From Candidatus Zixiibacteriota bacterium (lineage in GTDB: Bacteria; Zixibacteria; MSB-5A5; WJJR01; JAJRUJ01): 48,631 bases of DNA. The DNA is taken from contig JAGVQM010000025.1 in assembly GCA_020051695.1 (NCBI GenBank), forward strand, positions 1 through 48,631, in the 5' to 3' direction. Each line of letters starts with the position of its first letter. Position 1 is the first letter of the stretch. Below the pieces are notes generated by a model. That model saw only the letters and a program-made list of their open reading frames with translations. It was not told where the DNA came from and did not search any database. The position numbers and the translations under genes were made by a program. This document shows, in pieces, positions 1 through 48,631 of the stretch.

Positions 1-270
1 ACCACCGCCGCCCTGACGCGGCCGGTCGGTCTTCGGTTGCGCTTCATTTACCGTTAACGTCCGCCCGTCGAGTTCGTGATTACTCAACCCGCTGATTGCC
101 GCCGCGGCCTCTTCTTTGTTCGGCATTTCCACGAAACCGAAACCCCGCGAATTCCCTGAAAATTTGTCTTTGACGATGCTGCAGGTGTCGACCTGCCCAA
201 AACCCTCAAAAACCTTGCGCAGGGCGTCTTCTTCCGTATCCCGCGACAGGTTCCCGACGTAAATGTTCAC
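1..270 (-). CDS. RRM-domain RNA-binding protein (partial, C-terminus beyond window)
   Basis: Single RNA-recognition-motif protein of the small cold-inducible type that binds single-stranded RNA in the cytoplasm. Ninety codons are visible. RNP2 is seen as NIYVGNL at residues 2-8 and RNP1 as SRGFGFVEM in mid-domain, and the glycine-rich tail (PRQGGGG) typical of this family begins just before the window edge. I place the start at the GTG at 270-268 because an AGGAG ribosome site lies about 7 bases upstream and RNP2 begins at once. The gene has a 449-base leader region to itself, as cold-shock RNA-binding genes often do, but no cold-shock element could be identified. Family assignment is firm; the RNA targets are unknown. 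Confidence 0.9.
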   Translation of the reverse strand, partial: MNIYVGNLSRDTEEDALRKVFEGFGQVDTCSIVKDKFSGNSRGFGFVEMPNKEEAAAAISGLSNHELDGRTLTVNEAQPKTDRPRQGGGG

Positions 271-719
271 GCCTCTCTCCTTGTTTCGCCTTTCCCGGCG
301 GCGACCCCTTGACGGCAACTGATCAACCGCTGAGCCAGACGCGATAAGTACTCTACACGTCGTTGTCTCCGAAAATGGGTTTTGGCGCAGGATGTCCGTG
401 AATCCAAAGTCCGGCCAAAAATCACTTCGTCAGACCGTTTCTGTTCCGCCGGAATATAACTAAATCTATTGAAAACAGTTACACATTTACGAATCAAACT
501 GCCCAAAATGACTCTTACTCGGCCGTCGGGCTTTTGCTGGGAGCAGCCCGAAATCGGCTCCTCACCGCCCAATCGACTTTTGGTCAATACTCCACCACTT
601 AGCGTCACATTTTCCCGGGCGTGAGCATATACAATTGATTTGCCCATTAAGAGGATTGGATAAGTCCTCTATTTTCGGGCTGAAAATGGAGTGGGATCCG
701 GGAGACCGAAAACACTATA
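271..719. other. Intergenic region between divergent RRM gene and haem-protein remnant
   Basis: No coding signal was found in these 449 bases. On the minus strand a TATATT box (about 455-460) with a weak TAACTG 17 bases upstream could drive the RRM gene, but the match is poor. Near the right end two adjacent hairpins are visible: AGAGGA (650-655) with TCCTCT (665-670), and ATTTTC (671-676) with GAAAAT (682-687). They could be a small terminator or leader structure. TATAAT at 715-720 overlaps the first ATG of the downstream remnant. Confidence 0.4.
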
Positions 720-1823
720 ATGAATTTAACAACAATGAGTTGGAATGCCCGAACGGTTAAATTCCCGATTCGGCTGGCCGTCCTGCTGAGTTTCCTTCAA
801 ATCGCCATTCTGGGGCAGGCACGGGCAGTGACTATCTCCGGGATTGTCCGAGATGCCGAGTCACGCTCAGCGGTTGCCGAGGCGAATGTCGTGCTGTCGG
901 CGCTGCCGCTGACCGTGAGGACCGCTCGAAACGGCGAATTTTCCATCGGCGTGCCCCATCAGGGGGCTTTCCGGCTTGCTGTCTCCCATGTGGCTTATGA
1001 ACCCTTTCAAGCAGACCTGGAAATGGGGGCCGATGATATTTCGCTCGAAATCTCTTTGCAGCAAGGGTCGATCTGACGGCCTTAGGTATCACTGGGGATT
1101 TTGCCGAGGTAACCGCCGCGGCCGCAAGTGAGGTTGCCGCCGAGGAGTGGATCAGCGACGGCAAGAAACTTGCGCTGGACGGTTACTATACATATAACAT
1201 GTAAACCCACGCCCTGACTATGACCCGGAACGTGTATGCCCTGCGCGATGCGCTCGGGCGCTACCTGAAGCCGCAGATTCTGGAGATCATCGGCGGGGGA
1301 GCGCCGCCGGCAATGGGTAATTTCGTGCTGACGTATGTGTACCAGCCCGAGCGGGGAATACCGACTAGTCCGGCCCGGCGCAGGTTGATACGGTCGACGG
1401 TTCCACCGGTGAATTTTATTACGACTTTTCCACCGGCGCCGTTGTTTCACCAGCCAATCCGCATTCGTCGTTGGATTGGGATATCCGGGTGTCTAACCAC
1501 GGCATTTTCCTGAACAGCGCGTTTTCCGGTCCCGGCCAGACCGGTGCGAACCCGGTGTATCTGCTGGTCGACGGCATGTCCGACCCCCCTGATTTTGCTT
1601 TTTACACCCAGGCCGTCGCCATGCCCAGGCCTATACGCAGGATGCTGAGGAATCGGTTTTTGGCGAGTGGTACGATTACAACGGCCAGGCCCTTTCGCTG
1701 ATTTCCCGGGGCCATGTGTATCTGCTTAAATCCGCAGGTACCTATTACAAGGTGATGATCGAAACGTATTACGGCCGCAACGGCGTCAGCGTCAATTTCA
1801 TCTGGTATTGGGAAGAATTATAA
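720..1823 (+). pseudogene. Decayed HmuY-like haem-binding protein gene fused to a carboxypeptidase-regulatory-like N-terminus
   Basis: Four pieces in shifting frames. At 720-1076 there is a signal peptide followed by a CarboxypepD_reg-like beta-sandwich (SGIVRDAESRSAV), the kind that opens TonB-dependent receptors. At 1079-1370, in another frame with an in-frame TAA at 1202-1204, comes a segment like the second half of an HmuY domain (WISDGKKLALDGYYTYN, then VYALRDALGRYLKPQIL). At about 1380-1620, in a third frame, is the front half of a second HmuY-like domain (FYYDFSTGAVV, LDWDIRVSNHGIFLN). At about 1625-1823, back in the first frame, is its rear half (EWYDYNGQALS, VYLLKSAGTYYKVMI, VNFIWYWEEL). 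HmuY proteins bind haem at the surface beside a TonB receptor. Three frame changes plus one stop make this a pseudogene unless the assembly is wrong. The HmuY assignment rests on motif memory only. Confidence 0.6.
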
Positions 1824-1901
1824 ATTCAGGCCGCACCATGTTCAGACAAAATTCCAGTCATGGCATCCGGTCCGTGCAGGCCTGATGACGGAATTCGTCG
1901 C

Positions 1902-2369
1902 TTACGCATCAGCGGCGAATTCCTCTTCCAGGGCCGTGCGTGCCTCGTCGCACATCCGCTCATCCACTGCGCAGGTAACCGAGGTCAGCGAGGTGGAGAT
2001 CATATCGATGTTGATCCCGCGCCGTGAGAGTGAGCGGAACATCCGGCCGGCAATCCCCGGGCGCTTGTTCAAATCGTGGCCCATGACCCCGACCAGCGAA
2101 ATACCTGTCTGATGGGCGATCGATTTTGCGCCCAGTTCCGCGACCATCCGCTCCATGACTTTCAATACCGCGTCCAGCTCGGATTTTTTAATCACAAAGG
2201 AAATATCCGCGCGGCCCTGGCCGCCGCCGGTCGCCACCATCAGCTCAATGTTGAACCCTTCCGCGCCGAGGCGCCCGAAAAGTTCCGCGGCAATCCCCGG
2301 CTGGTCGGGCACCGAGGCCAGCGTTACCTTGACCATTTCCGATTCCGATCGAACCACAAGTCCCGGCAT
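1902..2369 (-). CDS. Tandem ACT-domain protein (aspartokinase-regulatory-like)
   Basis: A 155-residue cytoplasmic protein made of two ACT-type domains and nothing else. The first (about residues 8-75) reads VKVTLASVPDQPGIAAELFGRL. The second (about 85-150) contains SLVGVMGHDLNKRPGIAGRMF, INIDMISTS and TCAVDE. These features are those of the C-terminal regulatory half of aspartokinase (LysC), which binds lysine or threonine, but no kinase domain is present. Free-standing copies are usually annotated as ACT-domain or amino-acid-binding proteins. An upstream GTG (2375) lies inside the GGGAGG ribosome site, so I chose the ATG at 2369, which is correctly spaced. The ligand cannot be read from sequence. 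Confidence 0.82.
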   Translation of the reverse strand: MPGLVVRSESEMVKVTLASVPDQPGIAAELFGRLGAEGFNIELMVATGGGQGRADISFVIKKSELDAVLKVMERMVAELGAKSIAHQTGISLVGVMGHDLNKRPGIAGRMFRSLSRRGINIDMISTSLTSVTCAVDERMCDEARTALEEEFAADA

Positions 2370-2440
2370 AGTCACCTCCCACGTGAGACTTGAATAACCT
2401 CACCTCAATAAGCACGGTCCATTTCCCGGTCGCAAATAAA

Positions 2441-3952
2441 TTAATGATGCCCGGAGCGGTTTTTGTCGGGCGGCGGCAGCCGGTGGAAGACAACAACCTC
2501 GGAGTCTTCGCGGTAACGCTGGTACAGGTTTTCGCCGGTGGCGGCCCCGACCAGCGCGTATTCGGGCAAATCGCGCGGAATTATAAGATATTCGGCCTGC
2601 AGCTCGGCACATGTGGCGAAAAATGCCGTCGGTGGGACTTCGCCGGCAAAATCATGGACCAAATTAAAGCGAACATGGGCCAGGGCGATGATGTGATATC
2701 TGTCGATCTGGTCAAAAGCAAAACTCAGCGGCGCCACAACCGTCGAATGCTCCGGAATGCCGTGTGCCCAGCGCGCGCTGATTTTCTCCGGGGCTTCTGC
2801 GGCTCGGGCGGTTGCCTGCACATCGATGATGAAAGCTCCCAGCATCCCGGCCGTGGCAATAATGGGAAACGCCCACGTCAGGATTGCGCGCATCCGTCCT
2901 GCAGATAACGCCATGGGCCGGGTCCAGGCCCGCACAATTTCACCGACAAAAAACGGATGGAGCAGCAGGGCGTAACGCGCCAGCTTTGATTTGACAACTA
3001 CCGCGACAAAGAACAATAATAACGACCAAAATATGTACCATACTTTTCGCCGGCGGAACTCGCCTTTTTCCACCGACAGCAACGCCAGACAAAACGGGAT
3101 GGTGATGACCAGGATCTCGGGAGTTCGGAACAACCGCTTGTGCTCCTCCAATAACGAGAGCAGCCAGGTCATCCAGGAGCCGCCCACTTTCCCGGCAATC
3201 ATCGGGTTATCGAACAATTGCTGGATGAACAATTCCCGATACCGGACAATTTCCCACAGGTGTGGGGTGAGGGCCAGCCCGGCGCCGACCAGGACCGCCG
3301 GCACCAAACGATACCGGCGCAGGACTATGAGTGTTGCGGCTGCTGCGGCGATCACCGCCATCCCATTATAGTGCGCACACGCCGCCCCTCCGGCCAGCAG
3401 CCCCGCGGCCACGGCGCGCCGGATCGATCCGGCGCGGTACGCGCTTTGCACCAGCAGCAGGCAGCCGAAGGCAAACGCGGCGACCAGCATCTCGGGGCGG
3501 AATATTTTTCCCCAGTGGAAACATACCGGTGAAATAATCAGCAGACCGGCGGCCGGCCACCCGCTCCCCGGCGGGCCGTGGCGTTCGGTGAAAACCCCGA
3601 ACATAAGCAACAGCGCTATCGTGAAAATGACCGGTACAACACGCAGCGGCCACAAGCCCCAGCCGAAAAGTGTAATCGCCAATGCCCCGGTATCGACCAG
3701 CAGTTTGTGCTGGACGACCACGCGGTGCTCTTCACCATGAGCCCCAGGTACCATCGGCGAACGTGCCGTACCGTCCAGGGCCCGGTAGTATGCTTGTTCG
3801 CCAAGCCAGGCCTCGTCGGTGTCTGCCGGCTGACGCGGAATGCTCCACGCAAACAGTCCCAGCCCCAGTATGGCGATAAGAAACGCCGCGCGCCGGGAAA
3901 GCCGCCGCAGGGATGCCGGCCGCCAGCCCCCATGATGTGCCGGTGTGTACAT
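2441..3952 (-). CDS. Membrane glycosyltransferase of the GT-C/PMT (ArnT-like) type
   Basis: About 503 residues with roughly ten hydrophobic segments (for example FLIAILGLGLFAWSI near residue 28 and VVPVIFTIALLLMFGVF near 110). The short loop after the first segment carries an acidic pair in PADTDEAWLGEQAYY, the position where GT39/PMT_2-family enzymes have their catalytic aspartate/glutamate. Such enzymes move a sugar from a polyprenyl-phosphate carrier to an acceptor on the outer face of the inner membrane. The C-terminal periplasmic part is short. The start is uncertain because no strong ribosome site precedes the first ATG at 3952. The donor and acceptor are unknown; being beside a lipoprotein gene gives no direct clue. 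Confidence 0.65.
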   Translation of the reverse strand: MYTPAHHGGWRPASLRRLSRRAAFLIAILGLGLFAWSIPRQPADTDEAWLGEQAYYRALDGTARSPMVPGAHGEEHRVVVQHKLLVDTGALAITLFGWGLWPLRVVPVIFTIALLLMFGVFTERHGPPGSGWPAAGLLIISPVCFHWGKIFRPEMLVAAFAFGCLLLVQSAYRAGSIRRAVAAGLLAGGAACAHYNGMAVIAAAAATLIVLRRYRLVPAVLVGAGLALTPHLWEIVRYRELFIQQLFDNPMIAGKVGGSWMTWLLSLLEEHKRLFRTPEILVITIPFCLALLSVEKGEFRRRKVWYIFWSLLLFFVAVVVKSKLARYALLLHPFFVGEIVRAWTRPMALSAGRMRAILTWAFPIIATAGMLGAFIIDVQATARAAEAPEKISARWAHGIPEHSTVVAPLSFAFDQIDRYHIIALAHVRFNLVHDFAGEVPPTAFFATCAELQAEYLIIPRDLPEYALVGAATGENLYQRYREDSEVVVFHRLPPPDKNRSGHH

Positions 3953-4059
3953 CCTGGGCGGGAATGTATGCAGGAAGCTCCGGGAAGGCCAGCACGATCA
4001 TCGCCTCGCCGACGGCAGTTCCGGCAGGCGGACAACGATTCCCCGAAACTGCCGGATGA

Positions 4060-4941
4060 TCATTCGATGCGGTACAAAAAATTCTGCCCGGCCGCACCGA
4101 CCTGCAGCGAATCGGGCGAGGTCAGGCTGACCATGGAATAGGCCTCGACGAAGGTCTGATAGTAATCGCGGGACCGGGCATTGTCCGCGACTCTCCATCC
4201 GGATACGAATTCGTGCTGTTCCGAGTCATATAGCATCTGCCGCCGTTCGACCGCGCCGCCATCAGTAGTATTCAAAAACAGGACATTGGTCGTATCGATC
4301 GTCGCCACCCGCACGGTCACCGTATCACCCCGGCTGAGATACGTGATATCATCAATGCTGAACAACCCGGATGACGGGCTCCAGGTGTTGCCCGACCAGT
4401 TGAAATTGACATAAACAAAAGACGGCGAGATGCCGCCGGGCCCGATGAACGACCGATACGCGGCCTGCCGCAGCACCCATCCATGGAATGAATCCCCATA
4501 GGCCCCCAATTGGACCAGAAAAGCAGTCGTCTTGGCCACCGTCCGGTTGGTTTTTTTTATGACGGAATCGGCGTCGACGATCAGCGAGATGGTGACCATT
4601 GCCGTGTCCCAGATCGTCAACTCGGCCGAGCGCAACCCGGGGACGCCCCGGTCAGTGATCGTATCAAAGGCCACGAGCGGAAAAGAGTGTCCGTGGAAAT
4701 CCCAATGGGCCACCCACCTGATTGAATCGGTGGAGACCCGTGGCGCATACCCGGCAAGAGTGTCGGCGCGGATAATGTCAGGACCGTAAAGGCCCACGCC
4801 GACCGTGCTCTCACTGATATACATCTTCGCCGCATCCTCCAGGGAAACCTCGTCACCCAAAGGGTGCTCTGAACAACCGGCACTCAGCCAGCAGGCCGCC
4901 GCCAGCACACCCAGGAAAAGACAAGACAACCGTTTCATCAT
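4060..4941 (-). CDS. Lipoprotein of unknown function
   Basis: A 293-residue exported protein. Residues 1-23 form a lipoprotein signal (MKR, a hydrophobic core, then LSAGC), so Cys23 should be acylated and the protein anchored in a membrane on the periplasmic or outer side. The mature part is rich in beta-strand-type sequence (IRWVAHWDFHGHSFPLVAF, VTISLIVDADSVI) and has no motif I recognise. It lies 22 bases upstream of the next minus-strand ribosome site region and just downstream of uvrB, so it may be read from the uvrB transcript. I do not recognise the family. Confidence 0.75.
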   Translation of the reverse strand: MMKRLSCLFLGVLAAACWLSAGCSEHPLGDEVSLEDAAKMYISESTVGVGLYGPDIIRADTLAGYAPRVSTDSIRWVAHWDFHGHSFPLVAFDTITDRGVPGLRSAELTIWDTAMVTISLIVDADSVIKKTNRTVAKTTAFLVQLGAYGDSFHGWVLRQAAYRSFIGPGGISPSFVYVNFNWSGNTWSPSSGLFSIDDITYLSRGDTVTVRVATIDTTNVLFLNTTDGGAVERRQMLYDSEQHEFVSGWRVADNARSRDYYQTFVEAYSMVSLTSPDSLQVGAAGQNFLYRIE

Positions 4942-4963
4942 ATTTCCCCCCGCAATTGCCGGT

Positions 4964-6973
4964 TCATCGCCGCGATTTTTTCTTCTGGTAGCGGGCTTTT
5001 TTCTTCAACTGGTCGATTTCATCCCGCAGGGTGGCCGCCGTTTCAAATTCCAGGTTGTCCGCCGCCTGCTGCATGGCTTGCCTCAGGAAGGAAACTTTGT
5101 CCTGCGTAGTCATCTGGTCAAAACCGGGGGGCCGCAAGGCAGCCGGCTCGGGCACTCGAGCGCGGGAATCCGCAAATAACGTACTGCGCCGGATCTCCTC
5201 CTCGGTCTTGGTGATACTCTCCGGGACAATACCGTGCTCTTCGTTGTATTTCACCTGTAGTTCCCGCCGCCGGTTTGTTTCGCTGATTGCCCTGGCCATC
5301 GAATTGGTCTGTGTGTCGGCGTAAAAGATCACTTTTCCCGCCCGGTTGCGGGCCGCCCGCCCGGCGGTTTGGATCAGCGACCGCTCCGAACGCAAAAAGC
5401 CCTCCTTGTCGGCATCCAAAATCGCGACAAGGGAGACCTCCGGCAAATCCAACCCTTCGCGGAGCAGGTTTATTCCCACTAAAACGTCAAATTCCTCCAG
5501 CCGCAGGTCGCGCAGGATTTCGGTGCGCTCGATTGCGCCGATCTCCGAGTGCAGGTACCGCACGCGCACATTCATTTGCGCCAGATAATCGGCAAGGTCT
5601 TCGGCCGAGCGCTTGGTCAGCGTGGTCACCAAGACCCGTTCTCTGGCGGCGGTGCAGCGCCTGATTTCCGCCAGCAGGTCGTCGACCTGACGGGCCAGCG
5701 GACGGACAACTATTTCGGGATCGACCAGCCCGGTGGGTCTGATAATTTGCTCCACGACCCCGCCTCCGGTTTGCTCCAGCTCGAATTCCGCCGGGGTGGC
5801 CGAGACAAACAGCACTTTATCGGTCAGCGACCAGAATTCATCAAAAAACAGCGGGCGGTTATCCAGGGCCGAGGGGAGACGGAAACCAAATTCCACCAGC
5901 GTTTCTTTACGCGATCGGTCGCCGGCATACATCCCCCGCAACTGCGGCACCGATTGGTGCGACTCATCGATAATCAGCAGATAATTATCAGGCATAAAAT
6001 CGATCATCGTATACGGCCGTTCGCCGGCTTTCCGGCCCGCAAGATGCCTTGAATAGTTTTCCACGCCGGAGCAGTACCCGATTTCGCGCAGCATTTCGAG
6101 ATCAAAAGTCGTGCGCGATTCCAGCCGCTGGGCTTCGAGCAGTTTATCCTGTTCGCGGAATTGCGCGAGACGTTCCCCTAGCTCCTGCTCGATTCGGCCG
6201 ATGGCGATCTTGAGCTGTTCCGGCCGGGTAACAAAGTGTTTGGCGGGATAAATTGCCGCCCGGGTTTTCGTTTGCCGCACTTCGCCGGTCAGCGGGTCGA
6301 TGACCGAAATGGTCTCGATTTCATCACCGAACAGTTCGATACGCAGTGCAGTATCCTCGTATGCCGGAATAACCTCGACCGTATCGCCCCGGACCCGAAA
6401 TGTTCCGCGCGCAAAATCGATGTCATTACGATTGTAATGGATTTCAATCAATTCGCGCAGGAGTTCATTCCGCGGCCGTTTCTGGCCGACCTCCAACAGG
6501 ACCATCATCTTCTTGTAGTCCTCCGGCGAGCCGATCCCGTAAATACAGGAAACCGAAGCCACGATGATTACATCGTCCCGTTCGAGCAGGGACGAGGTCG
6601 CGCGCAACCGCAAACGATCGATATCATCATTAATCGAGGTGTCTTTCTCAATATAGGTATCGCTTTGCGGGACATAGGCCTCCGGTTGATAATAATCGTA
6701 GTAGGAGATGAAAAACTCGACGGCATTATCCGGGAAATAGGCCTTAAGTTCTCCATATAATTGGGCGGCCAGCGTCTTGTTATGGGAAATGACCAATGTC
6801 GGCCGGCCCAGCCGTTCAATGACGTTGGCCATCGTAAATGTTTTGCCCGAGCCGGTGACGCCTAGTAGGGTCTGACTCTTTTCGCCATTCCGGTAACCGG
6901 CCACCAGTTGTTCAATTGCCCGTGGCTGGTCTCCTTTGGGTTGATACGGACTGTGCAAGTTGAAAGTACCCAT
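4964..6973 (-). CDS. uvrB: Excinuclease ABC subunit B
   Basis: DNA-damage-recognition helicase of nucleotide excision repair. It is loaded on DNA by UvrA, verifies the lesion and then recruits UvrC for the incisions. The 669 residues match the family's usual length. Walker A is GVTGSGKT at 38-45. The beta-hairpin that inserts between the DNA strands contains [12 protein letters not shown] at about 90-101. Helicase motifs DESH and SATPAEFEL are present, together with the GRAARN motif VI, and the C-terminal UVR coiled-coil that binds UvrC occupies about 625-660. The start at 6973 gives the standard N-terminus ([14 protein letters not shown]). uvrA and uvrC are not in the window. No LexA-type box was identified upstream. 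Confidence 0.97.
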
Positions 6974-7118
6974 TGCCCTGTGACCTCATCAACTGACCCG
7001 CTAATATACGCAGGAAGCCGCCATTTTCCAAGAATGACGGTTATTTTCGGAGCAGCAAAAGAACAGGCAATTGTGGGACAGTTTCCTGGGGATGTGTCCC
7101 GGTTCAAGGCAGTAGTGA

Positions 7119-7148
7119 AGACCGGACGTTGCAGTCAACGGCCGGTCT
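7119..7148 (-). terminator. Hairpin downstream of the HTH gene
   Basis: AGACCGG (7119-7125) pairs with CCGGTCT (7142-7148), and inside it CGTTG (7127-7131) pairs with CAACG (7136-7140) around a 4-base loop, giving a 12-bp stem with one mismatch. It lies 30 bases after the stop codon of the minus-strand HTH gene. No T-run follows on that strand, so it may be a factor-dependent stop, a processing site or a transcript end stabiliser. Confidence 0.4.
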
Positions 7149-7177
7149 CCTCAAAAAATGTACCCGCATACCAACAG

Positions 7178-7396
7178 TCACACGCGCTTGCCGCACATCG
7201 GGCATTTGCAGCGGGGAGCGATAAAATACCCGTTATCGCAGCCGATTTTCCAACCCATGTCCTCCAGCGTGTTGAGATGACGGTACACCGTGCGTTCGGT
7301 CACACCCAATTTCTGGGAGAGCCGGGCAACGCTCAATTTCTTTTTGCCCAGCAGGATTTTAACCAGGCGCAGGATGGAATTGTTTTTTGCCAGCAT
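7178..7396 (-). CDS. Small HTH transcriptional regulator with C-terminal CxCPxC zinc knuckle
   Basis: A 72-residue protein. Residues 10-55 form a winged-helix/HTH_11-like unit (LVKILLGKKKLSVARLSQ, then VTERTVYRHLNTLEDMGW), the DNA-binding half seen in DeoR- and WYL-type regulators. The tail CKCPMCGKRV has Cys-x-Cys-Pro-x-Cys and may bind a metal. There is no ligand domain, so this is either a minimal regulator or a metal/redox-sensing one. The GAGAAAGG site lies about 8 bases upstream of the ATG. It is preceded by a structured leader and a small ORF (7333-7542) that overlaps its start. The target is unknown; the adjacent uvrB is the nearest downstream gene on the same strand. Confidence 0.75.
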   Translation of the reverse strand: MLAKNNSILRLVKILLGKKKLSVARLSQKLGVTERTVYRHLNTLEDMGWKIGCDNGYFIAPRCKCPMCGKRV

Positions 7397-7542
7397 GGCC
7401 GCGGCCTTTCTCCGAGGCGTGGACCCCGGTTCTTATCGCCAATGCTTTGCTTAAAAACATGCGGATGGCTTATCCACGATTCTTTAAACCATCCGCCTGA
7501 CTCTTTCGGGATGAGACCTCCCTTGCCCCCGGGCAATGGCAT
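7333..7542 (-). CDS. Possible 69-residue leader ORF with strong ribosome site
   Basis: An ATG at 7542 stands directly behind a good ribosome site (GAGGAG on the minus strand, plus positions 7548-7553), itself about 20 bases downstream of a good promoter. The predicted peptide (MPLPGGKGGLIPKE..., tryptophan- and lysine-rich) resembles no family I know, and its last 60 bases overlap the start of the HTH gene in another frame. The reading frame covers most of the structured leader. It could be a regulatory leader peptide coupled to the HTH gene, or merely the ribosome site of a leader whose true product is the RNA structure. Low confidence that a stable protein is made. Confidence 0.3.
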   Translation of the reverse strand: MPLPGGKGGLIPKESGGWFKESWISHPHVFKQSIGDKNRGPRLGERPRPCWQKTIPSCAWLKSCWAKRN

Positions 7543-7550
7543 ATGGTCTC
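7461..7550 (-). promoter_or_regulatory. Structured mRNA leader ahead of the HTH gene
   Basis: On the minus strand the RNA can fold into two units. The first has GAGACC pairing with GGTCTC (plus positions 7545-7550 and 7513-7518) and an inner arm TTGCCC/GGGCAA (7531-7536 and 7523-7528). The second has GCGGATGG pairing with CCATCCGC (7489-7496 and 7461-7468), a perfect 8-bp stem with a 20-base loop. The first helix covers part of the GAGGAG ribosome site of the small ORF, so folding should limit translation. I could not match it to a known riboswitch class. Confidence 0.45.
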
Positions 7551-7576
7551 CTCAATTGCGTACACATTTGTGGGTA

Positions 7577-7605
7577 TGTATAGAAGATTCCGGGATGGAA
7601 GGCAA
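7577..7605 (-). promoter_or_regulatory. Sigma-70-type promoter for the HTH gene leader
   Basis: Read on the minus strand: -35 TTGCCT (plus 7600-7605), a 17-base spacer, and -10 TATACA (plus 7577-7582). Transcription would begin near 7570, about 28 bases before the small leader ORF and 175 bases before the HTH gene. Confidence 0.6.
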
Positions 7606-7627
7606 GTAACTTTATTGGGTTTGCCAG

Positions 7628-7660
7628 AAAATAAAACGGCCCCGGGTGGTGCCGGGGCCG
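7628..7660 (-). terminator. Rho-independent terminator of the three-repeat secreted protein gene
   Basis: CGGCCCCGG (7637-7645) and CCGGGGCCG (7652-7660) form a perfect 9-bp GC stem around a 6-base loop. On the minus strand it is followed at once by TTTTATTTT. It lies 57 bases after the stop codon of the gene ending at 7718. Confidence 0.88.
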
Positions 7661-7717
7661 CCTTACTGCGCCTGTTCTCCGGCCGACGGCTGCGCACCCG
7701 GCAGGCCGCCGCGAACG

Positions 7718-8959
7718 CTACCGGCCCTTTTCGAACTCAATTTTTTCGAATTCCTCCCAGTCGATCTCGACTTCGTCGCCGTTATCGGTGGTCACAATGA
7801 TGCCGCTGTTGCTGTCATCGACATCGTTCGAACCCCGGAGCCGGAACTGGTCGCCGCTGAACAACTCCACATCGCTGGAACTGGAATTGCGTTTCTGGAT
7901 TGTCTTGATATACCCCAATTCGATATCGAACTCCATGTCCCGGTACTCGCCGTCGAGCACCTCCCACGAAAAATCTTCGTCGGCGTCCCAGCTGATTTCG
8001 CCGGTATACGTATCGCCGTACTCCGTATGCACCGTCCCGCGCAGCCGCCAGGGCGCGGCGAAATTGTCATAGGCGCGGACGGCGTTCTCCGGCGCGGGTT
8101 TGAAGGTTACCGCTTCGAATTCATCCCAGTTCACCGTCACCCGCCCCCAGTCGGGGATCATAATGATAATTCCCCGGTTTTCATCGTTTACATCGTTGGA
8201 TTCCGAGAGTTTCATCGTCGAGCCGTTGGACAAGGTAATCCGGCTGGCGCGGGAGGAGAGTTTCTCGATTTTGGCAATGCGGTCGAAAGGGATCTTGCGG
8301 CTCTTGCTGCTCTGGTCCCCGTCAAGGATATCGGTCGACCAGATTTCATCAACATCCCATTGGATAAAACCCTCAAATTCCAGCCCCGGTTCGGTCTCCA
8401 CCACGCCATAAAGCCGGGAACCGGCAAATTCGCGCGACGGTTTATAGCTGCCGTCTTCCGGGTGGAAACGGATTTCGTCGATGTCGTCCCAGTCCAATTC
8501 GATGACGCCCTCTTTAGCGTCATCGATGAGCAATTCGCGGATGCCCGACCCCAGGTCGGAGCCGCCGCTGAATGCGTATTTCTGCTCACCTTTCAGGATG
8601 ATGCTGGCCTTGCTGCCGGACCGGGGCACGATTTTATCAATATACCCGAAACGCAATCCACTTTGGGTCGCGTTGCTGCCCCACCCGTCGCCCTCCGAGT
8701 AGACTTCAATGCCGAAAATCGAGACCCTGCTGCGGTTGCTCCGGCTGGGGGTACGCCGCCCCTGATGATTTTTATTGCAGTCCAGATAATCATCCCAGGA
8801 GCCCTCGTTTTTGTCCCAGCGGATCCGACCGGTGAGTTCGTCGCCGTTGTCCGTAATGATTGTCCCGTACAGGAATCCGCTGTCAGCCCATGAGGCGGGT
8901 GTTCCGGCGAAAAGTAGACATGCCGTTAACACAGCAGCGCCCAAGATTATCCGGCCCAT
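7718..8959 (-). CDS. Secreted acidic protein with three tandem ~110-residue repeats
   Basis: A 413-residue exported protein of no named family that I recognise. The ATG at 8959 is chosen over upstream starts because AAGGAGG stands 5 bases before it and the signal peptide (MGRIILGAAVLTACLLFAG..SWA) then begins correctly. The mature part is built of three diverged copies, at about residues 25-150, 167-275 and 300-413. Each opens with a G-x-(I/V)-x-T-x-x-G-D-x-x-x-G-x-I-x-W-D pattern, passes through an 'SNDVDD' type acidic turn, and closes with a (V/I)-x-(V/L)-x-W-(D/E)-x-F/I-x-x-(I/V)-x-F strand. This suggests three beta-rich modules, perhaps barrel-like or calcium-binding. It is transcribed alone, with its own terminator. 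Likely periplasmic or surface-located. Confidence 0.75.
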   Translation of the reverse strand: MGRIILGAAVLTACLLFAGTPASWADSGFLYGTIITDNGDELTGRIRWDKNEGSWDDYLDCNKNHQGRRTPSRSNRSRVSIFGIEVYSEGDGWGSNATQSGLRFGYIDKIVPRSGSKASIILKGEQKYAFSGGSDLGSGIRELLIDDAKEGVIELDWDDIDEIRFHPEDGSYKPSREFAGSRLYGVVETEPGLEFEGFIQWDVDEIWSTDILDGDQSSKSRKIPFDRIAKIEKLSSRASRITLSNGSTMKLSESNDVNDENRGIIIMIPDWGRVTVNWDEFEAVTFKPAPENAVRAYDNFAAPWRLRGTVHTEYGDTYTGEISWDADEDFSWEVLDGEYRDMEFDIELGYIKTIQKRNSSSSDVELFSGDQFRLRGSNDVDDSNSGIIVTTDNGDEVEIDWEEFEKIEFEKGR

Positions 8960-9076
8960 GTTTCCCTCCTTGAAGATCTCCATTCCGCGCACAACATCAA
9001 TAACCCCTTTTGCATACGGGGGACTTCCGCACCGGTTTCGTCTGATTCGAAAAAATCCATGGTTGGCCGGTGACGC

Positions 9077-9547
9077 TCAATTATGATAATCATCGCCGCG
9101 CAGGATGGACAATCCTCGCGCAAGTTGTTCGCAGAGAATTACTAATGCCATTTCGTGCGGGAAGGTCAACGCCGACAGCGACCAGATCAAATCACCCGGG
9201 CGCTTTTGCGAAATATCCAATCCCAGCGGCCCACCGACCAAAAAAGTCACCGGACCGCGCGAATCCTGCCTGATCCGCCCCACCTGCGCGGCCCATTGTT
9301 CAGAATCAAATAACCGGCCGGTACGGTCTAAAAAAACCCGGGTCGATCGTTCAGGAACTGCAGCAATCAGTCGTGCCGTTTCGCCGGCGGGGATTTTCTC
9401 GGCGCTTGCGCTGCCGGCTATCCGCATGGCCGGGACAAAATGGAATTCCGCGCCGCCATATTTTTTGAGGAATTTCTGATAGTGGTCAAGCGCCGCGACG
9501 GCCCAACCAGCCCGGGGTTTGCCGATTGCTGCTATGTGCAGTTTCAT
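9077..9547 (-). CDS. rlmH: Ribosomal RNA large subunit methyltransferase H
   Basis: SPOUT-class (knotted) methyltransferase that methylates N3 of pseudouridine 1915 in 23S rRNA (E. coli numbering) in finished 70S ribosomes. From the ATG at 9547 the protein is 156 residues, the family's usual length; longer upstream starts run into ftsY. The family marks are present: MKLHIAAIGKP at the start, FLDRTGRLFDSEQWA in the middle, the SAM-binding knot FLVGGPLGL, then SALTFPHEMALVILCEQLARG and a final YHN in place of the common YH(K/R). It begins 26 bases after the ftsY stop and is probably the last gene of the dtd-to-rlmH run. Confidence 0.93.
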   Translation of the reverse strand: MKLHIAAIGKPRAGWAVAALDHYQKFLKKYGGAEFHFVPAMRIAGSASAEKIPAGETARLIAAVPERSTRVFLDRTGRLFDSEQWAAQVGRIRQDSRGPVTFLVGGPLGLDISQKRPGDLIWSLSALTFPHEMALVILCEQLARGLSILRGDDYHN

Positions 9548-9572
9548 GATGTCCCTGATGCAGGCAAATGAA

Positions 9573-10481
9573 TTACTGAAACAATGCCGCGACGAATTCT
9601 GCCGGGTCAAAAGTCTCCAGATCGTCCGGTTTTTCCCCAACGCCCACCCACTTGACCGGTACCCCGAAGCGGTGCCTGATGCCCAGGACAATCCCGCCTT
9701 TGGCCGTACCGTCGAGTTTGGTCAGCACCAGTCCCGTCAAGCCGACTGCTGCACCGAAGGTCTCGGCCTGCGCTACGCCGTTTTGCCCGGTGGTGGCATC
9801 CAGGACCAGCAATGTTTCGTGCGGCGCGCCGGGCATGGCCTTCCCCACCGCCCGCGATATTTTTTTCAGCTCTTCCATGAGGTTATGCCGCGTATGCAAC
9901 CGCCCGGCCGTGTCGATCAGGACGACATCCCGGCCGCGCGTGATCGCGGCGCTGACCGCGTCAAATGCCACTGCCGCCGGGTCCGAACCATCGGCGCCGG
10001 TGACAATATCAGCCCCCGAACGTCCGGCCCAGATTTGCAGTTGTTCGCGGGCCGCCGCTCGGAATGTATCGGCGGCGGCAAAAAGCACCTGTTTGCCCTG
10101 GGCCTTGAGTTGTGCGCCGATTTTCCCGATCGAGGTGGTCTTGCCGGTGCCGTTGACCCCGACAAACAGAATGACGTGCGGTTGATGAGCGGTTGTCGCC
10201 GGCGCGTCCCCGGCCAAGACCAGGACCATTTGCTCCTTGAGGATTTCCAATACCTCGGCGGCCTGCATGGTCTTCCGCCGGCTGCATTCTTCACGGAGGC
10301 GCCCGGCCAGCAGCCCGGCGGTTTCCACACCGCAATCGGAGGCGATCAGGACTTCTTCAATTTCCTCGAATAATTCCTCATCAAACTGCGGCCGCCCGGT
10401 GACCGTTTCGGTCAACTGTCCGACCAATCGGCTCCGTGTTTTCTCCAGTCCGATTTTTAATTTTTTGAAAAAACCGCGCAT
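9573..10481 (-). CDS. ftsY: Signal recognition particle receptor
   Basis: GTPase that docks the SRP-ribosome-nascent-chain complex at the membrane translocon. The 302 residues comprise a short basic N-terminal helix (FFKKLKIGLEKTRSRL), the N domain, and the NG GTPase: G1 GVNGTGKT at 108-115, the DTFRAAAREQL segment, G3 DTAGR, G4 TKLDGTAKGG and the closing GVGEKPDDLETF. The acidic A domain of the E. coli protein is absent, as in most bacteria. It follows smc, a gene order that is conserved in many phyla. Its RNA partner is also in this window (SRP RNA at 28974-29243). Confidence 0.97.
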   Translation of the reverse strand: MRGFFKKLKIGLEKTRSRLVGQLTETVTGRPQFDEELFEEIEEVLIASDCGVETAGLLAGRLREECSRRKTMQAAEVLEILKEQMVLVLAGDAPATTAHQPHVILFVGVNGTGKTTSIGKIGAQLKAQGKQVLFAAADTFRAAAREQLQIWAGRSGADIVTGADGSDPAAVAFDAVSAAITRGRDVVLIDTAGRLHTRHNLMEELKKISRAVGKAMPGAPHETLLVLDATTGQNGVAQAETFGAAVGLTGLVLTKLDGTAKGGIVLGIRHRFGVPVKWVGVGEKPDDLETFDPAEFVAALFQ

Positions 10482-10540
10482 GCAATCGCTCCGGGGCCGT
10501 GCGGGAGAACAGTCAGTGCCGCATGACCGTCACCAGTCGA

Positions 10541-13500
10541 TTATGTACCTGCCGCGTCATCCCGTGAGGCGACAATCGGGTTCTCGCGGCGAATAGTGGT
10601 GAACAACGTTTCTTCTTCGGGCTGGTCGGGGTTCAGCCGCACCGAGACCAGACGGGAAACTCCCGGCTGTTCCATGGTCACGCCATACAGGTTATCGGCG
10701 CACTCCATCGTCAGTTTATTGTGGGTGATGATGACAAACTGGGTCTTGGTCTTGAACCGTTCCACCAGGCGCAAAAAGCGGCCGGTGTTGGAATCGTCCA
10801 GCGGCGCATCGACCTCGTCTAGAATGCAAAACGGGCTGGGCTTGACCAGGTATAAGCCAAAGAGCATGCCGATCGCGGTCAGCGCCCGCTCGCCGCCGGA
10901 CAAATGGCGGATGCCCAGGGCTTTCTTCCCCCGGGGCCGGGCATAGATCTCGATGGGTGATTCCAGCGGATTCTCCGGATCGAGCAGCCGGACATCGGCC
11001 TCGCCGCCCTGAAACAAATCGGTGAACACGCTTTGAAAATTGAGCCGCGCCGCCTCGAATGTCGCTAAAAACCGTTCGCCCGCGGTCCGGTTCAGTTCAT
11101 TGATCGTCTTGTTTAATGATGTTTTCGCATTGTGCAAATCATCAATCTGAGTGGTCAAAAATTCCAGACGGGTTTGTTCTTTCTCGAATTCCTCAAGCGC
11201 CAGCAGGTTCACCGGCCCGATGCGTTCCAGTTTGGAACGCAGTTCGGTAATGTCCTCATCGCTGACTGTGGTATCGCCACTCATCTGGCGCGCGGCGGTC
11301 TGTAGTTCCGCCGGGTTTTTCTTGAATTTCTCGTTGGCGCTGTGGGTCAACTGGCCGATTTTTCCCGAGCTTTCCGCACGGCGCATCTCCGATTTGTGGC
11401 GGACGCTTTCCGCCTCATCGCGCTGTCCGCGCCGGTTGCGCACCGTCTTTTCCTGCGCAATGAACGACTCTTTCTGTTCGCCATGATCGCGGAGTGCCTC
11501 GTTGCGCTGTTCATTCAGATAATCTTTCTCGACCAGCAGTTCGGCCCATGACGCTTCGCGCCGGGTAATCGCGGCAGTCAGCCGTTCTTTTTCGGCGCGC
11601 GCCTGCTCCTGTTCACGGCTGCGCGCCTCCCTGGCCAGACCACTCTGTGTCAGCATATCCTCCCGGCGACTGATTTCCTCCTGCAGCCGTTCGACTTTTC
11701 CCGAGAGTTCCACGCCGGTCATCCGTTCTTCGTTCAAGACATTCAACGCTGCGCGATGGGCGGTTTCCTGCAGCGCCAGCCCTTCATCCATCCGGGACAA
11801 CGCGTCGACAAGTTCCTGTCTTGACCCGTCCCATTCCAGCTGTCCGTCTTCTGCTGCGCGCCGCCGGCTCTCGGCCTCGGCCAGCCCGGCCGTGACCCTT
11901 TCCAGCCGCTCGGTCAATTCGGCTGCCCGCCGCCGGAACTCAATACTTTTGGTCTGCGCGCGGCCAAGGGCCAGTTCCACCGCATTCATTTCGGTCGATG
12001 CCTGTTCTTTCCTGGCGCGCAAATCCGTGGACAGGCGTTCCAGTTCGCTGCGCTCTTGCCGCAGTTGTTGGTAGTTGCTCTGAATTTCGGTGATATGGAC
12101 ACGGTCGTCGGCGATCTGCTTTTCCAACTGGGCCAGCAATTCGGTGCGGCCTATCACATTTGCCCCGCCGCGTCCGGAAAAAACCAGGCCGGGGGGAACG
12201 TAGGCCGTTCCGTTCAGGGCCACGACCGCGTACCTACCGGAAAACCGGCAGAATATCTGCCGCGCGTTCTCTGCGGTGTCGGCCAGCATGACCGTAAATA
12301 ACAGGACTTCGGCCATCGGTCTGACCTCAGCGGTAAACCGGCAATGGTCGATCAGCCAGCCGCGGAAGCCCTCATTATCGACCGGCGGACGGTCCCAGGT
12401 CGAAGTCTGCGGAATCGGGAGGGAAGGGTCCCATAGTCCGGCCCGACCGACCTCATGGTTTTGCAAATAGCGCTGGACCTGATCGGCGACTTCGGGTGTT
12501 TCACACCATAGCGCCCCGATAGTCCCCGCCAGCGCGGCCTCCAGCGCGGCGGTCAATTCCGCCGGCGCGGAGATATGCTGCGCCCAGCCATCCACACCAC
12601 CCGCGAAGGAGTCCTTGTCTTTCAAGACCGCCTCGGTGCCCCGGCCCAACCCCTCACCACGGGCCACAATGCCGGCCAGTGTCTCGGCCTGTGCCTGCCA
12701 GCCGGACATTTCCTTTTCGCAGCGGGTCAATTGCTCCGCGATGGCCGCAGTCTTTTTCTCGTTTGATTGGTATTCCTCTCCCGCGGCAGCCAACTCGGCG
12801 CTGACCAGTCTCAGGAGTTCGGCCAACGAGGCCTTCTGCCCTTCGTGCCCGGTGAGTTCCTGCTCCAGCTCACTACGTTCGCGGTCGCACTCCGCCAGCC
12901 TCGCCGTCAATTCAGCTTTTTCCCGGCTTTGAGTTTCGGCCTGTTCGATACGATACGCCAGGTCGGCGCGGTGCTGGCCATACTTGCGTTCGCCGTCCCG
13001 GATCCGCCTGGCCAGGTCTTCGCGCCCGGCCCGGAACTGGTTTAACTCCCGGTCCTGGTCAAGAAACTGCGCTTCGACCTCCCGCAGCTTCTCCTGGTGT
13101 CCCGCCCGGGCCAGGGCGAGTTTTTCTGCTTGCGCGCGGAGTTCGACGATTTCGGCGCTCCAGCGGGAGTGATTGCTCATGTGTTCGGCGATTTCCCCGG
13201 CCAGCCGCTCGATAGTCTGTTCCAGGTTGTCCCGCCGTTCACGGTCGCGGACCAGTTCAGTTTCCGCCTCATGCGCTGAGGCCACCGCGGTATTGAGCGC
13301 CTCGGAGAGTTCGGCAGAGCGGGCTTCTGCAGCGTTCAGTTTCAGCCGCGATTCTTCCAATTCGGTTTCGGCCCGCGTCAGATCGGTTTGGTGCCGGTCC
13401 AGCGCCAGTTGGGCGCGGTTGTATTCGGCCTCGATTGCCGCCAGGTCCTGCTCGCAACGGCGGTATTCGCCGAGGAGTTGTTGCCATTCGATCCCGGCCA

Positions 13501-14164
13501 GTTGGTCAAAGATTTTTTGATAGCGTTTGGCACGAAAAACCTGGACCCGCAATTCCTTGACCCGCGTTTCGACTTCGTTACGGATATCGCCGACACGTGT
13601 CAGGTCGTTATCGGTGGCGCTCAGTTTATTCAACGCCTCTTTTTTGCGTGCCTTATATTTGGAGATCCCGGCGGCTTCCTCGAACAGAAACCGGCGGTCT
13701 TCCGGGTTATCCGACAACAGGGAATCGATCATCCCCTGGCCGATGACCGAATACGAGTGCGACCCGAATCCGGTATCGGCCAACAGGTCATAGACATCTT
13801 TCAGCCGGCAGGGGGTTTTATTGATCAGGTATTCGCTTTCCCCCGAACGAAACAACCGCCGGGACACCGCCACTTCGCTGTAGGGCACAGCCAGCCGTCC
13901 GGAGTGGTTGTCGATCACCATGGTCACTTCCGCCATGTTCAGCGGGGGACGTTGGCGTGTACCGGAGAAAATAACCTCTTCCATGCGGCCGCCGCGCAAC
14001 AGCCGGGGGCGTTGTTCGCCCAGGACCCAGCGGATGGAATCGAGAATATTGGTCTTGCCGCAGCCATTCGGGCCGACCACCGAGGTCACGCCCTGATCGA
14101 AAAGCACTGTGGTCGGGTCGGGAAACGATTTGAATCCGGAAATGTCAATGCGTTTGAGGTACAC
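10541..14164 (-). CDS. smc: Chromosome partition protein SMC
   Basis: Full-length condensin ATPase of 1207 residues. Walker A is GPNGCGKTNI at 31-40. A long coiled coil runs from about 170 to 510, then the hinge (about 515-670), the returning coil, the ABC signature LSGGERAL, and Walker B FCILDEVDAPLDD. With ScpA/ScpB, which are not in the window, it folds and separates sister chromosomes. The ATG at 14164 gives the normal N-terminus (MYLKRIDISGFKSF). It overlaps the end of the upstream GT9-like gene by 20 bases and precedes ftsY, so it belongs to the minus-strand housekeeping operon. Confidence 0.97.
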   Translation of the reverse strand: MYLKRIDISGFKSFPDPTTVLFDQGVTSVVGPNGCGKTNILDSIRWVLGEQRPRLLRGGRMEEVIFSGTRQRPPLNMAEVTMVIDNHSGRLAVPYSEVAVSRRLFRSGESEYLINKTPCRLKDVYDLLADTGFGSHSYSVIGQGMIDSLLSDNPEDRRFLFEEAAGISKYKARKKEALNKLSATDNDLTRVGDIRNEVETRVKELRVQVFRAKRYQKIFDQLAGIEWQQLLGEYRRCEQDLAAIEAEYNRAQLALDRHQTDLTRAETELEESRLKLNAAEARSAELSEALNTAVASAHEAETELVRDRERRDNLEQTIERLAGEIAEHMSNHSRWSAEIVELRAQAEKLALARAGHQEKLREVEAQFLDQDRELNQFRAGREDLARRIRDGERKYGQHRADLAYRIEQAETQSREKAELTARLAECDRERSELEQELTGHEGQKASLAELLRLVSAELAAAGEEYQSNEKKTAAIAEQLTRCEKEMSGWQAQAETLAGIVARGEGLGRGTEAVLKDKDSFAGGVDGWAQHISAPAELTAALEAALAGTIGALWCETPEVADQVQRYLQNHEVGRAGLWDPSLPIPQTSTWDRPPVDNEGFRGWLIDHCRFTAEVRPMAEVLLFTVMLADTAENARQIFCRFSGRYAVVALNGTAYVPPGLVFSGRGGANVIGRTELLAQLEKQIADDRVHITEIQSNYQQLRQERSELERLSTDLRARKEQASTEMNAVELALGRAQTKSIEFRRRAAELTERLERVTAGLAEAESRRRAAEDGQLEWDGSRQELVDALSRMDEGLALQETAHRAALNVLNEERMTGVELSGKVERLQEEISRREDMLTQSGLAREARSREQEQARAEKERLTAAITRREASWAELLVEKDYLNEQRNEALRDHGEQKESFIAQEKTVRNRRGQRDEAESVRHKSEMRRAESSGKIGQLTHSANEKFKKNPAELQTAARQMSGDTTVSDEDITELRSKLERIGPVNLLALEEFEKEQTRLEFLTTQIDDLHNAKTSLNKTINELNRTAGERFLATFEAARLNFQSVFTDLFQGGEADVRLLDPENPLESPIEIYARPRGKKALGIRHLSGGERALTAIGMLFGLYLVKPSPFCILDEVDAPLDDSNTGRFLRLVERFKTKTQFVIITHNKLTMECADNLYGVTMEQPGVSRLVSVRLNPDQPEEETLFTTIRRENPIVASRDDAAGT

Positions 14165-14726
14165 CGGTTCCTCCCGAAGGTCCTACCGCCGGGGGCGGCA
14201 TGGTCATTTTGCGCATCATCTCTATAAAAAGAATAAATTCCGTTTTGGGATCGGGGGCGCGCCGCGCGGGCCGCAGTTCCACCGAGGTAAACGGCGTGCC
14301 CAACCCTCCGGGCAGGCCGATCCGCGCCGGGGTCTGTGATTTAACCAACAACGCCGCACAAAACAAGCTCGGTTCCTTATCCAGCGTAATTACCAGGTCG
14401 AATGACTTGACGAACAGCCGTCGGAGGAGTTTGTGCCGGGGCCACCCCAGCGGCCCGATCTCGCCCACCGCCGGGACGATCACCTCAAACCCATATGGGT
14501 TGTAAAACGTCGCCGCAATGCTGCGCGGCGGATACAGCAGCGTGACCTTGGCCCGCGGAAAGACCCGCGGCACACGCGAAAGAAAATATTCGGCCTGGCG
14601 GAACGGCTCGCGCAACCCTGGCATGATCACCAGCAGCTGCCGGCAGTGCACCAGCGCCCCGGGGAAAGAAAATTCTCCCTGCTGATTGCGCGTCTTGAGC
14701 CACCAGAGCAAAAACCGGCGAATCAT
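14145..14726 (-). CDS. GT9/heptosyltransferase-like protein of half length, function unknown
   Basis: A 193-residue protein. The pattern LLVIMPGL...FRQAEYFLSRVPRVFPRAKVTLLYP, then FDLVITLDKEP and PARIGLPG, recalls the N-terminal Rossmann half of heptosyltransferases (GT9), but the C-terminal ADP-sugar-binding half is missing. It starts on the ATGA overlap with the rodZ stop and its end overlaps the smc start, so it is clearly translated as part of the operon. The C-terminal 15 residues (proline- and glycine-rich) look unstructured. It may be a stand-alone envelope-related subunit or a truncated enzyme; I cannot give a function. Confidence 0.6.
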   Translation of the reverse strand: MIRRFLLWWLKTRNQQGEFSFPGALVHCRQLLVIMPGLREPFRQAEYFLSRVPRVFPRAKVTLLYPPRSIAATFYNPYGFEVIVPAVGEIGPLGWPRHKLLRRLFVKSFDLVITLDKEPSLFCAALLVKSQTPARIGLPGGLGTPFTSVELRPARRAPDPKTEFILFIEMMRKMTMPPPAVGPSGGTGVPQTH

Positions 14727-15604
14727 TGCGGCACCGCCTTCGGCGCCGGTTGATTCAGGCGCGTGGAATCAAGGTACGACTCCAGATTGTGCCTGCCGAC
14801 TTCCCGGGCTTCCACCGGGCCGCCCCATGATCCGAACGGTTTGAGGTATTGCCCGTTCAGCGCGGCCTCCACACCGCCAACGTGCGTCAGGGAAAGCGCG
14901 AATACAGAATCCGCGATCCACGTCGCCGATTCATTGGCCTCGATAAACCCGATGAATACCGTATCATTGTCGGCTTGAATGACCATCCAGGTCGAATCGA
15001 ACGCATGCACATATAATACATGCCGTCCTGCTTCCAATGGATCGGCGGCCGCTGTCTCAGCCGGCGTCTGGCTCGGTCGGCCTGCCGGTTCCGCATCAAT
15101 TTGTGTCTGGTTGAGCGGTGTCGTTGACGATTGCTCGTCATCGGGGCCGAAAAGCCAGACGACCAGCACGAACAGCACAATCATGCTCCCGACTGCCGCT
15201 ATTATATATGTCTTCAATCGACTGCCCAATGGCGTCGGCGGCAGTTGCACCGGGTAACGGGTATCTTTTTTCTCCGGTACTTTGGGCGGCCGTTCCTGGG
15301 TATCATACAGCGCGTATATTTCCTGAACGTCCAGTTTCAGGTATTCCGCATAGGTCCTTAAGAACAGACGCAGGTACTGCGGGGTCGGTAAACTATCGAA
15401 TTCCTCGTCTTCAATTGCCTTAAGGTATTCGACCTTGATTTTGATGTCCCGGGCGATGTCCTTGTGTTTCAGCCCCAGTTCCAGCCGCCGGGCTTTCAAC
15501 ACCGAACCGGCGGATAAGCCGTTTTCCCGCAATGGTACAACCGGTTCCGGCGGCGTGGGCTGCGGTTGGTCCGCTGCGCCGTTTTGTTCAATAAAAAAAG
15601 TCAT
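14723..15604 (-). CDS. rodZ: RodZ-like cytoskeleton anchor (HTH_25, membrane segment, DUF4115)
   Basis: A 293-residue inner-membrane protein that in other bacteria links MreB filaments to the wall-synthesis machine. Residues 30-100 hold the HTH_25 fold (SVLKARRLELGLKHKDIAR, then YLKAIEDEEFDSLP, QYLRLFLRTYAEYL). One membrane helix lies at about 133-152 (YIIAAVGSMIVLFVLVVWLF). A linker leads to the periplasmic DUF4115 beta domain (VHAFDSTWMVIQADNDTVF, WIADSVFALSLTHVGGVEAALNG). The start overlaps the maf stop by four bases (ATGA). RodZ in a run with maf and smc fits cell-shape and division control. The gene symbol follows domain architecture. Confidence 0.85.
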   Translation of the reverse strand: MTFFIEQNGAADQPQPTPPEPVVPLRENGLSAGSVLKARRLELGLKHKDIARDIKIKVEYLKAIEDEEFDSLPTPQYLRLFLRTYAEYLKLDVQEIYALYDTQERPPKVPEKKDTRYPVQLPPTPLGSRLKTYIIAAVGSMIVLFVLVVWLFGPDDEQSSTTPLNQTQIDAEPAGRPSQTPAETAAADPLEAGRHVLYVHAFDSTWMVIQADNDTVFIGFIEANESATWIADSVFALSLTHVGGVEAALNGQYLKPFGSWGGPVEAREVGRHNLESYLDSTRLNQPAPKAVPQ

Positions 15605-16281
15605 GATGTCCTTTTGCCGTTAAGCCGGTCAATCAATTCCGCAGTCCGCCTTACGGGCAGGCCGACCACGTTGTCCAGCGGCCCGTCGATGTCGGCGACC
15701 AGCCGTCCACCCATGCCCTGAATACCGTACGCGCCGGCTTTATCCAGCGGCTCACCCGTCCGGACATACTCGCTGATCGCCCGCGCCCCGACGCGATGAA
15801 ACCGCACCCGGGTCGTCCGCCAGCCATAGGCCATCAGCCAATCAGGTACAGCCACGAGTGTTAACCCCGTATACACCATATGCGTCCTGCCGCTCAAAGC
15901 CGCCAACAACCGGCGGGCGTCCGCTTCATCAGCCGGTTTCCCCAGGATTCGGCGATAATACACAATGGTATCCGCCGCCAGGATCAGCCCCCGCCTTGTT
16001 GTATGCGCCGCGGCCAGCGCCTTGATCCGTGACCACTTGCGCACATGTCCCGCCGGCGAACATCCCGGTTCAATCGTCTCTCCCACTTCGACCGGCCGCA
16101 CAATAAACTCGACAGCGCATTGCTCCAAAACCCGTTGCCTGCGCGGCGAAGCCGAGGCCAATACCAGCTTCCGGCGGCCCAATGCTCGGCGCAGTAAGGC
16201 GGCGTCCTTTTCTGTGACCCAGATCGATCCGATGTTCAATGACGGCATCCCAACTGCTACGAGTAACCACCTGCCGGGCAC
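15601..16281 (-). CDS. maf: Maf-family nucleotide pyrophosphatase
   Basis: House-cleaning pyrophosphatase that hydrolyses dTTP/UTP or modified nucleotides to monophosphates; in some bacteria it affects septum formation. The signature LVLASASPRR starts near residue 39, followed by the family motifs AADTIVY and GKPADEADARRLLAALSGRTHMVYTG, and DKAGAYGIQGMGG close to the end. The start is unsettled: GTG at 16281 or ATG at 16248, neither with a clear ribosome site, and either leaves 28-38 extra residues before the usual N-terminus. The catalytic aspartate (AADT) is present. Eighteen bases separate it from dtd. Confidence 0.9.
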   Translation of the reverse strand: MPGRWLLVAVGMPSLNIGSIWVTEKDAALLRRALGRRKLVLASASPRRQRVLEQCAVEFIVRPVEVGETIEPGCSPAGHVRKWSRIKALAAAHTTRRGLILAADTIVYYRRILGKPADEADARRLLAALSGRTHMVYTGLTLVAVPDWLMAYGWRTTRVRFHRVGARAISEYVRTGEPLDKAGAYGIQGMGGRLVADIDGPLDNVVGLPVRRTAELIDRLNGKRTS

Positions 16282-16299
16282 GGCGGGAAACTGCCCCCT

Positions 16300-16737
16300 T
16301 TAACCCTCCAAAACGAAGGTGACCGGGCCCCAGTTATGGATTTCCACCAACATCCGCGCACCGAAAACCCCGGTAGCCACAGTCAGTCCCATATTCTCAA
16401 AGAGCCGGCAAAACTGCAAGTAAAATCTCTCGGCCGACCGCGGATTCAACGCATTCGTAAACGACGGCCGCCGCCCCTTAGTGGTGTCGCCATAGAGCGT
16501 AAACTGCGAAATAATCAACACTTCGTCTTTTCGGTCGAGCAGGGAGAGGTTCATCTTGCCCTCGTCATCCTCAAAAATCCGCAGTCCGGCGACCTTTTGG
16601 GCCATCGGCTCCAACTGGTTTTCCGTGTCGCCTTCCCGAAAACCGACCAGCAGCACCAGTCCCGCCCCGATGGCCCCAACAGTCCGGCCATCCACTTCGA
16701 CCCGGGCCTTTTTTACCCGCTGCAAAAAGACTTTCAC
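16300..16737 (-). CDS. dtd: D-aminoacyl-tRNA deacylase
   Basis: Removes D-amino acids (and glycine from tRNA-Ala) wrongly attached to tRNA. From the GTG at 16737 the protein is 145 residues, the family length, and begins KVFLQRVKKARVEVDG as expected. The active-site motif appears as ISQFTLYGDTTKGRRPSF (family SQFTLxxxxxKGxRPxF), and the second, usually NxGPVT, as NWGPVTF near the C-terminus, where the residue before GP is tryptophan as in many homologues. A GAAAGG ribosome site lies about 10 bases upstream. It is the first gene after the promoter at 16761-16789. Confidence 0.95.
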   Translation of the reverse strand: MKVFLQRVKKARVEVDGRTVGAIGAGLVLLVGFREGDTENQLEPMAQKVAGLRIFEDDEGKMNLSLLDRKDEVLIISQFTLYGDTTKGRRPSFTNALNPRSAERFYLQFCRLFENMGLTVATGVFGARMLVEIHNWGPVTFVLEG

Positions 16738-17110
16738 AGGCCGTACGCCTTTCGGCCAACATGATAGGGAGATTCGCCCCAATATGCAACAAGAGTTTTT
16801 GTTTCTTGTTGGCATTTTTCGACTTAACGAATTATGGATTTCTTCCTCTGATGAGATTTGCCTTATAAATTTCCATAGGCACTCAATTAGTTATATTACA
16901 ATACATTAGCAATAAATATTCACATGCTCCGATAAGATTACCCCCTCAAGCAACATGGCTCCTGAGACTCAAAAGCCGACTTTCGCCATTCAATCGGTAT
17001 TGGGCAGATGACCGGGCATGGCAAAGCAGGAGAAAATCTACTTTTTACTTGCCAAGGCAACAGCATCCTTTAACTTACAATTAACAGAGCATTCTTGAAA
17101 TACCAGGGAG
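16738..17110. other. AT-rich divergent intergenic region
   Basis: This 373-base stretch separates the minus-strand housekeeping operon from the plus-strand dockerin gene. Apart from the dtd promoter it is conspicuously AT-rich around 16790-16935, with no open frame of coding character. A plus-strand promoter should lie here but no -35/-10 pair is good enough to name. Confidence 0.5.
16761..16789 (-). promoter_or_regulatory. Sigma-70-type promoter for the dtd-maf-rodZ-smc-ftsY-rlmH run
   Basis: On the minus strand: -35 TTGCAT (plus 16784-16789), a 17-base spacer, and -10 TATCAT (plus 16761-16766). The predicted start of transcription, near 16754, leaves a leader of about 17 bases before the dtd GTG. 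Confidence 0.6.
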
Positions 17111-18025
17111 GTGCTATGCGCAGGTCCGGTAGGCATTGCGGTTGTCTTGTTATTATCCATGTGTGCCAGGACAGGGCACGCTTTATGGAAAATCGACGTG
17201 GAAAGCGTCACGGCCGTTCAATCTGAACAGAATGTTTCAATAGAAGTGACGATGTTTTGGGAGATGGACCTTGCGGCGGTAACGATACCGCTTGTTGTCA
17301 GAGAAGTTGATGCAGGTGCATTCTGGACTGGTGAGCTGCCATATGATACTGGTGGCGTTGCTGGATCACACCCGCATGTTAAAGGCGTAACATGGCATTG
17401 GGCGGAACCATGGGCGACGTTGATCGAAGAGTTCAGGCCTGTTGTTCCCTCTGCTCCATGCAACGACAACGGCGATATTGGCTATGACGGAATTTCACCT
17501 GATCACTTTGTCATCACTGCAGGGGGATTTGGAGTACCACCTTACGGAATACCACTGACCCCTCAACCCGATGGTTATCCCATAGTATTGTTTTCCTTTG
17601 ATGTCACTGACATAGTCGGGTCGTTTGAGATTGATACTGCCTGTGCCTCCGCACAACTGTACGATATATTATTGTGCGAACCTGTTATCATGGGCGAGCC
17701 GAAACCGTGTTGCTTCGGGCCCTCGGCGGAACCGCCGTGCAACGTCGACTTTGTTTTCAACAAAGGAATTGTCACGATAGCCGAGTGTGATTGTGGAGCG
17801 ATTTGGGGGGATGTTAATGCGGACGGGAAACTCCACCCGGTAGACGTAGCGTATATGGTAAATTATGTATATAAGCAGCTTGACGGGCGTGTTTCACCGC
17901 CGATTTGCCCATATGAATGCGGTGATGTCAATTGTGATGGGAGCGTGGAAGCACTCGATGTGAGTTTCTATGTGGCTACCGTTTTCAGGGGTTTGGGGCC
18001 ATTCCCGTGCTCACCATGCGATTGA
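17111..18025 (+). CDS. Secreted protein with C-terminal dockerin-like repeat pair
   Basis: Exported protein of about 304 residues. A hydrophobic signal stretch (IAVVLLLSMCARTGHA) is followed by a beta-rich region of some 200 residues that recalls cohesin-like or adhesion modules, and two calcium-loop repeats, GDVNADGKLHPVDVAYMVNY and GDVNCDGSVEALDVSFY, separated by 20 residues. Such dockerin-type I pairs are common in secreted proteins of these candidate phyla without a cellulosome. The annotated GTG at 17111 overlaps the GGGAGG ribosome site; the properly spaced ATG at 17116 is in another frame that ends early, so a one-base change near the start is possible. Base composition is lower in GC than in the neighbours. 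Confidence 0.7.
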   Translation: MLCAGPVGIAVVLLLSMCARTGHALWKIDVESVTAVQSEQNVSIEVTMFWEMDLAAVTIPLVVREVDAGAFWTGELPYDTGGVAGSHPHVKGVTWHWAEPWATLIEEFRPVVPSAPCNDNGDIGYDGISPDHFVITAGGFGVPPYGIPLTPQPDGYPIVLFSFDVTDIVGSFEIDTACASAQLYDILLCEPVIMGEPKPCCFGPSAEPPCNVDFVFNKGIVTIAECDCGAIWGDVNADGKLHPVDVAYMVNYVYKQLDGRVSPPICPYECGDVNCDGSVEALDVSFYVATVFRGLGPFPCSPCD

Positions 18026-18143
18026 GATGCCGAACAACACCCCGTGGCATCCGGAAGCATTACCGACACATGCATATTGATATTCAGTGATTCTCCACGT
18101 TTCAATATTCCTCCATAATAAGTAAGGCGTCAAACCGCGTGAT

Positions 18144-19286
18144 GTGTTATGTTGCTTGCCAAATTGGGAGGCAGATATCACCGACCTGAACACATATTTA
18201 TTTATCAACTCCGCCAAATTCTGGGGTGGGGGAGAGCAATGGTTTTTGCAGTGTGCGCGGGAGCTGGCGCGGCGCGGCCACCGTGTGACAGTCGCCGGGC
18301 GCCGCGACGGCATCTTTCTCCAGCAGATCGGCGAGGCCGGCCTGCACACCCTGCCGTTGTCGCTTGCCGCCGATTTCGCGCCACTCGATATGTTGCGCCT
18401 GCGGCGCTGGTTGATCGTGCATGAACCGCAGGCCGTCCTCTGTAACTTCACCCGGGATGTGCGCCTGGCGGGCCGGACCTTGCATCATACCCACGGCATT
18501 TACTCGGTATTGTTCTGGGTCATGGGATCGATTCTATTGAAAGACACTCGCCGCCACCGCCAACTCGTCACCAGGTATGTCGATCATTTCATCGTTCCCT
18601 CCGAATCGTTGAAAACCGAATTGCTGGCATTTTCTTATGTGAACCGGCCGACTGTCGAAGTCCTCCCCATCGGGCTGGACCTCCGACAATGGCCGGACCC
18701 GTCGCCCGAGGATGTCGCCACCGTCCGCCGCCAATGCGGAATCACCGATGACCGCATGATCGTCGGCGCCTTTGCCCGTCTGGAGCCGAGGAAGGGCCAC
18801 CATTCGCTGCTGCTGGCCTGGGAAACTGTACATCACCACTTTCCCGATGCTGAACTCTGGCTGGTCGGCGCCGGCTCGGCTGAGAGGGAATGGCGTGAAC
18901 TGGTCCGTTCCCGGGACATTCGCGGTGTCAAATTCATGGGCTTTGTCAAAAATGTCCGCGAAGTGATGCCGGCCTGTGACATTGTCGTCCAACCCTCCCT
19001 GTACGAACCGTTCGGGATCACGCTGCTGGAGGCCATGGCCTGCGCCAAACCGGTAGTATGCACCAGGGTCGGTGGTATGCCCGAGGTCGTCGCGGAAAAT
19101 GAAACTGCCTTCCTGGTCCCGCCCGATGCCCCTGCTGCGCTGGCCGGCGCCGTGCTGGAATTGATGAACAACCCCACCTGCCGCACGGGGTTCGGGCGTG
19201 CCGGGCGCGGCCGCGTGGAAGAATTGTTTACGCTGGCCCGGATGGCCGACCGTCTGGAAGAGATGCTGGTCTATCTCAAGCCATAG
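18144..19286 (+). CDS. GT4-type glycosyltransferase (envelope polysaccharide)
   Basis: Retaining glycosyltransferase of the GT-B fold, about 370-380 residues. The N-terminal domain opens with NSAKFWGGGEQWFL, the glycine-rich acceptor loop. The C-terminal nucleotide-sugar domain has VGAFARLEPRKGHHSLLLA, LWLVGAGS, and the EX7E motif YEPFGITLLEAMACAKP followed by TRVGGMPEVV. It probably adds a sugar to lipopolysaccharide or exopolysaccharide at the cytoplasmic membrane, with the next two genes. The GTG at 18144 has no ribosome site. A strong GGGAGG (18166-18171) stands 5 bases before an in-frame ATC (18177), which gives the more natural N-terminus MTDLNTYLFINSAK, so ATC may be the true start. 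Confidence 0.88.
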   Translation: MLCCLPNWEADITDLNTYLFINSAKFWGGGEQWFLQCARELARRGHRVTVAGRRDGIFLQQIGEAGLHTLPLSLAADFAPLDMLRLRRWLIVHEPQAVLCNFTRDVRLAGRTLHHTHGIYSVLFWVMGSILLKDTRRHRQLVTRYVDHFIVPSESLKTELLAFSYVNRPTVEVLPIGLDLRQWPDPSPEDVATVRRQCGITDDRMIVGAFARLEPRKGHHSLLLAWETVHHHFPDAELWLVGAGSAEREWRELVRSRDIRGVKFMGFVKNVREVMPACDIVVQPSLYEPFGITLLEAMACAKPVVCTRVGGMPEVVAENETAFLVPPDAPAALAGAVLELMNNPTCRTGFGRAGRGRVEELFTLARMADRLEEMLVYLKP

Positions 19287-19353
19287 CTGGACGATTTACA
19301 GCCGTGTTGTGTATATTGCCGAGGGCTTTTTCGGCAGGCGGGAGAGCAGAGCG

Positions 19354-20466
19354 TTGCGTATTCTACATTCGATTGTCCTGGATGGCTGGTCGGCAGGTTC
19401 CTGGTATGCGGTTAACATGGCCCGTCAGTTGAACATGCTGGGGCATGACAACCTGTTTGTCTGCCGGCCGGCGTGCCGCACGCAACGAGAAGCCGCCCTG
19501 GCCGGTCTGGAAATCCATGACCGCATAAATCTCGAACGGAAAAACCCGCTTGCCGTCGTCGCCAATCTGTCCGCCCTCGGCCGTTTATTACTCGACTGGA
19601 AGCCGGATGTTATTTGCGCTCACTGGGGCGAGGACCACTCGTATTGGGGCACGATCAAGGCGCTTTATCGTCACCCGGCGCCGCTGGTCCGCGTCCGCGC
19701 CCTTGATCCTAAACCGCCCAACGCGCATCGGTTGTCGCGCTGGCTGCATGAACGCCAAACCCGGCTGGTGATTACTTCCAACAGCTTTCTGCGCGATTGT
19801 TACTTGCGGCAATTTAATCTGGCGCAGGATCAGGTAAGACTCATTCCTCCCGGATTGGACTTTGCCGAATACCGCGACATTCCTGTCGGTCCTCCAGCCG
19901 GGTCACCCTTTAAATCGAAGACGCCGATAGTGGGCGTGCTGGCCCGCTTTTCACCGGTGAAAGGCCATCATGTTTTTTTCCAAGCCGCACGCCTGATCGC
20001 CGCCCGGTTTCCCGAGGTGCATTTTCTGCTGGCCGGTTTTGCCTCCGAATTGAAAACAGCAGACCTTGAACGCATGGCCGCCGCTGCCGGGGTGGCCGAA
20101 CTGACGGAAATTATCGGCGAACGCACCGGGCCTTCCGCGCCGATTGTCGTCCGGTTCGATGTCGGCGTGGTCAGTTCGGTGTACTCCGAATCGGTCTCCC
20201 GCGCGCTGATGGAAAACCTTGCGGCCGGAGTGCCGGTAGTGGCCACGGCTGTCGGCGGCGTGCCGGATATTCTGCGGGAGGGAGATTTCGGCATCCTTAT
20301 TCAGCCGGAAGCCCCTGAGGAATTAGCCGATGGTGTTTTGCAATTGCTGCTGGATGACCGCCGTCGCCGTGCATACGGCCATGCCGGGCGCGAATTCATC
20401 CGGGACAAACGAACGTGGGCGCAGGCGGCGCAGGCGTTTGCTGAAGCCCTGGCCGGGATTGTATGA
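19354..20466 (+). CDS. GT4-type glycosyltransferase
   Basis: About 370 residues with GT-B architecture. The N-terminal half begins LRILHSIVLDGWSAGSWYAVNMARQL. The C-terminal half has VGVLARFSPVKGHHVFF, FLLAGFASEL, and the EX7E region as YSESVSRALMENLAAGVPVVAT with VGGVPDIL. I chose the TTG at 19354 because GGAGAG lies 7 bases upstream and the conserved sequence starts immediately; the frame stays open back to 19198 but that part overlaps the previous gene in another frame and has no family character. The end overlaps the next start (ATGA), so the three glycosyltransferases are one operon. Confidence 0.85.
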   Translation: MRILHSIVLDGWSAGSWYAVNMARQLNMLGHDNLFVCRPACRTQREAALAGLEIHDRINLERKNPLAVVANLSALGRLLLDWKPDVICAHWGEDHSYWGTIKALYRHPAPLVRVRALDPKPPNAHRLSRWLHERQTRLVITSNSFLRDCYLRQFNLAQDQVRLIPPGLDFAEYRDIPVGPPAGSPFKSKTPIVGVLARFSPVKGHHVFFQAARLIAARFPEVHFLLAGFASELKTADLERMAAAAGVAELTEIIGERTGPSAPIVVRFDVGVVSSVYSESVSRALMENLAAGVPVVATAVGGVPDILREGDFGILIQPEAPEELADGVLQLLLDDRRRRAYGHAGREFIRDKRTWAQAAQAFAEALAGIV

Positions 20467-21245
20467 ATCAGCCCCCTGACAAAAATCCGCAACGACTGTC
20501 GGTTGTCCTGATGGTCAAAAACGAGGCGGCCAATCTGCCCCGGGCTTTGCGGTCAGTGGCGTTCGCCGATGAAATCATCGTCGCCGATACCGGCAGTACT
20601 GATGAAACTGTGCAGATCGCCCGCGAACTTGGTGCAAAAGTCATTTCGTGCGCCTGGTCCGGTTTCGGGCCGACCAAAGCGCAGGCGCTGGCTCAGGCCG
20701 CCGGGGCGTGGGTGCTATCATTGGATGCCGATGAGGAGTTAACCCCCGAATTGGCCGCTAAGATCCGTGACGTGGTCACTGGTGTGGATCAGGAGCATGC
20801 GGCTTTCCGGATCAACCGCCAATCGAATTTCCTCGGCCGCTGGCTGCGGCATTCGGGGTGGTTTCCCGATTATGTCACCCGCCTATATCGCCGGGGGCAG
20901 GCCCGGATGTCCGACCAGGCGGTCCATGAAAAGATTATCCCTGACGGGACTGTCGGCACGTTGTCGGGTTTGTTGCTGCACTACACCGACCCGACAGTCG
21001 GCCACTATCTGGACAAGATGAAACTCTACGCCCGTTTATCGGCGGAAGAGCTGTTTGCGTCCGGGCGCCGCTGCCGCTGGTCGGACCTCGTGCTGCGGCC
21101 ACCGTTTATGCTGCTTAAGACGTATGTTTTCAAGTGTGGGTTTCTTGACGGCTGGCAGGGGTTTGTCCTGGCGGTTTTTTCGGCGGTGCATGTGTTCAGC
21201 AAATACGCCTGGTTGAAATCGCTGTCGGCCGAACATGACAAGTAG
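20463..21245 (+). CDS. GT2-family lipopolysaccharide core-type glycosyltransferase (WaaE/KdtX-like)
   Basis: Inverting GT-A enzyme of 260 residues. LSVVLMVKNEAANLPRALRS begins the nucleotide-binding fold, IIVADTGSTDETVQIA follows, and the DXD-type metal site is LSLDADEEL. The C-terminal part (RLYRRGQARMSDQAVHE, then YTDPTVGHYLDKM, and a membrane-associated end) is typical of the WaaE-like group, which adds a glucose to inner-core heptose. Activity is by analogy. The ATG overlaps the preceding stop by four bases. The next gene, def, follows after 12 bases. Confidence 0.88.
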   Translation: MNQPPDKNPQRLSVVLMVKNEAANLPRALRSVAFADEIIVADTGSTDETVQIARELGAKVISCAWSGFGPTKAQALAQAAGAWVLSLDADEELTPELAAKIRDVVTGVDQEHAAFRINRQSNFLGRWLRHSGWFPDYVTRLYRRGQARMSDQAVHEKIIPDGTVGTLSGLLLHYTDPTVGHYLDKMKLYARLSAEELFASGRRCRWSDLVLRPPFMLLKTYVFKCGFLDGWQGFVLAVFSAVHVFSKYAWLKSLSAEHDK

Positions 21246-21257
21246 AAGGACACGATC

Positions 21258-21800
21258 ATGGCCATCCGCAAAATTGCCCGCCTCGGGCACCCGGTACTGC
21301 GGCAGCGCGCCCGCGAAATCCCCCTTGATTTGATTGCCACGCCGGATGTGCAGCAACTGATTGACGACATGCAGGAGACGATGCGCGAATACGAAGGCGT
21401 CGGCCTGGCGGCGCCGCAGGTGCACGAATCGGTCCGGCTGGCGATCACCGCTGACATTTATGATCCCGGCACGGGAAATACGCTCTTGCTCGCCGGCAAA
21501 GTGCTGGTCAACCCGGAGATTACCTTCCTCACCCGCGCCGAAGAGGCCTACTGGGAGGGGTGTTTGTCGGTGCCCGACCTGCGCGGCACAGTGGCCCGCC
21601 CGCGGGAGATCGCGGTCAAGGCGTACGACCGTGAGGGGCGGAAAGTCGAATTCCAGGCTGAGGGTTTCGCGGCGACCGTGATCCAGCATGAGTTCGACCA
21701 TCTTGACGGCATCGTGTTCCTCGACCGCATGCGCGATTTAAAATCATTATCGTTTATTAAAGAGTTTGAACGTTATGTGGCGGATGCGGGCAACGAGTAG
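21258..21800 (+). CDS. def: Peptide deformylase
   Basis: Metalloenzyme that removes the formyl group from the N-terminal methionine of new proteins. The 180 residues show all three active-site motifs: GVGLAAPQ at 47-54, EGCLSVP at 100-106 (metal cysteine at 102), and QHEFDH at 143-148 (two metal histidines and the catalytic glutamate). AAGGA lies upstream of the ATG. A formyltransferase gene (fmt), a frequent neighbour, is not here; instead it follows the glycosyltransferases. Confidence 0.97.
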   Translation: MAIRKIARLGHPVLRQRAREIPLDLIATPDVQQLIDDMQETMREYEGVGLAAPQVHESVRLAITADIYDPGTGNTLLLAGKVLVNPEITFLTRAEEAYWEGCLSVPDLRGTVARPREIAVKAYDREGRKVEFQAEGFAATVIQHEFDHLDGIVFLDRMRDLKSLSFIKEFERYVADAGNE

Positions 21801-21846
21801 TAATCCTGGCCGGCCGCGATAATCCACCAATAGTCTGCGATCAGGT

Positions 21847-24522
21847 ATGCCGCCGCTAAGCGCCAGCATAATTGAACGGCTGCTCGACCGGGTGCGCCGT
21901 CCCTCCCGGTATATCGGCGGCGAATTCCATCTCGTACGCAAGGACCCCGCAACACTCGGCGTGCGGATCTGCCTGGCGTTCCCCGAAGTGTATGAAATCG
22001 GCATGTCGCATCTGGGGCTGCGGATTTTATACGATGTGCTCAACCGGGATGCCGCCGTGTATGCCGAACGGGCGTTTTGTCCCTGGCCGGACTTGGAAAA
22101 ACTGATGCGGGAGGAAAATGTCCCGCTGTGGTCGCTGGAAACCCGCACGCCCCTGTCGGAGTTTGATCTCGTCGGTTTTTCCCTGCAATCGGAGATGATT
22201 GGCACCAACGTGTTGACGATGCTCGATCTGGCCGGGATACCGCTGTTGGCCGCCGATCGTGACAATTCTCATCCTTTGATCATTGGCGGCGGACCGGTTG
22301 CCTTCAATCCTGAACCGTTCGCCGATTTTTTTGATTGTTTTATCATTGGGGACGGGGAGACGGCGCTGCCGGAATTTTTGCGGGCGTTTCGCACTTTGGA
22401 GCTTCACCGACCCACCGCAAGCGGTGGGGCACCCTGTAGGACGAATCGCCGCGACATTTTGCACAGACTGTGCACCGGTGACGGCGTATACGTTCCTTCC
22501 CTATATCAGACTGAAACCGACACGAACACAGGGTTTACTATCATCCGGGATACCGGGGACGCCCCCTGTCCGGTCCGCCGGGCGCTGGTCGATGATCTTA
22601 CCGGCCATCCGTTCCCCACGCAGGTTCTGGTACCGCAGGGTGATATCGTTCATGACCGTTATGCCATGGAAATTGCCCGGGGGTGTACCGAGGGCTGCCG
22701 TTTCTGCCAGGCAGGGATCATTTATCGTCCCCAGCGCGAACGCCCGCCGCGCGAGATCATCAATTCCCTGGCTGCGGGTATCGACTGCACCGGCTATGAT
22801 GAGGCCTCGCTGACCGCGCTGTCCACCGCCGATTATACCGGGATCGAACAACTGGCCCGCGCAGCAATGACGGTCCTGGCCCCGCGCCATGCCGCCATGT
22901 CGGTTTCGTCGCTGCGGGCTTACGGCATCACCAAAGACCTCGCTGCCGGTATCGCCGGGGTCCGCAAGACCGGCTTCACCATTGCCCCCGAGGCGGGCAC
23001 CCAGCGGTTGCGCAACGTGATCAACAAGGGGATCACCGACGAGGATATCACTACTGCCGCGCAAATCGCTTTTAATGCCGGCTGGAAATTGCTCAAATTA
23101 TATTTTATGATCGGCCTGCCCACCGAGACCGACGAGGATGTTGCGGCGATTGCCGCGACCGCAATTCGGGTGCTGAAACTCTCGGCGGGCGCCAAAGGCC
23201 GGGCGCGGGCAAAGATCAATGTGGCCGTGGCTTCGTTTGTGCCCAAGCCCCATTCGCCCTTTGCCTGGGCGGCGTTCGATAATCCGGAGAATCTGAAACG
23301 AAAACAAAACCTGCTGCGATCACTGCTGAATCGTCATAAAAATATTCAAATCAAATTTCACAACGTGGAACAATCGACCCTGGAGGCGGTGCTGGCGCGC
23401 GGCGACCGCCGTCTGGGCCGGGTTCTGCACGCCGCCTGGATCGGCGGCGCGCGCTTTGATGAATGGACCGAGCATTTTCGGATGCCGATCTGGGAGAAAG
23501 CGTTCGCTTCGTGCAACATCGCTCCCGCGCAATATCTGGCGGAGTTCCCCCTCGAGGCCCGGTTGCCCTGGGACCATATCGACCCGGGGGTTGATCGGGA
23601 ATTCTTGCGGCGGGAATATCAGCGGGGTCTGGCGGGCAAATGTACTCACCCGTGCGAAAAACCGCCCGCCGGGACCGGGGCCGACGGCAAGCTGGTGTGT
23701 TATTCCTGCGGGCTGGCGTGTGATCTGGAGGCTATTGCCGGCCGCCGCGCGGATGGGGCACGGCAACTGCAGAAATTGACTCCACCGGTGGCCCAACATT
23801 TCCTGTCTCGGGCGATGGGCGGCGGCAACCACTCCCTGCGTTATCGGTTGTGCTATGGCAAAACCGGCTGGTCGCGGTATTTATCGCATCTGGAGGTTGT
23901 CCGGCTCTGGCAGCGGGCTTTCCGCCGGGCGGGGATTATCCTGCAACATTCAGCGGGATTCCATCCCCACCCCAGGTTATCGTTCGGCCCGGCGTTGCCG
24001 GTGGGTGTCGAGGGTTTATCCGAATACCTCGATTGCCATACCGTGGAATATGCAGTCCCGGAGCACATGCGGCGCGCGTTGACCAACGCCTTGCCCGACA
24101 CCTTCCCGTTGCACGATCTTCGTGAAATATCCCGCCACACCCCGGGCATCGAGAAACTGATTGATCTTCACCTTTATGAAATCAGTGGTCCGGTATCCTC
24201 CGGCGGCCTTGTCTCGCTCATCAACGAGAAAATCGCTGCCGAGACCTGGATAATTACCCGAAAAAAGGAACAAACCATGCGAAAACTGGACGCACGGCCA
24301 TATATTATCAGCGTGGAGGAAAAACTCGCGGACGGGTATTCACGAGTGGAATTGAAACTGAAAAGTATCGCGGGCGGCACAGTCAAACCCGGTGAGCTGC
24401 TCGAAGCCCTATACGGCGAAATTCCCGCCGGGACAAGGATTGTCCGGGTGGGGCTGGGCCGGGAAATCGCCGGGAAATTTGTCACTCCGCTGGATGAGGC
24501 ATGCCTGACAGTAAACGGGTGA
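21847..24522 (+). CDS. TIGR03960-type radical SAM protein fused to DUF2344 domain
   Basis: An 891-residue two-part protein. Residues about 40-180 form a B12-binding-like N-terminal domain (CLAFPEVYEIGMSHLGLRIL, then IIGGGPVAFNPEPFADFFD). The radical SAM core has its 4Fe-4S motif at Cys280-x3-Cys284-x2-Cys287 (ARGCTEGCRFC) and the downstream GTQRLRNVINKG and VASFVPKPHSPFAWA motifs. A cysteine-rich stretch (about 598-625, several CxxC) may bind metal. From about 662 comes the DUF2344 'radical SAM-linked' domain (LCYGKTGWSRYLSHLEV, HPHPRLSFGPALPVG). Both halves are widely conserved, often beside ribonuclease G and ribosomal protein genes, but the reaction is unknown; a role in RNA or ribosome modification is suspected. 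A palindromic insert occurs at codons 189-194. It overlaps mtaB by 22 bases. Confidence 0.88.
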   Translation: MPPLSASIIERLLDRVRRPSRYIGGEFHLVRKDPATLGVRICLAFPEVYEIGMSHLGLRILYDVLNRDAAVYAERAFCPWPDLEKLMREENVPLWSLETRTPLSEFDLVGFSLQSEMIGTNVLTMLDLAGIPLLAADRDNSHPLIIGGGPVAFNPEPFADFFDCFIIGDGETALPEFLRAFRTLELHRPTASGGAPCRTNRRDILHRLCTGDGVYVPSLYQTETDTNTGFTIIRDTGDAPCPVRRALVDDLTGHPFPTQVLVPQGDIVHDRYAMEIARGCTEGCRFCQAGIIYRPQRERPPREIINSLAAGIDCTGYDEASLTALSTADYTGIEQLARAAMTVLAPRHAAMSVSSLRAYGITKDLAAGIAGVRKTGFTIAPEAGTQRLRNVINKGITDEDITTAAQIAFNAGWKLLKLYFMIGLPTETDEDVAAIAATAIRVLKLSAGAKGRARAKINVAVASFVPKPHSPFAWAAFDNPENLKRKQNLLRSLLNRHKNIQIKFHNVEQSTLEAVLARGDRRLGRVLHAAWIGGARFDEWTEHFRMPIWEKAFASCNIAPAQYLAEFPLEARLPWDHIDPGVDREFLRREYQRGLAGKCTHPCEKPPAGTGADGKLVCYSCGLACDLEAIAGRRADGARQLQKLTPPVAQHFLSRAMGGGNHSLRYRLCYGKTGWSRYLSHLEVVRLWQRAFRRAGIILQHSAGFHPHPRLSFGPALPVGVEGLSEYLDCHTVEYAVPEHMRRALTNALPDTFPLHDLREISRHTPGIEKLIDLHLYEISGPVSSGGLVSLINEKIAAETWIITRKKEQTMRKLDARPYIISVEEKLADGYSRVELKLKSIAGGTVKPGELLEALYGEIPAGTRIVRVGLGREIAGKFVTPLDEACLTVNG
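22411..22428. repeat. Perfect 8-bp GC palindrome inside the radical SAM gene
   Basis: CCCACCGC (22411-22418), a two-base spacer AA, and GCGGTGGG (22421-22428). It encodes PTASGG at a point where the protein, from HRPTASGG to about LHRL, looks like an added loop between the B12-like and radical SAM domains. It may be a repetitive extragenic palindrome that landed in frame. Confidence 0.45.
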
Positions 24523-25799
24523 GTTTGTTCACGCTGGGTTGCCGGCTCAATCAGGCCGAGACCGCCCTGATCGCCGATTCGTTTCGCGCGCGCGGGTATG
24601 TCATCGTGCCGTTTGGCAAACCCGCCGAGGTCAGCGTGATCAACACCTGCTCGGTGACCGCCCATGCCGACGCCCATTGCCGCAACGCCATCCGCCGCGC
24701 CCGCAAGGTCTCGCCCGAGGGTGTCGTGGCCGCCGTGGGGTGTTATGCCCAGTCGGAGACCGCCGCGGTCAAAACCGTGCTCGGCGTCGATTATATCGTC
24801 GGCACCGACCGCAAATTGCAAATCGCGGCAATCATTGATGAAGGTGTTCGGCCGCCGGAACCCGAAATTTTCATCGAGCGCACACATACCAACGATCCTC
24901 TGGAATTCGACGCCGTCGGGTATTATCCCGAAGCGACCCGCGCCAATATCAAAATCCAGGACGGCTGCGATTTTAATTGCGCCTTTTGTGTGCTGCCCCG
25001 GGTGCGGGGGCGGGCGCGCTCGCGCCGCATGAGTGATATTATCCACGAAGCCGGGCAACTTGCGGCGCGGGGCCATAAAGAAATCGTTCTGGCCGGTGTC
25101 TGTATCGGCTCGTACAGTTCTGATGTGTTTACGATCGTCGATGTCGCCCGGCAAATCGCCGAAATCGACGCGGTCAAACGTATACGCATTTCCTCGATTG
25201 AACCAAGTACAGTAAGCGATGACCTGTTGTGCTGGATGGCCGATGCCGGGAAGGCCTGCCGCCATTTGCATATTCCGGTCCAATCCGGCGACAGCAAAAT
25301 CCTCGCCGCCATGCGCCGCGAGTATACACTTGATGATTTCAAGCGGTTGGTTGACCGGGCGACGACGCTGATGCCTGATCTTGGGCTGGGTACGGATATA
25401 ATGGTCGGCTTCCCCGGTGAGGGCGAGGCCGAATTCCAAAACACCGTGCGGCTGGTCGAGGAGCTGCCGTTTTCGTATTTGCACGTCTTCAGCTATTCCG
25501 ACCGCCCCAAAACCACCGGGTTGAAATTGCCCAATAAAAACGATCCCGAGACGATTAAAAATCGTTCGAATTTCATGCACGAGCTGGGTGAAAAGAAAAA
25601 GCGCGCTTTCGCCGAAAAACACATCGGCAAATCGGTCGAGGTCCTGGTCGAACGCCGCGATGAAAACGGGCTTTGGAATGGCTTTACCGGTCAGTATTTG
25701 AAGGTGTATTTTGAGGATGAAAGAGAATTTCAGAATTGCATGGTCGAGGTGATACCAACAAGTTACAATAAAGAAGTTTTGAGTGGGGAGGTCGGGTGA
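24501..25799 (+). CDS. mtaB: tRNA (t6A37) methylthiotransferase
   Basis: Adds a methylthio group to C2 of t6A at position 37 of ANN-decoding tRNAs, using two 4Fe-4S clusters and SAM. The 432 residues contain the UPF0004 domain with cysteines at 14 (FTLGCRLNQAE), 50 (VINTCSVTAHAD) and 81 (AVGCYAQ), and the radical SAM motif C156-x3-C160-x2-C163 (IQDGCDFNCAFCVLP). The CRLNQ and NTCSVT wording separates MtaB from MiaB. A TRAM-like tail follows. The start overlaps the radical SAM gene. miaB lies 1.8 kb downstream, so both 2-methylthio enzymes sit in one region. Confidence 0.93.
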   Translation: MPDSKRVSLFTLGCRLNQAETALIADSFRARGYVIVPFGKPAEVSVINTCSVTAHADAHCRNAIRRARKVSPEGVVAAVGCYAQSETAAVKTVLGVDYIVGTDRKLQIAAIIDEGVRPPEPEIFIERTHTNDPLEFDAVGYYPEATRANIKIQDGCDFNCAFCVLPRVRGRARSRRMSDIIHEAGQLAARGHKEIVLAGVCIGSYSSDVFTIVDVARQIAEIDAVKRIRISSIEPSTVSDDLLCWMADAGKACRHLHIPVQSGDSKILAAMRREYTLDDFKRLVDRATTLMPDLGLGTDIMVGFPGEGEAEFQNTVRLVEELPFSYLHVFSYSDRPKTTGLKLPNKNDPETIKNRSNFMHELGEKKKRAFAEKHIGKSVEVLVERRDENGLWNGFTGQYLKVYFEDEREFQNCMVEVIPTSYNKEVLSGEVG

Positions 25800-26429
25800 A
25801 TGTTGCATGACATATGTCTTAGTGTGGATGAGCGATCGAACGCCGTAGATTCACTGGAAAAATTCTGTGAGTTTGTGGAAAAGATCGAAGAAGACGAATG
25901 GAATCTGAAATGGGCAATTATTGCGGCAGACAATGCATTATATGGATTTATGATTTGTGCAATCAATTATTATTCATGTAATCCCAAATCAGTTGTTGAC
26001 CCGAGACGGTCCGGGGTGAGTAAGGAAAGTCTAAAAGTGGGAGCGCCGATTTCTATCCTTGACATAAATGAATGGAAAATGATCAGTTTTGAAGATGCTT
26101 TGAAAGAGATGATTCAATCGCCCTATTTGCGGATTTTAATCGACGAGAAGGATAAACAACAATTATTAATATTCCATAGAAATTTGCGTGGCCAATTCGA
26201 ACATTTCGTACCCATAGGGTTGGATCTTTATTATAGAGCGGCCGAGGGACCATTCAAAATAATCACGAAACTTATAAATAAGATAGTATGTGTTGATGGT
26301 GGAAGATCATTCTTTGCAATACATACTGGATTTGGACCATCTCCTTTGGAACCGCGCGTTAGGGCGGCACTAGAAAAATTATATTGTTCTTTGGGTGTAG
26401 AGGGAAAACCATTATCAAAAGATCAGTAA
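25800..26429 (+). CDS. AT-rich HEPN-like protein of unknown function
   Basis: A 209-residue protein with base composition clearly richer in A and T than every neighbour, suggesting lateral gain. The N-terminal helices (NLKWAIIAADNALYGFMICAIN at about 35-56) and a later R130-x4-H135 pair (FHRNLRGQFEHFVPIG) fit the arrangement of HEPN-superfamily proteins, whose RX4-6H motif cuts RNA and which occur in toxin and phage-defence systems. No partner antitoxin or nucleotidyltransferase gene lies beside it. The ATG overlaps the mtaB stop by one base (TGAATG) and is preceded by GGGGAGG, so it is well placed to be translated from the mtaB transcript. The family call is by pattern only. Confidence 0.5.
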   Translation: MLHDICLSVDERSNAVDSLEKFCEFVEKIEEDEWNLKWAIIAADNALYGFMICAINYYSCNPKSVVDPRRSGVSKESLKVGAPISILDINEWKMISFEDALKEMIQSPYLRILIDEKDKQQLLIFHRNLRGQFEHFVPIGLDLYYRAAEGPFKIITKLINKIVCVDGGRSFFAIHTGFGPSPLEPRVRAALEKLYCSLGVEGKPLSKDQ

Positions 26430-26447
26430 CGGGATGGGAGGATTAAA

Positions 26448-27542
26448 TTGATTTCCAGTGATTTCAACATCGCCCGTCTCTTCCGCGACGTGGTCGACCC
26501 GCAACGCGGTGAAGAGATCACCTTCATCATCGATCACCCGCATGGAAAAATGAAAGACAACGCCGCCTGGGCTGACCGGCGGCAAATGGCGGCCGACTGG
26601 TATGCGGGGATCAAAAACCTCTGCGCGGAGGTCGGCGCGGTATTGAATCCCATCGTCAGCTTTCCCGCCACCGGCGCGAATAATGCCGATTTGCCGGTGC
26701 ACGGCGAACAAAACGGCAGGCAGGTTGTCTTGCATGACATACTCAAAAACAGCAATGTCTGTTTTGCCCTGACCGAATACTCGGCCACCGCGCCGTTGAG
26801 CCGATTGACCGTCGATTATCCGACATTGCGCGCGGCGAGTTTACCCGGCGTGAATCGCGGGATGGAAAAAACCGCGCTCGCCGCGAATTACGCCCAGGTC
26901 GCCAAGTATGCCAATCTCCTGGCCGAACGGTTGAACCGCGCCGAAACGGCGCGAGTCGTCTTTTCCACCGGGCATGAATTTACGTTCGATTTGCGTTTTC
27001 GCACGGCGGACGTCGATGACGGGTATCTCCATGCCGACAAGACCGGCATGCGCGTGATCAACTTGCCCTCCGGCGAGGCCTGCATCGTCCCCTATGAGGG
27101 GGAACGAAAGGACGAACCCAGCCGCACGGCCGGGCAGCTTCCCGTGCAGTTAACCGGAGAGATCGCGGTCCTGAACGTCGAACATAATCGCATCATTGGC
27201 GCCGAGGGGGCAAGCGCTGAAGCGCAGGATTTGGTGATGACCATCCGCGCCGACCGCGCGCGGCAGAATATCGCCGAGCTGGGGCTGGGTTGCAATCCGT
27301 CGGCGGTGATCTCCGGCAAAGTCCTCGAGGATGAAAAAGTCGGCTTCCACTGGGCGTATGGCCGCAGTGAACACCTCGGCGGCGTGGTCGGCCCCGAACA
27401 ATTCGCCAAACCGGAAAACATCCTGCATGTCGATATTGTCTATGCCCGCGGCTGCCCGATCGGTGTCGTTTCATTAACCCTGACCTATCCGGATGGCGCC
27501 GAGGAGTTAATCATCAAAAACGGCGAATACACCGTATTTTAG
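26448..27542 (+). CDS. Putative M29-like metallo-aminopeptidase (AmpS/aminopeptidase T group)
   Basis: About 364 residues. Towards the C-terminus the metal-ligand pattern of this fold is visible: IAELGLGCNP, then KVLEDEKVGFHWAYGRSEHLGGVV and ILHVDIVYARGCP, where the H and D/E residues are the likely ligands. The same fold is used by leucyl aminopeptidases (M29) and by 2,5-dihydroxypyridine dioxygenase, so the reaction is uncertain. The start is TTG at 26448, with GGGAGG 7 bases upstream. It is GC-rich like the core genome, unlike the gene before it. Confidence 0.58.
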   Translation: MISSDFNIARLFRDVVDPQRGEEITFIIDHPHGKMKDNAAWADRRQMAADWYAGIKNLCAEVGAVLNPIVSFPATGANNADLPVHGEQNGRQVVLHDILKNSNVCFALTEYSATAPLSRLTVDYPTLRAASLPGVNRGMEKTALAANYAQVAKYANLLAERLNRAETARVVFSTGHEFTFDLRFRTADVDDGYLHADKTGMRVINLPSGEACIVPYEGERKDEPSRTAGQLPVQLTGEIAVLNVEHNRIIGAEGASAEAQDLVMTIRADRARQNIAELGLGCNPSAVISGKVLEDEKVGFHWAYGRSEHLGGVVGPEQFAKPENILHVDIVYARGCPIGVVSLTLTYPDGAEELIIKNGEYTVF

Positions 27543-27561
27543 ACGTCTCGACGAAACTCAC

Positions 27562-28878
27562 ATGCCCGAAGCAAAACCGACAGTCCGCCTGCTGACCTAT
27601 GGTTGCCAGATGAACGAGTACGACAGCGAACTGGTTGCGTCGCTGTTGGCGGAAAACGGGTATGTGCTGGTTGATGATCATCATCCCGCCGATATCATTC
27701 TTGTCAACACCTGCGCGGTGCGCGAATCGGCCAACACGCGGGTGTACGCCCAGCTCAGCCAGTGGACACACCAGAAAAAAGAACAGCCGGGCCTGATCGT
27801 CGGCGTGCTGGGGTGTATTCCGCAAAACCTGAAAGACGGCCTGCTCGAGAAATTTCCCGGCGTGGATTTTGTCTGCGGCCCCGACAGTTACCGCCGGCTG
27901 CCGGAATTGATCGCCCATGCCCGGGCCGGCGGCCATGAGGCCGCTGTCGATTTGTCCGAATACGAGACTTACTCGGATATCGCGCCGTTGCGTGTTCCCG
28001 GGGTCAACGCCTGGCTGGCGGTCATGCGCGGCTGCGATAATTTCTGTTCGTTTTGTGTGGTGCCCTTTTCGCGCGGCCGTGAACGATCACGCACCCCGGA
28101 AAGCGTGCTGGAGGAAACGCGGCAGTTGACCCGCGAGGGGTACAAACAAGTCACCCTGCTGGGGCAGAATGTCAATTCCTACCGCTCGGGTGACACAGAT
28201 TTTGCCGCATTAATCGGGCAGGTTGCCGCAGTCGACGGTATCGAGCGCGTGCGTTTCACCTCGCCGCATCCCAAGGATTTTCCCGAACATTTAATTGAAG
28301 TTATCGCCGCCAATCCGCGTATCTGTTCACATATCCATTTCCCGCTGCAGGCCGGGGCAGACCGCATTCTCAAATTGATGAACCGGGGTTATACCCTCGA
28401 CGATTTTCTGCGGCTGGTCGAAATGATGCGCGCCAAAATCCCAAATCTGGCGCTGACTACTGATATCATCTGCGGTTTTCCCACCGAGACCGACGCTGAT
28501 TATCAGGAAACAGTACGGGCGGTAAGCACGGTGGAATTTGATTCGGCGTTCATTTTCAAGTATTCCGAGCGGGAGGGGACCCCGGCGGCGAAACGGTATC
28601 CCGATGATGTCCCCGATGACATCAAATCCGAGCGGGTCACCCGGCTGGTCGCGCTGCAACGGGAGATTTCCGCAACGAAGAACCGGGCAATGATCGGTCA
28701 AACTGTTCGTGTGCTGATCGAGGGTTTCTCCAAAAAATCCCCTGCTGTCCTGCGCGCGCGCACCGACAGCAATAAAATCGTGTTGTTTCCCACGGCCCCC
28801 GGTCTTGCAGTCGGTGATTTCTGTGATGTCCGCATCTCCGAAGTCACGCCGAACACCTTGTTGGGACAGGTCGTGTGA
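27562..28878 (+). CDS. miaB: tRNA-2-methylthio-N6-isopentenyladenosine37 synthase
   Basis: Converts i6A37 to ms2i6A37 in tRNAs that read codons starting with U. The 438 residues carry UPF0004 cysteines at 15 (TYGCQMNEYDSE), 51 (VNTCAVRESA) and 85 (GVLGCIPQNL), then the radical SAM triad C158-x3-C162-x2-C165 (MRGCDNFCSFCVVPFSRGRE), the SPHPKDFPEHLIE and HFPLQAGADRILKLMNRGYT segments and a C-terminal TRAM domain. The QMNEYDSE wording identifies MiaB. The SRP RNA promoter begins 50 bases after its stop. Confidence 0.96.
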   Translation: MPEAKPTVRLLTYGCQMNEYDSELVASLLAENGYVLVDDHHPADIILVNTCAVRESANTRVYAQLSQWTHQKKEQPGLIVGVLGCIPQNLKDGLLEKFPGVDFVCGPDSYRRLPELIAHARAGGHEAAVDLSEYETYSDIAPLRVPGVNAWLAVMRGCDNFCSFCVVPFSRGRERSRTPESVLEETRQLTREGYKQVTLLGQNVNSYRSGDTDFAALIGQVAAVDGIERVRFTSPHPKDFPEHLIEVIAANPRICSHIHFPLQAGADRILKLMNRGYTLDDFLRLVEMMRAKIPNLALTTDIICGFPTETDADYQETVRAVSTVEFDSAFIFKYSEREGTPAAKRYPDDVPDDIKSERVTRLVALQREISATKNRAMIGQTVRVLIEGFSKKSPAVLRARTDSNKIVLFPTAPGLAVGDFCDVRISEVTPNTLLGQVV

Positions 28879-28928
28879 GCCGGCGGGTGTGGAATTTTCC
28901 CTTGGTTCCGCAATATAAAATCATCCAT

Positions 28929-28957
28929 TTGCCTGTCTCGCTGGAATATTGTATACT
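28929..28957 (+). promoter_or_regulatory. Sigma-70-type promoter of the SRP RNA gene
   Basis: -35 TTGCCT (28929-28934), a spacer of exactly 17 bases, and -10 TATACT (28952-28957). Transcription should begin near 28964, ten bases before the first helix of the RNA. Confidence 0.8.
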
Positions 28958-28973
28958 CTCTTCGGGAAATTTG

Positions 28974-29243
28974 GCCTGTGCTAGGCGGGGAGCCAGCGGT
29001 GCCCTGTACCCGGAATCCGCTATACCGGGGCCGAATTCCCGCCCGAGGTTTGTCGGGTGCGTTCGTAGGAGCCGTTCGTGTGGTGCTGACGACCGGGTCC
29101 CACGCAATGGGCAGCCACCAAACCCCGTCAGGACCGGAAGGTAGCAGCGGTAGGTGAGTTTGTTCGTGTGCCGTGGGCTCGCCCGGTAAGAGCCGGGCGG
29201 CGGCCACCGCGAGGGTGCCGGAATCGACGGCGGGTGCACGGGT
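28974..29243 (+). ncRNA. ffs: Signal recognition particle RNA, large bacterial type with Alu domain
   Basis: About 270 bases. The S domain holds the universal Ffh-binding loop at 29127-29146 (GTCAGGACCGGAAGGTAGCA) and is closed by CCGGGTCCCACG (29093-29104) with CGTGGG...GCCCGG (29172-29186). The 5' part is the Alu domain of the Bacillus-type RNA: GTGCTAGGCGGGGAG, then AGCGGTGCCCTGTACCC, AATCCGCTATA and GGGGCCGAATTCCCG. The 3' end (CGACGG..GGTGCACGGG) pairs with the 5' end (GCCTGTGC). A T-run follows at 29247-29254. It is the RNA core of the particle that hands membrane and secreted proteins to FtsY. Most Gram-negative bacteria have only the short 4.5S form. Confidence 0.93.
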
Positions 29244-29346
29244 CATATTTTTTTATCTGATATTCGCTTGCCTTTGTCTCACTGTGAGTTGTACCCTATG
29301 GCGGAGTCGAACAGGAATGAAAAAGAGTCAAGGATGGAGACAATAT

Positions 29347-30162
29347 ATGAAACTCGTCTTGGGTGGTACATATATTCTGTTGCTGTGCGGCATGTTGCTG
29401 GTTTCCTGCGGCCCCGGTGCTGATGATCATTGGCAGCAATATATCGCCGCCGGCTCGACGGAATTATCCGCCAGCCGTTTTGGCGTTGCCGAAAGTCTGT
29501 TGACCGCCGCCTGGGACATCGCCCAAACCTTTCCCGACGATGACTCGCGGCGGGATGTCACGCTGACCAAACTGGCCCAGGCCACGTCCTCCCTGGGCAA
29601 ATATGATGAGGCCATTGCGTTATACCGGCTGCTGTTGCCGCGTGACGAAGCCAAATACGGCACGGAATCCGTCGAGGTGGCCCGCCGGCTAAATACCATC
29701 GGCATCCTCTGTGACTGGCGCGCGCGATACGACGAATCCAAAGTATGCTATCACCGGGCGATCTCCATCCTCGAAGATAAACTGGGGCCGGAGCACGAGG
29801 AGGTCTACCATTTGCTCCGACGGCTGGGTGCGGTCTATCGACTGACCGGTTTTTTTGAGGAAGCCGAACCGTTCTACCTGCGCGCTGTCGAAATTCGGGA
29901 AAAGTTGAACCGGCCTTACGATGAAAGTCTCCTCGGCGATCTGGCGCTGCTGGCCGAAGTCTACATCCTGCAGGAGGACCTCGCGGCGGCCGAACCGCTG
30001 TATCGGCGGATCCTGAAGACCCGCGAGGAGGCCCTGGGGCCGGATGACCCGCAAGTGGCGGCCGCGCTGGAGAACCTGGCCGAATTGCTGCGCAATATGG
30101 GCCGCAACAAAGAAGCCGACCGGCTCACTGCGCGAGCAGAGTCTATCCGCGGACAGTTATAG
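29347..30162 (+). CDS. Lipoprotein with kinesin-light-chain-type TPR repeats
   Basis: A 271-residue exported protein. The ATG at 29347 has GGAG about 7 bases upstream and starts a lipoprotein signal (MKLVLGGTYILLLCGMLLVSC), with Cys21 as the lipid site; longer upstream starts would run into the SRP RNA. The mature part carries about four or five TPR units of some 42 residues, the later ones with the kinesin light chain wording (LNTIGILCDWRARYDESKVCYHRA, then LLRRLGAVYRLTGFFEEAE, LALLAEVYILQEDLAAAE, LENLAELLRNMGRNKEADR). Such repeats form protein-protein docking surfaces in the periplasm. Partner unknown. Confidence 0.85.
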   Translation: MKLVLGGTYILLLCGMLLVSCGPGADDHWQQYIAAGSTELSASRFGVAESLLTAAWDIAQTFPDDDSRRDVTLTKLAQATSSLGKYDEAIALYRLLLPRDEAKYGTESVEVARRLNTIGILCDWRARYDESKVCYHRAISILEDKLGPEHEEVYHLLRRLGAVYRLTGFFEEAEPFYLRAVEIREKLNRPYDESLLGDLALLAEVYILQEDLAAAEPLYRRILKTREEALGPDDPQVAAALENLAELLRNMGRNKEADRLTARAESIRGQL

Positions 30163-30307
30163 GGCAACATATCCTGCCCGACTACTCGGGCGCAGCGATA
30201 TATTCTTCATATTCTTCCACTCCATCAATCACGTGGTCGCCGCTGGCCACCTCGCGAATGCGCATAATCCGTTTACTTTCGCCCGATCTCACTATCATAT
30301 TTCCTTC

Positions 30308-32569
30308 ATGAAAAACGGTGCCTTCATTTCCTGTGTCTACCTCGGTTTTTTTTCACAGGTAGCGCAGGTCATTATCCTGCGGGAAACATTGGCCGCATTT
30401 GCCGGTGTGGAGATGGTCCTCGGCCTGACTCTGGCTGTCTGGCTGCTGGCTGTCGGTGTCGGCGGTTATGCCGGGAACAGACTTCCCGTGCGGGTCAGCC
30501 CTCGGGCTGACCGATCTACCGGCGAGGGAACATATCAAGCCGTCGGAATTCTATTCGCCATTGCCGGGGTATTGCTGCCGTTGACAGTCATGGCCATCCG
30601 CCAATTGCCGGCCATCTTCAATTTCGCCCCCGGCGAGATCATGGGCGTCGGGGTCTCCCTGCTTGGTGCCCTGCTGACTATCTCGCCGTTATGTTTGGTG
30701 TTGGGGTTGTTGTTCACCGTTAATGCCCGGTTATTCGCGCATGAGGCGCAGACCTGGGTGGGGCAGGCCTATCTTCTCGAAGCCGCCGGGGCGGCAGCAG
30801 GCGGACTGGTCGTAACATTCATCCTGTTGCCGTTTTCCTCCGACCTCGTGGTGACCCTGGGCTTGATCCCGCCGACTATCGGGATCATTGTCGTGCTCAG
30901 GGGCCGGATGAGTTTATTTTATGCAATCCGCTTGTTTTTCCTGACAGCCATCTGGTTTATCTTCGCCGCAAATTTCGGCCCGATCGCGCGTTTTGACCGT
31001 GCGACACGGGCAATCAATCGCGCAGTGGGCGAGGTCGTGGCCGTGGCCGATTCCCCGCACGGCCAACTGGCGGTGACCCGTTATGTCGACCAATACAGCT
31101 TGTTCGTCAACGGCACGTTGTCCTCGTCTTATCCCGATCAACTTTCTGCCGAGGAAGCCGTGCATTTTGCCCTGTTGTCGCATCCCGCGCCGCAATCAGC
31201 GCTGCTGATCGGCGGCGGGACCGGCGGCGCACTGGGGGAGATGCGCAAGCATGGGGTATCCGTTGATTATGTCGAACTCGATCCGCGCCTGATCGAACTG
31301 GCCCGCGACAATTTCCCCGGCACGGTGACTCGTGAATTTGCCGATTGCCGAATCATCACCGGGGATGGCCGGGCGTATCTCGCGCAGACCGGTGTCCGCT
31401 ATGATGTAATTGTACTCAACCTCGGCGAACCGTCCACGGCGATGGTCAACCGCTTTTTCACCCGGGAATTTTATGCGCTGGTGAAAGACCATCTCACACC
31501 CACAGGCGTGTTTTCGTTTCGGGCAGTTTCCGCCGAGGAGTATATCAGTCCTGAACGCGGCATGTTTCTTTCAACATTATATAAAACACTAAAAGAAGTT
31601 TTTTCGAAAATCGTTGTCCTGCCCGGCCGGACTAATATTTTTATCGTCGGCAATGATGCGGTGAAGCTCATCAGTCGGCCGGAACAGTTTGCGGCCCGGT
31701 TGCAGGAACGCGGTATTCATACCAGCTTCGTCAACGAGTCCATGTTGCCGTTCCGGTTGACTCCGGCGGCCAGCGAATATCTCGGCCAACAGCTGAATAT
31801 TCCGGAAGCCGGATTGAATACCGACCGGCAGCCGCTGTGTTATTATTACAATTCCATTTTATGGAGCCGCCAGTTCACGGGGCGAAGCGCAACGAGTCCG
31901 TCGTTTATTACCAGTCTTTCGCCCCCGGTCCTGATCGCGGCGGCGCTGGTCTTTTTTGTTCTGGTCCTGCTTGCCTGTTGGCTCACCCGATCGGGCAGCA
32001 GCGTGCCGTTTATTTTTTCTCTTTTCATCTCCGGAATGACCGCGATGGCCATGGAAATCGTCCTGCTCTATTGTTTTCAGGTCTATCTGGGGCATATCTA
32101 TGCCAAGATCGGTGTGCTGGTTGCTTGTTTTATGGTCGGCATGAGTCTCGGCTCGTATCTGTTCAACCGCCGCGTGCAGGTCAGCCCGTCTATTCTTATA
32201 CTTGGTCATATCGTCCCCGCTGTTTTGATGGCGGGTTTTCTGGGCTGCACGACGCTCTGTTCCGCCGGGTCGCTTTCCGGGGCCGTTGTTGAGCTGCTCT
32301 TTTATCTGTTTTCATTGTTGTTCGGTGCGGCAGGGGGTGCATTGTTTATTGTGGCCAACCGTTTGTACATGCTGCGTCTCTGTAGTGCGGGTGCGGTACC
32401 GGTCGGCACCGGCTATGCCGTCGATCTCGCTGGTTCGGCGCTGGGCGCCTTGGTGGTTAGTTCTCTGTTGCTTCCGGTCTGGGGCATCGCGCAAACCATC
32501 TGGCTGCTGGCGGCATTGAATCTGATTGTCATATTCATCGTATCGCTATTTGGCAGAATCCAAAAGTGA
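30308..32569 (+). CDS. Membrane-embedded spermidine-synthase-like protein
   Basis: About 753 residues in three blocks. Residues 1-225 hold about seven membrane segments. Residues about 290-500 form a soluble aminopropyltransferase-like methyltransferase-fold domain (SALLIGGGTGGALGEMRKHG, VDYVELDPRLIELARDNF, ITGDGRAYL, YDVIVLNLGEPSTAMVN). Residues about 530-750 contain six or seven more membrane helices. This fused arrangement occurs in many bacteria; whether it makes polyamines is not established. The canonical spermidine-synthase acidic pair corresponds here to LGEPS, where the usual aspartate D-x-x-D pattern is not evident, so classic catalysis is doubtful. The start is the ATG at 30308, chosen because the longer frame overlaps the TPR gene. 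Confidence 0.75.
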   Translation: MKNGAFISCVYLGFFSQVAQVIILRETLAAFAGVEMVLGLTLAVWLLAVGVGGYAGNRLPVRVSPRADRSTGEGTYQAVGILFAIAGVLLPLTVMAIRQLPAIFNFAPGEIMGVGVSLLGALLTISPLCLVLGLLFTVNARLFAHEAQTWVGQAYLLEAAGAAAGGLVVTFILLPFSSDLVVTLGLIPPTIGIIVVLRGRMSLFYAIRLFFLTAIWFIFAANFGPIARFDRATRAINRAVGEVVAVADSPHGQLAVTRYVDQYSLFVNGTLSSSYPDQLSAEEAVHFALLSHPAPQSALLIGGGTGGALGEMRKHGVSVDYVELDPRLIELARDNFPGTVTREFADCRIITGDGRAYLAQTGVRYDVIVLNLGEPSTAMVNRFFTREFYALVKDHLTPTGVFSFRAVSAEEYISPERGMFLSTLYKTLKEVFSKIVVLPGRTNIFIVGNDAVKLISRPEQFAARLQERGIHTSFVNESMLPFRLTPAASEYLGQQLNIPEAGLNTDRQPLCYYYNSILWSRQFTGRSATSPSFITSLSPPVLIAAALVFFVLVLLACWLTRSGSSVPFIFSLFISGMTAMAMEIVLLYCFQVYLGHIYAKIGVLVACFMVGMSLGSYLFNRRVQVSPSILILGHIVPAVLMAGFLGCTTLCSAGSLSGAVVELLFYLFSLLFGAAGGALFIVANRLYMLRLCSAGAVPVGTGYAVDLAGSALGALVVSSLLLPVWGIAQTIWLLAALNLIVIFIVSLFGRIQK
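30493..30512. repeat. GGTCAGCCC palindrome inside the membrane spermidine-synthase-like gene
   Basis: GGTCAGCCC (30493-30501), TC, then GGGCTGACC (30504-30512), a perfect 9-bp inverted repeat. The same arms occur at 33521-33540 in an intergenic hairpin cluster with a two-base difference only in the spacer. Here it sits in a cytoplasmic or periplasmic loop and encodes VSPRADR. Confidence 0.6.
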
Positions 32570-32602
32570 CTGACTCAATGACATTATCCTGAATGAAATC
32601 GT

Positions 32603-32797
32603 ATGTTCATTCCGGCGCTGTTCATGACCGTCACCACCGAAGCGGCGCTGGCCTACCAGACATTCTGGGTTTTCGTCCCCCACGCCCAATGGCCGCTGGC
32701 CATTATTGCTGTTGTGCTCATGCTGCTGGGCTTGCTGGTGGCGTACGAAGTATTCATAAAATTCCGCCTATCGCGCAACCATCCCACGCGAAACTAA
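32603..32797 (+). pseudogene. Small membrane protein, possible C-terminal remnant of a CstA-like transporter
   Basis: A 64-residue frame opening at an ATG nine bases after an in-frame stop. It has two hydrophobic segments (MFIPALFMTVTTEAALAYQTFWVF and WPLAIIAVVLMLLGLLVAYEVF) that resemble the last helices of the carbon starvation protein CstA, a peptide/pyruvate transporter. CstA proteins have 16 or more helices, so if the match is right this is only the tail. It could instead be a genuine small membrane protein; no ribosome site is clear. Confidence 0.35.
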
Positions 32798-32899
32798 GGC
32801 ACAAAGGCACATCCTGAAACATGTGCTGCAGGACATCCCTCACCATTCTTGCGCCAAAGTCCGACGGGCGCGATCTGCACGATCCGGTACGGCAAAATT

Positions 32900-33391
32900 T
32901 CAGCCGATCAGGTGGGGCGGCAAAACCAACTCGATCAGCCAGCCGGATTCTGCCCGCACCAGCCCGATCAGTCCGCAGTTATAAAACGCGATGAGTTCGC
33001 GGCCTTTTCCGCCCAGGACCAGCATATTCGCCAGCCGGCCGAGGTGCGGCAGGTGTCCGACGATCAGCACGGTTTCCTGAAGCTCCGCCAATCTTCCGAC
33101 AATCGGCAGGACGTCATCGTCGGGGTCCAGGCCGGAAACTGCCCGGATGGGTGGGGAGGGTTTCAAGCATGCGGCAATAATCGCGGCGGTCTCCTCGGCG
33201 CGTTTTTTGCCGCTATGCCAGATCCAGTCGACACTGATCCCGGCTTTGGCCGCCCACAGCGCGGTTTTGCGGGATGACACCCGGCCCGCGCCGGTCAGCG
33301 AACGTTCCGGATCAATATCCTGCCGCCGGGCCTCGCCATGCTGCACCAGATAGAGCCGCCGTCTGACCGGTTGATCTGCCTGCGTAGCCAC
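32900..33391 (-). CDS. sixA: SixA-like phosphohistidine phosphatase
   Basis: A histidine phosphatase of 163 residues. The family motif, usually RHG, is QHG here (YLVQHGEARR), a variant often seen in SixA proteins; the second catalytic histidine is in VGHLPHLGRLAN. SixA removes phosphate from histidine in phosphorelay or PTS (NPr) proteins. The sequence DPERSLTGAGR, with the S/T/G-rich loop, is typical. Upstream (33392-33568) lies the hairpin cluster. The adjacent ammonia-lyase is on the same strand but its own hairpin separates the two. Confidence 0.85.
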   Translation of the reverse strand: MATQADQPVRRRLYLVQHGEARRQDIDPERSLTGAGRVSSRKTALWAAKAGISVDWIWHSGKKRAEETAAIIAACLKPSPPIRAVSGLDPDDDVLPIVGRLAELQETVLIVGHLPHLGRLANMLVLGGKGRELIAFYNCGLIGLVRAESGWLIELVLPPHLIG

Positions 33392-33500
33392 ATCGCCCCT
33401 CCGTGGTTATGTCCAGCAAAAGCAATAACGGGAATGTTCCGGCCCAGGTCAAGGCCAATGGGGGGTGACACGGAGCCGGTCGGGTAACGCAGGGATAAGA

Positions 33501-33590
33501 ACGGGAACCGTTCCCGTGCCGGTCAGCCCCTGGGCTGACCGAAAACTGATGCTGTGTAAAAGCACAACGGGAACGGCGACTACCGTTCCC
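33501..33590. repeat. Cluster of GC-rich palindromes between sixA and the ammonia-lyase gene
   Basis: Three hairpins in 90 bases. First, ACGGGAAC (33501-33508) with GTTCCCGT (33510-33517). Second, GGTCAGCCC (33521-33529) with GGGCTGACC (33532-33540). Third, GGGAACGG (33569-33576) with CCGTTCCC (33583-33590), which spans the stop codon of the lyase gene. The first and third share the GGGAACG core. The arrangement is like repetitive extragenic palindromes; the third may serve as the terminator for the lyase gene. Confidence 0.6.
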
Positions 33591-35118
33591 ACTTCAACGA
33601 CAACGGTCCCAGCTCCGTCTCGATACGGTTCAGGATCGTATTATGTTCCACCAATTGGCGGATCTTTTCGATATCAGGATACAACACCCGGTCGTCCTCC
33701 AGATGCGTGACGACCTTGCGGATTTCTTCATAGGCGATCTGGGTTCCCGCGCCGGGTTTCTTGGGGGCGCGGAAATCAAAGGCCTGCGCGGCAGCCATCA
33801 TCTCGATGGCAATCACCGCGCGGACATTGCGCATGATCTCGCCCAGTTTGCGCACCGCGATGGGGCCCATTGATACGTGGTCTTCCTGATCAGCGGAAAC
33901 CGAAATCGAATCCACCGACGCCGGATGCGATAGCACCTTGTTTTCGGAAACCAGCGCGGCGGCGGTATACTGCGCCACCATCAAGCCGGAATTCAAGCCG
34001 CGTCCCTCTACCAGGAAATCGGGCAAACCGGAGAGGACGGGGTTCATCAGCCGATTGGTATGGCGCTCACTCAAATCGGCGATTTCGGACATCGCAATGG
34101 CCAAAAAGTCGGCGACCAGCCCGATGGGCTGGCCGTGGAAATTTCCACCGGCCAGATGCGCGTGATCATCGGCAAAAAACAACGGGTTGTCGGCGGCGGC
34201 GTTGATTTCAATCTCCACCTGTCCACGGGCATAAAACAGGGCATCGATGGACGGGCCGATCACCTGCGGCGTGCAGCGCAGGGAATAACCGTCCTGCACC
34301 TTGCCGCTTTTATCGGCGATGATTTCGGAATCTTCAATCAGGCGGCGGATAATTGCCGCGACCGCATTTTGCCCATTATAGGGACGAGCGCCATGCAGAC
34401 GGGCATCGAAGGCCTGGGGCACCGATTTAAGCGCGTCGATGGTCATTGCGCCGGCGATAATCGCGTTTTTAATCAGCCGCTCCGCATCATGGATCAACAG
34501 GGCCAGACCGCCGGTCATCATCTGCGAGCCGTTGATTAAGCCCAGACCTTCTTTGAACGAAAGGGTAATCGGCTGCAATCCGGCGCGTTTCATCGCCTGC
34601 CCGCCGGGCATTCGTTCGCCCTGATACCAGGCCTCACCCTCGCCCAAAATAACCTCGGCCAACTGGGACATGGGGGAGAGGTCCCCGGATGTGCCTACTG
34701 AACCTTTTTCGGCGACGATGGGGATCACCCCACGGTTAGCCATCTCAATATAAGTTTCCAGGATGCTGGAACGGACGCCGGAATACCCCTTGGACAGCAC
34801 ATTGGCGCGGATGGCCATTGCCGCCTTGACCACCTCCGGCGGAAACGGTTCGCCGGTCCCGGCGGCATGGGAATAGATAATCCGTTTCTGCAATTCCGAA
34901 CCCTGTTCGGGGGAGACCCGGATGCGCGCAAACTCGCCGATCCCGGTCGTCACTCCATAAATTGCCTCACCGGAGCTGACCATATCTTCGATGACCGCAC
35001 GGCAGCGGTCGACCTGTTTTTTACCTTTGGCCGACAATGCGATTCTGGCGCCGCCCCGGGCGATTTCGTGGATCTGTTCGATAGTCAGGTTATTGCCGTC
35101 GATCTGGATTTCCGACAT
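33580..35118 (-). CDS. Aromatic amino-acid ammonia-lyase (HutH/PAL/TAL family) with Thr-Ser-Gly at the MIO site
   Basis: Lyase of 512 residues that would release ammonia from histidine or an aromatic amino acid through an MIO electrophile. The cofactor normally forms from Ala-Ser-Gly; here it is T143-S144-G145 (GSVGTSGDLSP). The first active-site loop, usually YGxNTGFG, reads YGVTTGIG at 54-61. His84 (YSHAAGTG), the R/Q segment VQDGYSLRCTPQVIGP (274-289), INAAADNPLF, GGNFHGQP and QEDHVSMG are retained. His84 argues against a pure phenylalanine lyase. No hut genes are near, so histidine breakdown is not supported by context. The ATG at 35118 has a good ribosome site (AGGAGG) upstream. Substrate undecided; I give no symbol. 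Confidence 0.88.
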   Translation of the reverse strand: MSEIQIDGNNLTIEQIHEIARGGARIALSAKGKKQVDRCRAVIEDMVSSGEAIYGVTTGIGEFARIRVSPEQGSELQKRIIYSHAAGTGEPFPPEVVKAAMAIRANVLSKGYSGVRSSILETYIEMANRGVIPIVAEKGSVGTSGDLSPMSQLAEVILGEGEAWYQGERMPGGQAMKRAGLQPITLSFKEGLGLINGSQMMTGGLALLIHDAERLIKNAIIAGAMTIDALKSVPQAFDARLHGARPYNGQNAVAAIIRRLIEDSEIIADKSGKVQDGYSLRCTPQVIGPSIDALFYARGQVEIEINAAADNPLFFADDHAHLAGGNFHGQPIGLVADFLAIAMSEIADLSERHTNRLMNPVLSGLPDFLVEGRGLNSGLMVAQYTAAALVSENKVLSHPASVDSISVSADQEDHVSMGPIAVRKLGEIMRNVRAVIAIEMMAAAQAFDFRAPKKPGAGTQIAYEEIRKVVTHLEDDRVLYPDIEKIRQLVEHNTILNRIETELGPLSLKWER

Positions 35119-35307
35119 GGTGCCTCCTGTATGAACTCATTCCGGGGGATTAAATCCACCCGCATATTTCTACCGATTAAGAAAGCCCAAACCGACGCCC
35201 AAAGTCAATCCCTGCCGTGTCAAAGACCACCAAATGAAAACCTGCGCAATGCCCGTTGTTTTTTAGTATATTAGTCGGAATAGAAGGTCTTTGGACAGGA
35301 GAATGTG

Positions 35308-35652
35308 ATGCCGGGCAGAGCCGAACAGTTTCGCCGTGAACGGGAAGAGCTCAACACCAAAATCCTCTTCGCCGGGAGTAAGACAATCCAACGGTTTTTT
35401 GCACTGGATACTGCAGCGTATCGTGAAGGCGTGTTGCCGGTTAAGACGAAGGAATTGATGGGGCTGGCTGCCAGCATGGTTTTACGCTGTGATGATTGTA
35501 TCACCTATCACGTCCTCCGGCTGGCTGAAGAAGGCGCGACCCGGGCCGAGATCATGGAGGCCATGGAAATCGGCCTGGTTGTCGGCGGTTCGATTGTTAT
35601 CCCCCACCTGCGCCGGGCTTACCGCTTGCTTGATGAGCTTGAAACACTCTGA
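35308..35652 (+). CDS. AhpD-like/carboxymuconolactone decarboxylase family protein
   Basis: A 114-residue all-helical protein. The redox pair Cys-x-x-Cys with a histidine three residues on (RCDDCITYH) is the AhpD active site, which passes protons to a peroxidase or takes part in disulfide exchange. I use the ATG at 35308 because AGGAG stands about 7 bases before it; the GTG at 35305 is too close. The gene ends at a TGA and the next frame carries on in the same frame without a break (see 35653). Confidence 0.88.
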   Translation: MPGRAEQFRREREELNTKILFAGSKTIQRFFALDTAAYREGVLPVKTKELMGLAASMVLRCDDCITYHVLRLAEEGATRAEIMEAMEIGLVVGGSIVIPHLRRAYRLLDELETL

Positions 35653-36258
35653 GTGGTGTGCCCGGCCGCGCTGAATATCCCGGGCAATGTGCAGGTCGTT
35701 GTCGATGATGATCTGCTGCAGGCCACGGTGACAATTACCGGCATCCAGGCGTCACCTTACTGGGCCGGCCACGGTAATTTGCGGTTCGAAAACCCCAATA
35801 CCGTCGATCAATATGGAAACATGACCGTATCCGGCATCGCCGTGGTTGAGACCGTGCCCAGCGGGGACCTGCAAATCACCGGCGCCGCCGGCGGCATTCA
35901 CCTGTATCCCACGTCAATGGGGCAGGTTCCCTGTGACGCCATTGCTCATGGCGGCGTTACCAAACAGGCGGCCCTGCCGTTGGCATTCACCTTGGCCCAG
36001 AACCGACCGAACCCGTTCAATGCCTCGACGATCATCGAATTTTCCCTGCCCGAAGCGGCGTTTACCACTCTGGATGTGTACAACGTCCTGGGGCAGCGGG
36101 TGACAACCCTGATGAACGATTACACGGAAGCCGGGCCTTACAGCATATTCTGGAACGGCCGTGATGAACACGGTAACCAGGTGGCCAGCGGTTTATATTT
36201 CTGCCGCCTGCAGTCGGGGAACCATGCCGATTCCAAGAAAATGGTCTTGATGAAGTAG
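35653..36258 (+). pseudogene. C-terminal fragment of a secreted protein with FlgD-like sorting domain
   Basis: A 201-codon stretch directly after the AhpD stop and in the same frame, with no signal peptide. Residues about 1-100 are beta-rich, like the end of a secreted repeat module. Residues about 108-201 form an FlgD-like Ig domain used as a C-terminal sorting tail (LAQNRPNPFNASTIIEFSLP, LDVYNVLGQRV, WNGRDEHGNQVASGLYFCRL, KKMVLMK). Such a domain belongs at the end of a long exported protein, so the front has been lost, probably by a deletion whose edge lies near 35653. If made at all, it would need readthrough of the TGA or an internal GTG start. Confidence 0.65.
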
Positions 36259-36301
36259 TCGTCGGCCTTACGGGATACCGCATACCGCAACTCAATATCG
36301 G

Positions 36302-36335
36302 AGCGGAGAAACCATCAGGTTTCTCCGCTTTTTTT
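36302..36335 (+). terminator. Strong Rho-independent terminator between convergent genes
   Basis: AGCGGAGAAACC (36302-36313), loop ATCA, and GGTTTCTCCGCT (36318-36329) form a perfect 12-bp stem followed by seven T residues on the plus strand (36329-36335). It stops plus-strand transcription. The last codons and the stop of the minus-strand methyltransferase lie inside it. Confidence 0.93.
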
Positions 36336-37706
36336 CGCGTGCAGCAGGTACAGCGTCCGTTTCGATTCCCGGATCATCTCGGACCTGATGATTTCATATG
36401 TCCGGGAAAATACCTGTTCAAAGATGTCCTGTGTGTAATCGCCGAAGATATCTTCTCGGGTGGCCAGCAACCGCCGGACCTGGGAATCGTCTTTGGGCAC
36501 AAACTCAATGATTACCCACCGACCCAGCCGGGCCAGGAATTCGGCGATGCCGGCCAGGGGCACGTTGTGGGAGATGGCCAGATGATGAATCAAGGCCAAA
36601 GCCAAAACTGTATCCGCCGGCCCGCGCTCGATGAGTCCGGCGCGCTCACTGGTGTTCCAGCCGGCGCCCGGCGACGGATTGGTCAAATCACACAACAGCG
36701 GTAGCAGGTTGTCGCGCTGTTGGGTCCGGCATTGACGATAATTTTTTTCCACGGCTGCGGGGTCAACATCAAAACAGACAGTAAAGATATGATTTTCGGC
36801 AGCGATGCGGCTGAAGATCCCGATGTTGCCGCCCAGGTCCCAGACCGTCTGGGGCGAACTGGCGGCGATGAACTCGGCGACAAGCCGCTGTTTATGCCGA
36901 AAACCCTCCGGCGTGTAATTCGTGTCCTCGTAGTATTCGGCCCATTCGGTGCCTTCGGCTTCCCAGCGCAGGGCTTTGATCGCGTGGTTTAGGTTGTCGA
37001 TTAATCCCCGCATAGCCAGGCGGCTGACTTTTCCGGCGGCCGGTTTAACTGTCCGCCCCTCGTATTTTTTCTGGCTTTTTGCGTGCAGGTGGATGTGGGT
37101 CAGCAGGGGAAAGGAAAGTTTCGTGCGGGCCGGCAGCAGCCGCGCCGCCAGATCCAGCGGGATGCCGTCGAGATGGTTGCGGAGCAGCCCACCGAGCCGC
37201 ACGTCCGTCCGGCTCATCAGCGCCAGCGGCGCCAAAAAATGCCGGCAGAACTGTTGATACCCGATCCAGGGCCGCCCCTCAGCATATTTCTCGAATGACA
37301 GCGTGTCAATCAACACCGGCCGGGCGCGATGAAACTGAATATTGTATGCCGAGGCGTCTTTCAGCGACATCCCGTGGTCCAGCGCGATCTGTTGAATACG
37401 CAATGTTGTCAGGGCGGCGTCCCGCAACTGGCTGAAACACCACTCATACGGATATGAAATGAATCTGACCGGTTCCGGAGCGATGACCCGATATGCGCTT
37501 GCCGGGTCAGCCGGGAAGATGTCAACTTCCCGATGCGGGATGAGCAAACCCGCGTTTACCAGTTCGGCGTATAGGCCGCAGGTGTTCAGTAGATCGTAAT
37601 TGTCCTGATAACAGCGGTTGATTTGCCGGTACAACGCTTCCTCGCGGTAAAATAGAAATCCACTCGGGTCGCGGAATGACCCAGGCACGCGGCGTTCACC
37701 GGTCAT
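36315..37706 (-). CDS. SAM-dependent methyltransferase (NoeA-like, long form)
   Basis: About 464 residues. The N-terminal 240 residues (YREEALYRQINRCYQDNYDLL, FISYPYEWCFSQLRDAALTTL, VLIDTLSFEK) form a region found in large class I methyltransferases related to nodulation protein NoeA. The C-terminal 200 hold the SAM site (VWDLGGNIGIFSRIAA, FDVDPAAVEKNY) and LALALIHHLAI. The likely role is methylation of a cell-surface glycan. The ATG at 37706 overlaps the stop of the upstream small membrane protein gene (11 bases), arguing for one transcript; a longer frame to 37760 would overlap it more. The stop codon is in the stem of the convergent terminator. Confidence 0.75.
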   Translation of the reverse strand: MTGERRVPGSFRDPSGFLFYREEALYRQINRCYQDNYDLLNTCGLYAELVNAGLLIPHREVDIFPADPASAYRVIAPEPVRFISYPYEWCFSQLRDAALTTLRIQQIALDHGMSLKDASAYNIQFHRARPVLIDTLSFEKYAEGRPWIGYQQFCRHFLAPLALMSRTDVRLGGLLRNHLDGIPLDLAARLLPARTKLSFPLLTHIHLHAKSQKKYEGRTVKPAAGKVSRLAMRGLIDNLNHAIKALRWEAEGTEWAEYYEDTNYTPEGFRHKQRLVAEFIAASSPQTVWDLGGNIGIFSRIAAENHIFTVCFDVDPAAVEKNYRQCRTQQRDNLLPLLCDLTNPSPGAGWNTSERAGLIERGPADTVLALALIHHLAISHNVPLAGIAEFLARLGRWVIIEFVPKDDSQVRRLLATREDIFGDYTQDIFEQVFSRTYEIIRSEMIRESKRTLYLLHAKKSGET

Positions 37707-37965
37707 CTGTGGCCTGCTTTTTTCGACGCGAAAACAGATGCCCCAGGAAGGACTTGACATTTTTCCAGAACATCTTCAGGGCGAACAATGCCCCCAAAAA
37801 AAACGCCAACAGAATTTGCAGCATGTAACTGCCGGTACCGGGATCGATATAGGCCCATGCCGCGGAGGAGGGAATCAGTGCAAGCAATGCGCCCAGGATA
37901 ATCAGGGTCGATATGTGTTCTTTCCGGGACATCATCTTGGGCCGGGTCTTTTCGATCTCGTTCAC
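37696..37965 (-). CDS. Small two-helix membrane protein with YIDPGTGSY motif
   Basis: An 89-residue protein with two hydrophobic segments (about 21-38 and 46-66) joined by the short loop AYIDPGTGSYMLQ, a motif I have seen in small proteins beside polysaccharide and methyltransferase genes. The basic C-terminus (FSRRKKQATDDR) should stay in the cytoplasm. The start may be the initial codon at 37965 or the ATG pair about 11 codons later. It overlaps the methyltransferase gene by 11 bases. Function unknown. Confidence 0.6.
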   Translation of the reverse strand: MNEIEKTRPKMMSRKEHISTLIILGALLALIPSSAAWAYIDPGTGSYMLQILLAFFLGALFALKMFWKNVKSFLGHLFSRRKKQATDDR

Positions 37966-37989
37966 ATCTGTCCCCGAGTTCGCGTTTGG

Positions 37990-38003
37990 CGCCCCGTGGG
38001 GCG
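37990..38003. repeat. Short GC palindrome upstream of the YIDPGTGSY gene
   Basis: CGCCCC (37990-37995), GT, GGGGCG (37998-38003). It lies just upstream of the minus-strand start and is another of the compact GC inverted repeats seen in this genome. Confidence 0.35.
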
Positions 38004-38185
38004 GTCATATTTCTTTCACTAAACCGCATGATATGTCATCGGTTATCTCTCGTCAAGTATGTCCTGCTCCACCTGCCGGGTTTTTAAGTTGCGGCGCTTG
38101 CCCCAATCCGTATTTTCGCCGTATTCTGAAAGGACGCGTTGCCGGAAAGAACAACATGAAAGACAAGAACCCATAGTGAGGAACC

Positions 38186-39178
38186 ATGACTGCACACCTG
38201 TGCACCGCCGATGAAATCATGCAGCTGGCCCGGGGTTTTCAGAAAAGCCGGGTTTTGTTGAGTGCTTTTGAGTTGGGTATCTTCACCGCGCTTGGCGCCC
38301 GGCAGCGTTCATCACGGGAGATCGCCGAGGCCCTGCACACCGACCCACGGGCCACCGACCGGCTGTTGAACGCCCTATGCGCGCTGGGATTATTGGCCAA
38401 ACATGAGGGATGTTTTGCCAACACGCCGGCCACAGCGGAGTTTTTGGTTCAAGGCAACCCCGGATTTTTATCCTATTTGTCTCACGCGAATAATCTCTGG
38501 CAAACCTGGAGCACGCTGACCGAGGCGGTCCGCCGTGGAACGTCCGTTGCCGATCGGCCCCTGGCCGAACGCGGCGAACAATGGCGCGAGGCCTTTATCG
38601 CTGCCATGCATAACTCGGGCTCCCGCTGTGCCCCGGAGGTGGTCGGCTTGCTTGAGTTATCCGGGGTCTCGCGGGTCTTGGATGTCGGCGGCGGGTCGGG
38701 CGCCTATTCGATGGAGTTTGTCCGCGCCCGGCCCGGGATTCGTCCCACGGTTTTTGATTTGCCGGAGATTCTCCCCCTGACCCGCAGGTACGTCGCCGAT
38801 TGCGGCATGACGAGCATGATCGACTTCCTCCCCGGAGACCTGGCGACCGCTGACCTCGGTGCGGGGTATGATATGGTATTTGTCTCTTCCATTGTACACA
38901 TGTTTTCGCTCGCGGACAACCAGGCCTTCGTTGCCCAATGCGTTGCTGCCTTGAATTGCGGCGGACAATTGGTAATCAAGGATTTTGTGGTCAATGAAGA
39001 CCGCACGCAACCCACCGATGCCGCGTTGTTTGCGCTGAACATGCTGGTCGGTACGGCCGCGGGCGATACCTACACCGAGCGCGAAATCCGCGGCTGGATG
39101 GAACAAGCCGGGCTGCATGCTCTCCACCGCAAAGATACCAGCTTTGGCAGCGCGTTGATCGTCGGCCGAAAACCATAG
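38186..39178 (+). CDS. O-methyltransferase of the acetylserotonin/CrtF type
   Basis: About 330 residues. Residues 10-95 form the dimerisation winged helix (SRVLLSAFELGIFTALGARQRSSREIAEAL, DRLLNALCALGLL). Residues 160-320 form the methyltransferase fold: VLDVGGGSGAYSMEFV, PTVFDLPEILP, and the family's late motif VIKDFVVNEDRTQP. The catalytic histidine equivalent may be in SSIVHMFS. These enzymes methylate hydroxyl groups of small aromatic or carotenoid-type molecules; the substrate is not inferable. It has GAGG upstream of the ATG and stands alone. Confidence 0.85.
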   Translation: MTAHLCTADEIMQLARGFQKSRVLLSAFELGIFTALGARQRSSREIAEALHTDPRATDRLLNALCALGLLAKHEGCFANTPATAEFLVQGNPGFLSYLSHANNLWQTWSTLTEAVRRGTSVADRPLAERGEQWREAFIAAMHNSGSRCAPEVVGLLELSGVSRVLDVGGGSGAYSMEFVRARPGIRPTVFDLPEILPLTRRYVADCGMTSMIDFLPGDLATADLGAGYDMVFVSSIVHMFSLADNQAFVAQCVAALNCGGQLVIKDFVVNEDRTQPTDAALFALNMLVGTAAGDTYTEREIRGWMEQAGLHALHRKDTSFGSALIVGRKP

Positions 39179-39189
39179 TTTTCCCGGTT

Positions 39190-41148
39190 TTATGGAAACG
39201 TGGGGCAATTGCCCGGATACGGATCGCAGTTACACGGATCGCAGGGCCCGATCCCCGAAGATTTGTAAACGAATTGCACATACCAGGTCACATCCAACGG
39301 CGTCACGGTTCCCGTGCAATCCCAGTCGCCATTGTCGCCGGGACAGCCGGGCAACAGCGGCCGGGCATCAAGTTGTTTGTAAACATAGTTGACGATATAC
39401 GCCACGTCGACCGGGGTGTAGCCAGTGACACCATCCAAATTGCAGAATAATAAGCAATCACAATCACACGCGTCGCCGATATCGTCACCGTCGCCATCTT
39501 CCTGGCCGGGATTAGACACCTCCGGGCAGTTGTCGCAGGCATTGCCAAGGTCATCACCATCACTATTTGCCTGATCAGGATTGTAGGCAAAGGGACAGTT
39601 GTCTTCCCACCCAAGACGTCCGTCGCTGTCCAAATCCAGGTAATCTCCCTCGGTGATGGTGAGGAATTGGTCTGCCGCAACCGCTGTCCGGATGTCCACC
39701 AAACCACTCGGCCACTCGATCTTGATTGAGTCAATAAGTGTCGTGACTCCCAACCCGAAGTGCGCGCGGTTTTCATCTTGTGCGTAAATTGCGGATTGGC
39801 CATTAATCTGCCGCAGTTGCCAGGTCGGCGTTCCTTGGGCGGCAGCCTTGACGCGTACTCGGGTGCCGATGGCCGAACGATTACTCATCGTTCCCACACA
39901 CTCGATGCTGATCCAATGGTTTCCTGAGCAGTCATTCCGGAACTGAGTGCACCGCGTATTGTTCAAACCGGTAATGTATATATCCAGGTCACCATCACGA
40001 TCGTAATCGGCCAATGCTGTGCCGGAAGCGACAACGGGATACGTAACGATTTCGCCCTCGGTCACTTTCGTGAAGACCCCGGTTCCATCATTCAAGTAAA
40101 CGGCGGACGGGGAGGCCTGATAGGGGATGACCTGCTTGGCGACATACAAGTCCAGATCGCCATCGTTATCAAGGTCCGCCCAGTGCGGCATCCGAAATAT
40201 CTGAGGGGCAAGGTCTTCAGGGTCTGCGAAAAACCGGGGAAACTGATGGGCGCCGTCATTTCGATACAAGATCAATGCGCCGGGCCAGAGATCTCCGCCG
40301 CAAACATCCAGGTCGCCGTCGTTGTCGTAGTCCCCCCAGGCGAAGGCGTAAGTACTGTCAGTTGAAATTGCATTCGTGACCTGCGTGAAGGTCCAATCGC
40401 CGTTGTTGGCATAGTACAGCGCACTCAGGCTATTGCGGCCGTGGACCATGTCCAGGTCGCCGTCGTTGTCGGCATCGCCCCAAAGCGTTCCGCCAACGTC
40501 TCCGTGCAGGAAACCGGCGGTAGTGTCCGTCAACCGCACAAACTCGCCTTCGTCCTGGCGATAGATCAGAATACCGGTGGTGTCGCTCAACCACGCGTGC
40601 ACGCCGACCGTCAGGTCCAGGTTGCCATCATTGTCATAATCACCCCATGCCGGGGACACAGATGCCACCGTTGTGGTTGCCACGATACCGTCCATGACCC
40701 TGGTGAACGAGCCGTCATTCTCGTTCCGATACAGGTAATCGACGACCGGGACAGTGTTCTGGCCGGGATTGGCCGCGAATACATCAACATCACCATCATT
40801 ATCGTAGTCCGCACAACTGGCGGCAATGGAATTGCCTGTCTGCGCCGGCGGTTGATCGACTATTTTGGAGAAAGTCCCGTCGCCATTATTATGATATAAA
40901 CAGTTCAAATTAGTCCCGCCTGAGTACTTCCAGCTGGTGACAAATAAATCGGCATATCCGTCATTGTCGTAGTCCACCCACGCTACACCGTGAAAGTGAC
41001 CGTATTCGCTGACCTGAGGACCGCTGGTAATCCTGGTAAATACAACGGCAGCCTGAGGCGCCCCGGACTGCGATTCCCCGGGCGTTGAACCGGGATAGGC
41101 AAGCAACAGTATCAGTGTTGCCGCGCAAATATCCTGCCTATGTTTCAT
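39190..41148 (-). CDS. Secreted FG-GAP/VCBS repeat protein with UnbV, TSP3 and dockerin-like modules
   Basis: About 652 residues. After a signal peptide (about 1-24), seven or eight FG-GAP/VCBS repeats follow, each with a calcium-type loop such as [36 protein letters not shown]. They would form a beta-propeller. Then comes an ASPIC/UnbV domain ([31 protein letters not shown]), thrombospondin-3 repeats ([30 protein letters not shown]) and a final dockerin-like pair ([20 protein letters not shown]). The final repeat has almost the same [15 protein letters not shown] wording as the secreted protein at 17111-18025, so the two probably share a surface-attachment or partner system. Confidence 0.88.
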
Positions 41149-41442
41149 GTCGTGGCCTCTGATGTTTAAGTGATTTTACTTTATATCTTCATTAATTCCC
41201 ATACCTGATATATTCCAGTACCGGGCGATTTCTTTCTTATTCCACAACAGTCCGCCGCCAACGAGTCCAAATTTCATTTCATGCAATGTCCGCCGCCCCG
41301 CAACTGTCTGCCATTGAATGAATTGCGAATATTTAAAAAAACGCTGAAACCTCCGGGATTTTTTTCCGTCCTACTCAGCGGGGAGGATGGGGCCTGCCGC
41401 GGCATCTGCCTGCTGCCGTGGCACAAGTGGGGAGGTCGTGAG
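41149..41442. other. AT-rich divergent intergenic region
   Basis: These 294 bases lie between the FG-GAP gene (minus) and the CBM9/DUF5916 gene (plus). AT-rich tracts near 41170-41260 probably hold the promoters; TATAAA-like boxes occur on the minus strand but without a matching -35. Confidence 0.4.
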
Positions 41443-43863
41443 ATGTTCCATCGAGCACGCGTTGTACCCGTAACAGCATGCATCGTTCTTCTTTTCACCG
41501 TGACAGTTTTAGCCCAGGATTCCACGACCGTCGCTCGGGTTGTGCCGGAAATCCGGGCCCTGCGGATTAATCCGGAAGCTCCGGTGATCGATGGTGTCCT
41601 TGATGATGAGGTCTGGCAGGACACCAATCTGTTTCATGCACGGGATTTTATCCAGCGTGATCCCGACGAAGGGAAAGCCGCCACCGAATCGACACTGGTT
41701 GCGGTGCGCTATGATGATGATGCAGTGTATTTCGGCTTCTGGTGTTATGATTCAGAGCCGGACAAGGTCGTCGGACAACTCGTCCGCCGTGACCGCTCCG
41801 GCGAATCCGACATGGTTTCGGTCCGGCTGGACCCATATCATGACCATCAAACAGGGTACGCTTTTTATCTGTCGGCGGCAGGCGTGCAGCAGGATTGCCG
41901 CGTCTATAATGATGATTGGACTGATTATTCATGGGACGGCGTTTGGGAATCGGACTGTCGGCGGCAGCCATGGGGCTGGTCGGCCGAAATGAAAATTCCC
42001 TATCATTGCGTGCGGTTCACCGAACAGCCGGAACAGACTTGGGGCGTGGATTTTTGCCGCGTGATCAACCGCCGGGCGGAAGTGTCGCGCTGGGCATTTA
42101 CTCCCGAACGTGAAGGCGGGTATGTCTCAAAATTCGGCCACCTGACCGGGCTGACCAATATCAAGCCCGCCACACACCTGCAGGTTTTGCCTTATGTCGT
42201 CTCCCGAGCGGAACTTGCCGACGGCACCACGGGCAACCCGGACGGGCGGGAGAATTATGAAAATGCGGGCGTCGATGTCAAGTACGGCATCTCGTCCAAC
42301 CTGACTTTGGATGCGACCTTCAATCCCGATTTCGGCCAGGTGGAGCTTGATGAGCCGGTGCTCAACCTCTCGGCATTTGAAACCTATTTTTCCGAGCGCC
42401 GGCCTTTTTTTATGGAGGGGGCCGATCTGTTCAGCGCGGTGTACACGCAGTTCTATTCCCGGCGCATCGGCCGTGCCCCCGGCAATTGGGCTTCGAATAT
42501 CGATCCCGACTATGACTATACACTCAGCCGCCCCACGGCGACCACCATTCTGGGCGCCGCCAAGCTGACCGGCAAACTCCCCGGCGGTACGTCTTTTGCC
42601 ATGCTGAATGCGGTGACTCAGGATGAAAAAGAAAAATACGTGACCACCGGCGGAGAAACCCGCGAAGCCGTCGTCGAACCGCAAGCCGGATACTCAGTGA
42701 TGCGGGTTAAACAGGACGTGCTCAACCGCTCATATGTCGGCGGGATGCTGACTGTGGCCGGCCAGGACACAAAACACCCCGCGATGACCGGGGGCGCCGA
42801 CTGGCGGCTGCTGACGAATGACGGCAATTGGGGGGTCATGGGACACTCCGTCTTTTCACGCAACGACGCCGACCATGTAGGGTATGCGCTGTTTACCGAA
42901 CTGCAAAAACTGACCGGTGAGCATTGGCGGGGAGAACTTGCTTTCAATATGAAAGACCCCCATTTCAATCTCAATCGGCTGGGTTATTCCTCGCGGAATG
43001 ATTTCCGCGAGGTGCGGGGCTGGGTGCAATACCGCACGCAGGATGACTGGTGGATCGTCCGCAATTCATACACCAACCTCAACTTGAACTCCGATTGGAA
43101 TTATGCCGGAGATGATATCGGGCGGGGGGTGAACGCCAACACCTACATCGAGTTCGTCAACAACTGGTCGATGAACGCGTCGGCAGCAATGCAGGTGGAA
43201 AAATACAGCGATGTTGAAACCCGCGGCAACGGGCTGTGGGAATGGCCCGAGTACCCGACATTTGCCTATTATATGGGTGTGTCCAGCGATTCGCGCAAGC
43301 CGATTACCGCCAGCGTCAGCCAAAACTGGGGCCGCGACCGGGGGGGCTCGTGGTGGAGCTCCTATCTTGGCGCGCAATTCCGCCCCAGAAGCAATCTTGA
43401 ATTCAGCGGCGGCGCCAGCTACAACCGCGCATTTAATGCGGTGCACTGGGTCTATAATGACGGTGACAATTCGATCTTTGCCAATCTGGACAAAGACCAG
43501 TTGTACATGGAGCTGACTGCAAGCGTAATGCTGGCCCGCAACCTTTCCTGGCAGATTTCCGGTCAGGGGCTGATCTCCAGTCTGGACTACCGGGATTACC
43601 GAAGGTACCTGGGCGGCCGGAATTATGACCCGGTCAGCGAATTCAGCGACCGTGACGGCACCTATTCGGCCTTGAACACCATGATGATCCTCCGCTGGGA
43701 ATACCTGCCCGGCAGCACCCTGTATTTTGTCTGGACCCGGGAACGAGGCGAATGGGACGACCAGATCAACTACCTGGAATTCGATACGGAGCTTGACCGG
43801 TTTTTCTCCAGCGGCGCAACCAATGTCTGGCTGGTCAAGGCCTCCTATTGGTGGAATTTGTAA
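41443..43863 (+). CDS. CBM9/DUF5916 outer-membrane protein
   Basis: An 806-residue exported protein. The ATG at 41443 is preceded by GGGGAGG with 7-base spacing and begins a signal peptide (MFHRARVVPVTACIVLLFTVTVLAQ); a longer frame back to 41281 has no signal. Residues about 35-230 form a CBM9-like carbohydrate-binding domain (PEAPVIDGVLDDEVWQDT). The rest is the DUF5916 beta-barrel type: VKYGISSNLTLDATFNPDFG, FEVELDEP-like and ERRPFFMEGADLF motifs, and many alternating strands ending in WLVKASYWWNL, with an aromatic C-terminus as in outer-membrane proteins. It is followed by its own terminator. Substrate unknown. Confidence 0.85.
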   Translation: MFHRARVVPVTACIVLLFTVTVLAQDSTTVARVVPEIRALRINPEAPVIDGVLDDEVWQDTNLFHARDFIQRDPDEGKAATESTLVAVRYDDDAVYFGFWCYDSEPDKVVGQLVRRDRSGESDMVSVRLDPYHDHQTGYAFYLSAAGVQQDCRVYNDDWTDYSWDGVWESDCRRQPWGWSAEMKIPYHCVRFTEQPEQTWGVDFCRVINRRAEVSRWAFTPEREGGYVSKFGHLTGLTNIKPATHLQVLPYVVSRAELADGTTGNPDGRENYENAGVDVKYGISSNLTLDATFNPDFGQVELDEPVLNLSAFETYFSERRPFFMEGADLFSAVYTQFYSRRIGRAPGNWASNIDPDYDYTLSRPTATTILGAAKLTGKLPGGTSFAMLNAVTQDEKEKYVTTGGETREAVVEPQAGYSVMRVKQDVLNRSYVGGMLTVAGQDTKHPAMTGGADWRLLTNDGNWGVMGHSVFSRNDADHVGYALFTELQKLTGEHWRGELAFNMKDPHFNLNRLGYSSRNDFREVRGWVQYRTQDDWWIVRNSYTNLNLNSDWNYAGDDIGRGVNANTYIEFVNNWSMNASAAMQVEKYSDVETRGNGLWEWPEYPTFAYYMGVSSDSRKPITASVSQNWGRDRGGSWWSSYLGAQFRPRSNLEFSGGASYNRAFNAVHWVYNDGDNSIFANLDKDQLYMELTASVMLARNLSWQISGQGLISSLDYRDYRRYLGGRNYDPVSEFSDRDGTYSALNTMMILRWEYLPGSTLYFVWTRERGEWDDQINYLEFDTELDRFFSSGATNVWLVKASYWWNL

Positions 43864-44181
43864 GCGCGCAACCTTAGGTTACCGACCATCGCCGCGCAAA
43901 CCAGGCAGCGGTCCCGGACCGGGACCGCTGTCTTTGTTCATCACGCATGGTAATTTAACGCTTGAATTTTTGCCTCCGGACCACTAGATACTCCCTGCGG
44001 CCCCAGGGCGCCCTGACCATAGACGCGGGGTTGGCTATAGGATGGTTGCCGGTGGTCGAAAATATGTATTACCGGGCGGCTTTGACCGGGGGCCGGGGAC
44101 AGGCCGTCTTGAAACCCGGTAACCATGACCAACATTGCACTATGCTCCCCGGTATAATTGACCAACAATGGAGGAAGGGCT
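43864..44181. other. Intergenic region with terminator and pfk -10 box
   Basis: 318 bases without a gene. Besides the terminator, a consensus TATAAT stands at 44153-44158, 23 bases before the phosphofructokinase start; the nearest TTGCAC is only 12 bases upstream of it and cannot be the -35, so the promoter may be activator-dependent or weak. Confidence 0.45.
43906..43938 (+). terminator. Terminator of the CBM9/DUF5916 gene
   Basis: CAGCGGTCCC (43906-43915) pairs with GGGACCGCTG (43921-43930) in a perfect 10-bp stem around GGACC, followed by TCTTTGTTC. It lies 43 bases after the stop codon. Confidence 0.75.
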
Positions 44182-45384
44182 GTGGCCGAGATAAATGAAA
44201 TCAAGGGTGTGATCGGGATTTTGACCGGCGGCGGGGATGTCCCTGGCCTGAATCCTGCGATCAGGGCGGTAACGATCAGGGCCATCAGGGAGGGGTACCG
44301 GGTTTTGGGCATTCGCCGCGGCTGGGCCGGGCTGGTCGGGCTGGTGCGCGACAAGGCCGCCGACAACAGCAACTGCTATCAGGTGCTCACCGAGGACATC
44401 GTCAACAAATCCGGGCGCACCGGCGGGACGTTTTTGCATACCTCGCGCACCCACCCCGGGCACGTGCCGCAATCGGATATCCCCGAACACCTACAGGCCG
44501 AGTATAACGCGCCGATGAATGACCTGACTCCCGAAGTCATCAAGAACCTCGAGTTCCTCGGCATCGACTACCTGATCCCGATCGGCGGCGATGACACCCT
44601 CAGCTACGGTGTACATTTGTATAAAAAGGGCATGAAAGTCATTGCCATTCCCAAAACGATGGACAATGATGTCCCCGGGACGGATTACTGCATCGGCTTC
44701 AGTACGTGCGTGACCCGGACGATCCAGATGACCAATTCGCTGCGGACCTCGGCCGGTTCGCACGAGCGCATCATGGTGCTGGAGGTGTTCGGGCGGTACG
44801 CCGGGTTCACCGCCATGCTGCCGACCATGGCCGGTTCGGCTAACCGCTGTGTCATCCCCGAATATAAATTCAACATTGAGCTGTTGACCGAACTGCTGGT
44901 TGCCGATCGCCGGACAAATCCCAGTAAATATTCGGTAGTCTTGGTTTCCGAAGGCGCGATGTTTGAAGGCGGCGATATGGTGTTCCAGGATACGACCACC
45001 GACGCCTACGGCCACAAAAAACTAGGCGGGATCGGCGATCTGGTCTCCGCGGAGATTAAGGCCCTTTCGCCGAAGTTCAACAACGGCAAACCGATCAGTT
45101 TCATTAATCAGAAACTCGGTTATCTGGTGCGCGGGGGCGACCCCGACGCCATCGATTCGATTGTCCCGATGGCTTACGGCAACCTGGCCCTGGATTTGAT
45201 TCTTTCCGGCGTGCACGGTCGGCTGGTCGTGCTCAAAAACGGCCGGTACGACAATGTGCCCATTGACGTAGTGACCAGCACTAAAAAATTCGTCAAAGTC
45301 GAGAAGTACTATAACAAGGACCGTCTCCGGCCGCTGTATAAGAGTTTCGAAATGTTGCCCCTGTTTATCATGACCAGTGAATAG
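44182..45384 (+). CDS. Phosphofructokinase with pyrophosphate-type active site
   Basis: Glycolytic enzyme of about 400 residues that phosphorylates fructose 6-phosphate. The GTG at 44182 has GGAGG 7 bases upstream. The phosphate loop is GGGDVPGLN at 16-24. The residue that decides the donor, Gly104 in the E. coli ATP enzyme (GGDGS), is Asp here (GGDDT at 135-139), and the following catalytic loop reads PKTMDNDVPGTD (157-168) with lysine before TMDND. Both are the marks of PPi-dependent PFK, a reversible enzyme. Further motifs FSTCVTR and VLEVFGRYAG are intact. The donor assignment is by signature, not tested. Confidence 0.9.
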   Translation: MAEINEIKGVIGILTGGGDVPGLNPAIRAVTIRAIREGYRVLGIRRGWAGLVGLVRDKAADNSNCYQVLTEDIVNKSGRTGGTFLHTSRTHPGHVPQSDIPEHLQAEYNAPMNDLTPEVIKNLEFLGIDYLIPIGGDDTLSYGVHLYKKGMKVIAIPKTMDNDVPGTDYCIGFSTCVTRTIQMTNSLRTSAGSHERIMVLEVFGRYAGFTAMLPTMAGSANRCVIPEYKFNIELLTELLVADRRTNPSKYSVVLVSEGAMFEGGDMVFQDTTTDAYGHKKLGGIGDLVSAEIKALSPKFNNGKPISFINQKLGYLVRGGDPDAIDSIVPMAYGNLALDLILSGVHGRLVVLKNGRYDNVPIDVVTSTKKFVKVEKYYNKDRLRPLYKSFEMLPLFIMTSE

Positions 45385-45469
45385 CCGGCGTCGGGCAACA
45401 TGAAGTGGCGCCATCCTGCCCTGCCGGGGTGCTGAGTTAAGTCAATCCGGCCGGAATTCGAGGCCTGCG

Positions 45470-46258
45470 ATGCACATCGACGATTACATCGAAGCCAACC
45501 GCAGAATGTGGAACGAAACGGCCGGAATCCATGAACAGGGCTACGTCGAGGGACTCCTGGAGCGGGTCCAGGCACCGGACTTCTGCACGTTCGACGAAGT
45601 AGAAAAACGCATCTTTGCGCAGATCGGCCTGACCGGCAAAGCGGTGGTCCAGCTGTGCTGCAACAACGGGCGGGAATTGATTTCTGTCAAGAAGGCGGGG
45701 GCAGGAAGATGTGTCGGGGTTGATATCAGCGACAAGTTCATCGACCAAGCCCGGAAACTTGCCGGGCTGGGCGGTGTGGATGTGGAATTCGTGTGCGCCG
45801 GCGTCTATGACCTCCCCCATGAGTATGACGGCCGGTTCGACCTCGTATATATCACGATCGGCGCCTTGGGTTGGCTGCCGGACATTGGCGCGTTCTTCGG
45901 CGTCGTCTCACGCCTGCTTGCGCCCGGCGGCCGGCTTTTTATCTACGAGATGCATCCGATGTTGAACATGTTTGAACCGGAAAAAGGACTGACCGTTGAT
46001 TCGTCATACTTCCGGAGTGAACCGTTTGTAGAGCAGGAATCACCGGACTATTTCGACCGTTCGCAGGTGGTGAACGCCACCTCTTATTGGTTTCACCATA
46101 CACTGGCGGAGATCATCGGTGGTTGCCTCAACCATGGGCTGGAGTTGACTCATTTCGAGGAATACGGGCACGATATTTCGATGGTCTATGCCGCCTTTGC
46201 GCACCTGCCGAACAAACCGCCGTTGTGTTTTTCATTGGTGGCCCGAAAAACGGGATAA
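45470..46258 (+). CDS. Class I SAM-dependent methyltransferase
   Basis: About 262 residues. The SAM loop is VVQLCCNNGRELISVKKAG (usual form DLGCGxG; here cysteine-rich), acidic loop GVDISDKFIDQARKL, and post-I motifs FDLVYITIGALGWLPDI and LLAPGGRLFIYEMHP. The unusual CCNNG in place of GCGxG is seen in a known subgroup. Substrate unknown. It is monocistronic as far as can be seen; a GC hairpin (46264-46282) follows its stop. Confidence 0.85.
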   Translation: MHIDDYIEANRRMWNETAGIHEQGYVEGLLERVQAPDFCTFDEVEKRIFAQIGLTGKAVVQLCCNNGRELISVKKAGAGRCVGVDISDKFIDQARKLAGLGGVDVEFVCAGVYDLPHEYDGRFDLVYITIGALGWLPDIGAFFGVVSRLLAPGGRLFIYEMHPMLNMFEPEKGLTVDSSYFRSEPFVEQESPDYFDRSQVVNATSYWFHHTLAEIIGGCLNHGLELTHFEEYGHDISMVYAAFAHLPNKPPLCFSLVARKTG

Positions 46259-46263
46259 TGCGA

Positions 46264-46320
46264 CGGGGCAGTTCTTGCCCCGCTGTCCTGCAACACTGAG
46301 TCCCCCTGCACCTGCGGGGG
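46264..46320. repeat. Two GC-rich hairpins after the methyltransferase gene
   Basis: CGGGGCA (46264-46270) pairs with TGCCCCG (46276-46282), and CCCCC (46302-46306) with GGGGG (46316-46320). No T-run follows, so they may be repeat elements or a factor-dependent end for the upstream gene. Confidence 0.4.
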
Positions 46321-46506
46321 CCGGGGTCTCGACACGCCTCGGTAATCCATTCTGTGCCTTTGGGTAACATGGATCGCGTTTCGGCCACCGCTATTTCTCT
46401 GATTACGCGCGTTGCTCACGTCAAATAATCACGATCACGTCCGATACTATTAATACTGGTGCGGCACGGCCTGTCTATCCTGAACTGCCGCACCGCGGTG
46501 GCGAAA

Positions 46507-48162
46507 ATGACTGAACCTCAACTGTCCGAGACGCAAAAAATCATTGTGTCCATTCCGGCGTTGTCCGGCCTGTCTTGGGCTCAATTGAATACGGTCCGGG
46601 AGTATGTGAACGTCCGTTCCTACCCGCCCGGCCGCATGGTGTTTTCCGAAGGCGAGCCGGGGCACAGTCTGTACATTGTCAAATCGGGACTGGTGGAAAT
46701 CCTGAAAAAAGGCCCCGACGAACACGCGGGCACCATCCGGCTGGCGCGGCGCGGCCCCGGCGAGATTATCGGGGAGATGGCGGTCATTGAGGAAAAGCCG
46801 CGCTTTGCCACTGCCATATGTGTCGTCGAGACTCAATTGGCCGAGATGTCGCGGGAAGATTTCATGCGGCTCCTGGCGACCCGGCCGGATATGGCGCTGC
46901 AATTCCTCAAATTGCTGATCGAACGAGTCAAAGAAGCAGACATTACCCGGCTCAAGGAGCTGGAAGAAAAAAATGAAAAATTGGAGACCTCGGCCACCCG
47001 GCTGCACCAGGCGCTGAAAAAACTGCAGGTGTCTAATGAGCAGCTGGAAGAAACCGTCCGCTCCCGCCAGCAGCTGCTCGATGTCTCCCCGTTTCCGATC
47101 ATCGTCACCGACGCGGACATGCAGGTGGTCTACAGCAATCCCGCGACCTACAACGTCTTCGGACTGGAATCGGACGAATGTATCGGTCATCGCATCAGCG
47201 ACCTGCTGAAACATCCTGACTCGACGAAAGGGAACAGGATGACCGAACTGCTGCTCCGCGAGGGCGAGCCGTGGAACGGCGACGTCGAGCTCTACGACAA
47301 GCAGGGACACCTGCTGTACTGTTATGTTGAGGCGCTCCCCGTCCCCACCGACCGGCCGGAAAATCAAACATACCTATTCATTTTCCATGACCAGACGGAG
47401 ATTCGCGAGTTGCAGCAACAGTCGTTTGAACGCGAGCGGCTGGCCAATAAGGGAGAGATGGCCGCGGAAATCGCGCACGAGTTGAATAATTACCTCGCCG
47501 TTCTGTCCGGCAATATCGAATTATTGCCGATGTTCATGGAGAATAAAAATTTCGACCGGATTACCAAGTGTCTGTCGACGCTGGAGGTCTCACTGGCCCG
47601 TATGCAGGTATTCACTACGGCATTGCTTTCATCGCGGCTGCCCCGGCAGGAGAAATCGCAGCAGAATATCAATACGTTTATTGAAAATCAGGTGGCCTTT
47701 CTCAAGCCGCAGCGGAAATTCAAGAAGATTATCATTATCACGCAGCTCGACCGGCGTCTGCCCGAGTTTGAAGTCGACCTCAACGCGATACAGCAGGTGT
47801 TATACAACCTCATTCTGAACAGTGCCGAGGCCCTCGCTTCCACCAACAATGACGAACCGTCGGTCACCATCGCCACCCGCTGGCTCCCCGACCGGGGGAT
47901 TGCCGAGGTGGAAATCTCCGATAACGGGCCGGGGATCGACCGCAAAGTCCTCGCGGAATTGTTTCATAAGCACATTACCAGCAAACCGGACGGTCACGGT
48001 ATTGGCTTGATGACGGTCAGGAAGATTATCGAGGGGCATAAGGGGACCATTTCCGCGGGGATTTCCGCCACCGGCGGCGCGTCATTCATTATCGGGTTGC
48101 CGGTGGCGCAAACCGTGGAGGCCGGGGCGACGGCCGCGCTTCCCGTGCGGACGCAGCGCTGA
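46507..48162 (+). CDS. Sensor histidine kinase with cyclic-nucleotide-binding and PAS domains
   Basis: About 551 residues in the cytoplasm, without membrane segments. Residues about 20-135 form a cNMP-binding domain (YPPGRMVFSEGEPGHSLYIVKSG, GEIIGEMAVIEEKPRFAT; the latter is the phosphate cassette region). A coiled coil (about 150-195) leads to a PAS domain (about 200-315: FPIIVTDADMQVVYSNPATYNVFG). The kinase core has the H-box EIAHELNNYLAV, N-box NLILNSAEAL, G1 SDNGPGI and G2 GHGIGLMTVRKI. A second-messenger nucleotide could therefore control phosphotransfer to a response regulator, which is not in the window. Start M17 (ATG 46507) is assumed; an earlier frame reaches 46459. Confidence 0.85.
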   Translation: MTEPQLSETQKIIVSIPALSGLSWAQLNTVREYVNVRSYPPGRMVFSEGEPGHSLYIVKSGLVEILKKGPDEHAGTIRLARRGPGEIIGEMAVIEEKPRFATAICVVETQLAEMSREDFMRLLATRPDMALQFLKLLIERVKEADITRLKELEEKNEKLETSATRLHQALKKLQVSNEQLEETVRSRQQLLDVSPFPIIVTDADMQVVYSNPATYNVFGLESDECIGHRISDLLKHPDSTKGNRMTELLLREGEPWNGDVELYDKQGHLLYCYVEALPVPTDRPENQTYLFIFHDQTEIRELQQQSFERERLANKGEMAAEIAHELNNYLAVLSGNIELLPMFMENKNFDRITKCLSTLEVSLARMQVFTTALLSSRLPRQEKSQQNINTFIENQVAFLKPQRKFKKIIIITQLDRRLPEFEVDLNAIQQVLYNLILNSAEALASTNNDEPSVTIATRWLPDRGIAEVEISDNGPGIDRKVLAELFHKHITSKPDGHGIGLMTVRKIIEGHKGTISAGISATGGASFIIGLPVAQTVEAGATAALPVRTQR

Positions 48163-48184
48163 CCGACTTCCCACGGGGTGTGGT

Positions 48185-48529
48185 ATGGACTCCATGTGGT
48201 TTCTTGTTCTCGCCCATTTCCTCGGCGACTATGCCTTACAGACCGACCGGATGGCGCAGACCAAGGGCAAGCACCTGCCGACCCTGCTGGTCCATACGAC
48301 GATATATACCCTGACCATCGGGATTGTGTATTATCTCGGACGGTCTTTTTCCCGAAATATGGTTGATTCCCTGCCGCTGCTGTTTGCCGTGTGTGTGGGA
48401 ATCTTTGTGCTGCATAGCGCGCAGGATCTGATCAAGGCGCGGTGGTTCTCCTGTTCGCGCCAGATGTACTACATAGATCAGGCGCTGCATGTGCTTCAAT
48501 TATTTGTGATTCGGCTATGGCTGGGATGA
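48185..48529 (+). CDS. DUF3307 membrane protein
   Basis: A 114-residue integral-membrane protein with about three hydrophobic segments. AHFLGDYALQTDRMAQTKGKHLPTLLVH near the N-terminus and HSAQDLIKARW further on are the DUF3307 marks. In other bacteria such proteins often pair with a SatD-type partner; none is seen. It begins 22 bases after the histidine kinase gene and ends on an ATGA overlap with the next frame. Confidence 0.82.
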   Translation: MDSMWFLVLAHFLGDYALQTDRMAQTKGKHLPTLLVHTTIYTLTIGIVYYLGRSFSRNMVDSLPLLFAVCVGIFVLHSAQDLIKARWFSCSRQMYYIDQALHVLQLFVIRLWLG

Positions 48530-48631
48530 AGAATAACGATGAGCCGCGGTCGAGCGGGGCGCGGATCGGGGCGTTACTCCCGCGCCGCTTCACGCAGGCC
48601 GTGGGGCCGCCCGGCGGCGGCATCCTCGCCC
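48526..48631 (+). CDS. Start of an unidentified gene (partial, runs past window edge)
   Basis: The ATG overlaps the DUF3307 stop (ATGA) and the frame stays open for the remaining 35 codons (MKNNDEPRSSGARIG...). The coupling suggests a real gene in the same operon, but the visible part has no family mark. Confidence 0.45.
   Translation, partial: MKNNDEPRSSGARIGALLPRRFTQAVGPPGGGILA

Follow-up and report, generated by a model that had tools for sequence, protein, structure and literature searches.

An Alu-bearing large SRP RNA from a diderm Candidatus Zixiibacteriota genome, and probable repeated loss of the Alu domain within the phylum

In Bacillus subtilis, the Alu domain of the SRP RNA docks at the factor-binding site of the ribosome and blocks elongation (PMC8137916, PMC8881573), and structural work describes helix H1 as the element that stiffens the bacterial Alu RNA, with no SRP9/14 involved (PMC8137916). 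The Alu form has been assigned mainly to Gram-positives (PMC4359368, PMC8137916). Reviews likewise present the domain as a trait of Gram-positives. One question raised is whether it is a primitive feature that most bacteria have lost (PMC2905702), another how bacteria lacking it compensate, with Shine-Dalgarno-like pauses proposed as a substitute (PMC4359368). The SRP RNA of Thermotoga maritima, a bacterium with an outer envelope, also bears an Alu domain (PMC1586193).

Here, we analyzed a 48,631-nucleotide stretch of DNA (the window) from a Candidatus Zixiibacteriota genome. An Rfam scan of the whole window returned one match, the large bacterial SRP RNA family RF01854 (Bacteria_large_SRP) at 28976-29241 on the forward strand, with a score of 168.5 bits (gathering score, 60 bits), an E value of 1e-27, and all 256 positions of the model covered (1-256). 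The features of the locus, all on the forward strand, are as follows.

27562 to 28878, +: upstream gene miaB (TIGR01574, 480 bits)
28929 to 28934, +: -35-like hexamer TTGCCT, with TTG-N3 kept in the order
28952 to 28957, +: -10-like hexamer TATACT, order-wide TATA(A/C)T
28974 to 28981, +: terminal helix H1, 5' strand, pairing with 29236 to 29243 (MFE fold; end pairs covary in 81 relatives)
28976 to 29241, +: SRP RNA gene of the bacterial large type, with Alu and S domains (RF01854)
28987 to 29005, +: Alu helix H3 and loop L3 (RF01854 alignment; GGGG/CCCU pairs in 81/81 relatives)
28995 to 28999, +: L3 side of the pseudoknot, AGCGG
29005 to 29007, +: UGU motif between H3 and H4, near-invariant in 81 relatives
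29009 to 29029, +: Alu helix H4 and loop L4 (RF01854 alignment; pairs in 81/81, rare double changes)
29017 to 29021, +: L4 side of the pseudoknot, CCGCU
29038 to 29234, +: helix 5 (central helix) and S domain (RF01854 structure; many double changes)
29091 to 29191, +: S domain alone, as matched by the small SRP family (RF00169)
29124 to 29151, +: helix 8 apex with GGAA tetraloop, the established Ffh-binding motif, near-invariant in 81 relatives
29236 to 29243, +: terminal helix H1, 3' strand (MFE fold; covariation)
29248 to 29254, +: T run 3' of H1, probably an intrinsic terminator whose stem is H1
29347 to 30162, +: downstream TPR lipoprotein gene from its true start (Pfam TPR families; ribosome-binding site, lipobox, same start in the relative G124)

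RF01854 outscores the other families of its clan at this position, and the small SRP family covers the S domain only, with 71.6 bits. The full-length match above the gathering score is accompanied by H1, by H3 and H4 with their pseudoknot and the UGU motif, and by the S-domain apex. The identity of the RNA as an Alu-bearing large SRP RNA, proposed by an earlier sequence-only reading, is certain for practical purposes. The outcome which that reading had named as refuting, a score for the small SRP family alone, did not occur. A genome-wide search for a second SRP RNA found none, leaving this gene as the sole one found. In common with the B. subtilis scRNA (6S SRP RNA, RF01854), the window RNA has H1-H5, the UGU motif, a five-pair loop-loop pseudoknot, an S domain without helix 6, and a length of about 270 nt. 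Unlike in B. subtilis, the host is a diderm of the FCB group and the gene lies between miaB and the TPR lipoprotein gene. T. maritima, which in the control set also gives an RF01854 signal (its standing relative to the cut-off is not given), differs from the present host in being a thermophile of another phylum. The 4.5S RNA of E. coli (RF00169) shares the S domain and the Ffh-binding apex but, unlike the window RNA, is devoid of H1-H4 and most of helix 5. Overall, this is an unremarkable, typical representative of a known family; what is less expected is the host.

We aligned 81 full-length sequences from the phylum and counted the model structure on them. Of the 98 pairs of the model, 84 are standard in the window RNA and 64 show at least one double change among the relatives. 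The terminal helix consists of eight pairs in the MFE fold; the H1 of the model (28976-28981 with 29236-29241) is lengthened by the pairs G28974-U29243 and C28975-G29242, which bears out the terminal pairing foreseen from the sequence, where the 3' strand had been placed at 29235-29243. The ends of H1 covary, with 36 double changes at pair 1-266 and 29 at pair 2-265, as does the H2 pair 10-56 (AU in 52 sequences, GC in 27). The pairs of helix 5 covary clearly, while the middle of this helix is poorly aligned. The pseudoknot strands of L3 and L4 are complementary in all 81 sequences, with a G-U variant in two; these five pairs are nearly invariant, and they show conservation and hardly any covariation. 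Five continuous loop-loop pairs correspond to the extended pseudoknot form of bacteria and archaea (PMC8137916). The MFE fold recovers H1, H3, H4, helix 5, and the apex, and its energy z-score of -0.69 does not distinguish it from shuffled sequences, so support for the fold comes from the covariance model and covariation, not from energy.

Upstream of the RNA, the two hexamers form a sigma-70-like promoter, and transcription most likely starts near 28964. The sequence-only reading had called this promoter perfect; the 17-nt spacing holds, whereas the hexamers match only 9 of 12 consensus bases. The arrangement of TTG-N3, 17-18 nt, and TATA(A/C)T recurs upstream of the RNA in all nine members of the order examined, with drifting spacer sequence. 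At the other end, the T run noted earlier was found as seven Ts 3' of H1. A terminator scan limited to loops of 3-8 nt gave no report at this run. As the Ts follow H1, this helix may serve as the terminator stem, and from the sequence transcription probably ends there.

It had also been suggested that an open reading frame at 29173-30162 overlaps the RNA and could cause it to be missed by annotation. The frame exists mechanically, but the real gene begins at ATG 29347, beyond the RNA: this codon is preceded by GGATGGAG, the lipoprotein signal MKLVLGGTYILLLCGMLLVSCG opens there, and in a genome of the same family (G124) the orthologue, also 3' of the SRP RNA gene, starts at the matching place. 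The stretch 29173-29346 is therefore a spurious 5' extension, and the overlap an artefact of choosing the longest frame. The true start rules out the overlap as a cause of missed annotation, and the score of the RNA, well in excess of Rfam's curated cut-off, should let routine annotation find it.

The miaB gene closes a cluster of three radical-SAM genes at 21847-28878 (a TIGR03960/TIGR03936 fusion at 21847-24522, MtaB at 24501-25799, and MiaB), in which the intervening frames at 25800-26429 and 26448-27542 match no Pfam or NCBIfam family. Farther downstream lie a membrane protein with a spermidine-synthase domain, of the fused MFS/spermidine synthase type (30308-32569; the frame is listed from 30044, and its 5' end is probably too long), and hutH, encoding histidine ammonia-lyase (33580-35118, - strand, 629 bits). 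In many Zixibacteria, the SRP RNA gene lies directly 3' of tRNA-Ala (CGC) (loci L128-L134, L007, L018, L173, L178, L185, and L194), and at several of these loci it is 5' of a DnaX-like frame beginning MSYQVLALKYRP or similar. In the order of the window, the gene is placed elsewhere, here adjoining miaB.

MiaB has its best named relatives, at 70% and 64% identity, in Candidatus Zixiibacteriota, which belongs to the FCB group. Seven Omp85-family matches in the genome are in keeping with a diderm. Both the diderm host and its unusual standing for the Alu form were thus rightly recognized from the sequence, the literature giving this form mainly to Gram-positives (PMC4359368, PMC8137916). The genome encodes one full-length Ffh (589 bits) beside rpsP, rimM, trmD, rplS, and rnhB, these neighbors being named from their sequences.

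These observations suggest the following model. The RNA (28974-29243) would be transcribed from its own sigma-70-type promoter, probably up to the T run. Its S domain is predicted to bind Ffh, given the gene and the motif, and H1 together with the five-pair pseudoknot of L3 and L4 closes its Alu domain. By analogy with B. subtilis, the Alu domain most likely docks in the factor-binding site of the ribosome while Ffh holds the signal sequence, and docking would slow elongation pending contact with FtsY and the translocon, presumably with no need for a dedicated Alu protein. Alu-mediated translational arrest in this Zixibacterium is plausible on the same analogy. As a whole, the explanation (a sole SRP RNA with its own promoter, an S domain for Ffh, Alu docking as in B. 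subtilis, and an ancestral Alu domain with losses) appears to us very likely.

One alternative is that the Alu domain needs a protein such as HU in order to work, a role proposed for HBsu in B. subtilis; the sequence-only reading had taken the domain to imply translational arrest or an HU-like/SRP protein partner. Binding of HBsu to the Alu domain of B. subtilis has been reported (Nakamura 1999, as cited in PMC4359368), and the window's genome has two HU/IHF genes. In the phylum, however, 126 of 132 genomes have HU/IHF, whether they are Alu-plus or Alu-minus; among the 18 that lack the Alu domain, 17 have HU/IHF, and the remaining one, G073, is 68% complete. HU/IHF was therefore rejected as a correlate of the Alu domain. 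The pattern of an HBsu-type partner, with HU present alongside the Alu domain and absent without it, was not seen, and no HBsu-specific link was found, while co-occurrence of this kind is compatible with binding. Because HU does not track the domain, and because H1 rigidifies bacterial Alu RNA without protein (PMC8137916), the implied partner is unsupported and obligate dependence on one seems unlikely.

To look at compensation where the domain is lost, we sampled about 200 kb per genome from three Alu-minus and three Alu-plus genomes and counted Shine-Dalgarno-like sites at codons 16-36 of multi-spanning membrane proteins. In this preliminary and weak comparison (about 50 proteins per group, crude gene starts, and one pair strongly different in G+C), the Alu-minus genomes showed no enrichment (43 sites observed versus 50.3 expected), and the Alu-plus genomes had 53 versus 42.9. 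This preliminary, underpowered result gives no support to compensation for Alu loss by Shine-Dalgarno-like pauses.

Looking for the same form in relatives, as the sequence-only reading had proposed, we searched 132 genomes of the phylum. An SRP RNA match was present in 111 of them: 93 have the Alu form and 18 lack it. The 93 comprise 92 full-length matches and G107, which has the 5' half of the Alu domain followed by a stretch of N and was counted as the Alu form. The Alu-less RNAs (G001-G004, G008-G009, G060, G065-G071, and G072-G075) have the S domain and a shorter stem, and they resemble E. coli 4.5S RNA, some keeping a longer stem. For the 21 genomes without a match, many of them incomplete and some with masked stretches, no absence is claimed; in G107, G025, and G119 (loci L139, L157, and L193), stretches of N start within the SRP RNA or immediately behind it, so some apparent absences may reflect masking.

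On an Ffh tree of 54 genomes, the distribution requires five state changes, a number that stays at five from the 5th to the 95th percentile of bootstrap trees, and at least four of these changes are forced by strongly supported branches. Given parsimony and the Alu form in neighboring phyla, we read the changes as losses. On this reading the Alu form, probably ancestral in the phylum, gave way at least four or five times to the short S-domain form, and such losses imply that some relatives can do without the domain. One pair with both forms belongs to a single genus: G060 has the short RNA (L140) and G059 the long one (L161) at the same syntenic locus, the contigs being collinear with an offset that predicts the position of the RNA. 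The two share the inner helix 5 and the 3' flank (AAA..AAAGCCTC), while in G060 neither strand of the stem retains the Alu half, and the closing stem GUGACAG/CUGUCAC is left. Contamination as the source of the short RNA in G060 was excluded by the synteny with G059 and by its Ffh placement.

Neighboring phyla were represented by samples whose group labels (e.g. KSB1, Krumholzibacteriia) are each that of a single member genome. Both the KSB1-phylum and the Krumholzibacteriota-phylum samples were mixed: among the 82 genomes of the former, matches were full-length in about 51 and shorter in about 19, and the 58 genomes of the latter gave 20 full-length matches and one cut by a contig end. In the Calditrichota and Nitrospirota samples, no match exceeded about 101 bits, and only short forms were seen. 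It is quite improbable that the Alu domain was instead acquired horizontally from a Firmicute or Thermotoga relative: its 5' part is indeed near the Rfam consensus, but the domain occurs across most sampled families of the phylum, H2 and H5 hold many lineage-specific double changes, and the KSB1-phylum and Krumholzibacteriota-phylum samples are Alu-bearing as well. The weakest alternative, a small SRP RNA (the S domain does score by itself) with the Alu part as a chance extension, is practically negligible, being already refuted by an Alu part nearly unchanged in 81 relatives and at odds with the score of the full-length model.

With ancestry and loss as the preferred reading, the Gram-positive/Gram-negative dichotomy of the Alu domain likely fails, several diderm phyla of the FCB group being probably Alu-bearing from their ancestors on and the domain having been lost repeatedly, once within a genus. 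Our literature search found no paper on repeated Alu losses in these diderm phyla; older surveys (Regalia 2002, Rosenblad 2009) lie outside its coverage, and no priority is claimed. The informative part is this distribution in diderm phyla and not the RNA itself. Matched comparisons become possible in a diderm phylum that has the two forms, a number of independent losses, and a same-genus, same-locus pair, G059 and G060; if the reading is true, these natural pairs with and without the domain would allow tests of what the bacterial Alu domain is for.
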